Origin: Methanoculleus frigidifontis
Lineage (GTDB): Archaea; Halobacteriota; Methanomicrobia; Methanomicrobiales; Methanoculleaceae
Direction of reading: 5' to 3'
Length of the DNA: 64,000 bases
Assembly: GCF_030464345.1 (NCBI RefSeq)
Contig: NZ_VCYH01000001.1
Coordinates: 310,001 to 374,000, forward strand
The translations under genes and the position numbers were made by a program. Under the pieces are notes generated by a model. It was not told the origin of the DNA. It searched no databases and saw only the letters and a program-made list of their open reading frames with translations. Positions 1 to 64,000 of this stretch are shown here, one piece after another (the first letter of the stretch is position 1; the number at the start of each line of letters is the position of its first letter).

Positions 1-1011
1 CCGCTTGAAGAACACCGTGTAGCCTATCTTCGCAGTATCCTTCACCGCCGCATAGATGTTTTTTGAGATCAGCGGCTCGGTCTGCTCCTGCGACAGCTCC
101 GCGATCTGTCGGAACAGCAGCCGCTCGCCCGCCGAGAGCGCCCGGACGGTACAGACGAGATGTACATGCCTAGCCTGCTCGTAGGCGGCCATGATATCCT
201 CCCGGACGACCTCTGTCCGGGCGGCACGCTCCGCATGCATGGCCGCCCGCTTCACCAGGTCGAGCCCCACCCGTACGTCCCCCGACTCCATCGTCTGCTC
301 CACGATGATATCGAACATCTCCGGCGAGAGCACCTTCGGGTAGAGCCCGGCGCGCACCCGTTCGCGGAGGATGCCCCGGATCTCGTCGGCATCGTAGGGC
401 GGGAAGTAGATCATCGTCGGCCGGAAGACAGAGACTACCCAGGGATCGAGATCCGTTACCAGGTCCAGGTCGATATCGCTGATGGTCGCAAAGACGCCGG
501 TCCGCACGCCCGGGTAGTCCTGGTGCAGCCGGAGCAGGGAGTTTAAGACATCGCCCAGCACCCCGTCGTAGTGCAGCAGGTTTGCGTCGTCCAGGCAGAC
601 GACCAGGCTGAGCTTCCGCTTCTGCAGGCTATCACCAATCGCGTCCATCACCGACAGGATCGAGAGCCCGGTCCGCGGCGGCGTGTGGCCGAAGAGCGTC
701 GCGTAGACCCGCGAGTAGACCATGTACTTCGTCCGGTCGGTCTGGCAGTTCACGTAGACCGGCAGAACCTTCCCGCGGAACTGCTCGAGTTCGGTGAAGA
801 CCCGGAGCACGCTCGTCGTCTTCCCGGTGCCGGGCAGCCCCGTGCAGATGGCGTTCAACGCCCGCCCGCCCCGGAGCGCCGGGCTGATCTGGTAGGCGAG
901 TTCGCTCATCTGTGGTTCGCGGTAGTTGAAGAACTCGGGGACGTAGTCGATCTCAAAGACGTCAACGTCCCGAAAGAGGGTCTGGTCGGAGAGAAGGAAC
1001 TGCTTTGCCAT
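1..1011 (-). CDS. Orc1/Cdc6-type replication initiator, 3' end cut by window edge
   Basis: Reverse-strand reading gives 337 residues without a stop, running off the left edge. It has an AAA+ ATPase core: Walker A TGLPGTGKT near residue 58, Walker B LVVCLDDAN near 135, sensor 1 VFATISD, and the lid/helical domain with the GDVRVGLDL signature. The final stretch (CTVRALSAGERLLFRQI) begins the winged-helix domain. These proteins bind origin repeats and load MCM helicase. The start at 1011 is chosen because a TATA box lies 24-28 bases before it, giving a leaderless mRNA. It closely resembles the shorter Orc1-like protein at 20654-21532, so the two are paralogues. Whether this copy belongs to the chromosome or to the integrated element cannot be told from the window. 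Confidence 0.9.
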   Translation of the reverse strand, partial: MAKQFLLSDQTLFRDVDVFEIDYVPEFFNYREPQMSELAYQISPALRGGRALNAICTGLPGTGKTTSVLRVFTELEQFRGKVLPVYVNCQTDRTKYMVYSRVYATLFGHTPPRTGLSILSVMDAIGDSLQKRKLSLVVCLDDANLLHYDGVLGDVLNSLLRLHQDYPGVRTGVFATISDIDLDLVTDLDPWVVSVFRPTMIYFPPYDADEIRGILRERVRAGLYPKVLSPEMFDIIVEQTMESGDVRVGLDLVKRAAMHAERAARTEVVREDIMAAYEQARHVHLVCTVRALSAGERLLFRQIAELSQEQTEPLISKNIYAAVKDTAKIGYTVFFKR

Positions 1012-1032
1012 GCAAGGATCGTCGTGTTCTGG

Positions 1033-1040
1033 ATATATAG
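1033..1040 (-). promoter_or_regulatory. TATA box of the orc1/cdc6 gene
   Basis: An ATATATCC-type TATA element on the reverse strand is centred 25-26 bases upstream of the ATG at 1011. Archaeal transcription starts about 26 bases after the TATA centre, so the mRNA should begin at or next to the start codon (leaderless). Confidence 0.6.
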
Positions 1041-1160
1041 TAAAGAACCCCGCGCAGGGTGAAAATGTACATGACGAGGAGACCGGCCCTGCCTGGCTCC
1101 GTGACGGCCTGCCGAAAGCCGGCCGAACCGCGACCGGCGGCAGGGACAAAGTTATATGTC

Positions 1161-1188
1161 CGTGCCTCGAAATTGAAAACGAGGCACG
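1161..1188. promoter_or_regulatory. Inverted repeat, possible operator or 5' UTR hairpin
   Basis: CGTGCCTCG (1161-1169) and CGAGGCACG (1180-1188) are perfect 9-base inverted arms around a 10-base AT-rich loop. The repeat lies between a TATA-like sequence (TTATAT at about 1152) and the ATG at 1194. The position suits a repressor site or a hairpin controlling the two small membrane-protein genes downstream. Confidence 0.5.
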
Positions 1189-1193
1189 AAAGA

Positions 1194-1448
1194 ATGCATC
1201 CGAGAGATCGCGAAGCGCTGCAGTTGCGGAATATCTGGCCGGCGATGGCGGTCATCGCGAGTTTCTGCGGCATATGGGTCGTCTGTGACATTGCGTCGGC
1301 GAACAGGTCTCTGATCCCCCCGCTGACGCCGGTCTATTACGGGTTGACCGCTGCAGTCTACGTCTTCTTTGTGCTGTATCTCATCGTGGGGGCGCGAATG
1401 CTCCTGAAGTGGCGGCGCGAAGATAGAGAACTCGCCGCCGGAGCATGA
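1194..1448 (+). CDS. Small two-helix membrane protein, unknown function
   Basis: The 84-residue product has two hydrophobic helices (about residues 14-33 and 48-70) and a basic, charged C-terminal tail ending RREDRELAAGA. I do not recognise a family. The ATG at 1194 is preferred over an upstream in-frame start because it follows the TATA box and inverted repeat; the upstream extension is Arg/Pro-rich and looks non-coding. Its stop overlaps the next start (ATGA at 1445), so the two genes are translationally coupled and probably work together in the membrane. Confidence 0.6.
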   Translation: MHPRDREALQLRNIWPAMAVIASFCGIWVVCDIASANRSLIPPLTPVYYGLTAAVYVFFVLYLIVGARMLLKWRREDRELAAGA

Positions 1449-1861
1449 CGCGCCTCTCCCGCAACCTCGTCCTGCTGCTCCTCGCGGGATGCGCCCTCAC
1501 CGGGGTCCTCGTCATCTCATACGGGATCCTGCTGGCTGCAGGAACGGCAGACCTGGCGATCTCGTTCGGCCCGGCAGAGTCATACGATTATCTGGGACCC
1601 GACGACATCGGCGTTCTCCCGACCCCGGTGTATTCCCGGAACTTTACGATAACGAACGAGGGGGCGGCTCCGGTGGAGAACGTCAAGGTGACGTATACGT
1701 TCTCCGACCCGGCAGGCAGCCTGATCATCGACGCGGGTTCCTACCGGATACCAAAACTCGCGCCCGGGGAGGGCAGGACGTTCTGTGCGGAGTACAGCAA
1801 TGTTCGCGAAAAGGCGTTCGACCTGACGGTGAAATGCCGGTATGTGCGGAAGGTCGTGTAG
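1445..1861 (+). CDS. Membrane-anchored extracytoplasmic protein, unknown
   Basis: The 138-residue product has an N-terminal hydrophobic segment (residues 8-32) that would serve as signal anchor. The rest is beta-rich with a shape like a CARDB/DUF11-type immunoglobulin-like domain: NFTITNEGAAPVENVKVTY, followed by LAPGEGRTF. Such domains are common in archaeal exported proteins. It overlaps the preceding gene by four bases. Function is unknown; the fold call is by eye. Confidence 0.6.
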   Translation: MTRLSRNLVLLLLAGCALTGVLVISYGILLAAGTADLAISFGPAESYDYLGPDDIGVLPTPVYSRNFTITNEGAAPVENVKVTYTFSDPAGSLIIDAGSYRIPKLAPGEGRTFCAEYSNVREKAFDLTVKCRYVRKVV

Positions 1862-2087
1862 TTCAGGCGTCGCTTTACCCTTTTCACTGTCCAATACTGA
1901 GCATTGCGCTGTGTGACAGCTCTTCCAGCGGCGATCGGATTTGTCATTGAGAAACGGTCGAAGTTCAAAGTGGGCTGCATTTTCGAAAAAGCCGTGTATT
2001 TGGCAACCATTGCTAGATGGCGCAGCTGAAAACCCAAAGCTTTTCATTTTCTCGGATATAAGTCTCCTAAAACTGTGGGGACTATGA

Positions 2088-2555
2088 ATGCAGATACTAG
2101 GTGTTCGTTCAAGTACTGAAGAGGTTTGGTATGCCATTTTAGAATTTAATGGAGATAAAGCGAGATTTGTTAACGCAGTCGAGGAAAACAGACTCACTTT
2201 CCCAGCAAGTGCCAAAAATCCGGAAGAAAAAATTTATTGGTTATATCAGGAACTTGACCGGGTATTAAGTTTATACACTGAAATTGAGAGAATTGCATTA
2301 AAAATGGCAGAACATCATCCCGGCGGACAGAAGAATGCCGATCGAGAAATTGCATATTACGACAGCGTAATTTTACTGGTTGCTGCCCAAAGGCGCAAAA
2401 CAGTCAGCGTTAAGCGATATACATCGATTGGTACAAACAGTTCCCGGGTCAAAACACTCGCGGAAGAAATAACCGGACTTACAGAATATAATTGGGCTGC
2501 CAAATTGGCTGATGCAGTCGCAGTTGCTTGGTCTGAGAGAGAGAAAATCACATGA
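2088..2555 (+). CDS. RNase H/RuvC-like small protein paired with a kinase
   Basis: This 155-residue protein begins MQILGVRSSTEEVWYAILE, a beta-hairpin start typical of RuvC/RNase H-fold proteins such as the DUF3010 family. The usual first catalytic Asp is not obvious, so it may be inactive. The middle has conserved-looking ERIALKMAEH and a late helix KLADAVAVAWSER that resembles the C-terminal acidic helix of this fold. The gene is AT-rich compared with its neighbours and overlaps the kinase gene by four bases (ATGA at 2552), so both are one transferred unit. A TATA-like GATATAA at 2056-2062 lies about 26-30 bases before the ATG. The fold is inference. Confidence 0.55.
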   Translation: MQILGVRSSTEEVWYAILEFNGDKARFVNAVEENRLTFPASAKNPEEKIYWLYQELDRVLSLYTEIERIALKMAEHHPGGQKNADREIAYYDSVILLVAAQRRKTVSVKRYTSIGTNSSRVKTLAEEITGLTEYNWAAKLADAVAVAWSEREKIT

Positions 2556-3625
2556 TTTGTGGCATATCCTTGGATCCGGGTGATTTGCTCTATAAGTACC
2601 GCCTGTGCCAGAGAATTGGTGGGGGGTTTTTTGGTGAGGTGTGGCTGGCGCATGACATCCACATCGATCGTGATGTTGCAGTAAAGATCCAAGTTTTATC
2701 AGAGGAAGCTGCGGATGACGTATTGCAAGAAGCTCAAATAGGCAATCACCTTGATCATAGAAATCTTGTGAGAGTCCACTCAGCAGATACAGACATATAC
2801 GAAGAGAAGGTGTTGCTTCTCATTGCCATGGATTTTTATTCAAACGGGTCTATCATAAACAAACTTAACAAACTGGACTTTATACCGCTTCAAGAAGGTA
2901 TCCGCTACCTGATTGATGTCCTGAAAGGATTAGAACATCTCCATGTGAACGGTATCTATCATGGTGACATCAAACCCCAAAATATCCTAATTGGTCAAGA
3001 GGATGAGGCATCTCTAACAGATTACGGAATCTCATGTTATTCACCTGAATTAGTTCCGGTTCAGTCAAAAGCATTTTACTACCCTCATGCAGCTCCAGAA
3101 ACACTCAGTGACAAGCAGATCAGCATACAGACAGATATCTATCAAGTTGGAATGACAGCATTTCGATTGCTGAACGGCGAGGCGAAATTGAGAAAAATAC
3201 TTGAAGACAGTGGACTGGAAGGTTATTGTGACTTAGTTCAACAAGGGAAGGTCATTCAATCCTGCGACTATCTCCCATTCATTCCACGTAATCTAAAAAT
3301 GATTTTGAGCAAGGCAACTCACGTTGATCCATCACGTCGCTATCAGATGGCACTTGAAATGCGCCGAGCACTAGAGAGGCTAAATTATCTAGGATATTGG
3401 ACGTGTGATTCCGAAGGAAATCTGGTCGGATATAATGATGGAAAAACATACTTTTTCAGCGTTGAATCGAGAGGAGAAGGACGGTATAATTTTGTTGCAG
3501 CCAAAAGAGAAAAGTCGGGTCGAAAAGTCAGAGTGGGGCGATACTCAAAAGCAAATGTAAGTCTGAAGGAAATCGAGGTTCTCAAGCAAAGGTATATGCT
3601 TTTCGTTGTTACCGGCAAAAAATGA
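2552..3625 (+). CDS. Serine/threonine protein kinase (Hanks type)
   Basis: The 357-residue protein is a complete eukaryotic-like kinase. Visible motifs are the glycine loop GGGFFGEVW (residues 23-31), the ATP-anchoring Lys in VAVK (Lys45), catalytic loop HGDIKPQN, the metal motif DYG (a known variant of DFG) and APE. The tail beyond about residue 285 has a small beta-rich domain of unknown role. It has no membrane segment, so it is cytosolic. The gene is AT-rich and coupled to the RNase H-like gene upstream; a T-rich stretch follows the stop. Kinase-containing two-gene units in archaeal accessory DNA are often defence or signalling modules, but the role here is not shown by the sequence. Confidence 0.85.
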   Translation: MICGISLDPGDLLYKYRLCQRIGGGFFGEVWLAHDIHIDRDVAVKIQVLSEEAADDVLQEAQIGNHLDHRNLVRVHSADTDIYEEKVLLLIAMDFYSNGSIINKLNKLDFIPLQEGIRYLIDVLKGLEHLHVNGIYHGDIKPQNILIGQEDEASLTDYGISCYSPELVPVQSKAFYYPHAAPETLSDKQISIQTDIYQVGMTAFRLLNGEAKLRKILEDSGLEGYCDLVQQGKVIQSCDYLPFIPRNLKMILSKATHVDPSRRYQMALEMRRALERLNYLGYWTCDSEGNLVGYNDGKTYFFSVESRGEGRYNFVAAKREKSGRKVRVGRYSKANVSLKEIEVLKQRYMLFVVTGKK

Positions 3626-3783
3626 AAATAATACATTTTTAACTGTTTCAGATTGAGGGCGGCTCGAAAATCTCTAATTGGAGGGCTGTCGCAATTAGTC
3701 CATTATATGCTATCCTAGCCCCATTTCCCTCAAAAGGCTGCAGAAGGCTTTGAAAGATTCAGGAACAATCCTTGTGAGATCTG

Positions 3784-4029
3784 TCACCACCCACCGATCA
3801 CCCGCACCACCACCGCCACGACCCCGCCGACCAGCCCGCCGGCGCCGGCACTGATCCGCTGCATCCGCTGCTCCTCGCCGATCTTCGTGTGCCGCCAGCC
3901 CTCGAGGTCGCGGAGCCGGGTCTCAAAGTCCTCGTGCGTCTTCTCCATCCGCTGCAGCGTCTTGCACATCCACTTCACGTCCCGGTTCGTCTCATAGACA
4001 AGCTCCCGGGTCGTCTTCTCCTCTGTCAT
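3784..4029 (-). CDS. Coiled-coil protein with C-terminal membrane segment, holin-associated type
   Basis: The 81-residue product starts MTEEKTTRELV, has a charged helical stretch (VKWMCKTLQRMEKTHEDFETRLRDLE split over residues 18-43) and ends in a Gly/Val-rich hydrophobic segment (GAGGLVGGVVAVVVRVIGGW). This layout is like phage XhlA/holin-accessory proteins. It is transcribed away from the neighbouring 4143 gene, with an AT-rich divergent promoter region between them. It could be a prophage remnant. Confidence 0.55.
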   Translation of the reverse strand: MTEEKTTRELVYETNRDVKWMCKTLQRMEKTHEDFETRLRDLEGWRHTKIGEEQRMQRISAGAGGLVGGVVAVVVRVIGGW

Positions 4030-4142
4030 TTCGGCATTCCTCCATTGAAGAAAGCATAGGGAGTCAAGGTAGATTAATATTACTTGAGGTTATATTTTAT
4101 GAGTGTCTGTCATCCCGGGACTCGACAGGCAGGAGCAGACCA

Positions 4143-4646
4143 ATGGCAGACTTTGTCGAGACCAACAACACCAAGACGGCGGTCCGGGAGCTCACCGCTC
4201 CGATCGCCGACATCAGCACCTTCGACGCACTCATCGCGTCGGTGCTGAACGACAACCCCTTCGGGTGCGTGGACTACGTCGAGGGCGGCGTCACGTATGA
4301 CGGCGTCAGCCGGAACCGCGAGTCCTACACCGCGAAGGTGATCTACGAGGACATCGCGGCCAAGACCGTCGGCCGGATCTCCGCACGGGCGCCGAGCGTC
4401 GCCGCGTTCGGTTCCGCGGCAACCGAGCTGATGGGCAACGCCGCACTCGAGACCGCGATGGGTGGGGACGCCGTCCGCGACGCCGAGGGCGACACCTACT
4501 CGTGCCAGCTCAAGTGCCACGACCCGTCCGGGGAGATCTACTACGTCACGTTCTCCCGTGATGCGGTCCGGATCACGAGCTACCAGAGCGACACCATCCG
4601 CACCACGGTCGAGACCTGGGCGGACAGTGTGCCGACCCTGGCGTGA
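4143..4646 (+). CDS. Unknown 167-residue protein, possibly virus-derived
   Basis: I do not recognise this gene. The product (MADFVETNNTKTAV...) is soluble, rich in Ala/Thr/Ser, with an alternating beta pattern at the end (EIYYVTFSRDAVRITSY). Its neighbour on the other strand looks phage-like. The last codons (ADSVPTLA then stop) and the sequence after them are repeated at 12034-12361, where only the C-terminal tail of a second copy survives. That makes this gene the left anchor of the direct repeat that brackets the seven-gene cassette. Confidence 0.65.
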   Translation: MADFVETNNTKTAVRELTAPIADISTFDALIASVLNDNPFGCVDYVEGGVTYDGVSRNRESYTAKVIYEDIAAKTVGRISARAPSVAAFGSAATELMGNAALETAMGGDAVRDAEGDTYSCQLKCHDPSGEIYYVTFSRDAVRITSYQSDTIRTTVETWADSVPTLA

Positions 4647-4941
4647 GGGAGGGGATACCCCTCTCTTTCCGTCCTGGACGAAGGGCAATTTGGCGTTCTT
4701 TTTCGATTTTAATGAAGGTTTCAGAGGCTGGATTTCGGCGTTGAAATTGGCCGCCGTATGTCGCTCCGATTGCCGTAAAAAGGCAGGATCGGAAGGCCAG
4801 ATTGGCCGTATGAGCGAGGGTAATTTTTGAAGGGTGTTTGGTATGGCCGGCCCTGAGATCGGCTGTCTGTGGGCTTCTGTGAGGGTCGTTTCTTCGCCAG
4901 ATCCGGCAGGAATTGCTGATATTTAAGGATTGCTTAACCGA
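4610..4941 (+). repeat. Repeat A, copy 1 (left flank of the cassette)
   Basis: About 330 bases are highly similar to 12034-12361 in the same orientation. They start in the last codons of the 4143 gene (GCGGACA..GTGCCGACCCTGGCGTGA) and end at GGATTGCTTAACC. Inside are small hairpins such as TGCCG..GGCA near 4770 and GGCCA..TGGCC near 4797, and the strongly kept block AGGGTAATTTT. A shorter diverged relative lies near 31030-31150. Confidence 0.85.
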
Positions 4942-5024
4942 AACAGCAGTTGCGAGCATGCACGGTGCTCCCAAACACATCTGCAAGCCGGGATAATTGT
5001 AACTTGTATACAAGTATGAAATGC

Positions 5025-5032
5025 TTTATATA
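5025..5032 (+). promoter_or_regulatory. TATA box of the seven-gene cassette
   Basis: TTTATATA centred near 5028 predicts transcription from about 5055, just before a GGTGAG ribosome-binding site (5055-5060) and the GTG start at 5067. No other clear promoter is seen until the end of the cassette, so this probably drives the whole operon. Confidence 0.6.
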
Positions 5033-5066
5033 CTCCTATGCCAAAGGAGAATGTGGTGAGCCGAGC

Positions 5067-5669
5067 GTGAAAGAGAGTATGTCGTTTGAGAAGATGTGGC
5101 TGGGACGCCCCCGAAAAGGTATTCGGATTCGTCCCAGCGAGAATACTGGCGGAGAGGAGGTGCCGCGGCGCCTGATCCGGATCGGCGACCTGAGCACCGA
5201 CCCGATCGGCCTGATCACCACGGACGTCCGGGAAGCGGAGCCGGAGAAAACCCGGAGGTCCAGGGATCCGGTCGTCGCCGCCGGCGACCTCGTCATCATC
5301 ACGGCCGGCTCGACATCCCGGTGCGCCGTCGCCGACGAGCGGGCAGAAGGCTGTGTCATCAGCCAGAATCTCGTGGCGGTGACGCTGCAGCCCGGATACT
5401 CGCCCTACTACGTCTGCTGGTACCTCAACTCGCCCTACGGGCAGCAGCAGTTCGCCCAGCGGTCGACCGGCTCCGTGGTGACGCGGTCGATCTCGCTTAA
5501 AGGCCTCGAAGAGCTGGAGATAGCGTTGCCGCCGCCGGAGATGCGGGACGAGGTCTATGCACTCTTCCGGAGCTTCTACGAGCACGAGCGCACACTCGCC
5601 GAGGAGCGTGATGCCCGGACCCGCGTCCTGAACGAGATCGTCCGGAGATCCGAGGAGGGATCGCTGTAA
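5067..5669 (+). CDS. HsdS-like specificity protein with a single target-recognition domain
   Basis: The 200-residue protein has the look of one half of a type I restriction specificity subunit. There is one target-recognition domain with RLIRIGDLSTD near the start, GDLVIITAG in the middle, and the late signature SLKGLEELEIALPPPEMRDEV. A C-terminal helix (residues about 160-200) matches the coiled-coil spacer that pairs with another HsdS half or with HsdM. Two copies would have to dimerise to bind DNA. The GTG start is chosen for its GGTGAG site and the TATA box before it; upstream in-frame ATGs lie in front of the predicted transcription start. It overlaps the HsdM-like gene (TAATG). No HsdR gene is present. 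Confidence 0.75.
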   Translation: MKESMSFEKMWLGRPRKGIRIRPSENTGGEEVPRRLIRIGDLSTDPIGLITTDVREAEPEKTRRSRDPVVAAGDLVIITAGSTSRCAVADERAEGCVISQNLVAVTLQPGYSPYYVCWYLNSPYGQQQFAQRSTGSVVTRSISLKGLEELEIALPPPEMRDEVYALFRSFYEHERTLAEERDARTRVLNEIVRRSEEGSL

Positions 5670-6946
5670 TGGTTCCCGGAATGTCTGAAGAGAGCAGATT
5701 CGTCACGAAGGTCCTGCACGACCTGCGGCGGGAGAACTTCTCCGGAGAAGCCGCGGCACGGTGCTGCCTCTCTCTCCTCGCCGTTGTGAAGACGAAAGAC
5801 TGGAGCCGGGTGAAGCGGGCCTCCCGGGAGGGGGACGCAGAGCAGGTGGCGGACGCGGTGCGGCAGGCTGCCGGGACGGCGGCCGAGGCCGACGTACTCG
5901 CCGGACTGAACCCGGAGACTCTCCGGAAACTCGTCTCCGTCTTCGACAAGATCGCGAAGTGGGAGATGCAGGCGATCCGGACGATCGCGGAGCTCTTCGC
6001 CGGGCGTGCGGCCGAGGGCTACCAGACCCCGGCGCCCGTCGCAGGGCTCATCGCGGAGATCGCCCGACCGGCGGAGGGGGCGACCCTCTTCGACCCCGCG
6101 GCCCGGACGGGTCTTGTCCTGGTCAGGAGCGCACTCCGCGCCGGCGAAGCGTCGGTACGCGTTGTCGGGTGGTCGTTCCCGGACGGTATCGCCGATCCGG
6201 AACCCTGGAGGGTCGCGAGGCTTCTCCTCCTGGTGTCCGGGATCCGGGACGCCGAGGTCGGCCCGGCTCCTCTGCTGGACGAATACCACACGGCCGCCGC
6301 CCCTCCTGCAGACGTGGTCGTCAGCGATCTTATCCAGGTGCCGGCACGCAACCTCCGCACCGAGTGGGCGCCAAAGGTGCAGGGTCTCCTCGCGAACCTC
6401 ACGTGGAGCCGTCGCCTTGTGGTGCTCGTGCCGAGCAACTCTCTGGCGAAGGCCGCAGACCTCCGGGAATCTCTCGTGGACTCGGGCGCCCTCGCGGCGG
6501 TGATACGCCTGCCGTCCGGCCAGTTCCCGCGACTCCTCCACGACGTCGACCTCCTCGCCCTTCGGAAAGAAGGCGGCCGGGATGCAGACGGAGCGGTGCT
6601 CTTCGTCGACATGGCGGCGTACCTCGCGGCGGACGCATCGCGGAGCCTCGATTCCAGGATCTCGCGGATGGTGGGCGACATCGTCGAAGCGTTTCAGAGC
6701 GGGAGCGACGCCTGGAAGGATGAGCCGGTCGCCCGGTTCGCCCGCGCCGTCCCCCTCTCCGAGATCCGGGAACGGCAGCGCACCGGCACCGGCTCCGAAC
6801 TGGAGGTCACCCTGTATGTCCCCCCGGTGGTCGAGCCGGTCGACCTGCAGGCCGAACTTGAACGGCTCCGGGCGATAGGCAGAGAACGGCAGATGATCGA
6901 AGCGGATCTGGAACGGAGGATCGAGGCGGTCCTGAGCAGGATCTGA
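5669..6946 (+). CDS. HsdM-like protein with degraded methyltransferase motifs
   Basis: The 425-residue protein aligns by eye with type I N6-adenine methyltransferases. It has an N-terminal helical domain, EGYQTPAPVAGLIAEI (the helix before motif I), then motif I as FDPAARTG instead of DPACGSG, and VVSDLIQVP where the catalytic NPPF/Y motif IV should be. PSNSLAKAADLRESLVDSG and GALAAVIRLPSGQF match the usual helix and strand of motifs VI-VIII. With motif IV gone it should not methylate DNA, though it may still bind HsdS and DNA. A C-terminal coiled coil (residues 385-425) would contact the HsdS half. It is second in the operon. Confidence 0.75.
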   Translation: MVPGMSEESRFVTKVLHDLRRENFSGEAAARCCLSLLAVVKTKDWSRVKRASREGDAEQVADAVRQAAGTAAEADVLAGLNPETLRKLVSVFDKIAKWEMQAIRTIAELFAGRAAEGYQTPAPVAGLIAEIARPAEGATLFDPAARTGLVLVRSALRAGEASVRVVGWSFPDGIADPEPWRVARLLLLVSGIRDAEVGPAPLLDEYHTAAAPPADVVVSDLIQVPARNLRTEWAPKVQGLLANLTWSRRLVVLVPSNSLAKAADLRESLVDSGALAAVIRLPSGQFPRLLHDVDLLALRKEGGRDADGAVLFVDMAAYLAADASRSLDSRISRMVGDIVEAFQSGSDAWKDEPVARFARAVPLSEIRERQRTGTGSELEVTLYVPPVVEPVDLQAELERLRAIGRERQMIEADLERRIEAVLSRI

Positions 6947-6959
6947 GTCGAACCACGCT

Positions 6960-6982
6960 CCTGCAAGGACTGACTTTGCAGG
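6960..6982 (+). terminator. Hairpin in the only sizeable gap of the cassette
   Basis: CCTGCAA (6960-6966) and TTGCAGG (6976-6982) form a 7-base stem in the 180-base gap after the HsdM-like gene. No T-run follows, so it could be an attenuator, an RNA-processing site or chance. Confidence 0.3.
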
Positions 6983-7126
6983 CGCTTCGGTGAGGTGACG
7001 CGGAGCATGTATTGCATTCGGATACCGGAGGGTGGGTCTCCGCCCGGACTGGAGAGCAGGTCGAACAGAACCGCTGCGGAGGAGCACGCTCCTCTTCGGC
7101 GGCATGAGGTTGTAGAAGGTAGAAAT

Positions 7127-8095
7127 ATGACAGACAATGCACGAGTTGTTGCAGAATTTCCGTACGAGGCGTTCCGGCGGAGCCTGGGCGCGTTTCTGAA
7201 GATCGATACCGATTATTTCGTCTCCGTCAGGCTCGACGCCGGGCTTGAGGAGAAACAGGGCCTGCGACCGCTGGCGATGATCTCGCATCCGGTCGGGGGC
7301 GGCCACGAGGTATTCCTGGCGTCCCCCCTCTGCCCGGCGCCTGATGGAAACGAGATCCCCCTGGAGGAAACGGTCTATCACGTCCCTCTCTCCCATATGG
7401 GCCGATGCCTCTGCAAGAGCGCAGAAACCGTAAAGGTGTGGATCCGGGGCGGCGAAGCGCCGCAGGTCGGGGTGTCCGTCGACGACGCCGGCCCGGCCTG
7501 GGAGTACGCCCACGCCGGGTTCGGGGGATGGGCACCCCACACCGACCCCGGACGCGGGTACGACGATGGATACCTGCGCGACCGCATCGTGACGGAGATC
7601 TCCCCTGCGGCGCTGCAGGACTTTCTCAAAGCCGTCTATACGCTCGGGCACACGGAAGAGATCTTTGTCCTGCGCCGCCCTGCCTGGGTACGGGATGGGG
7701 GCGGCCGGCCTGCCCGGGCGCTCCTCTTCACCGTCCCGGCGAGCGGGACGAGTTTCCTCGGACTGACGGCACCCTACGCAGGCAATCCGTCGCCGGCGTA
7801 CGACGTCAACGGTGTCGAGGTGATCCGCGTCCCGTGTGTACTGGCCGTGCTGATTGCGGACTCCAGCCTCCCGTTGCGCATCGGGTTCAGCTCGTCGGAA
7901 GGCGTCTACGTCCGGGTCGATCACGACAGGGGAACCTTCCGGGAGTGCCTGCGGTACTTCCGGCGATATCCGTATCGCGACAGCCTGCCTCCGCTCGACA
8001 GGGTGGGAGAGGCGATACTTGACTTCATGCTCCAGAAAGAGGAGATTTTCGGCAGGTTCGACGCCGCCGCGGCGCGATACCTGCCGAAAGAGTAG
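7127..8095 (+). CDS. Unknown cassette protein, possibly sliding-clamp-like
   Basis: The 322-residue protein has no motif I can name with certainty. Its layout repeats three times as a short strand, an amphipathic helix, then beta hairpins: ETVYHVPLSHMGRCL..VKVWIRGG; VTEISPAALQDFLKAVY..EIFVL; VEVIRVPCVLAVLI..LRIGFSS. This is the pattern of PCNA/DnaN clamp domains, so a clamp-like fold is possible. This is inference only. The ATG at 7127 follows an AAGGTAG-like site; an in-frame GTG-type extension upstream is Arg-rich and unlikely. The next gene starts 18 bases later. Confidence 0.6.
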   Translation: MTDNARVVAEFPYEAFRRSLGAFLKIDTDYFVSVRLDAGLEEKQGLRPLAMISHPVGGGHEVFLASPLCPAPDGNEIPLEETVYHVPLSHMGRCLCKSAETVKVWIRGGEAPQVGVSVDDAGPAWEYAHAGFGGWAPHTDPGRGYDDGYLRDRIVTEISPAALQDFLKAVYTLGHTEEIFVLRRPAWVRDGGGRPARALLFTVPASGTSFLGLTAPYAGNPSPAYDVNGVEVIRVPCVLAVLIADSSLPLRIGFSSSEGVYVRVDHDRGTFRECLRYFRRYPYRDSLPPLDRVGEAILDFMLQKEEIFGRFDAAAARYLPKE

Positions 8096-8112
8096 CATTT
8101 GAGGTGAACACC

Positions 8113-9042
8113 ATGGAAAACATCGACATCATTACCGAAGGATCCGTCTCCGTACCGAATATTTACCACTACCGCGGCGTCGCCTGCACTGCCGTCGCCG
8201 TCCCCTTCCTCGTCCCGGGGGAGGGGGACCGGCGCGAGCGGGTGTACCACCGCTACGAGTGTGCCAGAGGCTTCTGTCACGCCGTCGTCTGTTGGGCGCC
8301 GGGATCGGGCGGGCTGCCCTCCCCGCACCTGGAGGCGTTCGACGACGAGGACGCCCTCTTTGCGGCGTACCCCTGCCTCCGCGACCGGGTCCGCGAGATG
8401 GCCGCCGGCACCGGCTGGCTGCTCCGGCCCTACCGCGTCGCCCGCGACATCTTCCAGCGCTGGCGGGACGAGGCTCCGGCGGCAGTCGACATCATGCCGA
8501 TCGAGCTTCCGGAGAAGTGTTGCTTCCTGATCCGGCTGCGCGGCTGGATGAGCAAACCGCTCTACAGCCAGGTGACGCTCCCGGTCGGACTGCTCGAGTT
8601 CCGGCAGGGCGAGGCAGGGGCGGCCGCCACGCTGCGGGCCGCCGGCACCGTCAACGGCCTCGCCGCCCTGTACCCGGACATCCGGCCGTATCTGGATCAC
8701 GGGCTGCAGCACTCCCTCACCGCCCGCCTCGAGCAGAAGCGGATGCTCCTTGCGAACTTCGGCGGTGACCGCCGCCCCGACGAGCCTCTGGTGACCGTGC
8801 TCCCGCTGCAGGGCGGCGGCCGCCCATACCTCCTGGTCCGGCGCCGTTTTGTGCGCCCAATCGGGTCCGGCAGGGACTGCTTCACCCTGCTGGCCTGGAC
8901 GGGCGAGGCCGAGAAAGCGGAGAGCGTCTGCGCCGAGTATGCGACGCTCGGTGACGTCGTCCGGGAGCACCCCGACCTCGAGGCGCCGCTGGTGAACTAC
9001 TACCAGGACGTCGTGCCGACTGCAGGGGGCGGGGCAGAATGA
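8113..9042 (+). CDS. Cassette module protein 1
   Basis: The 309-residue protein belongs to a family found three times here (also 9039-10682 and 14236-14964). Residues about 15-95 hold the first module: a strand like VAVPF, then RERVYHRYE, HAVVCW, and FDDEDALFAAYPCLR. The second module starts at RPYRVARDIFQRWR. The C-terminal module has LPLQGGGRPYLLVRRR, FTLLAW and LGDVVREHPDLEAPL. No catalytic motif is seen, so a structural or substrate-binding role is more likely. The ATG at 8113 sits six bases after a strong GAGGTGA site. It overlaps the next gene by four bases. Confidence 0.7.
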   Translation: MENIDIITEGSVSVPNIYHYRGVACTAVAVPFLVPGEGDRRERVYHRYECARGFCHAVVCWAPGSGGLPSPHLEAFDDEDALFAAYPCLRDRVREMAAGTGWLLRPYRVARDIFQRWRDEAPAAVDIMPIELPEKCCFLIRLRGWMSKPLYSQVTLPVGLLEFRQGEAGAAATLRAAGTVNGLAALYPDIRPYLDHGLQHSLTARLEQKRMLLANFGGDRRPDEPLVTVLPLQGGGRPYLLVRRRFVRPIGSGRDCFTLLAWTGEAEKAESVCAEYATLGDVVREHPDLEAPLVNYYQDVVPTAGGGAE

Positions 9043-10682
9043 ATCTCGATCCTGCACCCGGCAGAGAGCCCCGCTTCGCCGGCCCCCTCGGCTACGTCCT
9101 CCGGTCCGCCTGCTGCGGCGGCACCCGGGTGGATATCATTCCGTTTGTGGCCGACGAGCCGGCGGACGCGATCCAGCCCGTTCTGAACGAGCGGATCTAC
9201 ACCCGGGTCCGGCCGGAAGGAGCCGACCTGCACGCCGTCGTGGGCTGGCGGTGGGACGAATCGGCGGGCGGGATCGCGCCGGACATGACGGTGTACGCTG
9301 ACCGGGAGGATACACTGTCGGCGCACCCGGCGCTCCGTGAGCGTGCCCGGGCTTTCGAGAGCGCCGAGGTCAGGAAATTTCCCGTGCGCAGCCAGGATGA
9401 GCGGAGGTGGAGTATCCACGGTGCAGTCTACGAGCTCCCGCCCTACCACTCAACTCCAGGGCTCTTCCTCACCGGGTTCGGGGAGGAGATGCCGTCCGTG
9501 AGGGTCACGCCTCTGGAGATGGGCGGCTGCTCCCTTCTCTTCGAGCGTCACGGATATCGATTTCTTAAGAAAGGAACCTTCCTGCACGCGAGTGCCCGGC
9601 ACCGCCCATTGCGCCCGGGGCTGCTCGAGATCCGGCCGGAGGGCTCCGGTTTTGCGCTTGTCATGCACCCGGGCAGCGATCCGCGGAACGGGGCGGTCCG
9701 GTTCGATGGGTTCCCCCACTTCAGCGAGTGTCTCGGGTACGCACAGGAGGTCGCTGCCGCGGAAAGTACGCGGAGCCGCCCGTGGATCTTGCCGGTGAGG
9801 CGCGCTACCGTCGGGAAGACTCCCGGAAAGACCCCGTCCGGCCTGCAGGTCTACACCCTGCAGTACCTCCGGGGTGGGGTGACCGCCGACATCGTCCCCT
9901 TCTTCACGGATGGGGATACCCCCGAACGGGTCTACGTGCGGTTCGCCTCCCGGGCCGCCGAGAGCCACGCCGTCGCGGAGTGGGTGCGGGAGGACACCTG
10001 GGGGCGGCGGTTCGTCATCACGCCGTTCGATGACCGGGAGTCGCTCTCCGCCGCGTACCCCGTCCTCCGGGAGGCAGTTGAAGCCGCCGGGGCGCAGGAA
10101 ACCTGGCGGCTGCCGCCGTTCCACCCGATACAGGACGTCTTCCAGCAGTGGCGCTGCAGGAACAGGCCGAGGGTCACGGTCGCGCCTGCGGAGAGGGGCA
10201 GTGTCTGTTCCGTCGCGTTTGAGTCGCGGATGCCCTGGGAAGGGAACATGCCCAGGGTCATAGGCGCGGCCGGCACGGACGGCGTGACGTTGATCCTCCC
10301 CGGGGAACATCCCGGTCTTGCGGCCGACCTGGAGTATGGCAGGGGTCTCTTCCGAAACGCGGGCACCGTGCAGTGGCAGGATGTGGTTCCCGGAAGCTTC
10401 GGCGCAACGCCCAGGCGGTCCAACGGGGGGCTGCAGACGCTCCCCATGCGGGACGAGGACGGTCAGGAGTCGCTCCTCATCCAGCGGGGAGCAGACCAGT
10501 CCGCCTTCACCCTCATCACCTGGCCGGAGGGGGAAGAGGCCGGCCCGGAGAACGCTTCCCGAGGGTATCTGGGGGTCGAGGATATCCTCCGTGCACACCC
10601 CGAACTCGAAGCATCGCTCATCTGCGCCAACCAGCGGCTCGTCATGGACTGCAGGCACGTCCGGACGGAGGGATCATGGTGA
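9039..10682 (+). CDS. Cassette module protein 2, with the module doubled
   Basis: The 547-residue protein carries two full copies of the module set seen once in its upstream neighbour, plus one C-terminal module. Copy 1 spans about residues 15-240 (VDIIPF, NERIYTRV, DTLSAHPALRERA, then PPYHSTPGLF). Copy 2 spans about 265-450 (ADIVPFF, ERVYVRF, HAVAEW, FDDRESLSAAYPVLREA, then PPFHPIQDVFQQWR). The end has LPMRDEDGQESLLIQR, FTLITW and DILRAHPELEASL. This points to internal duplication within the family. No enzyme motif is visible. It is coupled to both neighbours by overlaps (ATGA at 9039 and 7 bases at 10676). Confidence 0.7.
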   Translation: MNLDPAPGREPRFAGPLGYVLRSACCGGTRVDIIPFVADEPADAIQPVLNERIYTRVRPEGADLHAVVGWRWDESAGGIAPDMTVYADREDTLSAHPALRERARAFESAEVRKFPVRSQDERRWSIHGAVYELPPYHSTPGLFLTGFGEEMPSVRVTPLEMGGCSLLFERHGYRFLKKGTFLHASARHRPLRPGLLEIRPEGSGFALVMHPGSDPRNGAVRFDGFPHFSECLGYAQEVAAAESTRSRPWILPVRRATVGKTPGKTPSGLQVYTLQYLRGGVTADIVPFFTDGDTPERVYVRFASRAAESHAVAEWVREDTWGRRFVITPFDDRESLSAAYPVLREAVEAAGAQETWRLPPFHPIQDVFQQWRCRNRPRVTVAPAERGSVCSVAFESRMPWEGNMPRVIGAAGTDGVTLILPGEHPGLAADLEYGRGLFRNAGTVQWQDVVPGSFGATPRRSNGGLQTLPMRDEDGQESLLIQRGADQSAFTLITWPEGEEAGPENASRGYLGVEDILRAHPELEASLICANQRLVMDCRHVRTEGSW

Positions 10683-11392
10683 GGCGGCGTTTCCAGGAGG
10701 TCCCGCCGTCCGGTGAGGGCGAAGAGCCGGAGGTGTCCTTCACTACCGCCTGGTGCGGGATGGTGGACGAGAGGTTCGTCGTCGACGGCAGCACGGCGGA
10801 GGAAGAGGGGGTCCGGGCGCTCTACCCGGAGGTCTGCGCCGCCCTCGACCGGCAGAAGACGCGAATGACGCCGGACGCGGTCTTGGAGGCCGTAGAAGAG
10901 ATCGTCCGGGGACTGCGCCTCTCCCCGGAGCGCCACGCCCAGGCCATCTACGCGGCGGAGTGGTACGCCGGGCTGGCGTTCCCCGGCTGCCTGGATCCCG
11001 GCGGGTTTCCGCGGCCGGGCCGGCGCACCTCCCGGCGGAACCAGATCATCGCGATGTTCCGCGGCGATTACGTGGAGGAGGTGCCGCAGGATCCGGCGTT
11101 CTTCGCCGTCTTCCCCTCCCCCGAAGAGGTCGAGTACGCCCTCCGGCTCTCCGTTCCGTCCGCTACAATGCACGATGTCTATGAGACCGTCTCCGAACTC
11201 TACAGGACCTTCGGTGCCGCCCCCGACTTCCCGACGCTGGTCGAGCGGCTGCGCCGGAACCCGGAGGTGCTCGGCGCCGGCTACGCTCCGGTCTGGTATG
11301 TCTGGAGAATGGTGACCGACCTGCACCTCCTCATCCGGGACAGGATGCAGGAGGTGCGCGACGCCGCCGGAGCGGGGCGGCCGGCGAGGTGA
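10676..11392 (+). CDS. Helical cassette protein, unknown
   Basis: The 238-residue protein is mostly alpha-helical and resembles nothing I can name. It contains TAWCGMVDERFVVDG near the start, a helix PDAVLEAVEEIVRGLRLS, and a C-terminal pattern LYRTFGAAPDFPTLVERLRRNP. The ATG at 10676 follows a CGGAGGG site and overlaps the previous stop by seven bases. The protease gene begins six bases after its stop. Its place between module proteins and the protease suggests an adaptor, or a protease substrate or inhibitor. That is a guess from position. Confidence 0.65.
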   Translation: MVRRRFQEVPPSGEGEEPEVSFTTAWCGMVDERFVVDGSTAEEEGVRALYPEVCAALDRQKTRMTPDAVLEAVEEIVRGLRLSPERHAQAIYAAEWYAGLAFPGCLDPGGFPRPGRRTSRRNQIIAMFRGDYVEEVPQDPAFFAVFPSPEEVEYALRLSVPSATMHDVYETVSELYRTFGAAPDFPTLVERLRRNPEVLGAGYAPVWYVWRMVTDLHLLIRDRMQEVRDAAGAGRPAR

Positions 11393-11398
11393 TGAGCG

Positions 11399-11947
11399 AT
11401 GGCGATGCTGATCCTCGAGTGCTGCACGAAGAAGGCGGACTACAACCGGGGACGCCGGGACGGCTATGTGCTCAACGAGTTCCTCAAGATGACCGACCAC
11501 CCGGTCGACTACCATGAGATCACGCGGAAGTCCGATCTCCTGAACCTGCTCTCGGGCGGCGGCCCTGAGTACGAGCACGTCTACATCTCCTCGCACGGGG
11601 TCGTGGAGCAGAAGGGCGAGGCCTATCTCCAGCTCCTCCGGGCGCGGGTGTTCCCCGAGGAGTTCCCGGAAGGCTGCTTCGCGAGCGCCGAGCTCGTGGG
11701 ACTCTCGGCCTGTTCGCTCGGGAAGGTCGCGTTCACCGACCGGTTCATGCAGCAGACCGGCGCACGGCTGGTCGTCGGCCCGAAGAAGGAGGTGTACTTC
11801 GTTGACAGCGCGATCTTCTTCTTAAACCTCTTCTACCTGGTGCACTCGCAGAACCGGGGGGTGAAGAGCGCCCTTACCCGCACGAGCGATTACCTGAAGG
11901 GCACCCGGGGGTTTTCGGGGGGGTTCACGGTGAGAAGCAGAGTGTGA
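11399..11947 (+). CDS. CHAT/caspase-like cysteine protease, last gene of the cassette
   Basis: The 182-residue protein has the two catalytic motifs of clan CD proteases: HVYISSHGVVE with His66 and LVGLSACSLG with Cys105. Both follow hydrophobic strands in the right order and spacing for a CHAT domain. The N-terminus MAMLILECC is the first core strand. It is shorter than most CHAT proteins and has no TPR or other sensor domain fused to it, so its trigger must come from partners in the operon. A clear paralogue is at 13646-14185. In bacteria, CHAT proteases act in anti-phage responses by cleaving partner proteins. Such a role here is inference. Confidence 0.8.
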   Translation: MAMLILECCTKKADYNRGRRDGYVLNEFLKMTDHPVDYHEITRKSDLLNLLSGGGPEYEHVYISSHGVVEQKGEAYLQLLRARVFPEEFPEGCFASAELVGLSACSLGKVAFTDRFMQQTGARLVVGPKKEVYFVDSAIFFLNLFYLVHSQNRGVKSALTRTSDYLKGTRGFSGGFTVRSRV

Positions 11948-12033
11948 TTGGGGTTTCTATCACCAACCCCTTCATCTACAGGACGAAAGCATCGAGCGCT
12001 CATACTTCTGCACGGGTACCGAGCATCGTTGCA

Positions 12034-12361
12034 CTTGACTCTGGCGGACACCGTGCCGACCCTGGCGTGAGGGAGGGAATGGCCCTCTCTTTCCGTCCTG
12101 AAATATAGGCAATTTAGCGTCCTTTTTCGATTTTCACGAAGGTTTCCGTGACCGGATCCAGGCGTTGGAATTAAACGACGTATTTCGCTCCGATTGCCGA
12201 GAAACGGCAGGATAATAAGGCCATATTGGCGATATGAGCAAGGGTAATTTTCGGAGGGTGTTTAGTATGGGTCGCCCCAAGATCGGCCGTCTGAGAGCTT
12301 CTGTGAGGGTGCTTTTTCCAGCGGATCCGGCCGGAATTGCTGGTATTTAAGGATTGCTTAA
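12034..12361 (+). repeat. Repeat A, copy 2 (right flank of the cassette)
   Basis: This is the same-orientation partner of 4610-4941. It begins with CTGGCGGACACCGTGCCGA, the tail of a lost copy of the 4143 gene with its stop, and ends at GGATTGCTTAACC. The hairpin TGCCGAGAAACGGCA (about 12197) keeps a stem whose closing base differs from copy 1. The stretch 11948-12406 holds this repeat and no gene. Confidence 0.85.
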
Positions 12362-12406
12362 CCAAACGCCCTGCATTTTTATCGTTGCACCACATAGTGT
12401 GAAACA

Positions 12407-13426
12407 ATGACCAGACTTCCATTCTCCCGAGCGCTGCCCGTCTGTGCAGTGCTCATACTGTTCATCGCCTGCACCGCAGGGTGCACGGTCAACGTCTCGG
12501 TACCTGATGTCACGGTGCCGGATATCACGGTGCCCAGCCTCCCCGGCACACCGGAACCAACACCGACGCCGATCATCATCCCGACCCTGGAGGAGACCGC
12601 CACCCCGACGCCGACCGTGACCGTAGCCCCGCCGGCGGCGAATGGCACGATCCGGATCGGCGCCTTCAACATCCAGGTCTTCGGCGTCACGAAGGCCGGA
12701 AAGCCCGAGGTCATGGACGTGCTCGCCCAAATCATCCGGACCTACGATCTCGTCGCCGTCCAGGAGGTCCGCGACAGTTCCGGCACCGCCCTGCCGGCAC
12801 TCCTCGAGGCCGTGAACGCCGACGGCTCGAACTACACCTACGTTGCGAGCGAGCGGCTCGGCCGGACGAGCAGCAAGGAGCAGTACGCCTACTTCTACGA
12901 CCGGAGCACCGTCGAGCTGACGGCGCCCGGCGCGACCTACCCGGAGCCGGAGGGCACCGACCCGTTCCACCGCCAGCCGTTCATCGCTCCGTTCGCGGCG
13001 CGTGACGGAACCTTCGATGCGGTCTACATCGTCATCCACACTGACCCCGACGAGGCCACCGAGGAGATCGACGCCCTCGACGCCGTGGTGGAGTACGCCC
13101 GCGGGATCTACCCTGCAGAGCAGGACTTCATCGTCCTGGGCGACCTGAACGCCGACGGGTCGTACTTCGATGAGGACGGCGCCACGACGATGAGGGGTGA
13201 GGAATACACCTGGCTGATCACCAATGACTTCGACACCACCACGAAGAGCACGGATGTCACCTACGACCGGATCATCATCACCGACGGTGCCGGCACAGAC
13301 TATGCAGGCGAGGCCGGGGTCTTCCGGTTCGACACGGTCTATGGGCTGAACCAGACAATGACGGAAGATGTCTCAGACCACTACCCGGTATACGCGGTCT
13401 TCTGGACGGGACGCGACGGGGATTGA
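12407..13426 (+). CDS. Secreted DNase-I-like endonuclease lipoprotein
   Basis: The 339-residue protein has a signal peptide with a lipobox-like TAGC (Cys near residue 25), a Thr/Pro-rich linker (residues 40-72), and a DNase I/exonuclease-endonuclease-phosphatase domain. Motifs in order are IGAFNIQVFG, LVAVQEVRD, VIHTDPDE (catalytic His), LGDLNADGSY (Asp/Asn) and DVSDHYPVYA (final Asp-His). It should be anchored outside the membrane and cut extracellular DNA or phosphodiesters. It lies directly after repeat A copy 2 and may use a promoter inside the repeat. A T9 run follows the stop. Confidence 0.9.
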   Translation: MTRLPFSRALPVCAVLILFIACTAGCTVNVSVPDVTVPDITVPSLPGTPEPTPTPIIIPTLEETATPTPTVTVAPPAANGTIRIGAFNIQVFGVTKAGKPEVMDVLAQIIRTYDLVAVQEVRDSSGTALPALLEAVNADGSNYTYVASERLGRTSSKEQYAYFYDRSTVELTAPGATYPEPEGTDPFHRQPFIAPFAARDGTFDAVYIVIHTDPDEATEEIDALDAVVEYARGIYPAEQDFIVLGDLNADGSYFDEDGATTMRGEEYTWLITNDFDTTTKSTDVTYDRIIITDGAGTDYAGEAGVFRFDTVYGLNQTMTEDVSDHYPVYAVFWTGRDGD

Positions 13427-13434
13427 AGAGATAC

Positions 13435-13451
13435 TTTTTTTTTGGGGGGGG
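13435..13451 (+). terminator. T9-G8 homopolymer after the DNase gene
   Basis: Nine T's (13435-13443) are followed at once by eight G's. The T-run is a normal archaeal terminator. The G-run behind it is unusual and prone to slippage. Bases 13452-13645 hold no gene. Confidence 0.5.
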
Positions 13452-13645
13452 TTTCGGGTGTGCAGGATAGCGTTGTGAGGTGGCTAGAGGCAACCCTTGC
13501 GTGTAATCAAAAACGGAGCCTGTGCTACCGAATCGCCCTTAAGAACTCTGTCTATTGCCCCAAACATTACCAAATGTGCAACACGCACTATCAAAACCTG
13601 TGATCAAATCGACAACTCCATAAGGCAACATAATGATCCTCAAAT

Positions 13646-14185
13646 ATGTCGCTGTTAATACTCGAGTGTACTCCAGAGGAGGACAACTACCGAGAGGGAT
13701 TGATCCTTGAGGAATTTTTGGGCATAACTGATCCAAAACTTACGGAGTTCGTTGAAATTCGAGATGATCAAGACTTGCTCGATGTTTTGGAGGATGAAAG
13801 GTATCTGGAAGATTTTGAGATAATCCACCTGAGTGGGCACGGTGTTGTTGAAGATGATATTGGAGCATTTCTGCTCCCCGATGGAGAAGAGATGTATCCC
13901 GAAGATTTTCCTGAGTTCTGTTTTGCAGGTAAGACCGTCTCACTATCTGCATGTCAACTTGGCAGGGTTCAGGCGTTCTGCGATCCGCTTGCTGATCAGA
14001 CGGATGTCAAGAACATAATTGCGCCACAACGTGAGGTTGAATTTATCGATGCGGCAGTATGGTTTGTAAATTTCTACTACTTCTTGCTGATGCATCGGAC
14101 GCGAGTTACCACGGCTTTCGATAAGACGCAGGATCATCTCGAAGGGAAGGTGCACGGCGCATTTCGACTCTGGCAATATGAGTGA
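13646..14185 (+). CDS. CHAT/caspase-like protease, second copy (AT-rich locus)
   Basis: The 179-residue protein is a paralogue of the cassette protease at 11399. Both start with a LLILEC strand, and both have the His motif (IIHLSGHGVVE, His65) and the Cys motif (VSLSACQLG, Cys103). They also share YPEDFPEFCFA against FPEEFPEGCFA and the late EVEFIDAAVWFVNFYYF against EVYFVDSAIFFLNLFYL. It is AT-rich, so it came from a different donor or at a different time. The module-family gene at 14236 follows after 50 bases, with its own TATA box. Confidence 0.8.
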   Translation: MSLLILECTPEEDNYREGLILEEFLGITDPKLTEFVEIRDDQDLLDVLEDERYLEDFEIIHLSGHGVVEDDIGAFLLPDGEEMYPEDFPEFCFAGKTVSLSACQLGRVQAFCDPLADQTDVKNIIAPQREVEFIDAAVWFVNFYYFLLMHRTRVTTAFDKTQDHLEGKVHGAFRLWQYE

Positions 14186-14205
14186 GGTCGTCCATTTTCA
14201 CAAGG

Positions 14206-14214
14206 TTTATATAA
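14206..14214 (+). promoter_or_regulatory. TATA box of the second module-protein gene
   Basis: TTTATATAA is centred 26 bases before the ATG at 14236, so the transcript should be leaderless. This promoter is separate from that of the protease gene upstream. Confidence 0.65.
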
Positions 14215-14235
14215 GCATCTACCCACTTGGCATTC

Positions 14236-14964
14236 ATGGACGATGAGTACGGCGAAGAAAACCTCATAGAGGAGTGGGCTGAGGAAGAAGACGAGGCAGA
14301 AGTTCTGGAATTAACCGATGATAGGGGTATATTCAGTCAAACTGGGATATATAATGTCAATATCCAGAATATCCCCTGTCTGCTCTTGAATGTATTTGGT
14401 GCGAAAGACACTATATCCACGCCAAGAGTGGACGTGATACCATTCATTTTGCCATACTCTTTACGAGGTTATATGGGAGGGTCATACTGTCCTGAGCAGT
14501 TTTGCATTCGGTGCGAGTATCGTGGTCGTGTAAATTACTATCGGCTCGAGTGGTATCATGCTGAAGGACCCTATGGGATAAGGTTCTCCGGGCCATTCGA
14601 AATCTGGAGAAGTCATTGCTTAGACATTGACATGTTAAAGGGTGCGAAACTAATGTTTCAGAGAGATATCGAAAATGGATGGGTATCGGATATTTTTGAC
14701 AGGAAAGATAATTCTGATAGGCAGAAAATTGGCCTTATCCCGATAGTCCTAGACCAGTCAAGTTACATCCTCTTCCAATGGAAATTTAAAGAACACACCC
14801 AGCATGCATGTACCCGGTATGTATTTGCAGAGGTCATCCCAGACAACGACAATCGCTGCTATCGGATACCATATAGATTTGGACTGTTCAAAGACATACT
14901 GAAGAGCAATCCCAACCTCAAAAAGTATTTTCAGAAGCACCCCGAACTGAAACCCAAACCATAA
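14236..14964 (+). CDS. Module-family protein, partner of the second caspase-like protease
   Basis: The 242-residue protein opens with an acidic stretch (DDEYGEENLIEEWAEEEDE). Next comes a module related to those in the cassette: VDVIPFILP, then CIRCEYRGRV and LEWYHAEG. It ends with the same C-terminal module (GLIPIVLDQSSYILFQW, then FKDILKSNPNLKKYF). It thus keeps the outline of the 8113 protein in a shorter, AT-rich version. The start is set by the TATA box 26 bases upstream. Pairing with a caspase-like protease in two separate loci argues that the two families act together. Confidence 0.7.
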   Translation: MDDEYGEENLIEEWAEEEDEAEVLELTDDRGIFSQTGIYNVNIQNIPCLLLNVFGAKDTISTPRVDVIPFILPYSLRGYMGGSYCPEQFCIRCEYRGRVNYYRLEWYHAEGPYGIRFSGPFEIWRSHCLDIDMLKGAKLMFQRDIENGWVSDIFDRKDNSDRQKIGLIPIVLDQSSYILFQWKFKEHTQHACTRYVFAEVIPDNDNRCYRIPYRFGLFKDILKSNPNLKKYFQKHPELKPKP

Positions 14965-15092
14965 TTGCTTTTCAATCTCGTGTCATCTGGCATTTTGCAT
15001 TCGGGATCTGGCTGCCGTGAATTCCTGATCTATAATCAGACACTTAAGCAAAGAAAAAAGACCGACAAGCAGCGTTACTTCTGCTAGGCACC

Positions 15093-15261
15093 CAGCCATG
15101 AGCATGCCCGGCGCCAGCCGGTGATGTGAGTGGCGGTCACCAAGCAGCCGTCACGCTGCGAGGCCGCGCCGAGCGGGTGGGGGCGTCCGGTGCCCAGTAC
15201 ACCGGGAAGAACCAGGGCGATGTTCTGCAGCGACCACCGGGAGCAAAGAAGCTCGCCCGGC
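15093..15261 (+). repeat. Repeat B, copy 1 (partial)
   Basis: About 170 bases match the inner part of 18101-18395 in the same direction, from CAGCC..GAGCATGCCCGGCG to AAGCTCGCCCGGC. The stretch 14965-15342 otherwise holds no gene. Confidence 0.75.
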
Positions 15262-15342
15262 CTGGAAGCAGGCATCCCCGGGATTAAAAAATTTTGAACC
15301 GCGCTCTGACTGATACTATTGAAAATGAAGGATCTTGCCTAA

Positions 15343-17844
15343 TCATCCCATAAGAGCGGCAAGTTCTCCCCCGTCGGTCATGAAGAGCCAATACCCCCTG
15401 CCCGGCTCCAGCAGACGGCCGTCGCTGCACAGACCGCTCCCTCCATTGACGATCGCAAGGTTGTACTCCTTGAGGCCGGCGTCCCAGCCGATCGCGTTGA
15501 TCCATGCTGCCGCTACCGAGGAGAAAGCGTCGCGGGCCGAGACCGGGACAGTGCTTGAAAACCCGACGGCATTCCAACCCTGCGAGAGAGCCTTCGATGG
15601 CGGCGCTGTCATACTGCCGCCCGCAAACACCAGGCCGACGGATGTGCTGGCGTTTGCATAGATCCAGTAGCCGTCCAAAGGTTTGATCGCACTGCTGCCG
15701 TTCAGAGCGCTCCAGGATCGCGTTGCCGCGTCATACTGGAAGAACGAGTGCCCCGCTGTATCGATATCACCGAAGACCTGCGCTGCGGTGTTGTTCCCGT
15801 CGGCTAGTCTTTTCGGGACCGAGATGAAGTTCCAGCCGGGCAGGAGAGCAAGATCGCCCTGGAACGGAGTGGGCGTGGGTGTCGGGGTTACCGCCGGCGA
15901 TTTGAGCAGGAAGGTCGCGTTCGTGGTTGTACCCGTCCGTACTGACCCAACTTCGAGGTTGTAGGTATCCGGCTGAAGGCGGAACAGGTCCAGCCTGAAC
16001 TGCCAGGTATTGTTCGGCTTCCCCCACTGAACGAGCATCCCGCCGGAGAGCACGGTTGCATTATCCGGCCCGGTAACGGGATGCACAGTATACTGCAGTT
16101 CGTCGTTCGATGGGAGGTTGGTCGTTCCCGAGATTGTGATGGTACCGCTTGCTACCTGGTCGCCGATTGCGTCCACCCGAATCCAGGGAGCCTGCAGTTG
16201 AATGGATGCAACAGCGTACTGAGTCTCCGAGATATGGAGAGCATCCCTTGGCGCTGCCGCTGCGTACAGGATGTAGGTGCCTTCGTCCAGCACACCACCA
16301 GCTTTAGAGGTGTCCCATTTGTACTCCCAGGAATCGTCAGTCTCGACGCTAGTCTGCGCGAAGGTGGAGCCCTGCTGGTCGATAACAGCCACGGTCACAT
16401 TATCCAGTCCGGCACCGCTAGTCGGGAGGCTCGGGCCGGTGAGGAAAAGGTAGGTAGTCGTGTTCTCAGTGTTGGTTCCGGAGAGCACGATCTCCTCGCC
16501 GGGGAAGTAGGTGCTGCTATTGCAGATATTCTGCGTGACCTGGCCTCGCTCGACTATTACATTAACATCGTCGGTGGTGTTGTCGACTGGGTCAACAACA
16601 GTGATTGTGAAGGTCTGGATTCCGGTGGCCGATGTAGTGTTGAGCTGGACATACCGGCGCCCAACTGTGTCGGTTCTAACGATCGCCTGGGTCTCGGTGA
16701 AGTTTGCCTTCCCGGTAACCGGAACATTCGCGAAGGTCACCCCAGGCTGACCCGGAGCGATCAGCGGGTATTCAAGATGCGTCAAATTCGCATCTCTGAT
16801 ATAGAGCCAATAATCCCTCTCCGACCTCCCAGAGATGGTGACGACGAAATTATTGCCGTGAACAAGACTGCCCTTGTTGGATCTGATCGATACGGGCGCT
16901 GGCGCCGTAGGAATCGGTGTCGGGGTTATCGTTGGTGTCGGGGGTTGAGACTCCCTAAAGACACAAACGCAGTGATTGTTTGCAGATGTTACATAGACAG
17001 TGTCCTCAGCACCAATCGCTACGGCCCAGTTAATGTAGATGTTATCAGCAGTGGATCGTGCAATCAGAGTGCCGTTTCTGTCGAACTTCAGAAGTGGCGA
17101 ATACACTGTTGTTACATAGAATTTGCCATCGGTATCAACCGTGACTCCCATTGGGGAGTAAAACTCTTCCCCTAACACCCATTTGTCAAGGAACATTCCG
17201 GCGCTGTCAAACTTCTGGATTCTACCATTGCCATTGTCCACTACATAGACGTTGCCATCGGCATCAGCAGAGATCCCATAGGGATCATTGAACTCTCCAT
17301 CGTAAGTACCGAGCGATCCCCATGCTGAAAGAAAGCCGCCAGAGCTGTTGAACTTCTGAACCCGGTCATTACCGGCATCAGCCACGTAGACGTTGCCAGC
17401 AGTATCCACAGCAAGGTCGTAGACGCTTTTCATCTGCCCCTCATCAGTGCCATACGATCCCCACTTCCCAAGAAATGTGCCATTGCTGTCAAAAATCTGG
17501 ATGCGGGAGGATTCTGCTACGTAGACCTTGCCATCAGTAGCAACCGCTACCGCGCGCGGTTGTCGAAACTGCCCGTCTCCACTGCCTTCTGTACCCCATG
17601 CGGTCACAAAAGTGCCGTCCGACGTAAATTTCTGGATGCGGTCATTTTCGAAATCAGCAACATAGACTTGCCCATCACCGTCAACCGCGATGCCGTGAGG
17701 AGAGTTGAACCTTCCTTCATCGGTGCCGAGTGATCCCCATGTGGTAACGAGTTCATAGTCTACGATACCGGACGCGGATGCACTCTGGCAGGCAAGGACT
17801 GCAATCAAAACGAGAGCGAGGGCTATACAATATTTTCCTCTCAT
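15343..17844 (-). CDS. Secreted NHL-repeat surface protein
   Basis: The 833-residue protein has a signal peptide (residues 1-25) and a six-bladed NHL propeller (about residues 30-310) with repeats such as NSPHGIAVDGDGQVYVADF and GNVYVADAGNDRVQKF. A Thr/Pro linker follows, then beta domains with many N-x-T sites (330-690) typical of methanogen S-layer-type glycoproteins. A C-terminal domain (LLPGWNFISVPK .. YWIYANAS .. GWNAVGFS) is of a kind repeated in surface proteins of this order. No transmembrane tail is seen, so it is probably held non-covalently in the cell wall or released. The propeller may bind partners or sugars. Confidence 0.85.
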   Translation of the reverse strand: MRGKYCIALALVLIAVLACQSASASGIVDYELVTTWGSLGTDEGRFNSPHGIAVDGDGQVYVADFENDRIQKFTSDGTFVTAWGTEGSGDGQFRQPRAVAVATDGKVYVAESSRIQIFDSNGTFLGKWGSYGTDEGQMKSVYDLAVDTAGNVYVADAGNDRVQKFNSSGGFLSAWGSLGTYDGEFNDPYGISADADGNVYVVDNGNGRIQKFDSAGMFLDKWVLGEEFYSPMGVTVDTDGKFYVTTVYSPLLKFDRNGTLIARSTADNIYINWAVAIGAEDTVYVTSANNHCVCVFRESQPPTPTITPTPIPTAPAPVSIRSNKGSLVHGNNFVVTISGRSERDYWLYIRDANLTHLEYPLIAPGQPGVTFANVPVTGKANFTETQAIVRTDTVGRRYVQLNTTSATGIQTFTITVVDPVDNTTDDVNVIVERGQVTQNICNSSTYFPGEEIVLSGTNTENTTTYLFLTGPSLPTSGAGLDNVTVAVIDQQGSTFAQTSVETDDSWEYKWDTSKAGGVLDEGTYILYAAAAPRDALHISETQYAVASIQLQAPWIRVDAIGDQVASGTITISGTTNLPSNDELQYTVHPVTGPDNATVLSGGMLVQWGKPNNTWQFRLDLFRLQPDTYNLEVGSVRTGTTTNATFLLKSPAVTPTPTPTPFQGDLALLPGWNFISVPKRLADGNNTAAQVFGDIDTAGHSFFQYDAATRSWSALNGSSAIKPLDGYWIYANASTSVGLVFAGGSMTAPPSKALSQGWNAVGFSSTVPVSARDAFSSVAAAWINAIGWDAGLKEYNLAIVNGGSGLCSDGRLLEPGRGYWLFMTDGGELAALMG

Positions 17845-18100
17845 ACCACTCCCTTCCAGACCTCCGGTTTAATTGTCCATCCGGTTGAGACACCGTATGG
17901 CGGCGCTATGCATTCCATACGCGATAATCCGGTTGCGCGACCATTAACCTTCCGATACGCAGTCAGATTGATCTACAGTCTCCTTAAAAGCAGAAAGGGA
18001 TTTTAAGATGGAATTGATTCTGCCAATCGCGCTCGGAAATAATGCGCCTGAGTGAACTGCAGCCATCGGATTTATCATCCGCCCGCCGTTGCTCAAAGAG
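17845..18100. other. Intergenic, promoter side of the NHL protein gene
   Basis: An SD-like GGGAGTGG precedes the NHL start on the reverse strand. No gene is evident before repeat B copy 2. Confidence 0.4.
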
Positions 18101-18395
18101 CCCACCTCCGCCCGCTCCCTCCGGTCGCTCCGCCCTCCTCCCGGGAGGAGGGCAGTCCTGGCGATAGCCCCTTGCCCCCGGGCGTAACAGCTGATACGCC
18201 GGGCGGGTGGGCGCAGGTGCGATCCGTCAGCCGCGAGCATGCCCGGCGGAGCCGGTGATGCGAGCGGCGGTCCCGGAGCAGCCGTCACGCTGCGAGGCCT
18301 CGCCGAGCGAGTGAGGGCGCCCGAGGCCCAGTACACCGGGAAGAACCAGGGCGATGTTCTGCAGCGACCGCAGGGAGCAAAGAAGCTCGCCCGGC
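18101..18395 (+). repeat. Repeat B, copy 2
   Basis: About 295 bases match 20326-20617 in inverted orientation and 15093-15261 in direct orientation. It is very GC-rich and includes a palindrome CCCTCCTCCCGGGAGGAGGG near 18130. Its right part is read as the last 36 codons of the ArdC gene on the other strand, so the repeat boundary cuts through that gene. Confidence 0.85.
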
Positions 18396-19247
18396 CGCAC
18401 CGCCCGAAAAAGGAAATTCCTCCTCCCCGCTCCCGGTGAGGAAGTCCGCCGCTTTCTGCGCATCCGCCGCGGCCCGGATCACGTCGGCTGCCGAGCCATC
18501 GCGGATGTGTCGGAGCCACCCGGCGATATAGGCCGCCTGGTTCTCGAGCACCGGCAGATCGGTGCCGGTCATCGCGCAGAGGAATGCGGCGCCCATCTCC
18601 GCCGTCAGCTCCTCGCGGCTGTACTGCTCGCTGCCGAACCGGATCGGCCCCGTGATCCCGGGCCGGTCGAGCCGGGAGGCGTGCCCGGTCCAGTGGGCGA
18701 GCTCGTGGAAGAAGGCCGCGTAGTACGCCTCGGCCGAGACGAACCGGTCGATCCCGGGCATCGCGATCGCGTCGCTCTTCGGGAGGTAAGCCGGCTCGCC
18801 CGCGACCATCCGGGGAGCGTTCCGGGCGATGACCTCTTCGCAGGAGGCGATCGGCTGCACCTCGCCGACGTCCTCCACGGCGATCCCGTCGCACTGCGCG
18901 AGGTTGAAGACCTTGTAGTAGCGCACCAGCGGCCGCTCCCGCTGCATGATCACCGCGACCTCGTCGCCGTTCTCGCTCACCGTCCGCCGGGTCTCGTCGA
19001 ACGACCAGAAGACCACGATCCCGGACGCCTTCTCGCCCTTCCGGACGTGGCCGCCGAGGTGTTTGATCTGATTGTAGGTGCCCCACCAGAGATGGCCGGA
19101 GAGCAGGATCCGGTTGATCCCGCGGTAGGGCCGGCCGGTGGCCAGGTTCATCGGGGACATGCTCTGCCAGGTCTGCCGCCAGGGTACCGTGCCGGCAGCA
19201 AGGGAGGAGATGATCCGGTCCCGGACCACCTCGTAGACGGAGACCAT
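18285..19247 (-). CDS. ArdC-type antirestriction protein with a foreign C-terminus
   Basis: The 320-residue protein has the N-terminal ssDNA-binding domain (VPWRQTWQSMSPMNLATGRPYRGIN) and the C-terminal zincin-like domain with FFHELAHWTGH (about residues 185-195) and a downstream EELTAEMGAAFL. This is the plasmid ArdC family, which protects incoming DNA from host restriction. From about residue 284 (after EEEFPFSGG) the reading frame runs into repeat B, so the true C-terminus has been replaced by repeat-encoded sequence. It follows the zinc-ribbon gene by three bases and belongs to a reverse-strand plasmid-like operon. Confidence 0.85.
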   Translation of the reverse strand: MVSVYEVVRDRIISSLAAGTVPWRQTWQSMSPMNLATGRPYRGINRILLSGHLWWGTYNQIKHLGGHVRKGEKASGIVVFWSFDETRRTVSENGDEVAVIMQRERPLVRYYKVFNLAQCDGIAVEDVGEVQPIASCEEVIARNAPRMVAGEPAYLPKSDAIAMPGIDRFVSAEAYYAAFFHELAHWTGHASRLDRPGITGPIRFGSEQYSREELTAEMGAAFLCAMTGTDLPVLENQAAYIAGWLRHIRDGSAADVIRAAADAQKAADFLTGSGEEEFPFSGGAAGRASLLPAVAAEHRPGSSRCTGPRAPSLARRGLAA

Positions 19248-19250
19248 CCG

Positions 19251-19400
19251 TCACGCCTCCCTGTGCCCGCACTCCGGGCAGATGTAGCCGGTGACCACCG
19301 TGTAGGAACACGGCGCACCCCAGTACTCTTCCCACTCGCGGCTCATCCGGCAGCACTCGTCCGGCACCTCAGCGCCGCAGTCGTCGCAGATCACCGACAT
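19251..19400 (-). CDS. Small zinc-ribbon protein
   Basis: The 49-residue product has CDDCGAEVPDECC near the start and CPECGH at the end, giving paired zinc ligands. The ATG at 19400 overlaps the previous stop (TGATG). It sits between the 105-residue gene and ardC in one operon. Small zinc ribbons are common in archaeal plasmids and viruses as DNA or protein adaptors. Confidence 0.65.
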   Translation of the reverse strand: MSVICDDCGAEVPDECCRMSREWEEYWGAPCSYTVVTGYICPECGHREA

Positions 19401-19717
19401 CAGTACACCCCGCGGCGTGCGTCGTCCTCGGCCGCCCACCGGGCGCAGGCCTCGAGACCGTACTCTGCGACCAGGTCGCGGTACTGCTGCCGGATCGCCT
19501 CGGCCTGCCCGAAGAGATGCGCGGCGACGCGCTGATCGAGCGGTGAGCGCCCCGCGCCGATCTCCATCGCCCGCTCCTCGAGGGCGGCCAGGTGGCAGAG
19601 GTCGCGGTACGGGATCGCGTCGGTGAAAGAAAGGGGGCGCCCGGAAGGGTTAAGGGGCTGCCCGCCGATCTTCTCTGTGCAGGGGTTCGTGATGGCTGTA
19701 GGGGTCTGGCAGGACAT
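19400..19717 (-). CDS. Unknown 105-residue protein of the ArdC operon
   Basis: Not recognised. The second half is helical (LAALEERAMEIGAG, AEAIRQQYRDLVAEYG). It overlaps the zinc-ribbon start by one base and its start abuts the stop of the 92-residue gene before it. The tight spacing supports it being real. Confidence 0.55.
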   Translation of the reverse strand: MSCQTPTAITNPCTEKIGGQPLNPSGRPLSFTDAIPYRDLCHLAALEERAMEIGAGRSPLDQRVAAHLFGQAEAIRQQYRDLVAEYGLEACARWAAEDDARRGVY

Positions 19718-19996
19718 TTACGCCACCTCGAACACTGCTGCTTTCTGTATTCTCTGCCCGGCGAGCTCAAGCAGCTGGGTTCTGATTACCGTGTACAGCT
19801 GCCCGGCTGTCATGTGCAGGTTCACCGCTTTTCCCGACGTGCTCGGCAGTGCATAGCCGACGGGCTTGCCGTCCGCACCGACGAGCATCGTATTATCGAA
19901 CGAGAATCTTCCGATCCCGTCGATCTCTACCTGAAGGGCGCCGTCATGCAGCGCGAGCCTTCCTGCTTTGTGAAAGGACATCTCATGTTCCTCCAC
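19718..19996 (-). CDS. Unknown 92-residue protein, first gene of the ArdC operon
   Basis: Not recognised. A beta-rich first half (RLALHDGALQVEIDGIGRFSF) is followed by HMTAGQLYTVIRTQLLELAG. The Met at the sixth codon (MSFHKAG) is an alternative start. It is divergent from the helix-turn-helix gene at 20116 across an AT-rich control region. Confidence 0.55.
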   Translation of the reverse strand: MEEHEMSFHKAGRLALHDGALQVEIDGIGRFSFDNTMLVGADGKPVGYALPSTSGKAVNLHMTAGQLYTVIRTQLLELAGQRIQKAAVFEVA

Positions 19997-19999
19997 TCA

Positions 20000-20115
20000 T
20001 ATATTATACGCAAAAGTATTTATTTGTATCTATCTGTATCTATTTGTATATATTACAACAAATTTGCATACAAATGGATACGAATTTATACGGATGCCGC
20101 ACCATACTATACTCT
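20000..20115. promoter_or_regulatory. AT-rich divergent control region with iterated TTGTAT motifs
   Basis: Between the ArdC operon and the helix-turn-helix gene lies a run of related units: TTTGTATCTA, TCTGTATCTA, TTTGTATATA, then GCATACAAAT, GGATACGAAT, TTATACGGAT. Units in both directions make half-sites for a dimeric repressor, and the region must hold promoters for both sides. The 60-residue protein encoded next door is the natural candidate to bind it. Confidence 0.5.
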
Positions 20116-20298
20116 ATGGCCATGCCGGTTGATGATGACGAACTGACCTTCTACACCACGGAAGAGGTGGCCGAGATCCTCCGCACCACGCCTCGAAACA
20201 TTACCGCCTGGATCCGTGAAGGAAAACTGCACGCCGTGAAGGTGGGCAAGTTCTACCGGATCAGTGAGAAGGATCTGAAAGAATTTCTGAGAAAATAA
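20116..20298 (+). CDS. Excisionase/MerR-type helix-turn-helix protein
   Basis: The 60-residue protein matches the small DNA-binding helix-turn-helix_17 (excisionase) family: FYTTEEVAEILRTTPRNITAWIREGKLHAVKVGKFYRISEKDL, with the winged hairpin KVGKFYRI. It could act as excisionase/recombination directionality factor for the integrase at 22466, or as repressor of the divergent ArdC operon. The ATG at 20116 gives MAMPVDDDE; a second ATG two codons later is possible. Confidence 0.8.
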   Translation: MAMPVDDDELTFYTTEEVAEILRTTPRNITAWIREGKLHAVKVGKFYRISEKDLKEFLRK

Positions 20299-20325
20299 CG
20301 CCGAAAGGGTTGTGAGCCGCGCAGA

Positions 20326-20617
20326 CGGGCGAGCTTCTTTGCTCCCTGCGGTCGCTGCAGAACATCGCCCTGCTCATTTTTGGTGTCCGGGCCCGCGGGC
20401 GCCCTCACTCGCTCGGCACGGCCTCGCAGCGTGGCGGCTGTTTTGTGACCGCCGCTCGCATCTCCGGCTCCGCCGGGCATGCTCGCGGCTGATGGATCGT
20501 GCCTGCGCCCTACCCACCCGGTGCATCGGCTGCAATCCCGGGACAAGGGGCTATCGCCATGACTGCCCTCCTCCCGGGAGGAGGGCGGAGCGACCGGAGG
20601 GAGCGGGCGGAGGTGGG
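20326..20617 (-). repeat. Repeat B, copy 3 (inverted)
   Basis: About 290 bases are the reverse complement of 18101-18395, from CGGGCGAGCTTCTTTGCTCCC to GAGCGGGCGGAGGTGGG. With copy 2 it forms inverted repeats around the ArdC operon and helix-turn-helix gene, a composite-element layout. It ends 37 bases from the stop of the shortened Orc1 gene. Confidence 0.85.
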
Positions 20618-20653
20618 ATTCGTAGGAGAGCGAAAAAGAGATGCTTTTTCGGT

Positions 20654-21532
20654 TCACGCCGGCGCACGGATCACCCGCAGCCGGGGATCAATCACCGAAC
20701 TCTCGCACGCCGTGCAAACATCCTCTGCGGTCACTCTTCTCCGGCCGTCCTGCTCTGCAAGCGTCGCCGCTCTCTGCAGCAGGTCGAGACCCACACGAAT
20801 GTCGCCGTGTTCTCTCACCCGCTCCACGACCATCTCGAGCACCTTGACCGGGACTGCGCGGGGAGCGAGCCCCTGCCGCACCCGATCCCGGAGGATTCCG
20901 CGGATCTCTTTGACGTAGAGCGGCGGGAAGAAGATCTCGGTTGGGTGGAAGACCGAGAAGACAGAGCGATCCACGTCGGCGGCGAGATGGTACCTGAGAT
21001 CGTTGACGATAGCGACCACGCCGATTTTGGTGCCGGGATAGCTCTCGTACATGCGCAGCAGCGTTGCCAGGGCAAGGTTGACCTCGCTCCTGCTGCCGAT
21101 GCAGGCGATGTCGTCGAGGCAGACGACGAGCACGGCCTTGCGCTCCCGCATCATCTCGGCCACGGCGCGGGTAACGTCCCACTCCTCCATATCGTCTGCC
21201 GGCGGCCGGCCGGCCAGTCTCGCAAAGACCCGCGAGTGGATGGCATACAGCGTGCGGTCGATGCGGCAGTCGACGTAGACCGGGATGAAGCGATCGGTCA
21301 TCTCTTCGATCTCGGCGAAGAGCGCCCGTACGCACGCGGTCTTTCCGGTTCCCGGCGGACCGCTGCAGATGACGTGACTCGGGGTTGCGCCGACCATGCC
21401 TGAGCGCAGGTTGAAAGCGAGCTGATCCATCATGGCCATGCGGCTGGGTGCCGGTTCGGGTACGTAGTCGGCGGCGAAGACGCTTCGATCCTGGAAGAGT
21501 GTCGGGGTCGTGGATGGTCGATTGGGCTCCAT
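20654..21532 (-). CDS. Orc1/Cdc6-like protein lacking the winged-helix domain
   Basis: The 292-residue protein has the full AAA+ core: Walker A SGPPGTGKTA, Walker B LVVCLDDIA, sensor 1 GVVAIVND, and the lid with GDIRVGLDLLQRAATLAEQ. It stops at about the end of the lid domain (RVIRAPA), so the DNA-binding winged helix present in usual 370-420-residue members is absent. Repeat B begins just beyond the stop, which suggests truncation. The start at 21532 is set by TATAAA 25 bases upstream. In the context of an integrase and ArdC this is probably the replication protein of an integrated plasmid. Confidence 0.85.
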   Translation of the reverse strand: MEPNRPSTTPTLFQDRSVFAADYVPEPAPSRMAMMDQLAFNLRSGMVGATPSHVICSGPPGTGKTACVRALFAEIEEMTDRFIPVYVDCRIDRTLYAIHSRVFARLAGRPPADDMEEWDVTRAVAEMMRERKAVLVVCLDDIACIGSRSEVNLALATLLRMYESYPGTKIGVVAIVNDLRYHLAADVDRSVFSVFHPTEIFFPPLYVKEIRGILRDRVRQGLAPRAVPVKVLEMVVERVREHGDIRVGLDLLQRAATLAEQDGRRRVTAEDVCTACESSVIDPRLRVIRAPA

Positions 21533-21554
21533 GCACTGACCGTCGGTCTCAGGG

Positions 21555-21560
21555 TTTATA
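21555..21560 (-). promoter_or_regulatory. TATA box of the shortened orc1-like gene
   Basis: TATAAA on the reverse strand is centred 25-26 bases before the ATG at 21532, again predicting a leaderless mRNA. Confidence 0.6.
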
Positions 21561-21703
21561 CATCCTGAGCGGATGCGGGGCGAAAGTGTGTGGCAGAAGG
21601 GCGGGAGAGGTTTTCTCACTGTTTGGGCAGCCGCGCTCGCGGTCAACCGTGGTGGTGCAGCAGGCTACAGAAGAAGTCCGAAACGGTGAAACCTCATCTT
21701 TTG

Positions 21704-21985
21704 TCATGTTGTGGGAGGGGCTGCTCGCGGCGAGGACTTTTCCCAGAGTCGCTCTGTTTCTCCGTCGACCACGGCTGGCGTCCGTACACCGGGGTGCTTT
21801 CCCGGTCCTGTCTCATTGGTGTCGCGGCTCCCGGCGTGGCTTCCTTTGGCCTTCCGGTCGCCCTTCCGCATTGCTTTCAGCGCCATGATGGTCGCCCGCT
21901 CAAGCGGCGAAAAGCACGGGAGAAGATCGTCCGGGGTGTCGATGAGATAAGACACCTTCTCCTCGAATGACAAGGCCTCCGTCAC
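21704..21985 (-). CDS. Small hypothetical protein of the integrated element
   Basis: The 93-residue product starts with GTG (MTEALSFEEKVSYLIDTPDDLL) and has a helix PLERATIMALKAMRKGDRKA; the tail after residue 48 is low in structure. A GGGAGTG site precedes the start, and the start overlaps the stop of a 33-residue reading frame (GTGA). Not recognised. Confidence 0.45.
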   Translation of the reverse strand: MTEALSFEEKVSYLIDTPDDLLPCFSPLERATIMALKAMRKGDRKAKGSHAGSRDTNETGPGKHPGVRTPAVVDGETERLWEKSSPRAAPPTT

Positions 21986-22083
21986 GATAGCACTCCCTGT
22001 GCTACATCGTTGAGATGGCTACGACTGTCGGCGTCTCTTCGGCTGTCGGGTGGTGGGTTTTGTTCTGGTACTTCCGGCGTCAT
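21982..22083 (-). CDS. Possible 33-residue peptide coupled to the 93-residue gene
   Basis: An ATG at 22083 preceded by CGGGAGA opens a short frame (MTPEVPEQNPPPDSRRDAD...) whose TGA overlaps the GTG of the next gene. The layout looks like translational coupling in a compact plasmid or viral operon. It is too short for a function call. Confidence 0.35.
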   Translation of the reverse strand: MTPEVPEQNPPPDSRRDADSRSHLNDVAQGVLS

Positions 22084-22465
22084 TGGCACGTCTCCCGGAA
22101 GGGGAAACGTGGAGTGCGTGGCCAACTCCAGGGCGCTACACTTTCGCGCCGCTCCCTCGCAAGGGTTTATGGCACGCCAGCGTCAACAATCACCTGGAGT
22201 TTGCAATGCTCACTCCACTACGGGTGCGGTGGCCGCTCCAGGTTGGCGTCTGATCGGCCTCCCGCTATCCCTTCCTGTGAAACTCGTTTTTCGGTTTTGA
22301 TTGCTATTCGCACACGCTATACGCTAGCATGAACATCGACGCCGGCATGTATAAAGCACAGCCGCGCTTGGTGAATTTGCGGCAGTCAGTTCCCGTTATT
22401 TCCCAGGCGACGCTGATGCGGAACGCGGCGTTTTTGCAATAAAGTCATCCAAAAAAGGAGTTGTA
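22084..22465. other. Non-coding stretch before the integrase 3' end
   Basis: No convincing gene. AACTCCAGG (22124-22132) and CCTGGAGTT (22193-22201) are inverted arms about 60 bases apart. Confidence 0.35.
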
Positions 22466-23635
22466 TCAGTCTTTCCCCTGCAATGACACTTCTAGCATTG
22501 CTTCTTCGAATATCTGGTGGAAGTTCGGCTTCTTCATCATCACTGCAAGCACTTCCGGGATATATTGACTCTTCTCATCCACTTCCACTGCCAACTTTGG
22601 ATCCAGGATCAGCGAACACGACTTACAGCGCCTTGAGCCGGCGGCGTTCAGCTCCTTGCACCGGGGACACTTGATCGCCTGCATTGCGGTTGGCCGTTTC
22701 TCCTCTTCCTCTACAATGACCCCTTCCGCCTTGAGGATTTTCTTCTCCACATCGGCGCCGGAGAGGTGGACGTACACCTCTGGCATGTTCGAGGACTTGC
22801 TCCAGCCGGCGACGATCCGGAGCTCCATCTCTGAGAGTCCCTCCCGGGCCAGGTCGGTGAGCCGGGCATGACGGATGGCGTGTGGGTTGGTCGGCTTCTG
22901 TATCCCTGCCTGCTTCCCGAGCCGGGAGAGGAGATTGTTCACGGTCCGGCCTGCGAGCCGCCGGGGCTTTCCTCCGGTAAACGATCGCGAGGTGACGAAG
23001 AGCGGCGCCTGGGCATCAGTGCCGAAGGGATGCTGATCGAGCCATGTCTGCAGGTCGGGAACGGATGAGATGAGCCGAAGTTTCCGCTTCCCGGTCTTGT
23101 CTTCGACAATGCACACCCCGCCGTAGCGGTCGAAGGAGATGTGCCCCACATTGAGATCGAGGACTCCGGTGATCCGTGCCCCCGAATCCCACAGCAGCGC
23201 AATGAGCGCCCGGTCTCGCTGCCGTTCGGCACATGCGATCAATGCCTGGATGTCTTCCCGGGTGAGAAGCTGCTCTACCGGCAGATCGCGTTTCTTCCGA
23301 GACTTCTTGATGTTCTTCAGAAGTTCTTTCGCACGGTCTGTTCCGATGAGCCACTTGTAGAAGACCCGGAACTCGATCACGTCGCCGTCGATGGTCGCCG
23401 ACGACAGTCTATCCATGCGATCCAGGAAGTAGTCCTCGATTGCCTCTGCAGGCACTTCGTCGGCCTTCACACCTGCCCACTTTAGGAATGGTGCGAGTCG
23501 TCTCACCTTGTTGGTGATGGTTGTCGGGGCTACCCTCCGGAGTTCGCAGTGACGTACGTATTTCTTCAGGATCTCGGTGTTCTCGGGTGGGTCGAGCACC
23601 GGGATCGTCGATGAGTCGAACCGGGGCTTCTGCAT
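22466..23635 (-). CDS. Tyrosine recombinase (integrase) with C-terminal zinc ribbon
   Basis: The 389-residue protein has an N-terminal SAM-like core-binding domain (about residues 15-100) and a XerC/D-type catalytic domain. Catalytic residues are visible: Arg in GARITGVLDL, Lys in EDKTGKRKL, HAIRHAR (His-x-x-Arg), the Trp of AGWSKSS, and Tyr in PEVYVHLSG. The tail adds a zinc ribbon CPRCKEL..CKSCS (near residue 335) followed by a helix. It lies about 70 bases from a tRNA-Leu 3' fragment, so it is the integrase that made or can use that attachment site. A broken relative is at 24031. Confidence 0.93.
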   Translation of the reverse strand: MQKPRFDSSTIPVLDPPENTEILKKYVRHCELRRVAPTTITNKVRRLAPFLKWAGVKADEVPAEAIEDYFLDRMDRLSSATIDGDVIEFRVFYKWLIGTDRAKELLKNIKKSRKKRDLPVEQLLTREDIQALIACAERQRDRALIALLWDSGARITGVLDLNVGHISFDRYGGVCIVEDKTGKRKLRLISSVPDLQTWLDQHPFGTDAQAPLFVTSRSFTGGKPRRLAGRTVNNLLSRLGKQAGIQKPTNPHAIRHARLTDLAREGLSEMELRIVAGWSKSSNMPEVYVHLSGADVEKKILKAEGVIVEEEEKRPTAMQAIKCPRCKELNAAGSRRCKSCSLILDPKLAVEVDEKSQYIPEVLAVMMKKPNFHQIFEEAMLEVSLQGKD

Positions 23636-23707
23636 ACTGATTGATAGGACCGAGAGACGATAAAGTTACTGAAACCTATTGCCATAATATGGGAATTGAT
23701 TCAGGGC

Positions 23708-23750
23708 CTATTCTCGTAGGAGTTCGCCGGTTCGAATCCGGTCCCTCGCA
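23708..23750 (+). tRNA. 3' fragment of tRNA-Leu (attachment-site scar)
   Basis: The sequence holds the 3' side of a class II variable arm, a T-arm GCCGG-TTCGAAT-CCGGT, and an acceptor strand CCCTCGC with discriminator A. Archaeal tRNA-Leu genes start GCGAGGG, which would pair with this strand, but no 5' half is present upstream. Such fragments are left where a tyrosine integrase inserts an element into a tRNA 3' end. The orientation places the element to the left. Confidence 0.75.
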
Positions 23751-24030
23751 TGTTTCGTTTTTGGGAAATAATCAGTTGTAATTCCGATTTTAAATTTTGA
23801 AAGCTGCCCTTCTCTGATTATTAACATACAAGCCTATCTTCTGGTAGAGTTGGTTAAAGTCCCGTTCTGTTTTATTAGATCCCGGATAGGGGGTCCCTAC
23901 GCTTTGGAGGATAAACATTTCGAAAAGTTCCCTCGGTTACAGTATCCTAACTGATTTTACATCACTCACTCTTGGGAATCCATCTTATTCTGTGCATCTC
24001 CTAGGAATCTATTCACTATCTGTCAACGAG

Positions 24031-24444
24031 TTCCACCCGCACGCGATCCGTCACGCCCGGCTTACCAGCTTGACCCGGAGCAATGGTAAGAAAAGGGAAC
24101 TCTCAGAGAAGGAGCTCCGGCTCGTGGCCGGCTGGGAGAGGAACAGCGCGATGCCGGAGGTCTACGTCCACCTCTCGGGTGCGGATGTCGAGCGGAAGCT
24201 CCTGGAGAACGCCGGGTTCATCGACGACAGCCCTGACCCCGCAGATGCCGCTCTCGAGCCCCGGCAGTGCCCGCGATGCAAGAACCTGAACGCCCACGAT
24301 GCCCTCTACTGCGCGGCGTGTTCGATGGCTCTGGACGAAAGAGCGGCGATGAAGGTGGATGAGTCGACGGAGGAGGCGAAAAAGAGTGAAGAGTATCTGC
24401 AGATGCTCACGCAGATCAGGAAGGATCTTGGGTTGGTGCGGTAA
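24031..24444 (+). pseudogene. C-terminal remnant of a second integrase
   Basis: From FHPHAIRHARLTSL onward the frame matches the end of the intact integrase at 22466, with the HxxR motif, AGWERNS, PEVYVHLSG and a zinc ribbon CPRCKNL..CAACS. The N-terminal core domain and first catalytic Arg are missing, and upstream sequence (23751-24030) has no related frame. It is the relic of an older integration next to the same tRNA. Confidence 0.85.
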
Positions 24445-24793
24445 CCTAGATTCTCCTTTTTCTCATGCTAGGGTGACCCTTACCAGAAGCATATGGCATA
24501 CGATCATCCTTACGGATTTGGTACCCTTGTTTGGGGAAAGAGAGGGTAATCGGACATAATTTCATGAGATGGTTGCCGCTCTGAATCCAGATTTCTACAC
24601 TCGCTATTCTGCCAAAAATCAGTTCAAGATAGGCAGAAGTTGAGGTTTCCGCTCCTCACTCACGTAGTCACACGACCCAGTTAAGCGCTGAGGGTGAGGC
24701 GAGACCTGAACAGGGGTTGCGAAACCTTTAGGTTGTATACTTTCGTATATACTGGCGTTTACTACAAGTATATATTTGAAGTAGGTGACACGT
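24445..24793. promoter_or_regulatory. Non-coding stretch with promoter of the 24794 operon
   Basis: No gene seen. TATATAT at about 24770-24776 is close to the start (about 20 bases), and a small inverted element GTATAC-TTTC-GTATATAC lies at about 24736. The GAAACCTTTAGGTT block may be an operator. Confidence 0.35.
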
Positions 24794-25405
24794 ATGGATG
24801 GCAAGATCTTCGCGACCTGGTTTATTGAATTGTATCCTGATCTGATGAGCCTACGAGCACACGATGGTAGGAGTCTCCCAAAGAGGCGCCCGGGCTTAAT
24901 CAACCGCACAGAAGTGCGGGGTTTTTTGACTGAAGATCGTTGTGGTCTTGTCATTGCTCCACATAATGACCCTGTCACAGGATATTATGTGACAGATGTT
25001 GGAGGCTTGTTAGGAGTGGCCTCGCTCGATGAAAAGTCGGCAGACGAGGTTTATGAGGGATATGGAGATTACATGGCTCTTCTCTACATTAGCTCCGAGT
25101 CAAGTGACCCTGAAATTGTCGGAGTGTTCCATCCCCGCAGCTGGAAAGAAGAGTATCCGAGCACATCTACAACCCCTGCAAGCTTCAGGTTGCCCGCACC
25201 GCTCTTTGAAGAGTACAAGGAGGTATGCAATTTCTATAATGAATCACAGACTGCTGCAGTTGTCCAAACTATGTGGAACAAGGTAGTCGAACGGCGATTC
25301 GATCATCTTTCATGTGTCCGAGATGTCGTGCTTGGGAACGGCGAAAAACGGGAACTGGATCCCACCGTCCAATATCTACGCACTGATGCAGAAGGTGAAC
25401 GCTGA
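24794..25405 (+). CDS. Unknown protein, first of a two-gene AT-rich operon
   Basis: The 203-residue soluble protein (MDGKIFATWFIELYPDL...) is not recognised. It has GLVIAPHNDPVTGYYVTD, then VYEGYGDYMALLYISSE and VGVFHPRSWKEEY, a beta-rich first half, and a helical end. The ATG at 24794 follows an AGGTGAC site. Its stop overlaps the next start (TGATG). Base composition is lower in GC than the flanks, a sign of transfer. Confidence 0.6.
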   Translation: MDGKIFATWFIELYPDLMSLRAHDGRSLPKRRPGLINRTEVRGFLTEDRCGLVIAPHNDPVTGYYVTDVGGLLGVASLDEKSADEVYEGYGDYMALLYISSESSDPEIVGVFHPRSWKEEYPSTSTTPASFRLPAPLFEEYKEVCNFYNESQTAAVVQTMWNKVVERRFDHLSCVRDVVLGNGEKRELDPTVQYLRTDAEGER

Positions 25406-25842
25406 TGTTTCAGGATCTTAGTGAAAGAGTGGAGACTGAAGTCTCCCTTTGCAATTTAACTCAACATTACATTCGCCTCTATCGTCCAGACGGTACAGCA
25501 CTGGAACTGCCTCCAAGCGGGAAAGTGGCGAGAGTGGCTTTTGCCCCGGAGATCCTCGGGGAGATTGAGGGAGTTCCGGTTCTGCACACAACTTATGGAC
25601 AAGTGCTCAACCTTCCAGCTCCAAAGGAAGGGGTCATGTATATCACATCATGGCCGGTAGCAGAAGTAACTAAAAGAGCGGATGTTGTATCTCCGGACAC
25701 ATCTCCACGATCTGCTGTTCGCGACGAGCAAGGAAGACTCTTAGGAGTGAAAGCCTTGCGATCATATGCCCCTGTGGACAACGCCCAGCCACTGCGCATG
25801 GCCTTATTCCATGAGCCGAAAAGCGCGTGCGTGCAATGCTAG
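25405..25842 (+). CDS. Small phage/plasmid-type protein of unknown function
   Basis: The 145-residue product has LPPSGKVARV near residue 33, then GVPVLHTTYGQVLNLPAPKEGVMYI, then KRADVVSPDT and AVRDEQGRLLGVKAL. I know this order of motifs from small uncharacterised proteins of phages and mobile DNA, without an assigned role. It is coupled to the gene upstream. Confidence 0.6.
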   Translation: MFQDLSERVETEVSLCNLTQHYIRLYRPDGTALELPPSGKVARVAFAPEILGEIEGVPVLHTTYGQVLNLPAPKEGVMYITSWPVAEVTKRADVVSPDTSPRSAVRDEQGRLLGVKALRSYAPVDNAQPLRMALFHEPKSACVQC

Positions 25843-26467
25843 TGCTCTTTGTCACCTTAAATTCACAAATCCCGCTACCCTTCGCAATCTCGCTGATCTT
25901 CGCCTCTTCTCGTCTGTGGTCTTTGGCGTTCCATTTCACGGCACCAGAATCTTCAAAATAAAATGACAAGATCCACTAGTGACTTCAACAAAATATTCAC
26001 ATGTTTTCTCTTCGGTAAGCACGCCCAAGCCATTGTGCTAGATCCTGACTTGTTGGGTGGGCTGCGCCGCAATTACTCACTTTCACTAAACGCTGTTCTT
26101 GCTTATAACTCCCCTCGTCCATCTCTTTTGTATGCGGGGGACCTGCACAGGGCTGAAAGACCAAAACCAGGATGTTCCACTTCTTTCAGTATCATCCATC
26201 ATGATCAACCAGACCGGAACTGGTGATGTCGGGGATCCCCTGAATAGCTGCGGAACTTCGGTGATTTTCCGAAAATTCGCAGTATGAACTGTGAGGTGAA
26301 AACAGAGCACGACCGCATCCTGTGTCCTCGTGTCGGCAGTAAAATCGTCATAGGCATAGGTCATCTTGGATGAAATCCTTCAAGATGCGGTCGATGGTCT
26401 TGGAAATCCTACCTTTGGCTCCACCCCACAACCGTTTAATACACTGAACGATCATTCAATATATTAT
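25843..26467. other. Stretch without a confident gene
   Basis: A 92-codon reverse frame (26086-26364, starting MTYAYDDFTADTR) is open but not recognised. CATCTTG (26362-26368) and CAAGATG (26381-26387) form an inverted repeat just before it and could be an operator. A TTTAATA at about 26433 would serve the MNT gene. Confidence 0.3.
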
Positions 26468-27013
26468 ATGATCGAGGAGTTCAGGAAGTTCGTCGGGTTC
26501 CGGGTCCTCGCCTGGTTTCTCACCCACCCTGCGGGTGAGATCCACGTCAACCAGCTCGCCCGGGAGGCCGGGGTCAGTCCGGGAAGCGTCACGTCGTATG
26601 CCGATACCTTCGAGCGTGACGGGCTGCTCACCGTCACCCACCTCGGCACAGCACGGCTCCTCTCCCTCAACAATGACTCCTTTGTCGCCCGGGAGTTGAA
26701 GCGAGCTTGCATGGTTCTGCTCCTCGCGGAGGCCGGAATCGAGGATGTCGCGCCTGAAAGCATCGCGGTTGCTATCTACGGGAGCACGTCGGCGGGAACC
26801 TTCGATGAGCGGAGCGACATCGATATCCTGGTCATCGGCGATCCGGGCCAGGTCGACCAGAGCCGGGTGCAGATACTGGAGCAGGAGACCGGCCGCGAGG
26901 TGCAGGTGACGGCCGTCCCCTACTACCGGTGGGAGCAGATGAAAGAGACGGGCGATCCGTTCGTCGCCAGCGTTCTGAAAAATCACGTGCTCGTCCGGGG
27001 AGCTCCGTTATGA
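26468..27013 (+). CDS. Winged-helix plus nucleotidyltransferase (MNT) antitoxin
   Basis: The 181-residue protein has an N-terminal winged helix (GEIHVNQLAREAGVSPGSVTSY) and a C-terminal minimal nucleotidyltransferase domain: YGSTSAGTFDERSDIDILVIG holds the GS..D.D catalytic core, with a third acidic strand EVQVTAV. MNT proteins modify their HEPN partner and neutralise it. The start at 26468 is preferred because the winged helix begins there. It overlaps the HEPN gene by four bases (ATGA at 27010). Confidence 0.85.
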   Translation: MIEEFRKFVGFRVLAWFLTHPAGEIHVNQLAREAGVSPGSVTSYADTFERDGLLTVTHLGTARLLSLNNDSFVARELKRACMVLLLAEAGIEDVAPESIAVAIYGSTSAGTFDERSDIDILVIGDPGQVDQSRVQILEQETGREVQVTAVPYYRWEQMKETGDPFVASVLKNHVLVRGAPL

Positions 27014-27429
27014 GGTGGAAGGAGTGCGTCGACAGAGGGCTTATCCGCTCTGCTCCCGGGGCGGAGGAGCGGGTCCCCGGGTCGCTCGATTCTGCGGCAC
27101 GGTTCCTGCGGGCAGCGGAGAAGAACGTGGCCATCGAAGAGTATGAGATGGCTCACCTCGCCGCGTACAACAGTGCATTCCATAGCGTCCGGGCATTTCT
27201 GTATGCCGCAGGCTACGTCGAACGGAGTCATGCCTGCCTTGTTACCGCTGTGCGGCATATTGCAGGCGATGACCCCGACGTTGCGGATCTGCTGAGCGCC
27301 TTCGACAAACTGCGGATTGCGAGACACAACGTCCAGTACAGCGGCTCGCTTGTCTGCGAAGAGGAGGCAGCGTTCTGCATCCGGCTGGCCGGCCGCGCTC
27401 TCGGCCTCGCCCGACGGCGGTTTGGGTAA
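27010..27429 (+). CDS. HEPN-domain toxin, partner of the MNT protein
   Basis: The 139-residue helical protein has the HEPN pattern: a first helix AARFLRAAEKNVAIEEYEMAHLAAYNSAF (split over residues 29-57), FLYAAGY, and the active motif RIARHNVQYSG near residue 102 matching the Arg-x4-6-His RNase site of the family. It is the toxin or RNase half of an MNT/HEPN pair and is translationally coupled to it. Confidence 0.85.
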   Translation: MRWKECVDRGLIRSAPGAEERVPGSLDSAARFLRAAEKNVAIEEYEMAHLAAYNSAFHSVRAFLYAAGYVERSHACLVTAVRHIAGDDPDVADLLSAFDKLRIARHNVQYSGSLVCEEEAAFCIRLAGRALGLARRRFG

Positions 27430-27439
27430 GACCTCGGCC

Positions 27440-27549
27440 GGCCGGCCGGGAGAACCCAGGCGATGAGAACCGATATCGCTCGCTCCGGCCTCTCCGCCCC
27501 GTGCGACCGAGCCGAAGATGCCGATCCGGCTAGCGTGAAACGTGATCAT
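27440..27549 (-). pseudogene. Fragment of another MNT nucleotidyltransferase
   Basis: Reverse-strand translation gives RIGIFGSVARGGEAGASDI, the MntA-type GSxxRG..SD core, right after an ATG at 27549. The frame then breaks where the second Asp strand should follow. It is a decayed relic beside the intact MNT/HEPN pair. Confidence 0.65.
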
Positions 27550-27629
27550 GTGCGTCCGGCACCCTGCAGTTTACATGCCAGCAAAAAGTATATGTTTTGT
27601 AAACCAAGGGTGTGGTAGAGGCGAGAGAG

Positions 27630-28658
27630 ATGAGTGTCGGAGAGCGGATCAAATCCGCCCGGATCGGTGCAGGACTCAGTCAGCGGGCACTGGCCGACCG
27701 CATGGGGATGAGCGCGATGGCGATCGCGAAGTATGAAAAAGGGACGATCGTCCCGAAGTCCGGCGTGCTCATCCGGCTCGCCGAGGCGCTCGGTGTGCAG
27801 GTAGACTACTTCTTCCGCTCCACGTCGGTCGCCCTGTCGCTCCCCCAGTATCGCTGCCGGAAGGAACTCAAGAAGAAGGAGGAGAGCAGGATCCACCGGC
27901 AGGTGCAGGACTGGCTCGAGCGTTACCTCGAGATCGAGCTGATCGTCGGCGAAGAAAAACCGCTCGATCTCCCGCCGCCGGAGCGCTGCCGGGTGGCAAG
28001 CCTCGACGATATCGAAACCGTGGCGCAGATGGTGCGGGAAGAGTGGAATCTTGGGCTCGACCCGATCGAGAACGTCATGGACGTGCTCGAGCAGCACGGG
28101 GTCAAGGTCGGTGTCATCGAGGCGACGGACGCACTCGACGCCCTGACACTCTACTACAACGACACAACCCCCGTCATCGCGGTGAACAACGATATGCCCG
28201 GAGACCGTCAGCGGTTCAACCTCGCCCACGAGCTCGGCCACCTCATGCTCCGGATCGAAGGCGATATCGACGAAGAAAAGGCCGCCAACCGGTTCGCCGG
28301 CGCTTTCCTCGTGCCGAAGGAGATGGCGGTGCGCGAGCTTGGGGAGAAGCGCCGCACCATCACCCCGCAGGAGTTCTACCTCCTCAAGCACAAGTATGGG
28401 ATGAGCATGAGCGCCTGGCTCCACCGGGCGGCGGATCTTGGTATTGTCACGAAACCCACCGCCGATCGTCTCTGGCGGTACTTCAATGCACGGGGATGGC
28501 GCCGGGAAGAACCGTTCGATCAGGTGCAGCCGGAACGGCCGACACATATGGAGATGCTCATCCTCCGGGCGCTCGGTGAAGAGGCGATTGATGAAGCACG
28601 AGCCCGGGAGCTCTTTGGGGGAGAGCTGCCCGCCGGGGCGGCGAGGAGCGCCGGCTAG
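27630..28658 (+). CDS. XRE helix-turn-helix plus ImmA/IrrE metallopeptidase
   Basis: The 342-residue protein has an N-terminal XRE domain (GERIKSARIGAGLSQRALADRMGMS) and a C-terminal ImmA/IrrE zinc peptidase domain with FNLAHELGHLML and a downstream EEKAANRFAGAFLVP. Such proteins are regulators or antitoxins that are cut or inactivated to release a partner. The PIN gene starts six bases after its stop. The ATG at 27630 follows GAGGCGAGAG; an in-frame GTG 18 bases earlier is possible. Confidence 0.88.
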   Translation: MSVGERIKSARIGAGLSQRALADRMGMSAMAIAKYEKGTIVPKSGVLIRLAEALGVQVDYFFRSTSVALSLPQYRCRKELKKKEESRIHRQVQDWLERYLEIELIVGEEKPLDLPPPERCRVASLDDIETVAQMVREEWNLGLDPIENVMDVLEQHGVKVGVIEATDALDALTLYYNDTTPVIAVNNDMPGDRQRFNLAHELGHLMLRIEGDIDEEKAANRFAGAFLVPKEMAVRELGEKRRTITPQEFYLLKHKYGMSMSAWLHRAADLGIVTKPTADRLWRYFNARGWRREEPFDQVQPERPTHMEMLILRALGEEAIDEARARELFGGELPAGAARSAG

Positions 28659-28663
28659 GGGGC

Positions 28664-29167
28664 ATGCGAGTGACAGGGCCCGGCATTGAGCGTTCCATCG
28701 ACGCAAACTACATCTTCGACCTTGAGACTGCAGGCATTCTGCACTATCCTCTCCACCTCGGCTATTCTTTCCGGGTCACCGACCTCATCGCCCACGAGAT
28801 TAAGACCATCCCGCACACCCGCTTGCGGCTATCCGGTGTACAGATCGTCGAACTGGAACCGGAGCAGGTTCTGGCGCTCTACGACCTTCGCCAGCTGCAT
28901 ATCAGGCTCTCGTACATGGATCTCTCGGCATTCGTCCTGGCGCGGGACAGCGGAGCGGTGTTGATCACCGGCGACGGACTTTTGCGTTCCCTGGCAAAAG
29001 CGCATGGTGTCGAATGCCACGGCACGCTCTGGATACTCGATGCGCTCGTCGATGCCGGTATTCTGAATCCACGTGATACAGCAGACGCTCTGAGAACGAT
29101 GCGCAGGAACAACCGGTGGCTGCCGAAACAGGAGTGCGATCGGCGGTTGAAGATCTGGGATCCGTGA
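28664..29167 (+). CDS. PIN-domain protein, likely toxin of the XRE-ImmA pair
   Basis: The 167-residue protein has the PIN acidic residues: Asp in SIDANYIFDL, Glu in LIAHEIKT, Asp in SYMDLSAFVLARD, and Asp in LITGDGLL. PIN proteins are Mg-dependent RNases. The gap of five bases to the regulator gene shows one operon and suggests a toxin held by the ImmA-type regulator. Confidence 0.82.
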   Translation: MRVTGPGIERSIDANYIFDLETAGILHYPLHLGYSFRVTDLIAHEIKTIPHTRLRLSGVQIVELEPEQVLALYDLRQLHIRLSYMDLSAFVLARDSGAVLITGDGLLRSLAKAHGVECHGTLWILDALVDAGILNPRDTADALRTMRRNNRWLPKQECDRRLKIWDP

Positions 29168-29699
29168 ACATCTCACGACCGCGTCGGTGGCATGGCCGCG
29201 ATCCGGCTCTTCATCCGCTCTGCCGGACTGTCCGGCGGGAGCGGATCGCCGTGCCGCAACGGGAAGGGCAGCGAACGGTTGCAGCATTGCAGCTGGTTTG
29301 CAGCAGATTTCAAGCACCTGCTGCAAAGATGGGAATGGCCGAGTCGGGGAGAAGAAGGAAATTGAGCTGTAGAATACAGAGATCATATACGTACATGTAC
29401 AAATGTACAGCAGAATGCAGGAGCACACAGTATGGCGGTGTGTGTATCCGGTGATGCCGGCCGTGCCTGTGATCCGGCGATTGCTGCATCTCAGCCGCTT
29501 CGGGAGCCCGTAGCGCGGCTGATGGTCAAACCGGACGGTTCTCTCTCTCGGAATAGTTGCAGCAGATGCTGCAACTCTGCTGCAACCGTGCTGCACTACT
29601 GTACAGACAGCGGGAAAGAGCTCTCGAAGCGGCATCACATCCGGCCGTATCTGCGGTGCGCTTTTTCGATCGGCAGAATGTGAACCCGGAACGCCACGG
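29168..29699. promoter_or_regulatory. Non-coding stretch rich in GCAGCA palindromes
   Basis: TTTGCAGCAG (29297-29306) and CTGCTGCAAA (29318-29327) are 10-base inverted arms. GTTGCAGCA-GA-TGCTGCAAC (29557-29576) is a second, tighter palindrome of the same core, with further half-sites around both. No gene is convincing between them. Nested GTACATGTAC repeats lie near 29392. The shared core looks like a binding site for one dimeric regulator. Confidence 0.45.
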
Positions 29700-29879
29700 C
29701 TATACCTCCCCGAACCGGTTACGGGTCAGTACCGCTTCGGTATCGCGTTCGAGCTGCTGCTTCTTTGCCCGTTCTACCAGGTCTGCAAGGAATTCGTCGA
29801 ATGTTCTCTCCGGACCTTTGAGTTCCGCGATCTCGTTGTACGTCTCCTGCGATACGGGTATGAACTCCGGAACAGTCAT
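29700..29879 (-). CDS. Small VapB/DUF7557-like antitoxin, orphan
   Basis: The 59-residue product (MTVPEFIPVSQETYNEIAELKG...TFDEFLADLVERAKKQ) has the short strand-helix-helix form of small archaeal antitoxins. The start at 29879 matches this family; upstream codons are unrelated. No toxin gene is adjacent on the same strand, so it is an orphan or acts elsewhere. Confidence 0.65.
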   Translation of the reverse strand: MTVPEFIPVSQETYNEIAELKGPERTFDEFLADLVERAKKQQLERDTEAVLTRNRFGEV

Positions 29880-30191
29880 TGACGTGTGATCTCTGCCTGG
29901 TCGGAGATATGGTTTCTTCTCCCGCCGGAACTTCGGGGAACCTCCTTGAGAAAGAGCGGACTTGCTATCCATGTGCGCATTTGTCGTGATGTGCAGCGTG
30001 TGGCGGTAAAGAGAGGGATCGGCAAGGCTTTTCAAACGAGAGACGCAAACACTCATCATCGGTTCGTTCCGGTTTTGGATGCCGGAGATTCATGGTTTCA
30101 GAGCAGCAGGCGTGAGGAGGGAAGACGAACCATTGATGACGAAGACAATCTCGTTGTGGAGAGGATCGATTGACCTCCCGCATCGCGGACC

Positions 30192-30623
30192 ATGATCCTA
30201 TCTGACGAGCAGATCGGTCGCTTGAGCCCTTTCGCACGCCACGTCATCCATATACAGGAAGAAATTATTTCAAAAAGCAACCTGGAAGAGGATCGGGGTT
30301 CTGCCAGGAATGTTCGTGATCCCGGCGTCTTCGGTTCGATAGATTTCTTCCTTGAGTATGAAGCGCGGTTTGAAACATTCGGTGATGCAGTCTACCGCGC
30401 CGCGTGGATACTCCATGCACTCGCTACCCGGCATCCTTTCCAGAACGGCAACAAACGAACTGCTTTTACCGTTGCCGATACCCTTCTTCGGGTCGAGTGC
30501 GGTTGTAAGATCGGATCGCTGCAGCGGGAGAAGGCCGCCTTCATAATTGCTGTTGCCTCGTATCTGCACGACGTTGCGGATGTGGAATCGTGGATCCGGG
30601 AAAATCTTGAAGAAACAGAATAG
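30192..30623 (+). CDS. Fic/Doc-family protein
   Basis: The 143-residue protein has the Fic motif HPFQNGNKRTAF (near residue 80), with helix DAVYRAAWILHALATR before it. The GNKR form fits AMP-transferring Fic proteins as well as Doc, so either target modification is possible. No inhibitory (S/T)xxxE(G/N) helix is obvious and no antitoxin is encoded upstream in the usual Phd position. It converges on a small antitoxin-like fragment at 30624. Confidence 0.82.
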   Translation: MILSDEQIGRLSPFARHVIHIQEEIISKSNLEEDRGSARNVRDPGVFGSIDFFLEYEARFETFGDAVYRAAWILHALATRHPFQNGNKRTAFTVADTLLRVECGCKIGSLQREKAAFIIAVASYLHDVADVESWIRENLEETE

Positions 30624-30740
30624 TTACTGTTTTGCCATTATTTCGAGAGCAAGCCTGTTCTCCGCTATAGAGTCGGCAATTGCCTTCTTCTCGTCCGGAG
30701 TAAGTTCTTCGCCCAGAAGCGCCCTCTTTCGGTTCTGCAT
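30624..30740 (-). pseudogene. Antitoxin-like C-terminal fragment
   Basis: The frame MQNRKRALLGEELTPDEKKA..NRLALEIMAKQ abuts the Fic stop tail to tail. In the same frame upstream the sequence reads RKRGDALLVPCDKVEKY with a stop before any start, so the front is lost, or 38 residues are all that is made. It resembles the tail of a small antitoxin. Confidence 0.4.
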
Positions 30741-31029
30741 GGATGGGACCGAAGATGGGTATTTTTCGACTTTATCACAGGGAACCAACAGTGCATCTCC
30801 CCTTTTCCTGCTTCGACCTTTATTTTATGCTGTACCAGCGATGAGATGAAGCATACATACAGCGATGTTCTGCACATCAGAAGTATCGTCGGTTGTTGTA
30901 GACTCTTTTGTCGACGTAGAGTACGTAAGCATGCGATATGAAACTATCGTGAGAATACAACGTTTTTGAGATCCATCCGGTGATCGTTTGAAAAAGCGTG
31001 AGATGCGGGCGGATCCCGGCACTGAAATT

Positions 31030-31150
31030 CCGGGGGCAATATCGCCCGGATTGGCGAAAAAGGGCAGAACTGCAGGCTTATAGCGGCGGCATGCGGCAGG
31101 GTAATTCTCGCAGGATGTCTGGTATGGGCGGAGCCGGGATCGATCGAGCG
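31030..31150 (+). repeat. Repeat A, diverged third copy
   Basis: ATTGGCGAAAAAGGGCAG, then GGCAGGGTAATTCTCGCAGG and TGTCTGGTATGGGCGG, match the core of repeat A copies 1 and 2. Here it lies far from the cassette and without the 4143 gene tail. The stretch 30741-31298 holds no gene. Confidence 0.6.
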
Positions 31151-31298
31151 AGATTTTCCCCGGGTCCGAAACGCATCCGGGACGGTGTCACTGCGGGATC
31201 ACGAAACCCGGAGGCACGCCGCCCCGGCCTCTCGCACGGATCCATTTCAGAAGATTAATCCCGCCGCCGACCGTTCTTTTCGTTTGGAAGAGTGCCGT

Positions 31299-32345
31299 AT
31301 GACCGGGGCGGGTATGACCTATCGTCAGGCTGCAGCCTGGCTTGCACTGATTGTAGTCGGGATCTTCTTTCTCTTTGCCATAGCAATGGAATTTCTGGAA
31401 ACGTCGCTCGTTCTGTTCGCCGTTCTCCTGCTCTACCTGACCTACAGCGGGTACCTCCTGCCGGCGATCGATCGCAGGAGAGAGGATCCCCGGATTCTGG
31501 AGGCGCAGCCTGCCGGAACGGAAACCGACAGATCGCGTTCTCTCATGCAGCTCCCTCCAATCCCGCGGGTGCTCGCATTCATCGCGATAACGACCCTCTC
31601 TTTTCTCATCCTGCACCTCGGCGTTCTCCTGGTGCACGAGTTCTCGCACAGTCTCCTCGCCTATCTCCTCGGGGTGAAACAGGATCCCTGGAACATCATC
31701 TACGGAAACTGGATTGGATCGCACTGGGATGAGAACGTCGACTATGCGGCGCTCTTTGCCGCGGGCGAGGGGCCGACCGCGGCGGCAATCGCATTCGCCG
31801 GGCCGTTCGCGAACATAGCGCTCTTCTTCGTGACCGTCGGGCTCATGGCGGCCGGACGCGTAAAGAGCCACCGGTGGGCATACCACTGCGTCTTCTGGAC
31901 GTGCGTCATCACGTTCGTGATGGTCTTCGAGTACGTCTTCACCCGCTCCTTCCTGCAGCACGACGACTTCGGCAACATCAACCACGGTCTGGGGATCTCG
32001 CCGTGGCCGATCTTTCTTGCTGGAACCATCCTCGGGATCTTCGGGCTGTACTACATCCTTGCGTACAAGGCGCCGGAATACTGCGCTATTGTAACCCCCC
32101 ACGACCGCCCGCTGCAGTACGTGGTCGTCTCGGCCGTCTCCTTCGTCATCTTCCTCTACTATATCGGCCTGCGGATCACGGCGTACCCGGCGGTCCCTGA
32201 GTGGTGGTGCGGTACCGTTGGTATCGCGGCACTCTTCGTCGTGCCGTTCATCGCAAGTCCTGCCCGGCGATGGATGCAGACGAGCATGCAGCGATCTGCC
32301 CGGGACGGGCGCTCTCCTCCCCATCCCGGACCCTCCCGGGGGTGA
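31299..32345 (+). CDS. M50-like membrane metalloprotease
   Basis: The 348-residue protein has about eight membrane helices and VLLVHEFSHSLLAYLLG, the HExxH motif inside a helix as in site-2 proteases. A second metal-ligand motif is less clear; NINHGLG after a loop or a late Asp may serve. A cytosolic stretch lies between helices 2 and 3. The ATG at 31299 is chosen since upstream residues are polar and unrelated. It is followed after about 110 bases by a histidine kinase. Confidence 0.7.
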   Translation: MTGAGMTYRQAAAWLALIVVGIFFLFAIAMEFLETSLVLFAVLLLYLTYSGYLLPAIDRRREDPRILEAQPAGTETDRSRSLMQLPPIPRVLAFIAITTLSFLILHLGVLLVHEFSHSLLAYLLGVKQDPWNIIYGNWIGSHWDENVDYAALFAAGEGPTAAAIAFAGPFANIALFFVTVGLMAAGRVKSHRWAYHCVFWTCVITFVMVFEYVFTRSFLQHDDFGNINHGLGISPWPIFLAGTILGIFGLYYILAYKAPEYCAIVTPHDRPLQYVVVSAVSFVIFLYYIGLRITAYPAVPEWWCGTVGIAALFVVPFIASPARRWMQTSMQRSARDGRSPPHPGPSRG

Positions 32346-32457
32346 GAACTCCGACCGTTCCCGCCACCTTTCGTGCACGCCACCGGTGCAAAATCATTCC
32401 GGCGATTATTATAAAATAGTGTCAATACAAAGAACGTACCTAAGGGAGCGTTCTGCC

Positions 32458-34275
32458 ATGGCACCACTGACGGAAAACGTCCGGATACTCATCATCGGAG
32501 TCCTGCTCGGAGTATCGGCCTTCCTGACCTATTACTTCCATGTAGTCCTGTCGTTAGGCGTTGTCTTCTCCCACTTCTTCTACATCCCCATCATCCTCGC
32601 CGCGGTCTGGTGGGGGAGAAAGGGCATCATCGTGGCTCTGTTCCTCGGCGGGCTGGTCGTCGCAAGCCACGTACTTCTCCGGACCGATCCCGGGACGTTC
32701 AACGACTACGGGCGTGCAGTGATGCTTGTCGTGGTCGCATTCGTCATCGCCTGGCTCTCCGAGCGGCTGAAGCGGCAGCAGAAGGATACCGAGAAGGAGC
32801 GTGACCGGGCACAGGGCTACCTGGATGTGGCTGCCGTCCTGCTCGTCGTCATCAACGCGGATCAGACCATCGGCCTGGTCAACCGCCGCGGCTGCGAGCT
32901 CCTGGGGTACCGGGAGGACGAACTCATCGGGAAGGACTGGTTCGACGTCGCCGTCCCCGAAAGGCACCGTGAGAAAGCCAGACAGGCGTTTGCACAGTTG
33001 ATAGCCGGAAAAGGCGCGGTGCCCGATACGGACGAGTACGTTATCGTGACGCGGAGCGGGGATGAGCGCACGCTCCTCTGGAAGAGGGCTGTTCTGCGAG
33101 ACGGCGATGGCCGCATTGTCGGGACCCTCGGATCGGGGAAGGATATCACCGACCGGATTCAGGCGGAGGAGGCGCTCCGGAACAGCGAGACCCAGCTCCG
33201 GACGATCATCGAGAACCTGAACGAAGGGCTGGTCGTTGCCGACCTCAACGCCAATCTGCTCCACTGGAACCATGCTGCCCAGGAGATGTACGATCTTCCG
33301 GGTCTTGGCAGAGCTCTGCAGAATCAGAACGATTTCGCCATGATCTTCGAGCTCTCGACCACGGACGGCACCGTCCTCCCGGTGGAGGAATGGCCGCTCT
33401 CCCGCATCCTGCGGGGGGAGCAGGTTCGGGATATGGAGGTGCTGACCCGGCGGATCGGAACCGACTGGGAGCGGATATTCAACTACGACGGCACCCTCGT
33501 CCGCGACGCCACCGGCGACCCGTTCATGGCGGTGGTCACGTTCACCGATATCACCGAGCGCAAACAGACGGAGGCAGCTATTCTGGCGGCTAACGAGGAG
33601 GCAAACCTGTACCTGGACATCATGGTGCACGACATCAACAACGCAAATTCCGTGGCGCTCGGCTACAGCGACCTTCTCAGCGGAGAACTGAAAGGACCAA
33701 GCCGGACGATGGCGCAGAAGATCCGGTCGGCGGTTCAGCGGAGCATCCAGATTATCCAGAACGTCTCCACGATCCGGCGTCTCCGCACACCGAGCCGCGC
33801 ACTCAGGCCCGTCGATCTTGATGCGGTGATCCGGTTTGAGATCTCCCAGCACCCGGAGACGACCATCCGGTATTGTGGAACACCGGTCACGGTCAGGGCA
33901 GACGACCTCCTCCCCGAGATCTTCACAAACCTCATCGGCAACAGCATCAAGTTCGGTGAACCCGCTGTCGAGATCATCATCCGCGTCGAGGAGCAGGGCG
34001 GTACCGTGCTGGTTTCGATCGAGGATACGGGCCCCGGGATCCCCGATGCGGTGAAGCCCACCCTGTTTTCCCGGTTCCAGAAGGGCAAGAGCAAGCAGAG
34101 CGGCAAGGGTCTCGGTCTCTACATCGTCCGGATGCTCGTCGAGCGCTACGGGGGCAGCATCCGGGTGGAGGACCGGGTCCCCGGAAAACCGGAGGAAGGG
34201 GCTGCGTTCCGGTTCACGCTGCAGAAGGCGCCGGCAGGTGATCGGCGGCGGGATGCCGCTGAGATTGCGCACTAG
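32458..34275 (+). CDS. Membrane histidine kinase with two PAS domains
   Basis: The 605-residue protein has four N-terminal helices (about residues 8-100), PAS 1 (about 118-235, ending GSGKDITDR), PAS 2 (about 248-370, ending TFTDITERK), a HisKA-like region with IMVHDINNANSV (His near residue 390), and an ATPase domain with the N-box NLIGNSIKFG, DTGPGIP and GKGLGLYIV. It senses a signal at or in the membrane and autophosphorylates. No receiver gene is adjacent. Confidence 0.9.
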   Translation: MAPLTENVRILIIGVLLGVSAFLTYYFHVVLSLGVVFSHFFYIPIILAAVWWGRKGIIVALFLGGLVVASHVLLRTDPGTFNDYGRAVMLVVVAFVIAWLSERLKRQQKDTEKERDRAQGYLDVAAVLLVVINADQTIGLVNRRGCELLGYREDELIGKDWFDVAVPERHREKARQAFAQLIAGKGAVPDTDEYVIVTRSGDERTLLWKRAVLRDGDGRIVGTLGSGKDITDRIQAEEALRNSETQLRTIIENLNEGLVVADLNANLLHWNHAAQEMYDLPGLGRALQNQNDFAMIFELSTTDGTVLPVEEWPLSRILRGEQVRDMEVLTRRIGTDWERIFNYDGTLVRDATGDPFMAVVTFTDITERKQTEAAILAANEEANLYLDIMVHDINNANSVALGYSDLLSGELKGPSRTMAQKIRSAVQRSIQIIQNVSTIRRLRTPSRALRPVDLDAVIRFEISQHPETTIRYCGTPVTVRADDLLPEIFTNLIGNSIKFGEPAVEIIIRVEEQGGTVLVSIEDTGPGIPDAVKPTLFSRFQKGKSKQSGKGLGLYIVRMLVERYGGSIRVEDRVPGKPEEGAAFRFTLQKAPAGDRRRDAAEIAH

Positions 34276-34292
34276 GTGGAAGGACGCGTCTC

Positions 34293-35999
34293 TCAGTGCT
34301 CGAAGTGCAGCCGTACCCGGCACTCTCCGCCACGCTCGTCCGTCCGCACCCCATCGGCGTACTGCCGGATCAGGAGGGCAGGAAGGCGGGAGACGTCGCC
34401 GCCGTCGGCGAGCAGGTCGACCGGCAGCCTCCCGGGCTCAAGATCGAGCGGCCGGCCCTCGTACCGCGCATCGATGTCGAGCGCCTCCTCGGTAAACTTC
34501 ACGTCCACCTGCACCTGGCCGTCCGCGGCACCGGTGATGGTGACGAGCTCCATCAGTTCGTTCACCGCGGATTCCGCCTTGTGGATAATCTCGGGGCGGG
34601 CACCCCAGGCGCCGCCGAAACGCTCGAAGAAGGTGAAGATTGCGTCGGGGAACGATGTCCCGGGTTCGAGGCTCAGTGACTGCCGCTCTGCGATCCCGAT
34701 CCGGAAGACGAGGTTGGCGACGAGCACCGTCACGGTCGCGACCGAGAGAGCGGAGGCGAAGACGGGCTGGACGAGTGGGTGCATCCCCTCGGAAAAGCCC
34801 GGGATCATCCCTGCGGCGAGGCCGAAGGTGAACGAGAGCCCGATGACGAAGGTTCTGCGGGCGTCCAGCATCCTCGATGTGATGATCCGAAGCCCCGTCA
34901 CGATGATGAAGGTGATGGCGTAAATGACGACCGATCCCATCACCGGCGCCGGCATGATGACGAACGCTGCCGCGAGTTTCGGGACGAAGACGAGGACGAG
35001 GAGGATCGCCGCGACGACGTAGGCAATTGCCCTGCTTGTTGCTCCGGTGCCGATGGAGAGCCCGACGTTGCTTGAGGAGGTCACCTGCCCCATACCGCCG
35101 AAGAGCCCCGCGACGACTGCGGAGAGGCCGTCGGCAAGGATGCCGCCGCTGATGTTCGTCATATCGGGCCGCTTCCAGTCGGTGTCGTTGACCTTCTGGC
35201 AGGTCGTCAGGTCGCCGATGGCCTTGAAGGTGGTAGAGAGAACGACGATGATGAACGGAATGAGGAGCGCCGCATCAAGCGACCACCCGGGGTGGCGGAT
35301 TGTCGGGAACGCAAAGAGCGGCGCCTCGATGAACTGGGCGATCGCATCTGCCCCGAGAACGCCGGTCAGCGCGGCGGCGATGTAGCCGACCACCATCCCG
35401 ACGAGCACCGAGTAGAGCCGGAGCCCGCCCCTGCCCCAGACGCTGGCGGCGATCATGGTGCCGAGGGTGGCCGCGGCGACGAGGAGCTCCGCAGGCTCGC
35501 TGACGGGATCGCCGGAGCCGGTGCCGATGAAGTTCTGGATGGCGATCGGGATGATCGCGATTCCCATCATGGTGACGACCACCCCGGTGACCTCGGTGGG
35601 GAAGAGAAACCGGAGGCGGTGCAGGAATCGCGAGAAGAAGGCTTCGACAGCCCCTGCGGCTGCCGTCATGCCGAAGAGCAGGGAGAGGCCGCCGGTCTGC
35701 ACCGCGAGGAGCGATGCAGCGAAGTATGACGGCCCGCAGGCCGCCGGGCAGAGGTAGCCCGATCCGATCCCGCGCCGGTTCATCACCTGCAGCACCGTTC
35801 CGATGCAGCCCGCCAGCATCGACATGGTGACGATGAACGTCGTATCTTCGGCGCTGCCCCCGACCGCCCGGAGAATGACGACCGGGAAGACGAGTGCGCT
35901 CGTGACGATGAAGATATGCTGGAGGCCGAGGAGAATGAGGGGGACGGTCGGCGGAGTCTCGTCGACGCCGTAGATCAGGTCGGGCGGTTTTGTCGGCAT
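34293..35999 (-). CDS. NCS2 xanthine/uracil-type permease with ATPase-like tail
   Basis: The 568-residue protein has the NCS2 transporter fold with about 12-14 helices to residue 440: PSYFAASLLA, the TGVVVTMMG region, and the GGMGQVTSSSNVG signature of helix 10. The C-terminal 120 residues are soluble. HKAESAVNELMELV followed by beta strands looks like an anti-sigma-type HATPase domain. That would be an unusual fusion linking nucleobase uptake to signalling. The domain call for the tail is inference. It converges with the kinase gene, 17 bases apart. Confidence 0.85.
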   Translation of the reverse strand: MPTKPPDLIYGVDETPPTVPLILLGLQHIFIVTSALVFPVVILRAVGGSAEDTTFIVTMSMLAGCIGTVLQVMNRRGIGSGYLCPAACGPSYFAASLLAVQTGGLSLLFGMTAAAGAVEAFFSRFLHRLRFLFPTEVTGVVVTMMGIAIIPIAIQNFIGTGSGDPVSEPAELLVAAATLGTMIAASVWGRGGLRLYSVLVGMVVGYIAAALTGVLGADAIAQFIEAPLFAFPTIRHPGWSLDAALLIPFIIVVLSTTFKAIGDLTTCQKVNDTDWKRPDMTNISGGILADGLSAVVAGLFGGMGQVTSSSNVGLSIGTGATSRAIAYVVAAILLVLVFVPKLAAAFVIMPAPVMGSVVIYAITFIIVTGLRIITSRMLDARRTFVIGLSFTFGLAAGMIPGFSEGMHPLVQPVFASALSVATVTVLVANLVFRIGIAERQSLSLEPGTSFPDAIFTFFERFGGAWGARPEIIHKAESAVNELMELVTITGAADGQVQVDVKFTEEALDIDARYEGRPLDLEPGRLPVDLLADGGDVSRLPALLIRQYADGVRTDERGGECRVRLHFEH

Positions 36000-36562
36000 G
36001 GCTCCTCCTGGCTTCTGGATGGGTGGCGGTGGTCCCGAACCGGCATGCTGTCGTTTCAGGTGAACCGATGAGACGTCTCCGTTGCTGAATTATGTATACG
36101 CCAAAGGGAAAACGCTTTTGAAAAAGATCGGCTCTCATGAGGGTTTGGAAAGCGGAGAGGGCCGGTCGAAGGGCGGTGGGAGAGACCCTCCCTCTTTGAG
36201 GAAGGCTCTCTTTGCAGGAGACGAGGAACGAGGTGCGAGGCAGAAAAAGCGCCCCATCCTGTCGGATTTCTCCCTCAATCCATGCCACAGCCTCCACTGG
36301 GGCGATGCATCCGTCGTCGGCCGCCCTGCGTGCGGTCTTTTGTCCATCAGGAGAAACTCCGGGTCGCGCCATTCGTCCGTGATTACAGGGCTTCCCCGTG
36401 CTGCTCTCTGTGCCGGCATTGCAGCATCTCTGGCCTGGAACCCGGATACACGAAGTGTCATCCGGGTTCTCTAAAAGCAGAGGGTGGAGCTCGTTCTCCC
36501 GCCGCCTTTCTTTTACATCCTGCTCTGCTGCGGGGTGCTGAAAAAAGAATAGGGGATCCGGG
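36000..36562. other. Stretch without a supported gene
   Basis: Upstream side of the permease gene and downstream side of the glucanase gene. Short frames here have no recognisable pattern. Confidence 0.4.
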
Positions 36563-39500
36563 TTACGGTTTTTTCGCGGTTTCCCGATACCACAGAGCGG
36601 CTCCAGCAGCGGCAATCACGAGTATCGCACCGACGGCCGCGAACATCGGGATCTCGGTGACCGGCTCTGCCGGCAGGGGGGCGGGCGTCGTCTGCGCCGG
36701 CGACGGCGTGATGGTCGCCGGTGCGGTGTCGGGTGCAGTGGTTGCGGTCGGCATGCCGAGGGTTGCTCCCTCCTCTATCGCGACCGCGTACCAGGAGAAA
36801 CCCGGGGAGACGGCGGCGAACGTGTAGTCACCCGTGCCCTCGTCCGCATACGTGGTCGGCAGGGCTTCCCAGGCGGTGCCGTTGTAGCGCAGGAGCACAA
36901 CGTCGCCGGGGCCGGAGCCCTGCTCTGCAAGCCAGACCTTCGAGACCGTAAACGTGTAGACGACCTGATCGATCGCCGCTGCGTCCGCCCAGTACGGGGT
37001 TATCTCCTGGAACTCGTACACCGTCTGTGTGGGGGAAGGAACGGACGAAGGCAGTGAGCCCGACGGCGTGACGGTGACCAGCAGCCGCTGGACGTCGCTC
37101 CCGACCGTAACGGTCAGGGAGTTCATCGCCCCGGCGTCGACGGCGATCGTCGCGCTCTGGCCTGCCTGCAGCGAGGATGCCGATCCCGCGCTGCTGCCCG
37201 TGCCCGAGCCGCCGCCGCCTCCGGACGAGCCGGCCTGTGGAGCGGTCACGACGATGTGATCGGTCGCCGTCTCGGTGTCGTGCGCCCCGGAAGCATGCCG
37301 GACGATCAGCGTCACCGTATAGGTGCCGGGCTCGGTATAGACGTGCACCGGGTGCTGGTGCGCAGAGTCGGCGACGCCGTCCGTGTTCATATCCCACTCC
37401 CACCCGACGATCCCGTCTCCGGTGCTCACGTCCGTGAACTGCACGGTGAGCGGCGCCGTCCCCGAACGAGCCGAAGCCAGGAACGCTGCGTCGACCGGTC
37501 TCTGGACCGCGTGCTTCAGCGTCCTGTTCCCGGCGTCGGCGTAGCTGATATGCGCATGCCCGTGTTCGTCGATGGCAAGCGACGTCCACTTGCCCACATT
37601 GCCAGTGTCCACCGTCGTCGAGTACCAGGCAGCGCCGTCCTTCCAGGCGTACTTCAGGCTCCGGTTCGTCGCATCGTAGTAGCTGATGCCGGGCGCGTGG
37701 TCGGACCCGGGCATCGGGTTGAAGGCCAGCGAGCAGTACCTGCCGACATCGCCTGCCGCATCAACGACTTCGGTTGTCCAGGACGAACCGTTGATCGCGT
37801 ACATCAGGTGTTTCGCGCCCGCATCGTAGTAGGCGATCGTCGGGTGCCCATCTGCGTCGACGCCCATCGACGTCCACGCGACGTTCGCGGTCGCCACGGT
37901 CTCGTTCACCCATTTCTCCGGAGCGCCCCAGGTGGGCATCCAGGCGTGTTTGAGGGCCTTTGCAGTGGAATACGACACGTGCGGTTGCTGATCGGAGGTC
38001 TGGGCGAGTGAGACGTAGTTTCCGCCGATCCTGGAGGCCGGGGGCTCGACATCGACGACCGGCCAGTCGCCCGCAGTGCCGGGAGGAGCCCAGCTGAACC
38101 GGGGTATCTGCAAGGGCACGCTCTGGAAGGCGACGCAGGGGCCGTGGCTGCTGCTCATCACGAGCGAGGGGTATGCCGATCCGACCGGAGTGATCTGTGT
38201 ATTGGTCCAGTTCTCTCCCTGCCGGGTCGCAGCGTTGAGTGACGTCCCCGCGGCGTTGCCGTAGGCGATGTGCGGGGTGCCGTTGCCGTCGAGCGCGAGC
38301 GCGATCCCGCCGTCCGAGCCGAATACCGGCTCGCTCTGCCACGTACCGTTGGTCCACGCATACCTGGCCGTTCTGTTCGTCTGGTCGTAGTAACCGATAT
38401 GGGCGGACCCGTCTGCGTCCAGGGTGAGAGAGGAGTGCGACCCGACGCCTGCCATCGGGTCAATTGTCGCCGTCACGAACGGGGCGGAGAGCGTTCCCGG
38501 CTGTTTCACCGAGATGATCTCCGAAACCGAGCTTGACGCCCCGGCTCTGTTTGCAACCGTCAGGGTCACGTTGTAGACGCCGGGGGCGTCGAAGGTGTAC
38601 TCAGTGTTCTGGTCGGTGGAGAAGGGTGCCGCCCCGTCTATCGACCACGCCCACCCGGTCAGGGCTCCCGCCGACGTGTCGGTGAACCCTGCCGGAAGCG
38701 GTGCATTGCCCTGCGTGACGTTGGCGGTGAACCCTGCCGCAAGCGGCCCGGGCATCCCGGTGGGGTATGTCCTCAGCGTGTGAGCGGGAACGCCCTTCAG
38801 CACCGTGCCGTCGCTGAACGCGACGTCCAGGGGAGCATCGGTCGGATTATAGGCCGCGTAGGTCCGCTCGCCGTTCTTCACGAAAGTCATGAAGTAGGGG
38901 GTGTTCGTCGCGTAGACCTCGAGCGGGTCGGGAGTGCCGTGGACCTGGAGGTAGCGGATGAACTGGTAGGTCGTGGCTCCCGAGTTCCCGCCGTGCGTCA
39001 TCATCACGCAGGGTATGATCCCGTACTCGTTCACCGTCCAGTCGGGTGCCACGTCGAAGTAAGCCGCGAGTGCCGCGTCGGGCTCCGCCATCGCGTACCA
39101 GCAGGCGAGTTCGCTGTAGTACGCCAGCTGGCCGTACCACTGGTTGGCGGTCTCATTATTCCCGAACCGCTCTTTGCCGTCGGGGTTGATGGGATCGAGG
39201 TTGTACTGTTTCAGGTAGGCCTCGTACTGCTGCTGGTAGGTGCGGATGGCCGCAGGGTCCATGGCGTGGTAGAAGGATGCGGGCGTGATCGGTGCGACCG
39301 TGATGTAGCTGATATCGGTGGGGTGCGGCCCGAAGAACGTGGACTGCTTGACCTGGGCGTCGTAGACCTGGGCGGTATACTGCGTGCTCACCCAGCGGGG
39401 GTCGTATCCCGGCCCCTCGACGGCGTCGAAGAGCCGCTGGTAGGTGCCGAAGTGGTCCCGCCAGTACGCCCAGTTCGCGTAGATCGCGACGGTGTAGTGC

Positions 39501-40498
39501 TCGATGCCGATCTGCGTCATCTCCGGCTGGTTCGAGGCGGTGCCCCAGAGGATTGCGCCGGCCCAGAAGTTGATCTCTTCGGAGATCGATTCGTCGTTGT
39601 TGTCGGTGAGAAAGTCGGGCGAGACAAGTCCGCCGGCGGCGCAGTGCCCGGTGTAGGCGTCCCAGTAGCGCATCTCAGGGAAGGCGTAGGTATTCTGGAT
39701 CTCCGTTGTATAGGCCACGTCGAAGACGATCTGGTTGATCGCCTCTTTGTACTCGTTCATCCAGGTCTCGTTCTCCATCGCGAGCAGGGCTGCCGCGTTG
39801 ACGATGTAGCCGTAGGTGTAGTGGTGATCGTTCAGCCGGGTCACGGTGCCGTAGCCGTCGTACGGCTTGACCGGGGTGTCCGACGGGAAGTAGGTGTTGA
39901 CCGGGCTTGCGGGGTAGATCAGAAGGGTGCCGATCGATGCGTTGTAGAGAGCATAGTACGGGGCCACGCCGGTGCTTGTGTCGGCCTGGGTGTTCGTCGG
40001 GTTCTCCCGGAAGAAGAGTCTGATGCCCCCGGACTTCGTCGAGGAGGCAACACTCCCGGCCAGCGTTGCGTTTCCGGCGCCTTCGGCGGCGAGCGCGAAC
40101 CGGGCATTGCGGCCGAGTATCTTTGCGCCCGTGTAGGTGTCGGTGCCTCTGCCGTCGTCGAAAGCGGTATACGCGGGTTTTTGGTGCTCGTATGCGGTCT
40201 TGAAGACGTCGATCCACCGGGTCAGGTTGTCGACGCCTGTCGCATCGTGGGTGTCCAGCGGCGGCATGAAAGGCAGGATTCCCGGGTAGTGGTACCTGCA
40301 GGTGAACGAGGGCTGGCGGAGGTACTGTACGCTTCCCTTGACGGTCTCAAAGGCCATGCCGCTGCCCGTGCCGTTCTCGACCCATGCCGGCGTCCCCTCG
40401 AGCACCGATCCCAGTCCGAAGAAGTCGCCGTAGTGGATGGGGAGAAGTCCCTGCACCGGCACCGGTTTGCCGAGCCCGAGCGCGTCGACGAACTCCAT
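36563..40498 (-). CDS. GH81 endo-beta-1,3-glucanase with PKD and surface-anchor domains, 5'-truncated
   Basis: The 1311-residue protein starts inside a GH81 glucanase domain (to about 560) with the family motifs LNDHHYTYGYIV and DNNDESISEEINFW. It goes on with a PKD domain (about 580-690), BNR-like propeller repeats (700-1000; pattern SLALDEHGHAHISY), a second PKD (1040-1120), a PGF-pre-PGF domain and a final membrane helix (IPMFAAVGAILVIAAAG) before TAKKP. It should hydrolyse beta-1,3-glucan outside the cell, but the front is lost. The frame is open upstream to 40798 with no start codon, and no signal peptide is present, so export is doubtful. Confidence 0.85.
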   Translation of the reverse strand: MEFVDALGLGKPVPVQGLLPIHYGDFFGLGSVLEGTPAWVENGTGSGMAFETVKGSVQYLRQPSFTCRYHYPGILPFMPPLDTHDATGVDNLTRWIDVFKTAYEHQKPAYTAFDDGRGTDTYTGAKILGRNARFALAAEGAGNATLAGSVASSTKSGGIRLFFRENPTNTQADTSTGVAPYYALYNASIGTLLIYPASPVNTYFPSDTPVKPYDGYGTVTRLNDHHYTYGYIVNAAALLAMENETWMNEYKEAINQIVFDVAYTTEIQNTYAFPEMRYWDAYTGHCAAGGLVSPDFLTDNNDESISEEINFWAGAILWGTASNQPEMTQIGIEHYTVAIYANWAYWRDHFGTYQRLFDAVEGPGYDPRWVSTQYTAQVYDAQVKQSTFFGPHPTDISYITVAPITPASFYHAMDPAAIRTYQQQYEAYLKQYNLDPINPDGKERFGNNETANQWYGQLAYYSELACWYAMAEPDAALAAYFDVAPDWTVNEYGIIPCVMMTHGGNSGATTYQFIRYLQVHGTPDPLEVYATNTPYFMTFVKNGERTYAAYNPTDAPLDVAFSDGTVLKGVPAHTLRTYPTGMPGPLAAGFTANVTQGNAPLPAGFTDTSAGALTGWAWSIDGAAPFSTDQNTEYTFDAPGVYNVTLTVANRAGASSSVSEIISVKQPGTLSAPFVTATIDPMAGVGSHSSLTLDADGSAHIGYYDQTNRTARYAWTNGTWQSEPVFGSDGGIALALDGNGTPHIAYGNAAGTSLNAATRQGENWTNTQITPVGSAYPSLVMSSSHGPCVAFQSVPLQIPRFSWAPPGTAGDWPVVDVEPPASRIGGNYVSLAQTSDQQPHVSYSTAKALKHAWMPTWGAPEKWVNETVATANVAWTSMGVDADGHPTIAYYDAGAKHLMYAINGSSWTTEVVDAAGDVGRYCSLAFNPMPGSDHAPGISYYDATNRSLKYAWKDGAAWYSTTVDTGNVGKWTSLAIDEHGHAHISYADAGNRTLKHAVQRPVDAAFLASARSGTAPLTVQFTDVSTGDGIVGWEWDMNTDGVADSAHQHPVHVYTEPGTYTVTLIVRHASGAHDTETATDHIVVTAPQAGSSGGGGGSGTGSSAGSASSLQAGQSATIAVDAGAMNSLTVTVGSDVQRLLVTVTPSGSLPSSVPSPTQTVYEFQEITPYWADAAAIDQVVYTFTVSKVWLAEQGSGPGDVVLLRYNGTAWEALPTTYADEGTGDYTFAAVSPGFSWYAVAIEEGATLGMPTATTAPDTAPATITPSPAQTTPAPLPAEPVTEIPMFAAVGAILVIAAAGAALWYRETAKKP

Positions 40499-40769
40499 TG
40501 TATAGGTGGCGGTGACGGACGAGGCGCCGGCGTCATACCGGTAGGCGACCGCGGTCGCGGACGGGTAGCAGAACGCCGCTTCCGCAAGAACGGCGAGGGT
40601 TGTTTCGTCCGTGAATCCGGTATCCGGAACCGTGGCGAGGACGAAGAAGTTCTCCTCCGCCGGGGCGGTGAAGGTGAGGTTGAGCTCGGTAGTGTTGCCG
40701 GTCTCCCCCCGGCTGCAGGTCGCCTGGCCTGCGGGGAAGAAGAGGATGTAGGTCTGGTTCGTGCTCCGG

Positions 40770-41021
40770 GTATGCCGTCCCGCGGGTGTAGATGACGATC
40801 ACGTCGACGGCATGGGCGAGGGCGAACGCACGCAGCGTCGCGTAATCGGGAGCGCATCCGATACAGGCGTCGAGCGAGACGAGGGGGACGAGCAGGGTAT
40901 CGAGGCCGGCGTTCACGACGGCGAGCGGTGTCGCGGGATCGAGATTCTCCGCACCCAGGCCGAGGGCGGCGGCGGTCCTGCGAAGGCCCGCGCCTGCCGC
41001 CCGGGAACTCTCCAGATCCAT
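40770..41021 (-). pseudogene. PhzF-family isomerase fragment joined to the GH81 gene
   Basis: From an ATG at 41021 (MDLESSRAAGAG) the frame reads LAVVNAGLDTLLVPLVSLDACIG..PDYATLRAFALAHAVDVIVIYTR, the middle of a PhzF epimerase/isomerase. The first third and the EDPATGSA end are missing. Near 40770 the meaningful frame switches to that of the GH81 gene. This is the scar of a deletion that fused two unrelated genes. Confidence 0.6.
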
Positions 41022-41086
41022 TAAATAATCTCCCCGCACACCATTCGGGGAAAACGCCCTCCAAAGGGTTTTCTGGCGGCAAGAGT

Positions 41087-41953
41087 ATGGCGAAACTGCG
41101 TTCGGTCCAATTCCCGTTCGATGCACTCCGCGAGGTCGCCCTCTGGCTGATTGCCGTGGTCATTCTCCTCAAGATCGTCTTCTCGGTCATGATCAACCTG
41201 GTTATCTTTGCAGGAGGTTACCTCAATCCGGTCTACACCGTCACCGGCGGCCTCGTCCAGTCCACCCTCATCGTCAACCTCGCAGAGTTCCTGATCATTG
41301 TCGGGATCATCCTCACCGTCAGCGGGTTGCGGGCAGGCGACCTCGGCCTCCGGCGTGAATCCATCCCCGGCGCCGTCGTGACGGTAACAGGATGCTGGGT
41401 GCTCGTGCAGGTAGCCGGAGCCCTCTGGAGTCTGGACCGGTACGGCACCCTCGTGCTCGCCGATCTCTGGCAGCAGGCGGCGGTCGCCGCGATTCTCGGA
41501 GCGTTTCTCGCACAGGTCTTCGGAAACGCGCTCTTTGAAGAGACGCTGTACCGCGGCTTTCTCCTCCCGCAGTTCTTCATCAAACTCCGCGCTGCATGGC
41601 TCGGCCGCCACCCGGAGGTCCGGCTCGCTGCGGCGCTGCTGATCAGCCAGTCGATCTTCGCGCTCCTGCACATCCCGAACCGGATCTACCAGGGGATCCC
41701 GCCCTCGGCATGGATCCCCGGCCTCGTCACCCTGCTCGGAATGGGGGTGCTCTACGCCTTCGTCTACCTGCGCACCCAGAATCTCTTCATCGCTGTCGGG
41801 CTGCACGCCCTGGTCAACATGCCGGTGGCGCTCTTTCTGCCGCAGTCGCTTGGCCGGAACCTCTTCATCCTGCTGGCGCTGCTGATCGCCGTCTTCTGGC
41901 CGGTGCTGACGGGAGGGCTCGCCGGGATCTGCGGCGTGGATCGCCGATCCTGA
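41087..41953 (+). CDS. CAAX/CPBP-type membrane protease
   Basis: The 288-residue protein has eight or so helices and the Abi/CPBP motifs: NALFEETLYRGFLL (Glu-Glu and Arg), ALLHIPNR (His) and VGLHALVNM (His-x3-Asn). These intramembrane proteases process prenylated or small membrane proteins. The ATG at 41087 begins just before the first helix. Confidence 0.85.
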   Translation: MAKLRSVQFPFDALREVALWLIAVVILLKIVFSVMINLVIFAGGYLNPVYTVTGGLVQSTLIVNLAEFLIIVGIILTVSGLRAGDLGLRRESIPGAVVTVTGCWVLVQVAGALWSLDRYGTLVLADLWQQAAVAAILGAFLAQVFGNALFEETLYRGFLLPQFFIKLRAAWLGRHPEVRLAAALLISQSIFALLHIPNRIYQGIPPSAWIPGLVTLLGMGVLYAFVYLRTQNLFIAVGLHALVNMPVALFLPQSLGRNLFILLALLIAVFWPVLTGGLAGICGVDRRS

Positions 41954-41973
41954 AAACAGATTCCGGTGTGCAG

Positions 41974-43677
41974 TTACGATCTCTCTATCTCGCCGTTCGG
42001 CGTCCGAAAGAGCCCCGGCGGCACGGTGATCGCGAACCGCGCCCCCTCGCCGGGTGTCCCGCACTCCCGGATCGACAGCCCCGTGATGGCGAGGATCTCG
42101 CGTGAGAGGAAGAGGCCGAGCCCGGAGTTCTTCCCGACACCCCGCCGGAAGATCGCCTCCTTTTCGCCGTCCGGAATGCCGACGCCGTCGTCCTCGTAGG
42201 CGATGATAAGGCTCCCGGTATCGAAGCTGTAGGAGAGGCTGACGGCGGTGACCTCCCCGCCGTACCTGCAGGAGTTCTCGACCAGGTTGTAGAGCACCTT
42301 TTCGAACATCCCGTCGGCATAGATCAGGGTGCCCGGCGCCGGGAGACGGAGTGTCCGCTTCCCGAGAAGGCTTTGTAACGAGGGGTCGCTCATGACCGCG
42401 ACGGGGTCGATCCAATCCGGTTCCTGCAGCCCGAGGTTCTGGTACTGGCCGGTGAACCGGATCAGGTGGGTGATCCGCTCGCCGCTCTCGACGATCGCCC
42501 GGATCATCCGCTCTTCCCCGGCATCATGCGGCCGTTCAAGCAGCATATCGCCGTAGGCGGTGACGACCATCGCCTGGTTGAGGATGTCGTGGCGTGTGAT
42601 GCCGGTGAGCAGGTTCAGCTTCTCGTGCGCCGTCTTCAGGGCGGCCTCGGCTTTGCGGAGGGGCGTGATGTCGTAGAGAAGCCCGATCGCCCGGGCATCT
42701 GCCCGCTCTTTTCCCGGGATCACCCGGACGTGCGCCCTGAGGTGCTGCAGGCTCCCGTCGTCGCGCCGCACCGAAAGTTCGGTCGTCAGATCGCCGCCGT
42801 CCCGCTGATACCGCCCGGCCGTCTCCTGCAGCCGGGAAAACTCCCCGCTCCCGGCAAGGCGCTGCAGGATATCCTCGAGTTCCGGGCCGGCACCGACGAG
42901 ACGGTCGAGGGAGGCGTCGCGGGCGATCACCCCTGTCGCCAGATCCATATCCCAGATCCCGGCATCTCCCGAGGAGACCGCGAGGGCATACCGGTCGGCG
43001 AGGTCTTCGGCTGCCCGTTTTGCGGCGACAAGTTCGGTCGACATTCTCTGGAAGTGCAGGAGGAGGAAGAGGAACGTCGCGGAGAAGGTCGTCACGAGGA
43101 CGAAGAGGCGCCCGATGCTCTGCAGGGGCGTGTCGTTGATGAGCGCAAAAGCAACCGGATCGATGATCCCCGAGATGAGGCGCAGGACGATCAGGAGGAT
43201 GAGCAGGGCGTAGATGCACGCCAGCAGGCGGGCGAGGGTTCTCTGCTCCGGAGCGGTGAGGAGGACGGTGATGCTCTGCGAGACGATCAGGATGAAGGCA
43301 CCGGAGAAGAGGAGGTTGATCGGGAGGAGGCTTTCCGTCATCGCGAGCAGCAGGGCAACGGCGGCGAGGGCCGGGAGGCCGGCAAGGTAGATCTCGCGCG
43401 AAAGGCGGCTTTTGCGGAAGAATTGAGTGAGCCCGTCGAGGAGGAGGAGCACGGCGAGCAGGATGCAGAAGCCATTGACGATCATGACGTCCCGCTCCGG
43501 CAGGACACCGTCGAGGAAGAGAGCGGCAGCCTGCCCGGCGACCATGGTCAGGAGGCTGAGGAACGATGCGGAGAACCCGGGGTACGTGCTCTGCGTCTTC
43601 CAGTACGCGACGAGCGGTATCGCGAGGAAGACCTCAACGACGATGGTGCAGAGGATCACCGTATCCGTATCAATCAT
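41974..43677 (-). CDS. Histidine kinase with seven-helix sensor and PAS
   Basis: The 567-residue protein has seven N-terminal helices (to about 215), one PAS domain (about 240-350, ending LLYDITPLRK), the phospho-acceptor motif LLTGITRHDILNQ, and an ATPase domain with NLVENSCRYG, DDGVGIP and NSGLGLFLSREILAITG. It is a relative of the kinases at 54455 and 58453. The phospho-His is present here. It converges with the CAAX protease gene. Confidence 0.9.
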   Translation of the reverse strand: MIDTDTVILCTIVVEVFLAIPLVAYWKTQSTYPGFSASFLSLLTMVAGQAAALFLDGVLPERDVMIVNGFCILLAVLLLLDGLTQFFRKSRLSREIYLAGLPALAAVALLLAMTESLLPINLLFSGAFILIVSQSITVLLTAPEQRTLARLLACIYALLILLIVLRLISGIIDPVAFALINDTPLQSIGRLFVLVTTFSATFLFLLLHFQRMSTELVAAKRAAEDLADRYALAVSSGDAGIWDMDLATGVIARDASLDRLVGAGPELEDILQRLAGSGEFSRLQETAGRYQRDGGDLTTELSVRRDDGSLQHLRAHVRVIPGKERADARAIGLLYDITPLRKAEAALKTAHEKLNLLTGITRHDILNQAMVVTAYGDMLLERPHDAGEERMIRAIVESGERITHLIRFTGQYQNLGLQEPDWIDPVAVMSDPSLQSLLGKRTLRLPAPGTLIYADGMFEKVLYNLVENSCRYGGEVTAVSLSYSFDTGSLIIAYEDDGVGIPDGEKEAIFRRGVGKNSGLGLFLSREILAITGLSIRECGTPGEGARFAITVPPGLFRTPNGEIERS

Positions 43678-44125
43678 GCGTCTTTTTCACCGACAGGAGA
43701 GGTTGCGGCCGGATTCGGCAGACAGGAAGATCATGTACGATGGAGAGTGCCGGTGGACGTGCGGATGCCCTTCTTTGGTGGGAGACGATCGGCAAAGTTC
43801 TCCCGTACCCGTATGTCTCCGTATAGGGTTCGAATTTTCTGCATGTATGCCTTTTTGTTTGGGCGTGTGACGGCACGCCGCCAACGTGTCCCGGGAAAAT
43901 CTTCCTGGATATCCACGGAATCGGGACGAAAACAGATTATCAGAACAGGTAACTTTATTTGGTATGCTTTGCGACTCCTTGTATTGTGAGAAGGCGCGGG
44001 GAGACTGCCGTCCAGCATCGTCCGGGAAGATCCCGTTTCACTGCGGCATTGAATACGAATCGGTGCGCGGTGCACCGTCTTTGCACTCCTCATACAGGCA
44101 CTCCGCACAGTTACTGGTGTCAGCG
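43678..44125. promoter_or_regulatory. Divergent promoter region of kinase and CDF genes
   Basis: GTAACTTTATTTGG near 43950 is a TATA-like element facing right. The frame of the CDF gene is open from 43966 (ATG, MLCDSLYCEK), so a longer start for the transporter is possible; the added residues match no part of the CDF fold. Confidence 0.4.
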
Positions 44126-45142
44126 ATGAGCCCGGGAGATGCATATGCTGCGCCGGAGGAGATGAAGAGAACCCGGAGGAGCGGGACGCGGGCAGACGGC
44201 CCGGTGGCATGGGACGAGAGGATCCGGTGCGTCTCCCGAGCACTGGTCGTTTCCATGCTCATCGGCACGCTCCTGGGCGGTGTCGAGGTCGGTCTCTTTG
44301 CCGTCACCGGCAACCGCGCGCTGCTGACGGACGGGTTTGTCAATATTATCAGCCTGATTCCCGGAACGCTCTCCCTGATAAGTGTCCGCCTCGGCCAGCG
44401 GCAGGCCGACTGGAAGATGCACTACGGCTACCGCCGGATCGAGACCCTGATGGTCCTCTTCTTTGCGCTGGCCGTCTGCGGGTTTGCGCTCAACCAGATC
44501 GTGGATACGCTCCTCTGCCCGCCGGAGAATCTCGTCCCCGAATACGGCATTTTTATTGCCGGATACGCCGTCGCCGCGATCGCCATAGAGATACTCCTCT
44601 CCCGGCACCTCTGGCGCGTGGGAAAGGAGACGAACAGCCGTCTCCTGCTCCTCGATGCCGTGCTGATCCGCGGGGATATCGCCATATCCGCGATAATCCT
44701 CGCAGGGGGCGTGCTGCTCATCGTCTTCCCGTCGATGGCGCTTCTCCAGACAGCCGTCACCCTCGTCGTGGTGCTGATTATCTTTGCCTACGGGGCGAAA
44801 GAGGGCGTCATCGCCGCACGGGAGCTGATCGACGCGAACCCTTCATTCCAGGCGAATGCACTCATCGAGCGGATCGTCGAGGAGAATCCGCCCGTCTTCT
44901 TCATCGCAGAGCAGCGGATCCGGAGCTTCGGGGGCGCTCTTTCGGTCGAGCTGACCCTCGAGGTGGACCCGGGTGCGACCGTGCAGGAGGCGTATGCCCT
45001 CTCGCAGGAGATCGAAAGCCGCATCCGGTCGGAGATCGAGAACGTCATCGATATCCGGATACGGGCGCATCCGTCCGGCGCGTTTGTTGAGGCGGAACTC
45101 GGGAACAATGGAACGGAGCGGTGCCATGACACGGGAACGTGA
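44126..45142 (+). CDS. CDF-family transporter with altered metal ligands
   Basis: The 338-residue protein has the six-helix cation diffusion facilitator fold and a C-terminal cytosolic domain (residues about 240-330, VELTLEVDPGATVQEA). The helix 2 ligand pattern reads TDGFVN in place of D-x3-D, and helix 5 reads DAVLIRGD in place of H-x3-D, so one ligand of each pair is replaced (Asp to Asn, His to Leu). It may carry another ion or have lost zinc export. The start is uncertain. It overlaps the ligase gene by 17 bases. Confidence 0.8.
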   Translation: MSPGDAYAAPEEMKRTRRSGTRADGPVAWDERIRCVSRALVVSMLIGTLLGGVEVGLFAVTGNRALLTDGFVNIISLIPGTLSLISVRLGQRQADWKMHYGYRRIETLMVLFFALAVCGFALNQIVDTLLCPPENLVPEYGIFIAGYAVAAIAIEILLSRHLWRVGKETNSRLLLLDAVLIRGDIAISAIILAGGVLLIVFPSMALLQTAVTLVVVLIIFAYGAKEGVIAARELIDANPSFQANALIERIVEENPPVFFIAEQRIRSFGGALSVELTLEVDPGATVQEAYALSQEIESRIRSEIENVIDIRIRAHPSGAFVEAELGNNGTERCHDTGT

Positions 45143-46565
45143 TCCGCGGCGATGGCTCCGGAAGTTTCGCGACCTTGCGGCTGCTTCCCTGATGCTCTTC
45201 GAACAGAAGCGGATGCTCCGCCTCCCAAAAGATCGGATCCGCGAGATCCAGGAGAGAAGATTCCTTGCGATGGTCGAGTACGCCTACCGGAATGTTCCCC
45301 TCTACCGGAAGCGATGGGATGCCGCAGGCATCTCGCCTGCGGATATCAGGACGCTTGAGGATATCGAAAAACTTCCAATCATCACCAAAGCGGATATCCG
45401 GAACGGCTTTCCCGCTGAGACAGTATCCCGGAAGGTGAACCTCGCCGACTGCCTGCTCCTCCGGACCTCGGGGTCTGCCGGAGAGCCGTGCACCATCGCC
45501 TGGGACAGAGATTTTGCCATCCGGTTTTTCACACTGACATCCCCCTATCTTACAGGCCATTACTGGGGAATCAAACTGAAAACCGCCACGTATGTGGTGG
45601 TCATCGGCAGGGGCGACACCCTGCCGCCGGTGTCGCTCGACGGCCCGGACGAACCACTTGCAGGGGGTGTGCTCGTGAAGGGAGATATCTCATTCATCGA
45701 CGCCCTCGAACCTCCCGGTCGGATCATCGAGTTTATCAACGAGACCCGGTCTGATTTCGTCGTCGGCTATCCCGGCATCATGGCGATGGTGGCGCATCAC
45801 GCAAAGAAACATGCCATACCCGTCCATTCTCCGAAGGTCGTCGGCCTGACGGCGGAGAAGGCATCCCGGCAGTCGCGGGCGCTCATTGAGGAGGTCTTCC
45901 GCGCCCCGACGACCATGTGCTATGCAACGACGGAGACCGGCGTCATCGGTGCCACGCAGCTGTCCGAAGACGGGTATATGCTTCTCAACTGGGACATCGT
46001 GCTTGAACTGCTCGACGACGACGGCAGGCCGGTGAGCCCGGGGGAGACCGGTTCCGTCGTCGTCACGACCCTGAATAATCGTGCCATGCCATTGATCCGG
46101 TATGCCGGCCTCGCGGATCTCGCTTCGTTCAGAACGCAGGGGTGTGCGCATGGTACGTATCTTGAGCAGATCGACGGGAGACGGATCGAAGCGCTGGCAC
46201 GGAGCGACGGAGAACGAATCAATCCGTACCTTGTCGATGCACTCCTCGCAGATGTGCGAGGGATCGTCCAGTATCAGGTCATCCAGTATACGCTGCACGA
46301 TCTTGAGATCGTCTTCGTTCCCGACCGGAGCTGTCCGGATCTTCTTCCCGACTGGGAGCCGGTCATCCGGCAGCTCGGCGGTCTTCTCGGGTCGCAGACC
46401 CGGTTCCGCATCACGCCCGCGGAGGCAATTCCTCGAAAAGAGGGATGCCACAAGACACCGCTCGTCGTCACTCGTGTACGTGACGCCCCGGTGGAGAGCG
46501 CAGAGCCGCCCGGCTCGCCGCTCGGGCACAGTGTGAGCACGCGTCACGCCTCTTTCGGGGCGTGA
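45126..46565 (+). CDS. PaaK-type AMP-forming ligase (phenylacetate-CoA ligase / F390 synthetase family)
   Basis: The 479-residue protein has the adenylate-forming motifs of the PaaK/CapK branch: LLLRTSGSAGEPC (P-loop-like Ser/Gly motif), CYATTETGVIG, and a late RYAGLADLASF. In methanogens this branch includes coenzyme F390 synthetase and ligases of unknown acid substrates; which one cannot be told. The ATG at 45126 overlaps the transporter gene, so both are co-translated. Confidence 0.8.
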   Translation: MTRERDPRRWLRKFRDLAAASLMLFEQKRMLRLPKDRIREIQERRFLAMVEYAYRNVPLYRKRWDAAGISPADIRTLEDIEKLPIITKADIRNGFPAETVSRKVNLADCLLLRTSGSAGEPCTIAWDRDFAIRFFTLTSPYLTGHYWGIKLKTATYVVVIGRGDTLPPVSLDGPDEPLAGGVLVKGDISFIDALEPPGRIIEFINETRSDFVVGYPGIMAMVAHHAKKHAIPVHSPKVVGLTAEKASRQSRALIEEVFRAPTTMCYATTETGVIGATQLSEDGYMLLNWDIVLELLDDDGRPVSPGETGSVVVTTLNNRAMPLIRYAGLADLASFRTQGCAHGTYLEQIDGRRIEALARSDGERINPYLVDALLADVRGIVQYQVIQYTLHDLEIVFVPDRSCPDLLPDWEPVIRQLGGLLGSQTRFRITPAEAIPRKEGCHKTPLVVTRVRDAPVESAEPPGSPLGHSVSTRHASFGA

Positions 46566-46889
46566 GTGACGTGACCCGGAGGATTCATCCGTGAGATCCG
46601 GAATCGCTGTTCTTCGGAAGGCCGAATTGCATCGCCTGCAGGGTATGCCCGATTGCCGGCATGACCTTCCTCTATGGAGAGGATCCTGGCGGTATCCTTT
46701 CTGCCTTATACGTAATGGCTTGCACGGTATACTTTGAGCCTTTCTCTTTTTTCCGCCACGGGTTTCAGGAAGTGACGGGCACCAGCGGGTCAAGACGGAC
46801 ATCTCCGTTCCCGTGTACCGATGCGATTCACCATGCCGGAAAAGGTTTCCTGTGCCTGTCGGTGCCGGCCTCTCAGTTTCAAAAAAGAG
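46566..46889. other. Stretch without a supported gene
   Basis: Gap between the ligase and the convergent lipoprotein gene. A T-rich CTTTCTCTTTTTT near 46740 may be a terminator. Confidence 0.4.
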
Positions 46890-47651
46890 TTATTCTCCCT
46901 TCTCCGGGATCTCCGGCCCCGGTCCGAGCGGGGGCAGGGTAGGAGCGGGGAGGATGGAGACCGTCCAGTTGCTGGGATTGTCCCGGGCAAGGACGCTTAG
47001 GATATACTCGCCCGACTGGGGGATCGTGACGATCCGGAACGTTTCGGGAGAGAACTCGGGAAATCTTGGCTCGACATAGGTGTTGTTCGCATCCATGACG
47101 TAACTGCCGTTCGCGTACAGGAGTTCGTACAGGGGCGAGGATACGCCGGTCTCATTCCTCTCGAATATATACTGCCCTTCTTCCAGGTAGAACGCCGGAG
47201 GCACTTCGGTGCCGTCGCCGGAGAGGTTCAGCGGCGCTCTCAGGACGGCATCCGGTTCGAATCGCGAGACGCTCGCGGTCCATGCGCCGGTTCCGGAGAC
47301 GTTCAGCAGATAATCTTCCTTCTGGGGAACCGGAAGCACGAGCGAACCGTTAAAAGGCCCTGTCGTGGAAAAGTCATACCCTGCACCGTATACGTTCGAG
47401 GCATCCGTAAAACCAATATCCATCTTCTGCGCCCCGTCGGTGTGGAACGACAGGAGAAGGACGCCCGCATCGAGAGAGAGCGCTAAATTGGGGCTGGAGT
47501 CGGAGAGGCGTGCAAGGGCGGCGTCGGCGGGCTGGCCGGCAGCCGTCGGCGTGGGTGTCGGTTCCGTCGGAGAGACTGCGGACTGCTGGGTACAGCCGCA
47601 CGTGAGGATTACGGCTGCGATAAGGAGCAGTATGAAGAATGCGTATTTCAT
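46890..47651 (-). CDS. Lipoprotein, beta-rich, unknown
   Basis: The 253-residue protein has a signal peptide ending in a lipobox-like LTCGC (Cys near 20), a Thr/Pro linker, then beta-rich sequence with N-glycosylation sites. Two stretches have the same form: KEDYLLNVSGTGAWTASVSRFEP and SGEYILSVLARDNPSNWTVSIL, which resembles a duplicated domain seen in secreted proteins. The ATG at 47651 sits at the start of the signal peptide. Confidence 0.75.
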   Translation of the reverse strand: MKYAFFILLLIAAVILTCGCTQQSAVSPTEPTPTPTAAGQPADAALARLSDSSPNLALSLDAGVLLLSFHTDGAQKMDIGFTDASNVYGAGYDFSTTGPFNGSLVLPVPQKEDYLLNVSGTGAWTASVSRFEPDAVLRAPLNLSGDGTEVPPAFYLEEGQYIFERNETGVSSPLYELLYANGSYVMDANNTYVEPRFPEFSPETFRIVTIPQSGEYILSVLARDNPSNWTVSILPAPTLPPLGPGPEIPEKGE

Positions 47652-47775
47652 AGGGTAATTTTTGCCGTACGAGGGCAATAGACTTTCTGTTTTGAAAAAC
47701 GGAGCGTGACGGTCGGATGTCGCAGCGCATGGGGTGCCATCTCCTTTAAAGGTCGGTACCGCATATCACTGAGAT

Positions 47776-49936
47776 ATGAGTGGAAAGGAAGACCGGTATA
47801 CCCGGATCCGGGAATTCCTTCAGGACCGGTATCCCGAGGCGGTTTCGATCTCCACAATCTCGCGCAGCCTGAAGATGAACCGCGGCTCCGTGGCGAAGTA
47901 CCTCGAAGTCCTCCAGTCGCACGGCCACGTGGTCATGAAGCCCTTCGGCAAGGCGAAACTCTATGCTTCGGCGCAAAACGTCCCGTTCGATGATCTCTTC
48001 GACTATCTCTCCGATGCTATCGTCATCCTCGACGCGGACCTCCATATCCTCATGGTGAACAGAAGTTTCATCGAAACCTTCAACATCCGTTCCGAGCGAA
48101 ACATCCTCGGCAGCGAACTCTCCCGCATCCATCTGGCGCTCTTCGACAACCCGACGATCTGGGACAATATCGACCGGATATTGAACTCGCAGACCTTCAT
48201 CAACGAGATGCTGCTGATCGAGCGCGGGACCGAACGAATATTTCTCACGGAATTCATCTCCACGGTCATACCTTCCATCTCGTTCACCGGAAAACCGGGA
48301 ATCATGATAACGCTCCGCGACATCACCCTGTGGAAGAAGACCGAAGAGGCGTTAAAGAGCAGCGAGCGCAAGATCCGCACGCTCTTCGAAGAAGTTCCGA
48401 GCGGCATATGCCTCTTCCAGGAAGACGGAACCATCCTGAATGCAAACCGGGCCGCACTCGAGATCCTCGGGCTCGCGAGGTTCACCGACCTTGCGGACTT
48501 CAAGCTCTACGACATCATGTGTTCCCGGGAGATCGTCCAGGGCCTGATAAAAAAAGGGAAGATCGCCGAACTGACGCTGTCGTGCAACTTCGACCGGCTG
48601 AAATCGGAGGCCCTTACGGCGACCAAAAAGTCCGGCGTCGCGTACTTCCAGGTCGTGTTTGCACCGGTCACCGATACAGTGGGAACAGCGCCTCGTGAGT
48701 TTTTTATTCTGTTTCTCGATATCACGGCAAAGAAGATTGCCGAGAAACGGTTCAAAGAGCGATACCAGGGGATCATGAGCAACCTCCCCGGGATAATTTA
48801 CCAGTTCTATGCCCGCGATTCCGGCGAATGGGGGGTTTATTACGTCAATGAACGTTCGCAGGAGATCTACGGGGTGACGACCGAACCGCTGGAGACCTGG
48901 TTTGCGAGGTACGGCGAATGCATCGCTCCGGAAGACCGGGATCGCTGGTTCGACTCGATCAACGACGTGATACGAAGAGTTGCGCCGTGGGAGTTCGAGG
49001 GGCGGTTCATCAAGCCGACCGGGGGGGAGATGTACATTCGGGGAGTTTCGCAGCCGGTGCGCCTGAAGGACGAGACCGTCTGGAACGGGATATTTCTCGA
49101 CATCACCGACCGGAAGAAAGCGGAGGAGGCACTGCGCGTGAGCGAAGAACGACTCCGGGGCATTACCAGTAACCTTCCCGGGATCGTCTACCAGTTCTAT
49201 GCCCGCGACTCCGGCAAATGGGGTATGTATTATGTCGACGATCGCTCCACCGAAGTCTACGGTCTCCCCCCCCGACCCCATGGATACCTGGATACAGCGC
49301 TACGGTTCCTGCATCGCTCCGGAGGACCGGGAACGCTGGTTCGACTCGATCAACGACGTGATACGAAGAGTTGCGCCGTGGGAGTTTGAGGGGCGGTTCA
49401 TCAAACCGACCGGAGAGGAGATGTTCATCAGAGTGCTCTCGCAGCCCGTCCGGCTCCGGAACGAGACGGTCTGGAACGGGATTATCCTCGACATCACCGA
49501 CCGGAAGAGAGCGGAAGAAGCGCTTCGCAGAACCGAACAGAAGGAGATCCGGTATCACTCGTTCTTCGAGAACGCCTGCAACGGCGTATTGATCTACGAA
49601 CCGGTCGGGCAGGGAGAGGATTACATCATCAAGGACGTCAACCGGGTGACCGCCGCCCTCCTGCGCATGGACAAGGAAGACCTCGTCGGAAAGAGACTCT
49701 TCGAAGAATTTCCCGATCTGCCAAGCCCGTACATACCCGATCTCCTCTATCGCGTTCTGACCACCGAAAACCCCGAGTTCGTTACTCCGCTCAAATACCG
49801 GAACCGTGAGGACTTTCCCTGGATCTCCCATTACGTCTTCAAACTTCCTTCCGGGGAGATCGCGTCGTTCATGATCGATGTCACCGAAGCAGTGACCGAG
49901 GACGCAAACTCCGGAACAATGGGCGGCGCGGACTGA
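47776..49936 (+). CDS. Winged-helix multi-PAS regulator, frameshifted
   Basis: Residues 1-70 form a winged helix (ISTISRSLKMNRGSVAKYLEVL). Then come five PAS domains, each ending in a DIT-type motif (TLRDITLWK, LFLDITAKK, FLDITDRKK, LDITDRKRA and a last one ending MIDVTEA). No kinase domain follows, so it is likely a one-component regulator or a signal integrator. The reading frame breaks at a run of eight C's (49266-49273) in the fourth PAS; with seven C's the frame continues to 49936 and gives about 719 residues. PAS 3 and 4 are near-identical in DNA. The break may be a true mutation, slippage-controlled switching, or a sequencing error. Confidence 0.8.
49266..49273 (+). repeat. C8 homopolymer at the frameshift
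   Basis: GGTCT followed by eight C's and GACCCC. Loss of one C gives GLPPDPMDTW, which matches the expected PAS sequence, and joins the two halves of the gene. Confidence 0.8.
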
Positions 49937-50448
49937 CTGCGATACGGATCTCGCGTGTCATCCGTCAAGGACCCCTCTCTTTTTCGCGCTCATGCCTCTT
50001 CACCACGCGTATCAGCCGTGAGCGTGGTATTCAATGGCGAGCAATAAGCGATCTCGATGATCTTTTCGTAAGGGACGGAGCCTGGCGTAAATTCTCTCGT
50101 AGAGATGGCTACAAGGAGTATTGCCATAATCACTGGGCCCGGCGGTTTTCACGTAATGACGAGCAATAAAAAGCAGGTTTATTTCTCCCTGATGAAATCT
50201 CAGTATGTGGATGAAAGTCCACACCACCGGAAACGAGCGAAACAGCATGGGCGAGGCAGCCGGTATCCACAATAACGTACCCAGAACGTACGTTGAGGTC
50301 AACAACTTTCGACAGTATCGCCTCGGATGTGTGGAACCCGGCCGAACACACCGATCAATGTGTACCCGGAACAATAGTTCAATATTTTGGTCGCAAGATC
50401 TGTCATATGCCCGTGCATACCCCTCTTTTCCGGCACGAGGTAATGAAA
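49937..50448. other. Stretch without an intact gene
   Basis: Reverse-strand pieces such as HLYERIYARLRPLRKDHRDRL (about 50015-50100) and VDLNVRSGYVIVDTGCLAHA (about 50250-50320) read like protein but lie in different frames, so a small gene may have decayed here. The adf promoter must lie at the right end. Confidence 0.3.
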
Positions 50449-51441
50449 ATGGAGACGAAAGTAGGATATTTCGCGTCTCTGGAGCAGTACAAGCCCAGAG
50501 AAGCACTGGAACAGACCATTCGGGCAGAAAACGTCGGATTTGACTCGGTCTGGGCCGACGACCATTTCCACCCGTGGTATCACACCAACGCGCAGTCTGC
50601 ACAGGCCTGGGCGTGGATGGGAGCGGCACTTGAGGCAACCAAGAAGGTCTTTATCTCCACCTGCATCACCTGCCCGGTCCTGCGATACAATCCCGCGATT
50701 GTCGCGCAGACATTTGCAACACTCCGTCAGATGTATCCGGGAAGAGTCGGCGTTGCCGTCGGCGCCGGTGAGGCCATGAACGAGGTCCCGGTTACCGGTG
50801 AGTGGCCGAGCGTACCTGAGCGGCAGGACATGACGGTGGAAGCCATCGGCGTGATGCGTCAGCTCTGGGGAAGCCAGGAGCCGGTCACCTTTAAGGGGAA
50901 GTATTTCACCCTCGACAAGGCGTTTCTGTACACCAAACCCGAAGATGAGGTCCCCCTCTACTTCAGCGGAATGGGCCCGAAGGGTGCACGGCTTGCAGGA
51001 AAATACGGCGACCACCTCATGACCGTGGCTGCGGATCCCTCAGTGCTGAAGAACGTCACCATCCCGAACTTCGTAAAGGGCGCGGCCGACTCCGGAAAAG
51101 ACCCCGCCAAGATGGAGCGTGCGATGCTGATCTGGTACTCCGTCGATCCCGACTACGACAGAGCCATCGAGGGGCTGCGGTTCTGGGCCGGCTGCCTTGT
51201 TCCCGCCATGTTCAAGTACAAGGTCTACGACTCAAAGGAGGTCGAAGCCCATGCAAACATCGTCGGCCACGACCTGATCAAGGAAAACTACATGGTCGCA
51301 ACCGATGCGGACGAACTGATCAAGGAGATCGAGAGATTCAAAGCCGCCGGAATCACTCACTTCTGCCTCGGAAATTCGAGTCCCGACGTGAACCGGGGCA
51401 TCGATGTCTTCAAGGATGTCATCCCCGCAGTGAAAGAATAA
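50449..51441 (+). CDS. adf: F420-dependent secondary alcohol dehydrogenase
   Basis: The 330-residue protein is of the luciferase-like F420 enzyme family and matches from memory the Adf of Methanoculleus thermophilicus along its whole length. Shared segments include GYFASLEQY, FDSVWADDHFHPWYH, VFISTCITCP, GRVGVAVGAGEAMNEVP and FSGMGPKGARLAGKYGDH. It oxidises secondary alcohols such as 2-propanol to ketones and reduces F420 for methanogenesis. The ATG at 50449 gives the known N-terminus and length and lies eight bases after a GAGGT site; ATG 50443 is the alternative. A cupin gene follows after 50 bases. Confidence 0.92.
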   Translation: METKVGYFASLEQYKPREALEQTIRAENVGFDSVWADDHFHPWYHTNAQSAQAWAWMGAALEATKKVFISTCITCPVLRYNPAIVAQTFATLRQMYPGRVGVAVGAGEAMNEVPVTGEWPSVPERQDMTVEAIGVMRQLWGSQEPVTFKGKYFTLDKAFLYTKPEDEVPLYFSGMGPKGARLAGKYGDHLMTVAADPSVLKNVTIPNFVKGAADSGKDPAKMERAMLIWYSVDPDYDRAIEGLRFWAGCLVPAMFKYKVYDSKEVEAHANIVGHDLIKENYMVATDADELIKEIERFKAAGITHFCLGNSSPDVNRGIDVFKDVIPAVKE

Positions 51442-51491
51442 GATGAATCCATCTTACTCTTTTTACCTGCCCGTGGGACTGGAGAATTATT

Positions 51492-51884
51492 ATGGAACAG
51501 AAGAACGTCCTGGATGCCTTTGACAAGGGAGCCGTGTTTCTTCCCGATCGTGAGATCGAAAGCGCGAAAGAGCCCTGGTACCAGCATCCCGAGTGGAAAG
51601 GGGTCTTTCTCAAGGATCTGGTGACCGGGAAAGAGACCGGCGGTGCGTTCAGCTACCACCTCGTCCGTGTGTGGAAGAACTGCGAGGTTATGGACCACGA
51701 CCACGAAACCCAGTGGGAGTGGAATTGTATCCTGGGTGGAAAGGGTGTCTTTCTGCTCGAGGACAAGGAAGTTTCCCTTGTTCCCGGCCAGACATTCGTC
51801 ACCCCGCCCGGTGTCCATCACACGGTGAGTGCGCACCACGAGGATCTTTTGTTGCTGGCAGTGTTCGTACCGGCGCTCGTATGA
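51492..51884 (+). CDS. Cupin-domain protein downstream of adf
   Basis: The 130-residue protein has the two cupin motifs: [20 protein letters not shown] (metal His residues and Glu) and PGVHHTV. It is a small single-domain cupin, possibly an isomerase, dioxygenase or sugar/ligand sensor. Its place 50 bases after adf suggests co-transcription and a role in alcohol use, but no specific reaction can be given. Confidence 0.8.
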
Positions 51885-52161
51885 GTCGCCGCACCGAAAG
51901 TTTGTCGCCGCAACACTCAGGCGGGAGGGGCGCTTCCCCTCTTCCGCCTCTTCTCCCCATATGGGCCTGGCCGTACCGGGTGATTGGCAGACCCGGTCAC
52001 GGCTGGCGGATGCCCCGTCTGTTTTTCCCGATCGCCGGGGACTGATTGAACGGCGTGGCTATCCGGGGATACGCGTCCGCCAATTTACCGGGATCGTATC
52101 CCGCTGCGCCCGGATGAAAAACAAAATCTTATCTCTGCCTGGAAGAATACCTCCCGTAACG

Positions 52162-54078
52162 ATGAATCTCCGGTCGCGGGTTCTGCTCCTGTACCTCTGC
52201 ATCGCGCTGCTTGTGCTGGTTCTCATCGGCGGTGTGCTTCCATCGACGCTGCACGAGCAGAACCTCGACACCGTCTCTGCAGATGCCATCAGCCAGCTCC
52301 GGCACATCGACTTTGCCCTCGCAAGTTTCATCGATGAGGCCCGGCACGACGTCCTCGAACTTTCGCTCAATACCGAAGTGCGCACGCCGGACGATGCCGG
52401 GTTTACGAACTTCCTGAACGCTTCCGAGGAGGATTTCCGGTACGCCGTCGGCGAGCAGGAGCAGGAGATCATCGATATCCTGAGAGGATACCAGACCTCG
52501 CACCCCTACGTCAGCTCGGTCTACATGGGGCGGGAGAACGGAGCCTTCGTCAGATCCTATCCGCGGGCTCGGCCTACGGCCTACGACCCCCGGGAACGCC
52601 CCTGGTATATCCTCGCGAAGGAGCACCCGGGGCAGGTCTCCGTGACGTCTCCCTACCCGGCCGTCACGACGGACGATGTGAATATTGGGATCGTTACTCC
52701 GCTTCAGGACCGGAACGGAACCGTGTACGGCGTTGTCGGCGCCGACATCACGCTCGTGAACCTGACCCGCTACATAGCGGCGGTCGGCAGCGTGGGCGAC
52801 GGGGAGATGATCCTCACCGACCCGGGCGGCACGATTCTTGCCGCCCGGGACTCCTCCCGCCTCTTCGGTAGCATCAGTGACATCCTCGGGGATCAGACAC
52901 AGGCGTTTCTCACCTCAAACGAGGGGGTGCTGGTCGTCAACGGCACCTACCTGATGTACTGCACGTCCCCGGATCTTGGATGGAAGATCGGCGCCTTTGT
53001 CCCGTTCAGCACCATCCAGCAGGAGATCAACGACTCCATCGCACGCATCCTCCTCTTTGTCCTGCTTGCCCTCGTCCTGCTCAGTGGGATCACCATCGTC
53101 GCCCTCGACCGGACGGTCATCGCGCCCCTCTCCCGCCTGACGGACGTGAGCCGGAAGATCACTGAGACCGGAGACCTCGACCAGACCTTTGAGACGGAAG
53201 GCTCCGGGGAGGTCGGGGTTCTCTCCCGGTCGTTTGAGGCGATGGTCGCGAAGATCCGTGCTGAAGAGCAGGCAAAAGAACGGGCGCTTGCCGAACTCAA
53301 AGACCACCGCGACCACCTGGAGGAGATCGTCGCCGAGCGCACCCGGGAACTTGCAGAGGCAAAAGAGGCGGCTGAATCCGCTGACCGGCTCAAGTCGGTA
53401 TTTCTGGCCACGATGTCGCACGAACTGCGGACGCCGCTCAACTCCATCATCGGCTTTTCGGGAATTCTCCTCCAGGAACTGGCAGGCCCGCTGAACGAGG
53501 AGCAGAAGAAACAGCTGGGCATGGTCTCGGGCAGCGCCGAGCACCTGCTTGCCCTGATCAACGATGTCCTCGACATATCGAAGATCGAGGCCGGGCAGCT
53601 GCAGCTTGCCGACGAGCCGTTCGACCTTGCGGCATCGATCGAGAAAGTGGTCCGGACCGTACGGCCGCTTGCAGAGACGAAGGGCCTGACGCTCGAGACC
53701 GGGATCGCACCGGAGGTGGGCATGATGCGAGGCGATTCGCGGCGCGTGGAGCAGGTGCTCCTGAATCTGCTCAGCAATGCCGTCAAGTTCACCGAGCGGG
53801 GAGGAGTCCGGGTCGTCTGCACGCTGGAGGGAGACCGTGCCCGCATCCGGGTCATCGATACGGGCATCGGGATCCGGCAGGAGGATCTTCCGAAGCTGTT
53901 CAGGCCGTTCACCCAGCTGGAGACCGGCCTGACCCGGCAGTACGAGGGCACGGGGCTCGGGCTCTCGATAGCAAAGAAACTTGTGGAGATGATGGGTGGG
54001 ACGCTGCGCGTGGAGAGCGAATACGGCAGGGGCAGCACCTTCAGTGTTGCCCTGCCGGTGCGGGAGGAGAGCGTATGA
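52162..54078 (+). CDS. Cache-domain sensor histidine kinase
   Basis: The 638-residue protein has a membrane helix (residues 8-30), an extracellular dCache domain (about 40-290) with [13 protein letters not shown] and [10 protein letters not shown], a second helix (about 300-322), a HAMP region, a coiled coil, HisKA with [16 protein letters not shown] (His near 415) and an ATPase domain with [20 protein letters not shown] and [11 protein letters not shown]. It detects a small ligand outside the cell. Its stop overlaps the receiver gene (ATGA at 54075), so the pair forms a two-component system with the gene after that. Confidence 0.92.
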
Positions 54079-54455
54079 AACCGAAAATACTGTACATTGA
54101 AGACAACGACCAGAACTTTTACCTGGTGAGCTTCATCCTGAGCGCAAAAGGCTACGAGGTGATCCGGGCGCGGGACGGCAGGGAAGGGATTGACCTGGCT
54201 GTTTCGCACAAACCCGACCTGATCCTGCTCGACATCCAGCTGCCGGTCATGGACGGGTACGCGACGGCACGCGAACTGAAGAAGAACCCCGGGCCTGCTG
54301 GCGTGCCGATCGTCGCCCTGACCTCTTACGCCATGGTCGGCGACCGCGAAAAAGCGCTTGCCGCGGGATGCACCGGGTATATTGAAAAACCGATAAACCC
54401 GAAGACCTTCGCCGCACAGATCGAGGAGCACCTTGCTGCCGGGGGACGTGGGTGA
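54075..54455 (+). CDS. Single-domain response regulator
   Basis: The 126-residue CheY/DivK-like receiver has the acidic pair EDND, phospho-acceptor Asp in [14 protein letters not shown], Thr/Ser in VALTSYA and Lys in YIEKPINP. No output domain is attached. It is coupled to the Cache kinase before and the hybrid protein after. Confidence 0.92.
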
Positions 54456-56011
54456 TGGCGAAGATCCTGATCGCCGACGACATTCTGCAGAACCGCTACC
54501 TGCTGGAGTCGATCCTGAAGGGCTACGGTTTCGAGGTGACCGCAGCACGGAACGGGGCAGAGGCGCTGGACGCCGCACGCGCCGATCCGCCGGCTCTCAT
54601 CGTCACCGATATCCTGATGCCGGTCATGGACGGCTTTGAGCTCTGCCGCCGGTGGAAGGCCGACGACCGGCTGAAATCCGTCCCGTTCATCTTCTATACC
54701 GCAACCTACACCGACCCGAAGGACGAAGCGTTCGCAAAGAGCCTCGGGGCCGAGCGGTTCATCGTCAAGCCCCAGAAGCCCGAGGACCTGGCGCGGGCGG
54801 TGCGCGAGGTCCTCGAAGAGAACCGAAACCGTTCGCCGCCGGCGGCAGGAGAGCCTGCCGGGGACGAGACGGCGATCCTCCGGCAGTACAACGAGGTGCT
54901 GTTTCGCAAACTCGAGAGGAAGGTGATGCAGCTCGAGGCGGACGTCGCCGAGCGCGAGCGAGCCGAGGCGGCACTGGCGGAGCAGGAGGCGTTCCTGAGC
55001 ACCATCGTGGAGAATATCCCTATTGTGCTCTTGGTCAAGGATGCCGAAGACCTGCGGCTGGTGCGGATCAACAGAGCGGGCGAGGCCCTGCTCGGCTGCC
55101 CCCGCGAAGAGATCTACGGAAAGACCGATCGCGATCTCTTTTTGCAGGATGAGGCGGACCGTATCATCGAAACGGATCGGCAGGCCCTGGCTGCAGGGCG
55201 GATTGTGGAGATCCCGCGGGAGACGATCCGGACGGAGAGCGGCGAGCGGATCCTCCACACCCGGAAGATCTCGCTCTGCGATACCGCTGGGGCGCCGAAG
55301 TACGTGCTCGCGATCTCTGAGGATATCACCGAACGGGTCGCGGTTGAGGAGGCGTTGAGCCGGGCGACACGGAAGCTAAGCCTCCTCAACGGTATTACGT
55401 TCGACGAGATCCAGAGTGCGGTCTTCTCGCTCGCCGGGTATCTCGAACTGGAGACGGAGCTCGGGACGACCGGGCAGCGGGAGGAGTGTCGGCAGAAGCA
55501 GGCCGCCATGGTGCAGGCGCTCCGGGAGTCGCTTGCCTTTGCCAAAAATTACCAGGATCTCGGGCTCCGGCCCCCGGCCTGGCAGAATGTGATGCATGCG
55601 TTCCTCTACGCGATATCCCATCTCGACATGCTTGACGTTTCCCGCGATCTCAGGGTCGACGGGCTCGAGATCTATGCCGACCCGCTCCTTGAGAAGGTCT
55701 TCTCCGTGCTGGTGGAGAACGTCGTCCTGCACGCCGCAGGGGCAACGCGGATCGATCTCTGGTATCGTGAGACCGAAGGCGGGCTTACGCTCATCTTCGA
55801 GGACGACGGTGCTGGCATACCCGGGCACCTGAAAGAGATGATATTTGAGAAGAGGTGCGAGGAGAAGCCAGGGATGGGCCTTCTCCTTGCCCGCGAGATC
55901 CTCTCGATCACTGACATAGCGATCCGGGAGGCCGGGACGCCCGGCGAGGGGGCGCGGTTCGAGATGCTGGTTCCGAAGGGTGCATACCGCTTCGCGGATG
56001 GCGGGGACTAG
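54455..56011 (+). CDS. Receiver-PAS-ATPase protein lacking the phospho-histidine
   Basis: The 518-residue protein has a receiver (IADD; VTDILMPVMDGF; KPQKP), a coiled coil, a PAS domain (about 165-285, ending AISEDITERV), and a kinase-like half with NVVLHAAGATRI, DDGAGIP and EKPGMGLLLAREILSIT. The region that in the relatives at 41974 and 58453 reads GITRHDxLNQ here reads GITFDEIQSAV, so the phospho-accepting His is missing. It may act as a receiver-controlled ATP-binding regulator. GTG 54452 is an alternative start. Confidence 0.85.
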   Translation: MAKILIADDILQNRYLLESILKGYGFEVTAARNGAEALDAARADPPALIVTDILMPVMDGFELCRRWKADDRLKSVPFIFYTATYTDPKDEAFAKSLGAERFIVKPQKPEDLARAVREVLEENRNRSPPAAGEPAGDETAILRQYNEVLFRKLERKVMQLEADVAERERAEAALAEQEAFLSTIVENIPIVLLVKDAEDLRLVRINRAGEALLGCPREEIYGKTDRDLFLQDEADRIIETDRQALAAGRIVEIPRETIRTESGERILHTRKISLCDTAGAPKYVLAISEDITERVAVEEALSRATRKLSLLNGITFDEIQSAVFSLAGYLELETELGTTGQREECRQKQAAMVQALRESLAFAKNYQDLGLRPPAWQNVMHAFLYAISHLDMLDVSRDLRVDGLEIYADPLLEKVFSVLVENVVLHAAGATRIDLWYRETEGGLTLIFEDDGAGIPGHLKEMIFEKRCEEKPGMGLLLAREILSITDIAIREAGTPGEGARFEMLVPKGAYRFADGGD

Positions 56012-56064
56012 GCGGTCTCCCCGACCGCGAGGCCTATCACCTCCTGGAGCACTACCTTCCGGCC

Positions 56065-56931
56065 ATGATGAGGATATTGTGCCTGAGCGATCTTGCGTGG
56101 GGCGCGAAGGAGCGGGGCAACTCCGGCACCGGGCGGGTTACCGGCGCCTCGTTTCTCGGTCTGGCCGAAAATATCGGTCCCGATGTCGTTATCTTCGCTG
56201 GCGATTCCGCCTACGACCGCTGCTCGCGGTCGACGCCGGACGAGACGGATCTCTTTGTCAATCTCCTCGACCGTCTCGTATCGGCGGGAATCCACTGCGT
56301 TGTCGTCGAGGGGAACAACGACGACTCTCGCGGCACGTATGGACGCGTCCGGGACGCGGCGGAGGCGAGCCCGTATCTCCACGAAATATCGGCGAAGACA
56401 GAGACCGTCCGCGGCATCCGCTTCCTCGGCGTCCCGACGGGAGCCGAACGGCGGATGGCCGGATCGGTCCGCGAACCGGTCGACGTTGTGGTGGCGCACG
56501 CACCGACCGCGAACCGGACGTGGCTCTTCGACCTTCCGGCAGCGTGCATCGTCACCGGCCACTACGGGATGCTGGTCGATGAGATCGCCGGCAAGGTCTA
56601 TATCGCCCTCGACTGCTCGCCCTCCTCCTATGCGGTGGTCGACTGGAAGCAGGGGTGGCGGCGGATCGAGTACGTCGCCGGGGCGTGCCGTATCGAGATG
56701 AACCGAGAGGGGGGTGGGTCGAGCGTATCCGGCACCGGCTGCGATATTGCCGGGTTCCGGCGGCTGAAGCGGGGGGAAGGGTCGCTCCCGTACCACGAGG
56801 AGATCGCGGCGCTCCGGCGGGCAAAAAGCGAGGCTGCGACGCTCGGGCGGCGGGAAGTCTTCGAGCGCCTGCTTGCGATGGGGATTGCAAAGACGCATAT
56901 CGAGCGGTACCTCGGGCGGCGTGCAGGGTAG
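56065..56931 (+). CDS. Metallophosphoesterase-like protein with altered metal ligands
   Basis: The 288-residue protein has the calcineurin-like fold order: RILCLSDLAWG (D-x-H altered), VIFAGDSAYDR, VVVEGNNDD (GNHD altered), VVVAHAP and IVTGHYG (GHxH altered). Several ligands are changed, so activity is uncertain. A C-terminal helical extension (about 235-288, HEEIAALRRAKSEAA) is added. A second ATG three bases on is possible. Confidence 0.72.
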   Translation: MMRILCLSDLAWGAKERGNSGTGRVTGASFLGLAENIGPDVVIFAGDSAYDRCSRSTPDETDLFVNLLDRLVSAGIHCVVVEGNNDDSRGTYGRVRDAAEASPYLHEISAKTETVRGIRFLGVPTGAERRMAGSVREPVDVVVAHAPTANRTWLFDLPAACIVTGHYGMLVDEIAGKVYIALDCSPSSYAVVDWKQGWRRIEYVAGACRIEMNREGGGSSVSGTGCDIAGFRRLKRGEGSLPYHEEIAALRRAKSEAATLGRREVFERLLAMGIAKTHIERYLGRRAG

Positions 56932-57316
56932 CACACCGGACGGTGGATGTTATGCTGTTTTTTCCGTTTCCCGCCTGCGTATGGAGCATTCCTGGAGAAA
57001 CGGGAAAACCGATACTACCCCGACACGGCAGAACCCGTGGAAGCAGGTGGAGGATGCGGCAGCCGATCTGCTGCCCGAATCAGAGACCTGCACAGCATGT
57101 TTGGATATGATTGAGGTGCTCTGTAAAAAACCCGCTCTGCACCGGGTGTAACAGATTCCTGCATGGTGAGATGGCGATCAGCCTGCTATCCTGCCGGTTT
57201 GCCGATAGCGGAGGTCTGCTCCTGCATATACTGCCCGGATGGCTGTATGTGTATGGAATGAAAGGACAAACCTTTTTAGCGGTACTGTTCAAAAGACATT
57301 GCTTAAAGGATCCCGT
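56932..57316. other. Gap with a possible small reading frame
   Basis: An ATG near 56981 opens 56 codons (MEHSWRNGKTDTT..CTACLDMIEVLCKK) to 57151. It is unlike anything I know and is weakly supported. A promoter for the FIST gene should lie near 57280. Confidence 0.3.
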
Positions 57317-58456
57317 ATGCCCCGGTGTACCTGTTTTACGGCATACTCGCCCGACGAGATTGTGGAAAAGATCGGTACTACTCTTGAGTTTCGCCCGACA
57401 CTCGGGATCGTCTTCAGCTCGGTAGCGCTCGGCATTCCGGAGGTTTCCTCTGCCATATCGTCGCTGGATATCCCTGTACTTGGCTGTTCGACTGCAGGGG
57501 AGATACTCCCGGTTTCAGGAGAATCCCCGATCCAGGAGCTCTCCGCCGCGTGCTACTTTGCGGATCCGGATCCTTCGTGCTTCTCTGTTGCTCTCTTTGA
57601 GAGGAGCCGCGAGTCGGCTGCCGAGTTAGGGCAGCGGATTGGAGAGTGGGGAAGGGCTACCTTCGAGAAACCCGCGTTCATTATTGCGATAGCCGGCCTG
57701 AAGAATGACGGAGAGGCTGTCATCAGAGGAATCGAGGCAGTATGCCCATCCAAAACCCCTATATTCGGCGGTATTGCAGGCGACGACGGCGAATTTACGG
57801 AGACATATGTCTTCTCCGGCGAAAGCTGTTCTACGAACGGGGCTGCCGTCATCGTATTTGATCAGGCAAGGGTGCGCGTCGACGGTACTGCTTCCAGCGG
57901 CTGGGTCGGTGTCGGCACGGAGATGGTGGTGACCTCATCGGAGGGGAACGTCGTCTACACCATCGATGATCGTCCCGCCGCTCAGCTCTTCAAAGATTAC
58001 CTGAATGTGGACGACGAAGCGCTCCTGCAGGTCGGGGTGACGTTCCCCCTTCTCCTCAAGAGGCCGGACGGCACTGAGGTTCTTCGCACATTCCTTTCTG
58101 TTGATCTTCCAGAAGGATCTCTTATTTATGCAGGTTCTGTCCCGCAGGGGTCAAAAGTGCGGTTTTCCAGCTCGTTCGGATACGAGATTATCGAGAGATC
58201 GATCCAGGATTTAAAGGACTTTCACGCGGAGCGTCAGACAGCCAGTCTTGTTCTGCTCTTCTCCTGCCTGGCACGATACCATGCTGCAGGGTCGATGGTG
58301 GTCGACGAGGTAGAGGCCGCATCCGCTCTCTGGAACGCCCCGTTGATCGGTCTTTTCACGTACGGAGAGATCGGATACAACAGGATGTGCACATGCGACC
58401 TCTATAACGAGACCCTCTGCATTGCCCTGATCGACTTCCTGCAGGACGAGAGATGA
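57317..58456 (+). CDS. FIST-domain sensory protein
   Basis: The 379-residue protein has FIST-N (about 20-210: VLGCSTAGEI, TPIFGGIAGDD) and FIST-C (about 215-370: LFSCLARYHAAG, PLIGLFTYGEIGY). FIST proteins bind small ligands such as amino acids and are used as sensory input. Its stop overlaps the next gene's start (ATGA at 58453), so it is the separate sensor of that histidine kinase. Confidence 0.88.
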   Translation: MPRCTCFTAYSPDEIVEKIGTTLEFRPTLGIVFSSVALGIPEVSSAISSLDIPVLGCSTAGEILPVSGESPIQELSAACYFADPDPSCFSVALFERSRESAAELGQRIGEWGRATFEKPAFIIAIAGLKNDGEAVIRGIEAVCPSKTPIFGGIAGDDGEFTETYVFSGESCSTNGAAVIVFDQARVRVDGTASSGWVGVGTEMVVTSSEGNVVYTIDDRPAAQLFKDYLNVDDEALLQVGVTFPLLLKRPDGTEVLRTFLSVDLPEGSLIYAGSVPQGSKVRFSSSFGYEIIERSIQDLKDFHAERQTASLVLLFSCLARYHAAGSMVVDEVEAASALWNAPLIGLFTYGEIGYNRMCTCDLYNETLCIALIDFLQDER

Positions 58457-60075
58457 GGCAACTTGAGCTGCTCTGGGAGATGGTCCAGCCCCTCCTTGAC
58501 AGGCTTTCTGCCGAAGAGCGGGAGAAGGTGATCGCAGGATTCGGCAGGGTCAACGACGGCGTAGCCCGCCTTGAGGCAAAATACGACCGTTCGATACGGG
58601 ACCGCGCTGCCGTACATGCCCTTCTGAAAAAGACGTCGGACGATCTCATCAAGCGGTACCAGACGCTCTTTGAATACTCGGGTACGGCCATGGTCGTCAT
58701 CGAAGACAACGGCACAATATCCCTTGCCAATTCATTCTGTGAGAAGATCTTCGGTTATTCACGCGAAGACTTGGAGGACCGGAAGAGTTTTTTTGATCTG
58801 ATCGAGGGGGGATGCAGGGAGGAACTGCTCGGATACCATCGGCGGAGGAGGCAGGGTGATCCGATTGTACCAACGTACTACGAAGCAAAGGTTATCAGAA
58901 AGGATGGGAACGTGCTCGACGCCGTTATCAATGTGGTGCTCTTCCCTGGCACAAAACAGAGCATCGCCTCGATCATGGATATCACCGGACGCAAACAGAT
59001 GGAGGAGTCACTGCACAAGAAAAATACTGAATTGAAATCGTTCATAAACAATATTCCGGATATGGCCTGGCTGATGGACGCCAATTCCACGTTTATTGCA
59101 GTTAACAGGGCATTCGGCACTGCAGTGGGAATGGATCCGGAGCACCTGGTGCACAAGCCCTGTGAGATCTGTCTTGAGGCTGAGACGGCAAAACGGTTTA
59201 AAAAAGACGATCAGGAGGTAATGGCGAGCAGAACCCAGACTGTTGTCGAGGAAAATTTCATTGATGCAAAAAAGGGCCAGACTACCATTGAGATAATCCG
59301 GTCGCCTATTCTGGACGGCTCCGGAGACGTTATCGGGACGGTCGGCATTGCGCGTGACGTTACCCAGCGCAAAAAGGCAGAAGAAGCGATCAGACTGGCA
59401 AACAAACAGCTCAACCTCCTATCGAGCATCACCCGGCACGACGTCCTCAACCAGCTCATGGTCATTCGGGGGTACCTTGAAATCTCGAAGGGGCACGCAA
59501 CCGACGAGAAAATGCTCGGCTTCATTGAAAAAGAGGAAAAAGTCACTGAGATCATCCGCCAACAGATCAATTTCACCAGGGACTACCAGGAGATCGGCAT
59601 CCGGTCGCCTCAATGGCAGGACATTGAAACGATCATCCTGCGGGCGGCAGGGAGCCTTTCCATGGGGTCGGTCAGGTTATCGGTAGGTGTTGCAAACATA
59701 GAGATCTTTGCCGACCCGCTCCTCGAGAAGGTCATTTACAACCTGGTGGAAAACGCACTGAAGCACGGGGAGAACCTTACACGGATTGGATTTTCTGCGT
59801 GCGTTGCAGACGAGCGCCTGATGCTCGTCTGCGAAGACGACGGAACCGGCGTTCCAAAGCTCGAGAAAGAAAACATCTTTGAACGCAAGTTCTTCAAGCA
59901 TACCGGCTTTGGATTATTCCTCGGTCGAGAGGTTCTGGCAATCACCGGCATCTCGATCCGGGAGACCGGTGAGCCCGGTAAAGGAGCCCGGTTTGAGATG
60001 CTGGTGCCGAAGGGCGCATACCGGTTCGCAGAGGGTGCGGAAGAACCGGCATTGCGATGGGGAACATCTCTCTGA
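58453..60075 (+). CDS. Cytosolic histidine kinase with two PAS domains, partner of the FIST protein
   Basis: The 540-residue protein has an N-terminal helical stretch, PAS 1 (about 70-185, ending IMDITGRK), PAS 2 (about 195-310, ending GIARDVTQRK), the phospho-acceptor motif LLSSITRHDVLNQ, and an ATPase domain with NLVENALKHGE, DDGTGVP and TGFGLFLGREVLAITG. The tail GARFEMLVPKGAYRFA is shared with the 54455 protein, so they are paralogues. It lacks membrane helices. Confidence 0.9.
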   Translation: MRQLELLWEMVQPLLDRLSAEEREKVIAGFGRVNDGVARLEAKYDRSIRDRAAVHALLKKTSDDLIKRYQTLFEYSGTAMVVIEDNGTISLANSFCEKIFGYSREDLEDRKSFFDLIEGGCREELLGYHRRRRQGDPIVPTYYEAKVIRKDGNVLDAVINVVLFPGTKQSIASIMDITGRKQMEESLHKKNTELKSFINNIPDMAWLMDANSTFIAVNRAFGTAVGMDPEHLVHKPCEICLEAETAKRFKKDDQEVMASRTQTVVEENFIDAKKGQTTIEIIRSPILDGSGDVIGTVGIARDVTQRKKAEEAIRLANKQLNLLSSITRHDVLNQLMVIRGYLEISKGHATDEKMLGFIEKEEKVTEIIRQQINFTRDYQEIGIRSPQWQDIETIILRAAGSLSMGSVRLSVGVANIEIFADPLLEKVIYNLVENALKHGENLTRIGFSACVADERLMLVCEDDGTGVPKLEKENIFERKFFKHTGFGLFLGREVLAITGISIRETGEPGKGARFEMLVPKGAYRFAEGAEEPALRWGTSL

Positions 60076-60432
60076 TCGGTATGGTTTCTGTAGCACCATG
60101 ATGAAGTGTATCGCAGGTGAATATATGCGAGATCCGGCTAATCTGGTACCTGACTTTCATCGAAGTAGCCATATTGACCTACACGCAGAGCGGCAAAGCC
60201 TGCCATTGCCCGTCGAGGCGGCGCTCGTTCTCATCGGCGGCAGATGGAGATCGTTCGTCTTCCGGCATCCGGAAGGTGCTGGGGGCGCTGCTGCAGGTCG
60301 GGTACGCCATCACCGGTTTTGGCAAAATCCTGCTCCCGATCGCGGAGGCGCTCTGCGCCTGGGGTGCACAGCATCGCGGGATCGAGGGTGCGGTCGGGAA
60401 GGGGCGGTTATGACCGCGCCACGGAGATACGA
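60076..60432. other. Gap with a possible remnant
   Basis: A forward frame reads KVLGALLQVGYAITGFGKILLPIAEALCAWG around 60270-60365, which looks like a membrane segment, but its start and family are unclear. Confidence 0.3.
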
Positions 60433-61437
60433 ATGCCGGCGATCGAGTATCAAACCACGGACATAACCGGGATCGAAGTGATCCGCCCGCTCTGGAACCG
60501 GATCTGCGAGCACCACCGCATCCGTGCCCGGACGTTCCGCTCCTTCTTCGAACGTACGACCTTCGACGACCGGAAGGCCTACTTTGCCCGATGTGCAGAG
60601 GCGGGAGATCTGCGGGTCGACCTGGCCTCTGATCCGGCGGCGGGCCGGTGCGTCGGCTACTGCGTAACCTCGCTCTCGGCGGAGCGCATCGGCGAGATCG
60701 AGTCTCTCTACGTCGATGTGGCCTACCGCTCGCAGGGTATCGGCACGACGCTCGTCCGCCGGGCGCTCATGTGGCTGGAGGAGAACGGCTCGGTCGAAAA
60801 CCGGGTGTCGGTCGCCGACGGGAACGAGGAGGCTTTCGCGTTCTACCGGAGGTTCGGTTTCTCCCCCCGCCGGACGGTGTTTGAGCAGGTGCGGGAGGGC
60901 GCACCCCCGCGTCCGGCCGGAGACGCAAGATCCCACGGCGTGGTCTGCAGTATACGGGAGTTCTGCGCCGCCGACCGGGACGCGGTGCGCCGGATCTACC
61001 GGGAGGGGATTGCCGACGGCAACGCGACGTTCGAGTCCGAGGCACCGTCGTGGGAGCGCTGGGATGCGGGGCATCTCCGGTCCTGCCGCCTCGTCGCCGT
61101 CGGCGATGGAGAGATCCTGGGCTGGGCGGCGCTCAGCCCGTACTCCGGGCGCCCGGTCTACGCCGGTGTGGCTGAAGTCAGCGTGTATGTGGGAAAAGAC
61201 GCCCGGGGCTCGGGGGTCGGGAGCGCGCTTCTGGCCGCGCTCATCGCCGCATCGGAGCGGGAGGGCTTCTGGACGCTGCAGGCAGGCATCTTCCCGGAGA
61301 ATGCACCCAGCCTTGCCCTCCATATCAAGCACGGTTTCTGCGTCGTCGGCCGCCGCGAACGCCTGGGCAGGATGCAGGACGGCACCTGGCGGGACGTGCT
61401 GCTGCTGGAGCGCAGGAGCTGCAGGACAGGCAGATGA
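60433..61437 (+). CDS. Fusion of two GNAT acetyltransferase domains
   Basis: The 334-residue protein has one GNAT domain at about 1-150 (acetyl-CoA loop VDVAYRSQGIGTTLVRRA; FYRRFGF) and a second, phosphinothricin-acetyltransferase-like, at about 170-330 (VYVGKDARGSGVGSALLAAL; LHIKHGF). Both acetyl-CoA loops are intact. The substrates could be antibiotics, amino acids or proteins; none can be named. Confidence 0.88.
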   Translation: MPAIEYQTTDITGIEVIRPLWNRICEHHRIRARTFRSFFERTTFDDRKAYFARCAEAGDLRVDLASDPAAGRCVGYCVTSLSAERIGEIESLYVDVAYRSQGIGTTLVRRALMWLEENGSVENRVSVADGNEEAFAFYRRFGFSPRRTVFEQVREGAPPRPAGDARSHGVVCSIREFCAADRDAVRRIYREGIADGNATFESEAPSWERWDAGHLRSCRLVAVGDGEILGWAALSPYSGRPVYAGVAEVSVYVGKDARGSGVGSALLAALIAASEREGFWTLQAGIFPENAPSLALHIKHGFCVVGRRERLGRMQDGTWRDVLLLERRSCRTGR

Positions 61438-61498
61438 CACCCCCGGCTGACCCGCTTTGCCGCATCGCTTATCTCTCCTTGTTCCGTATATCTGAATA

Positions 61499-62212
61499 AT
61501 GGATCCGGTCGTCGAACAGATACGGCGGGAATTTGCGGCGCAGGCCGACCCCGAGCTTCGGGAACGGTCGCAGCGGTTCTTCAAGGAGGAGGTCCGCTGC
61601 TACGGGATGAAGACGGCGACTGTCACCGCGATAGCAAAGAGGTACTGGAAGGAAGTCAAAGGCCGTGACAAAGAGGAGATCTTCCGGCTCTGCGAGGACC
61701 TCTACGGGTCGGGGATGATGGAGGAGGCGTTCGTCGTATCCACGTGGGCTCCGCAGCTCGCCGATCGCTACGAACCCGGGGACATCGCCGTCTTCCGGCA
61801 CTGGATCGACACCTACATCTCGAGCTGGGCCGCCTGCGACGGGTTCTGCAACCATACCGTCGGGGACTTTATCGTCCGCTACCCGGAGCAGATTGCGGAG
61901 TTGCAGCGCTGGGCGCAGTCGCCGAACCGCTGGATGCGCCGGGCGGCGGCGGTTTCGCTGATCGTGCCGGCGAAGCGGGGGATGTTCCTTGCCGAGGCTC
62001 TTCTGATCGCTGACCTGCTCCTGGCCGACGCCGACGACATGGTGCAGAAAGGCTACGGGTGGCTCTTAAAAGAGGCGAGCAGGAAGCACCGGGACGAGGT
62101 CTTCGCGTACGTGATGCAGAAGAAGCGGGATATGCCACGGACGGCGCTGCGCTACGCCATCGAGCTGATGTCGAAAGAGATGCGGGCGGAGGCGATGAAG
62201 AAGGACTGGTGA
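61499..62212 (+). CDS. AlkD-type DNA alkylation repair protein
   Basis: The 237-residue protein is all helical with HEAT-like repeats as in AlkD DNA glycosylases: EEVRCYGMKTATVTAIAK near the start, WIDTYISSWAACDGFCNHTVG (the Trp-Asp part of the active cleft) and RWMRRAAAVSLIVPA. It would remove N3/N7-alkylated bases without base flipping. It starts close after the GNAT gene. Confidence 0.88.
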   Translation: MDPVVEQIRREFAAQADPELRERSQRFFKEEVRCYGMKTATVTAIAKRYWKEVKGRDKEEIFRLCEDLYGSGMMEEAFVVSTWAPQLADRYEPGDIAVFRHWIDTYISSWAACDGFCNHTVGDFIVRYPEQIAELQRWAQSPNRWMRRAAAVSLIVPAKRGMFLAEALLIADLLLADADDMVQKGYGWLLKEASRKHRDEVFAYVMQKKRDMPRTALRYAIELMSKEMRAEAMKKDW

Positions 62213-62298
62213 GCGGCTCCGTCGTCCCGCTGTCCGCGACGGTATCCGGAGCTCGGGCGATCGCATGTATTCATGATCCCGGAGGGCAATTCTCCACC

Positions 62299-62816
62299 AT
62301 GGATGTCATTGCGGCTCTCTGCCTGTTCCTCTTACCGATTGTCGCCGCAGCAATCGTGTTCATCCATATTCGCTGGAAGAAGATCGCCGGTTGGCAGGCG
62401 ATCGGCACCGTGCTGATGTGGCAGCTCGCCGTCGGGCTGGGGCTCGGTCTCATCCGGGGAGGAATCGGGCACCTCCTGAGCCTGACCGGGTTGCTGCGTC
62501 GATCGGCTGGGCGGCAGGAAGTCCGTTCCAGCGCGAGGTCGGGATGTGGAACCTCGGCCTCGGTATCGTCGCCGTCCTCTGCCTGAAGTCCTGCAGCAAA
62601 GGGTTCTTCGCCGCGACCATCATCGGGACCGGGGTGTTCTTCGTCGGCGCCGGCCTCGGCCATCTCTATGAGCTCGTTGTGCACGGGAATACGGCGGCCA
62701 ACAACGCCGGAGCCGGAATGTACCTGGATATCTTCTACCCGTTCGTGCTTGCAGCCCTGCTCGTCCTGTACCACATCCGAAGAAAGGAAGCAGGGGCTAC
62801 AGGCGCGGCCGTATGA
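62299..62816 (+). pseudogene. DUF6790-like membrane protein broken by a frameshift
   Basis: The first frame gives MDVIAALCLFLLPIVAAAIVF..GGIGHLL; the second gives RVAASIGWAAGSPFQREVGMWNLG..LYHIRRKEAG. Together they make a four-helix membrane protein of a family with the IGWxxGSPFQxEVG signature. One base is missing (or two are extra) near 62480-62490. It could be a real pseudogene or a sequencing error. Confidence 0.7.
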
Positions 62817-62961
62817 GACCGCGTAGGGTGATCGGTCTACCTGATTGCTCCGGATCTCTTTTCCGGGCAGCTGTGGCGTGTGCTGCCGTGAGCACGCCCG
62901 GGAACCGGGCATGGGCAAGGTATATATCCCATGCGGCAGGGAAAGGGGCGAGGTGAGAAGA

Positions 62962-63216
62962 ATGCTGTTTGTCCTGTGGTACCAGTTCGAGCCTGAGCAT
63001 ACGCACCGGGTCCTGGAACTCTGGAAACACTTCCAGTTTCCGTCGGACGTAAAGGTGCACCATCGGTTTGTCCTGATCGGGAGGCACATGTCGGTAGCGG
63101 TCTTCGAGGCCGACGACGAGAAGTCCATCATGCGGATCACCGCACCGTTCAGCTCCTACGGCGTGGCGCACGTCGCACCCGCCATGTCGATCGAGGAAGC
63201 CGTCAAGATGGTATGA
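62962..63216 (+). CDS. Small DUF3303-like protein
   Basis: The 84-residue protein (MLFVLWYQFEPEHTHRVLELW..SVAVFEADDEKSI) has the ferredoxin-like alpha-beta layout of the DUF3303/GYD-type families, of unknown function. The ATG at 62962 follows GAGGTGAG. A TATATAT lies about 40 bases before the start. Confidence 0.72.
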   Translation: MLFVLWYQFEPEHTHRVLELWKHFQFPSDVKVHHRFVLIGRHMSVAVFEADDEKSIMRITAPFSSYGVAHVAPAMSIEEAVKMV

Positions 63217-63390
63217 TGCACGGGGGCGGAGAAAAGCCCACTCATTTTTCGAAGGTGAACGGCGGGAGCCGGAGGGTTCGGGGCGTCGTCAATGAAGGGT
63301 GAATAAATTTTCTTCATTTCAGCATAAAGGGGATATATATTGCTGATTCTTTAAAAGAAGGTTCAAGAATCGATACAAAAAAGCAAATCG

Positions 63391-63398
63391 TTTATATA
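63391..63398 (+). promoter_or_regulatory. TATA box of the right-edge sensor gene
   Basis: TTTATATA is centred 26-27 bases before the GTG at 63421 and supports that codon as a leaderless start. Bases 63217-63390 are AT-rich and without a gene. Confidence 0.65.
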
Positions 63399-63420
63399 AT
63401 GGTGTTCCCAGAAGTGATCA

Positions 63421-64000
63421 GTGGTTCCCTGGTACGAACTCCTGACCCTGCTCTTCTTCATCGCCGCCGCTGCCGTGGCGCTCCTTGGGGCATTCGTACT
63501 CGGAAGAGATCCCGGCAGCCGCCTGCACCAGGTCTTCTTCCTTTCCTCGATCACCGGGTCGCTCTGGGCGTTCAGCGAGTTTATGCGGCTTGCACTGGAG
63601 AGTCCGGCCACTGCCGCAGGCTGGGCCGCGATGGGAGCTGTCTGGCCTGTTGATACCGCCCTTGCCCTCCACTTCATCCTCCTGTTTACCAGGAATCCGT
63701 ATCTTCGCGGGCTTCGGGCTCCCTGGACGCTTGCTGCCCTTTACATGCCCGCCGTGGCGTTTACGTTTGCAGCATACTTCATGGGCACCGGGTACACCGA
63801 TATACCTGCTGTCATTCTCCTGGCCTACGTCTGGACGCTCGTCTGTGCCACGCTTGCCTGGCTTCTCTGCATCCGGTATATGCTGCGGATTCCCGACGGG
63901 GCCGAGCGCCGGCAGGCCAGGCTGATCGCCATCGGCATTACCGTCCCGCTGCTCTCTGGCTTCTCTTATCTCGCATCAGACGTGGCGTCGTTCTTTGTAT
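63421..64000 (+). CDS. N-terminal part of a seven-helix membrane sensor, cut by window edge
   Basis: The 193 visible residues (VPWYELLTLLFFIAAAAVALLG...) hold six or so membrane helices with the layout of the histidine-kinase N-terminal 7TM region, including SLWAFSEFMRLALE and HFILLFTRNPYLR. PAS and kinase domains would be expected beyond the edge. The GTG start is set by the TATA box and by an in-frame stop just upstream (63415). Confidence 0.72.
   Translation, partial: MVPWYELLTLLFFIAAAAVALLGAFVLGRDPGSRLHQVFFLSSITGSLWAFSEFMRLALESPATAAGWAAMGAVWPVDTALALHFILLFTRNPYLRGLRAPWTLAALYMPAVAFTFAAYFMGTGYTDIPAVILLAYVWTLVCATLAWLLCIRYMLRIPDGAERRQARLIAIGITVPLLSGFSYLASDVASFFV

What the first reader, a model, noticed from the sequence alone, without database searches (positions are those of the whole stretch)
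5067..11947. Seven-gene operon joining a dead type I modification pair to a caspase-like protease
In the sequence: seven genes in one direction with overlaps or tiny gaps, one TATA box, an HsdS half, an HsdM lacking the catalytic motif, four proteins without known family, and a CHAT protease at the end; no HsdR, helicase or nuclease. Known: CHAT proteases act in bacterial anti-phage immunity, and HsdS/HsdM give sequence-specific DNA binding. Inference: HsdS/dead HsdM may be a DNA-state sensor that releases the protease, with the module proteins as scaffold or substrates. I know of no described system with this gene set.
Basis: partly seen in the sequence, partly recalled or inferred. Interest (0 to 1): 0.92.

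Follow-up and report, generated by a model that had tools for sequence, protein, structure and literature searches.

The report
Dead methylase pair linked to protease
In methane-producing archaea a sequence-reading pair of proteins derived from a DNA-methylating enzyme, but with its catalytic motifs gone, is repeatedly found in one gene cluster with a caspase-like protease and an interchangeable middle gene, which looks like an undescribed virus-defence system, although no function has been tested.

Summary
The operon is real (7 coding frames, 5067-11947). HsdS-half and HsdM belong to the type I modification families, but HsdM lacks NPPF and has a degraded motif I; the last gene is a small CHAT-type protein with His66/Cys105. 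The association is not an accident of this genome. Across 232 Methanomicrobiales genomes a small HsdS, a dead HsdM, a fast-evolving helical protein (P6) and CHAT recur together in another family (G414, G418, G283), and CHAT and P6 co-occur far above chance (6 genomes; p about 3e-8). The genes between HsdM and P6 are swapped: beta-rich module proteins here, a histidine-kinase-like ATPase in G414/G418/G283, an M42/M28-like peptidase in G448. Neighbours include Wadjet, McrBC and Fic genes. In the sister species the same spot holds a trypsin-HEAT protein with Trypco1 instead. Dead HsdM, P6 and CHAT have dN/dS below 1. No described system with this set was found in the papers searched. Best reading: a modular defence system in which a dead HsdS-HsdM reader (or decoy for anti-restriction proteins) controls CHAT through P6. 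The seven-gene set is unique to this genome; the conserved core is four genes. Trigger, substrate and defence activity are untested.

The parts
5025..5032 (+). TATA box (TTTATATA) of the operon
   Evidence: One of only 3 exact + strand occurrences in the window; read.
5067..5669 (+). HsdS-like half specificity subunit (one target-recognition domain, about 200 aa)
   Evidence: PADLOC Specificity_I E 4.7e-15; homologues at the same place in G414, G418, G283, G420.
5669..6946 (+). HsdM-like protein, catalytically dead (no NPPF, degenerate motif I)
   Evidence: N6_Mtase E 3.3e-12; motif table; related G414-type HsdMs have dN/dS 0.34-0.41.
7127..8095 (+). P3, orphan middle protein
   Evidence: Coding signal in frame; no family; no match to the module profile.
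8113..9042 (+). P4, beta-rich repeat protein (units of four strands and two helices)
   Evidence: Paralogous to P5 and P9; low-confidence model.
9039..10682 (+). P5, tandem copies of the same unit
   Evidence: 28% identical to P4 over 301 aa, E 5e-22; N half 64% identical to the G019 homologue.
10676..11392 (+). P6, all-helical, fast-evolving conserved core protein (candidate adaptor)
   Evidence: 8 of 232 genomes; alignment A12; dN/dS about 0.6; model pLDDT 66.
11399..11947 (+). CHAT1, minimal caspase-like (CHAT) protease, His66/Cys105
   Evidence: Pfam CHAT 24.8 bits; invariant H and C in 8 relatives; dN/dS 0.23.
13646..14185 (+). CHAT2, second CHAT protein (about 40% identical to CHAT1), low G+C
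14206..14213 (+). TATA box of P9
   Evidence: Exact TTTATATA.
14236..14964 (+). P9, module-type protein paired with CHAT2
   Evidence: Profile match E 3.8e-62; P9 is one of the 5 rows of that profile.
4619..4950 (+). Copy of a dispersed ~300-nt repeat family at the left edge of the cargo
   Evidence: 38 matches in the genome; direct-repeat partner at 12043-12342.

Best explanation
A modular, probably antiviral, cargo system. A half-size HsdS dimerises and with the dead HsdM forms a type I-like DNA-reading complex that cannot methylate (shown: families, loss of motifs, conservation; inferred: the complex and DNA binding).
For: Same gene order HsdS-HsdM-X-P6-CHAT in the window and in G414, G283 and G418, in another family of the order (G418 is split over two contigs). 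P6 in 8 and CHAT in 10 of 232 genomes, 6 shared, hypergeometric p 2.8e-8, adjacent in all six. All eight HsdMs of these loci lack NPP[FYW] and have degenerate motif I, while three catalytic HsdMs of nearby RM loci keep both. dN/dS: CHAT 0.22-0.31, dead HsdM 0.34-0.41, P6 about 0.6. X differs: P3-P5 (window), ATPase with HATPase_c E 1.9e-14, weak M42/M28 match plus ARPP-1 in G448, HNH-type gene 65 nt after CHAT in G019. Module proteins P4/P5/P9 occur only next to CHAT. Defence neighbours: Wadjet type III, McrBC-like in G418, SoFic. Sister species has Trypco1 plus a trypsin-HEAT protein at the same site. Two cassettes have lost or truncated CHAT while keeping HsdS-HsdM-ATPase-P6, as expected of a costly effector.
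Against: No direct test of defence, DNA binding or proteolysis. CHAT relatives score low against Pfam (5 of 8 match at E<=0.1; only CHAT1 was shown above the curated cut-off) and match no solved structure by sequence. CHAT also occurs without HsdS/HsdM (CHAT2, G256, G473) and HsdS-HsdM-P6 without CHAT (G054, G452). The HsdM tree does not support a single origin of the cassette-linked rows. The family is rare, and bacteria could be searched only through one narrow contig scan and plasmids. P6 homology between the two groups is weak by direct comparison and rests on profile hits.
Confidence: 0.5

Rival explanations
1. Guard or decoy: the dead HsdS-HsdM complex is bait for viral or plasmid anti-restriction proteins (DNA mimics such as Ocr or ArdA), and their binding, not foreign DNA, releases CHAT.
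For: HsdM is dead at both the SAM and the catalytic motif, yet related copies are kept under selection; no other HsdM at E<=1e-20 in the genome to provide self-methylation; Ocr, ArdA and ArdB inhibit type I enzymes (PMC10149784, abstract). An ArdC-like anti-restriction gene lies on the same element.
Against: No anti-restriction protein of a methanogen virus was shown to bind it; the recognition domain of HsdS is also kept, which a pure decoy needs less.
Confidence: 0.2
2. Regulatory, non-defence role: HsdS-HsdM is a sequence-specific DNA-binding regulator and CHAT processes its partners in a stress or expression circuit.
For: A histidine-kinase-like ATPase lies between HsdM and P6 in G414, G418 and G283; a strong RNA hairpin lies at the P3/P4 junction.
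Against: Patchy distribution (10 of 232 genomes), variable cargo site, and neighbours that are mostly defence genes.
Confidence: 0.15
3. Decaying type I restriction remnant that happens to lie beside an unrelated CHAT operon.
For: HsdM has lost its motifs and no HsdR is in the operon.
Against: The same dead pair with P6 and CHAT recurs in other genomes with intact frames and dN/dS below 1.
Confidence: 0.05

Closest known systems
Type I restriction-modification (HsdS/HsdM/HsdR)
   Same: HsdS target-recognition domain and HsdM fold are homologous.
   Different: No HsdR, HsdM catalytically dead, HsdS half-size, partners are P6 and CHAT.
Craspase, type III-E CRISPR (Cas7-11, TPR-CHAT, Csx30; PMC9729208, PMC10028731, PMC11106740)
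   Same: A nucleic-acid-reading complex is thought to control a CHAT protease whose substrate is encoded beside it.
NTP-dependent conflict systems with caspase-like peptidases (Kaur et al. 2020, PMC7159879)
   Same: Modular operons in which caspase-like or trypsin-like peptidases are swapped among effectors.
   Different: No MoxR, vWA or STAND component in the operon; HsdM, HsdS and methylase are not mentioned in that paper.
MADS (methylation-associated defence system)
   Same: Contains HsdS-like (MAD5), methylase-like (MAD2) and kinase (MAD6) proteins; a kinase lies upstream of this operon.
   Different: HsdS scores 39.8 bits against a cut-off of 400; no other MAD gene in the operon; the kinase is a separate low-G+C insert absent from the sister species.
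PacII-type M1M2S methyltransferase (PDB 7vru; enzyme name from memory)
   Same: Best sequence match of the dead HsdM profile among solved structures (E 9.2e-57).
   Different: In the alignments chain A of 7vru keeps NPPF and chain B NPPY at the catalytic site; no protease partner is known to me.

Membership tests
Type I restriction-modification system | HsdM with catalytic NPP[FYW] and an intact SAM motif I | tested here: not met
   SDL at the NPPF place, DPAARTG for motif I.
Type I restriction-modification system | HsdR translocase/nuclease in the operon | tested here: not met
   No HsdR among the operon proteins.
Type I restriction-modification system | HsdS with target-recognition domain(s) | tested here: met
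   One domain only: PADLOC Specificity_I E 4.7e-15.
CHAT / caspase-like (clan CD) peptidases | Catalytic His (SxHG) and Cys (S-x-C-x-x-G) dyad | tested here: met
   H and C columns invariant in 8 relatives.
CHAT / caspase-like (clan CD) peptidases | Score above the Pfam PF12770 cut-off | tested here: met
   CHAT1 24.8 against 24 bits; CHAT2 13 bits and G414 CHAT 14.8 bits fall below; 5 of 8 members match at E<=0.1.
CHAT / caspase-like (clan CD) peptidases | Protease activity | not testable with these tools
   Needs an assay.
Craspase (type III-E) | TPR fused to CHAT plus Cas7-11 and Csx30 | tested here: not met
   CHAT1 is 182 aa with no TPR; no such proteins in the operon.
MADS | Curated MAD5 match and the MAD gene set | tested here: not met
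   39.8 against 400 bits; in the operon only weak matches to mad5 (HsdS) and mad2 (HsdM), no other MAD gene.
MoxR-vWA ternary conflict systems | MoxR AAA+ and vWA components | tested here: not met
   No such domain in the operon proteins.
Antiviral defence system (functional) | Protection against virus | not testable with these tools
   Genomic context only.

The most novel reading that the evidence does not exclude
A defence architecture without a described precedent, in which a catalytically dead type I modification complex acts as sensor (of a DNA sequence or of anti-restriction proteins) and fires a caspase-like protease through an adaptor onto exchangeable effector proteins: an immune protease controlled by a dead methylase.
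Probability: 0.4. Interest if true: 0.9.

Novelty: new variant of a known kind. Interest (0 to 1): 0.72.

Why it matters
If true, restriction-modification parts have been turned into a pure sensor that drives a death protease, so that a reader known for cutting DNA would act as an immune receptor in archaea. The swapped middle genes give a natural set of candidate CHAT substrates, which makes the question of what small archaeal CHAT proteases cut directly testable. The dead HsdM would also offer a test of whether defence systems guard against anti-restriction proteins.

Tried and rejected
Methylation-state sensing with a resident type I methylase: no second HsdM at E<=1e-20 in the genome. The 300-nt direct repeats as specific ends of a transposon carrying the operon: they belong to a dispersed family with 38 matches genome-wide. 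MADS membership: scores far below cut-off. Module fold: the model is poor (pLDDT 50) and PUR/Whirly-like matches have E>=0.1, a lead only. P6 fold search: nothing significant. P3 as a member of the module family: no match. Plasmid searches (CHAT2, P5, P6), phage search (CHAT) and viral contigs (CHAT): no match. One genome-contig scan returned only the Methanoculleus locus; it relies on two short peptide patterns, so it does not exclude distant bacterial relatives.

Full report
The window is 64 kb of a 3.17-Mb genome of the order Methanomicrobiales, family of Methanoculleus. In detail: seven same-strand frames from 5067 to 11947, each with its best codon score in its own frame, behind a TTTATATA box at 5025. 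Corrections are small: P3 probably starts at 7127, so there is a 180-nt gap after HsdM, and P4 at 8113.

Identity of the parts. HsdM belongs to N6_Mtase (E 3.3e-12), HsdS to the type I specificity family (E 4.7e-15) with a single target-recognition domain, and the last gene to CHAT (24.8 bits against a cut-off of 24). In an alignment with true type I methylases the window HsdM has SDL where they have NPPF, and DPAARTG where they have DPxCGSGG, so it should not methylate. P3, P4, P5 and P6 have no described family. P4 and P5 consist of repeats of one unit, predicted at low confidence as four strands followed by two helices, and P9 downstream has the same unit. P6 is predicted all-helical.

Recurrence. 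CHAT was found in 10 of 232 genomes of the order, P6 in 8, with 6 genomes in common, p 2.8e-8. Loci read: G414 (L021) HsdS-HsdM-ATPase-P6-CHAT followed by Wadjet JetD3/A3/C3 genes; G283 (L025) same order, with CHAT cut to 103 aa and a SoFic-like gene next; G418 (L044/L045) same genes over two contigs, with an AAA_5 protein and a McrC-like frame next (the McrBC reading is mine); G420 (L046) CHAT and a peptidase-like gene, divergent from HsdS-dead HsdM-M42-like gene, then a second HsdS-HsdM-ATPase; G448 (L065) ARPP-1, M42/M28-like peptidase, P6, CHAT; G019 (L009) end of P4-type gene, P5-type gene, P6, CHAT, then an HNH-type gene, cut by the contig end; G054 (L047) P6, HsdS-HsdM-ATPase-P6 without CHAT; G452 (L066) a fused HsdM-HsdS with GVPPW, divergent from P6 and a HEAT protein. 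Thus the core is HsdS, dead HsdM, P6 and CHAT; the middle is exchanged. The window-type HsdM was found only in G000 and G420. Modules P4/P5/P9 were found only in this genome and G019.

Selection. dN/dS is 0.22-0.31 for CHAT, 0.34 and 0.41 for dead HsdM, 0.33 for the P5 N half and about 0.6 for P6. These are crude counting estimates from a few pairs; one HsdS pair with very few differences gave 1.17. Between G414 and G418 the HsdS/HsdM part differs by dS 0.03-0.06 but P6 and CHAT by 0.30-0.41, which suggests exchange of one half of the cassette.

Context. In the sister species G001 the left flank is kept to window position 4961, after which a 105-aa Trypco1 protein and a 1478-aa trypsin-HEAT protein replace the operon, and the match resumes at the repeats and the ArdC-like region. 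Both genomes therefore hold different protease-bearing cargo at one site. In this window the element also has a tyrosine integrase (22469-23635), a Cdc6-like AAA protein (20657-21646) and an ArdC-like gene (18288-19247). The kinase and its small neighbour (2088-3625) are a separate insert absent from G001.

Mechanism. Shown: the gene set, the dead motifs, the recurrence, the selection pattern and the defence-rich, variable setting. Inferred from known type I biology: a half-size HsdS dimerises and binds two HsdM to make a DNA-reading complex. Inferred: P6 links it to CHAT, and CHAT acts on the middle protein or on host proteins. The cue is open. Methylation sensing is less likely because no other HsdM was found in the genome at E<=1e-20 and motif I is degenerate; site-specific DNA binding and trapping of anti-restriction proteins both remain. 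Loss or truncation of CHAT in G054 and G283 with the rest kept fits a costly effector, but also shows that the rest may have its own role.

Comparison with known systems. Nine full-text searches returned no description of an HsdS/dead-HsdM/CHAT set, judged from titles and abstracts, and three candidate papers searched inside did not hold it either (the library lacks most subscription papers). It works like Craspase in outline, a nucleic-acid reader coupled to a CHAT protease with an encoded partner, but is not a member. It is related by parts to type I RM but fails its defining features. MADS and MoxR-vWA systems were tested and not met. A dead HsdM next to a live one inside an intact type I system (G020, L048) shows a possible source, and in the tree it groups with the G414-type HsdMs (99/96); the tree does not show one origin for all cassette HsdMs.

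Noticed in passing
window 13646-14964: Second CHAT (CHAT2) with a module protein (P9) that has its own TATA box; G+C 43-46% against 63-70% in the main operon, so a separate acquisition of the same pair type.
   Followed up: partly
window 2088-3625: Low-G+C pair: small protein with a weak RuvC match (E 0.011) overlapping a Ser/Thr kinase (best PADLOC hits mad6 and PD-T4-6); absent from the sister species.
   Followed up: partly
window 4619-4950 and 12043-12366: Dispersed repeat of about 300 nt, 38 matches in the genome.
   Followed up: partly
window 8047-8089: Strong RNA hairpin (-31 kcal/mol, z -4.1) across the end of P3.
   Followed up: partly
L010 10378-10476: CHAT1 3' remnant (33 codons, 91% identical) next to a UvrD-like helicase gene in the same genome, with an HNH-type gene 80% identical to the one beside CHAT in G019 on the same stretch.
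   Followed up: no
L048 8703-12279: Half HsdS and dead HsdM (CTIPF) directly upstream of a live HsdM, HsdS and HsdR: a dead pair inside an intact type I system.
   Followed up: partly
L078 9423-9965: Lone CHAT, with a stop in the reading frame, inside what looks like an archaellum gene cluster of G473; a second lone CHAT in the same genome (L077).
   Followed up: no
L100 3649-8390: Sister-species cargo at the same site: Trypco1 plus a 1478-aa trypsin-HEAT protein.
   Followed up: partly
L021 versus L044/L045: Mosaic divergence: HsdS/HsdM nearly identical, P6 and CHAT much more diverged, suggesting exchange of cassette halves.
   Followed up: no
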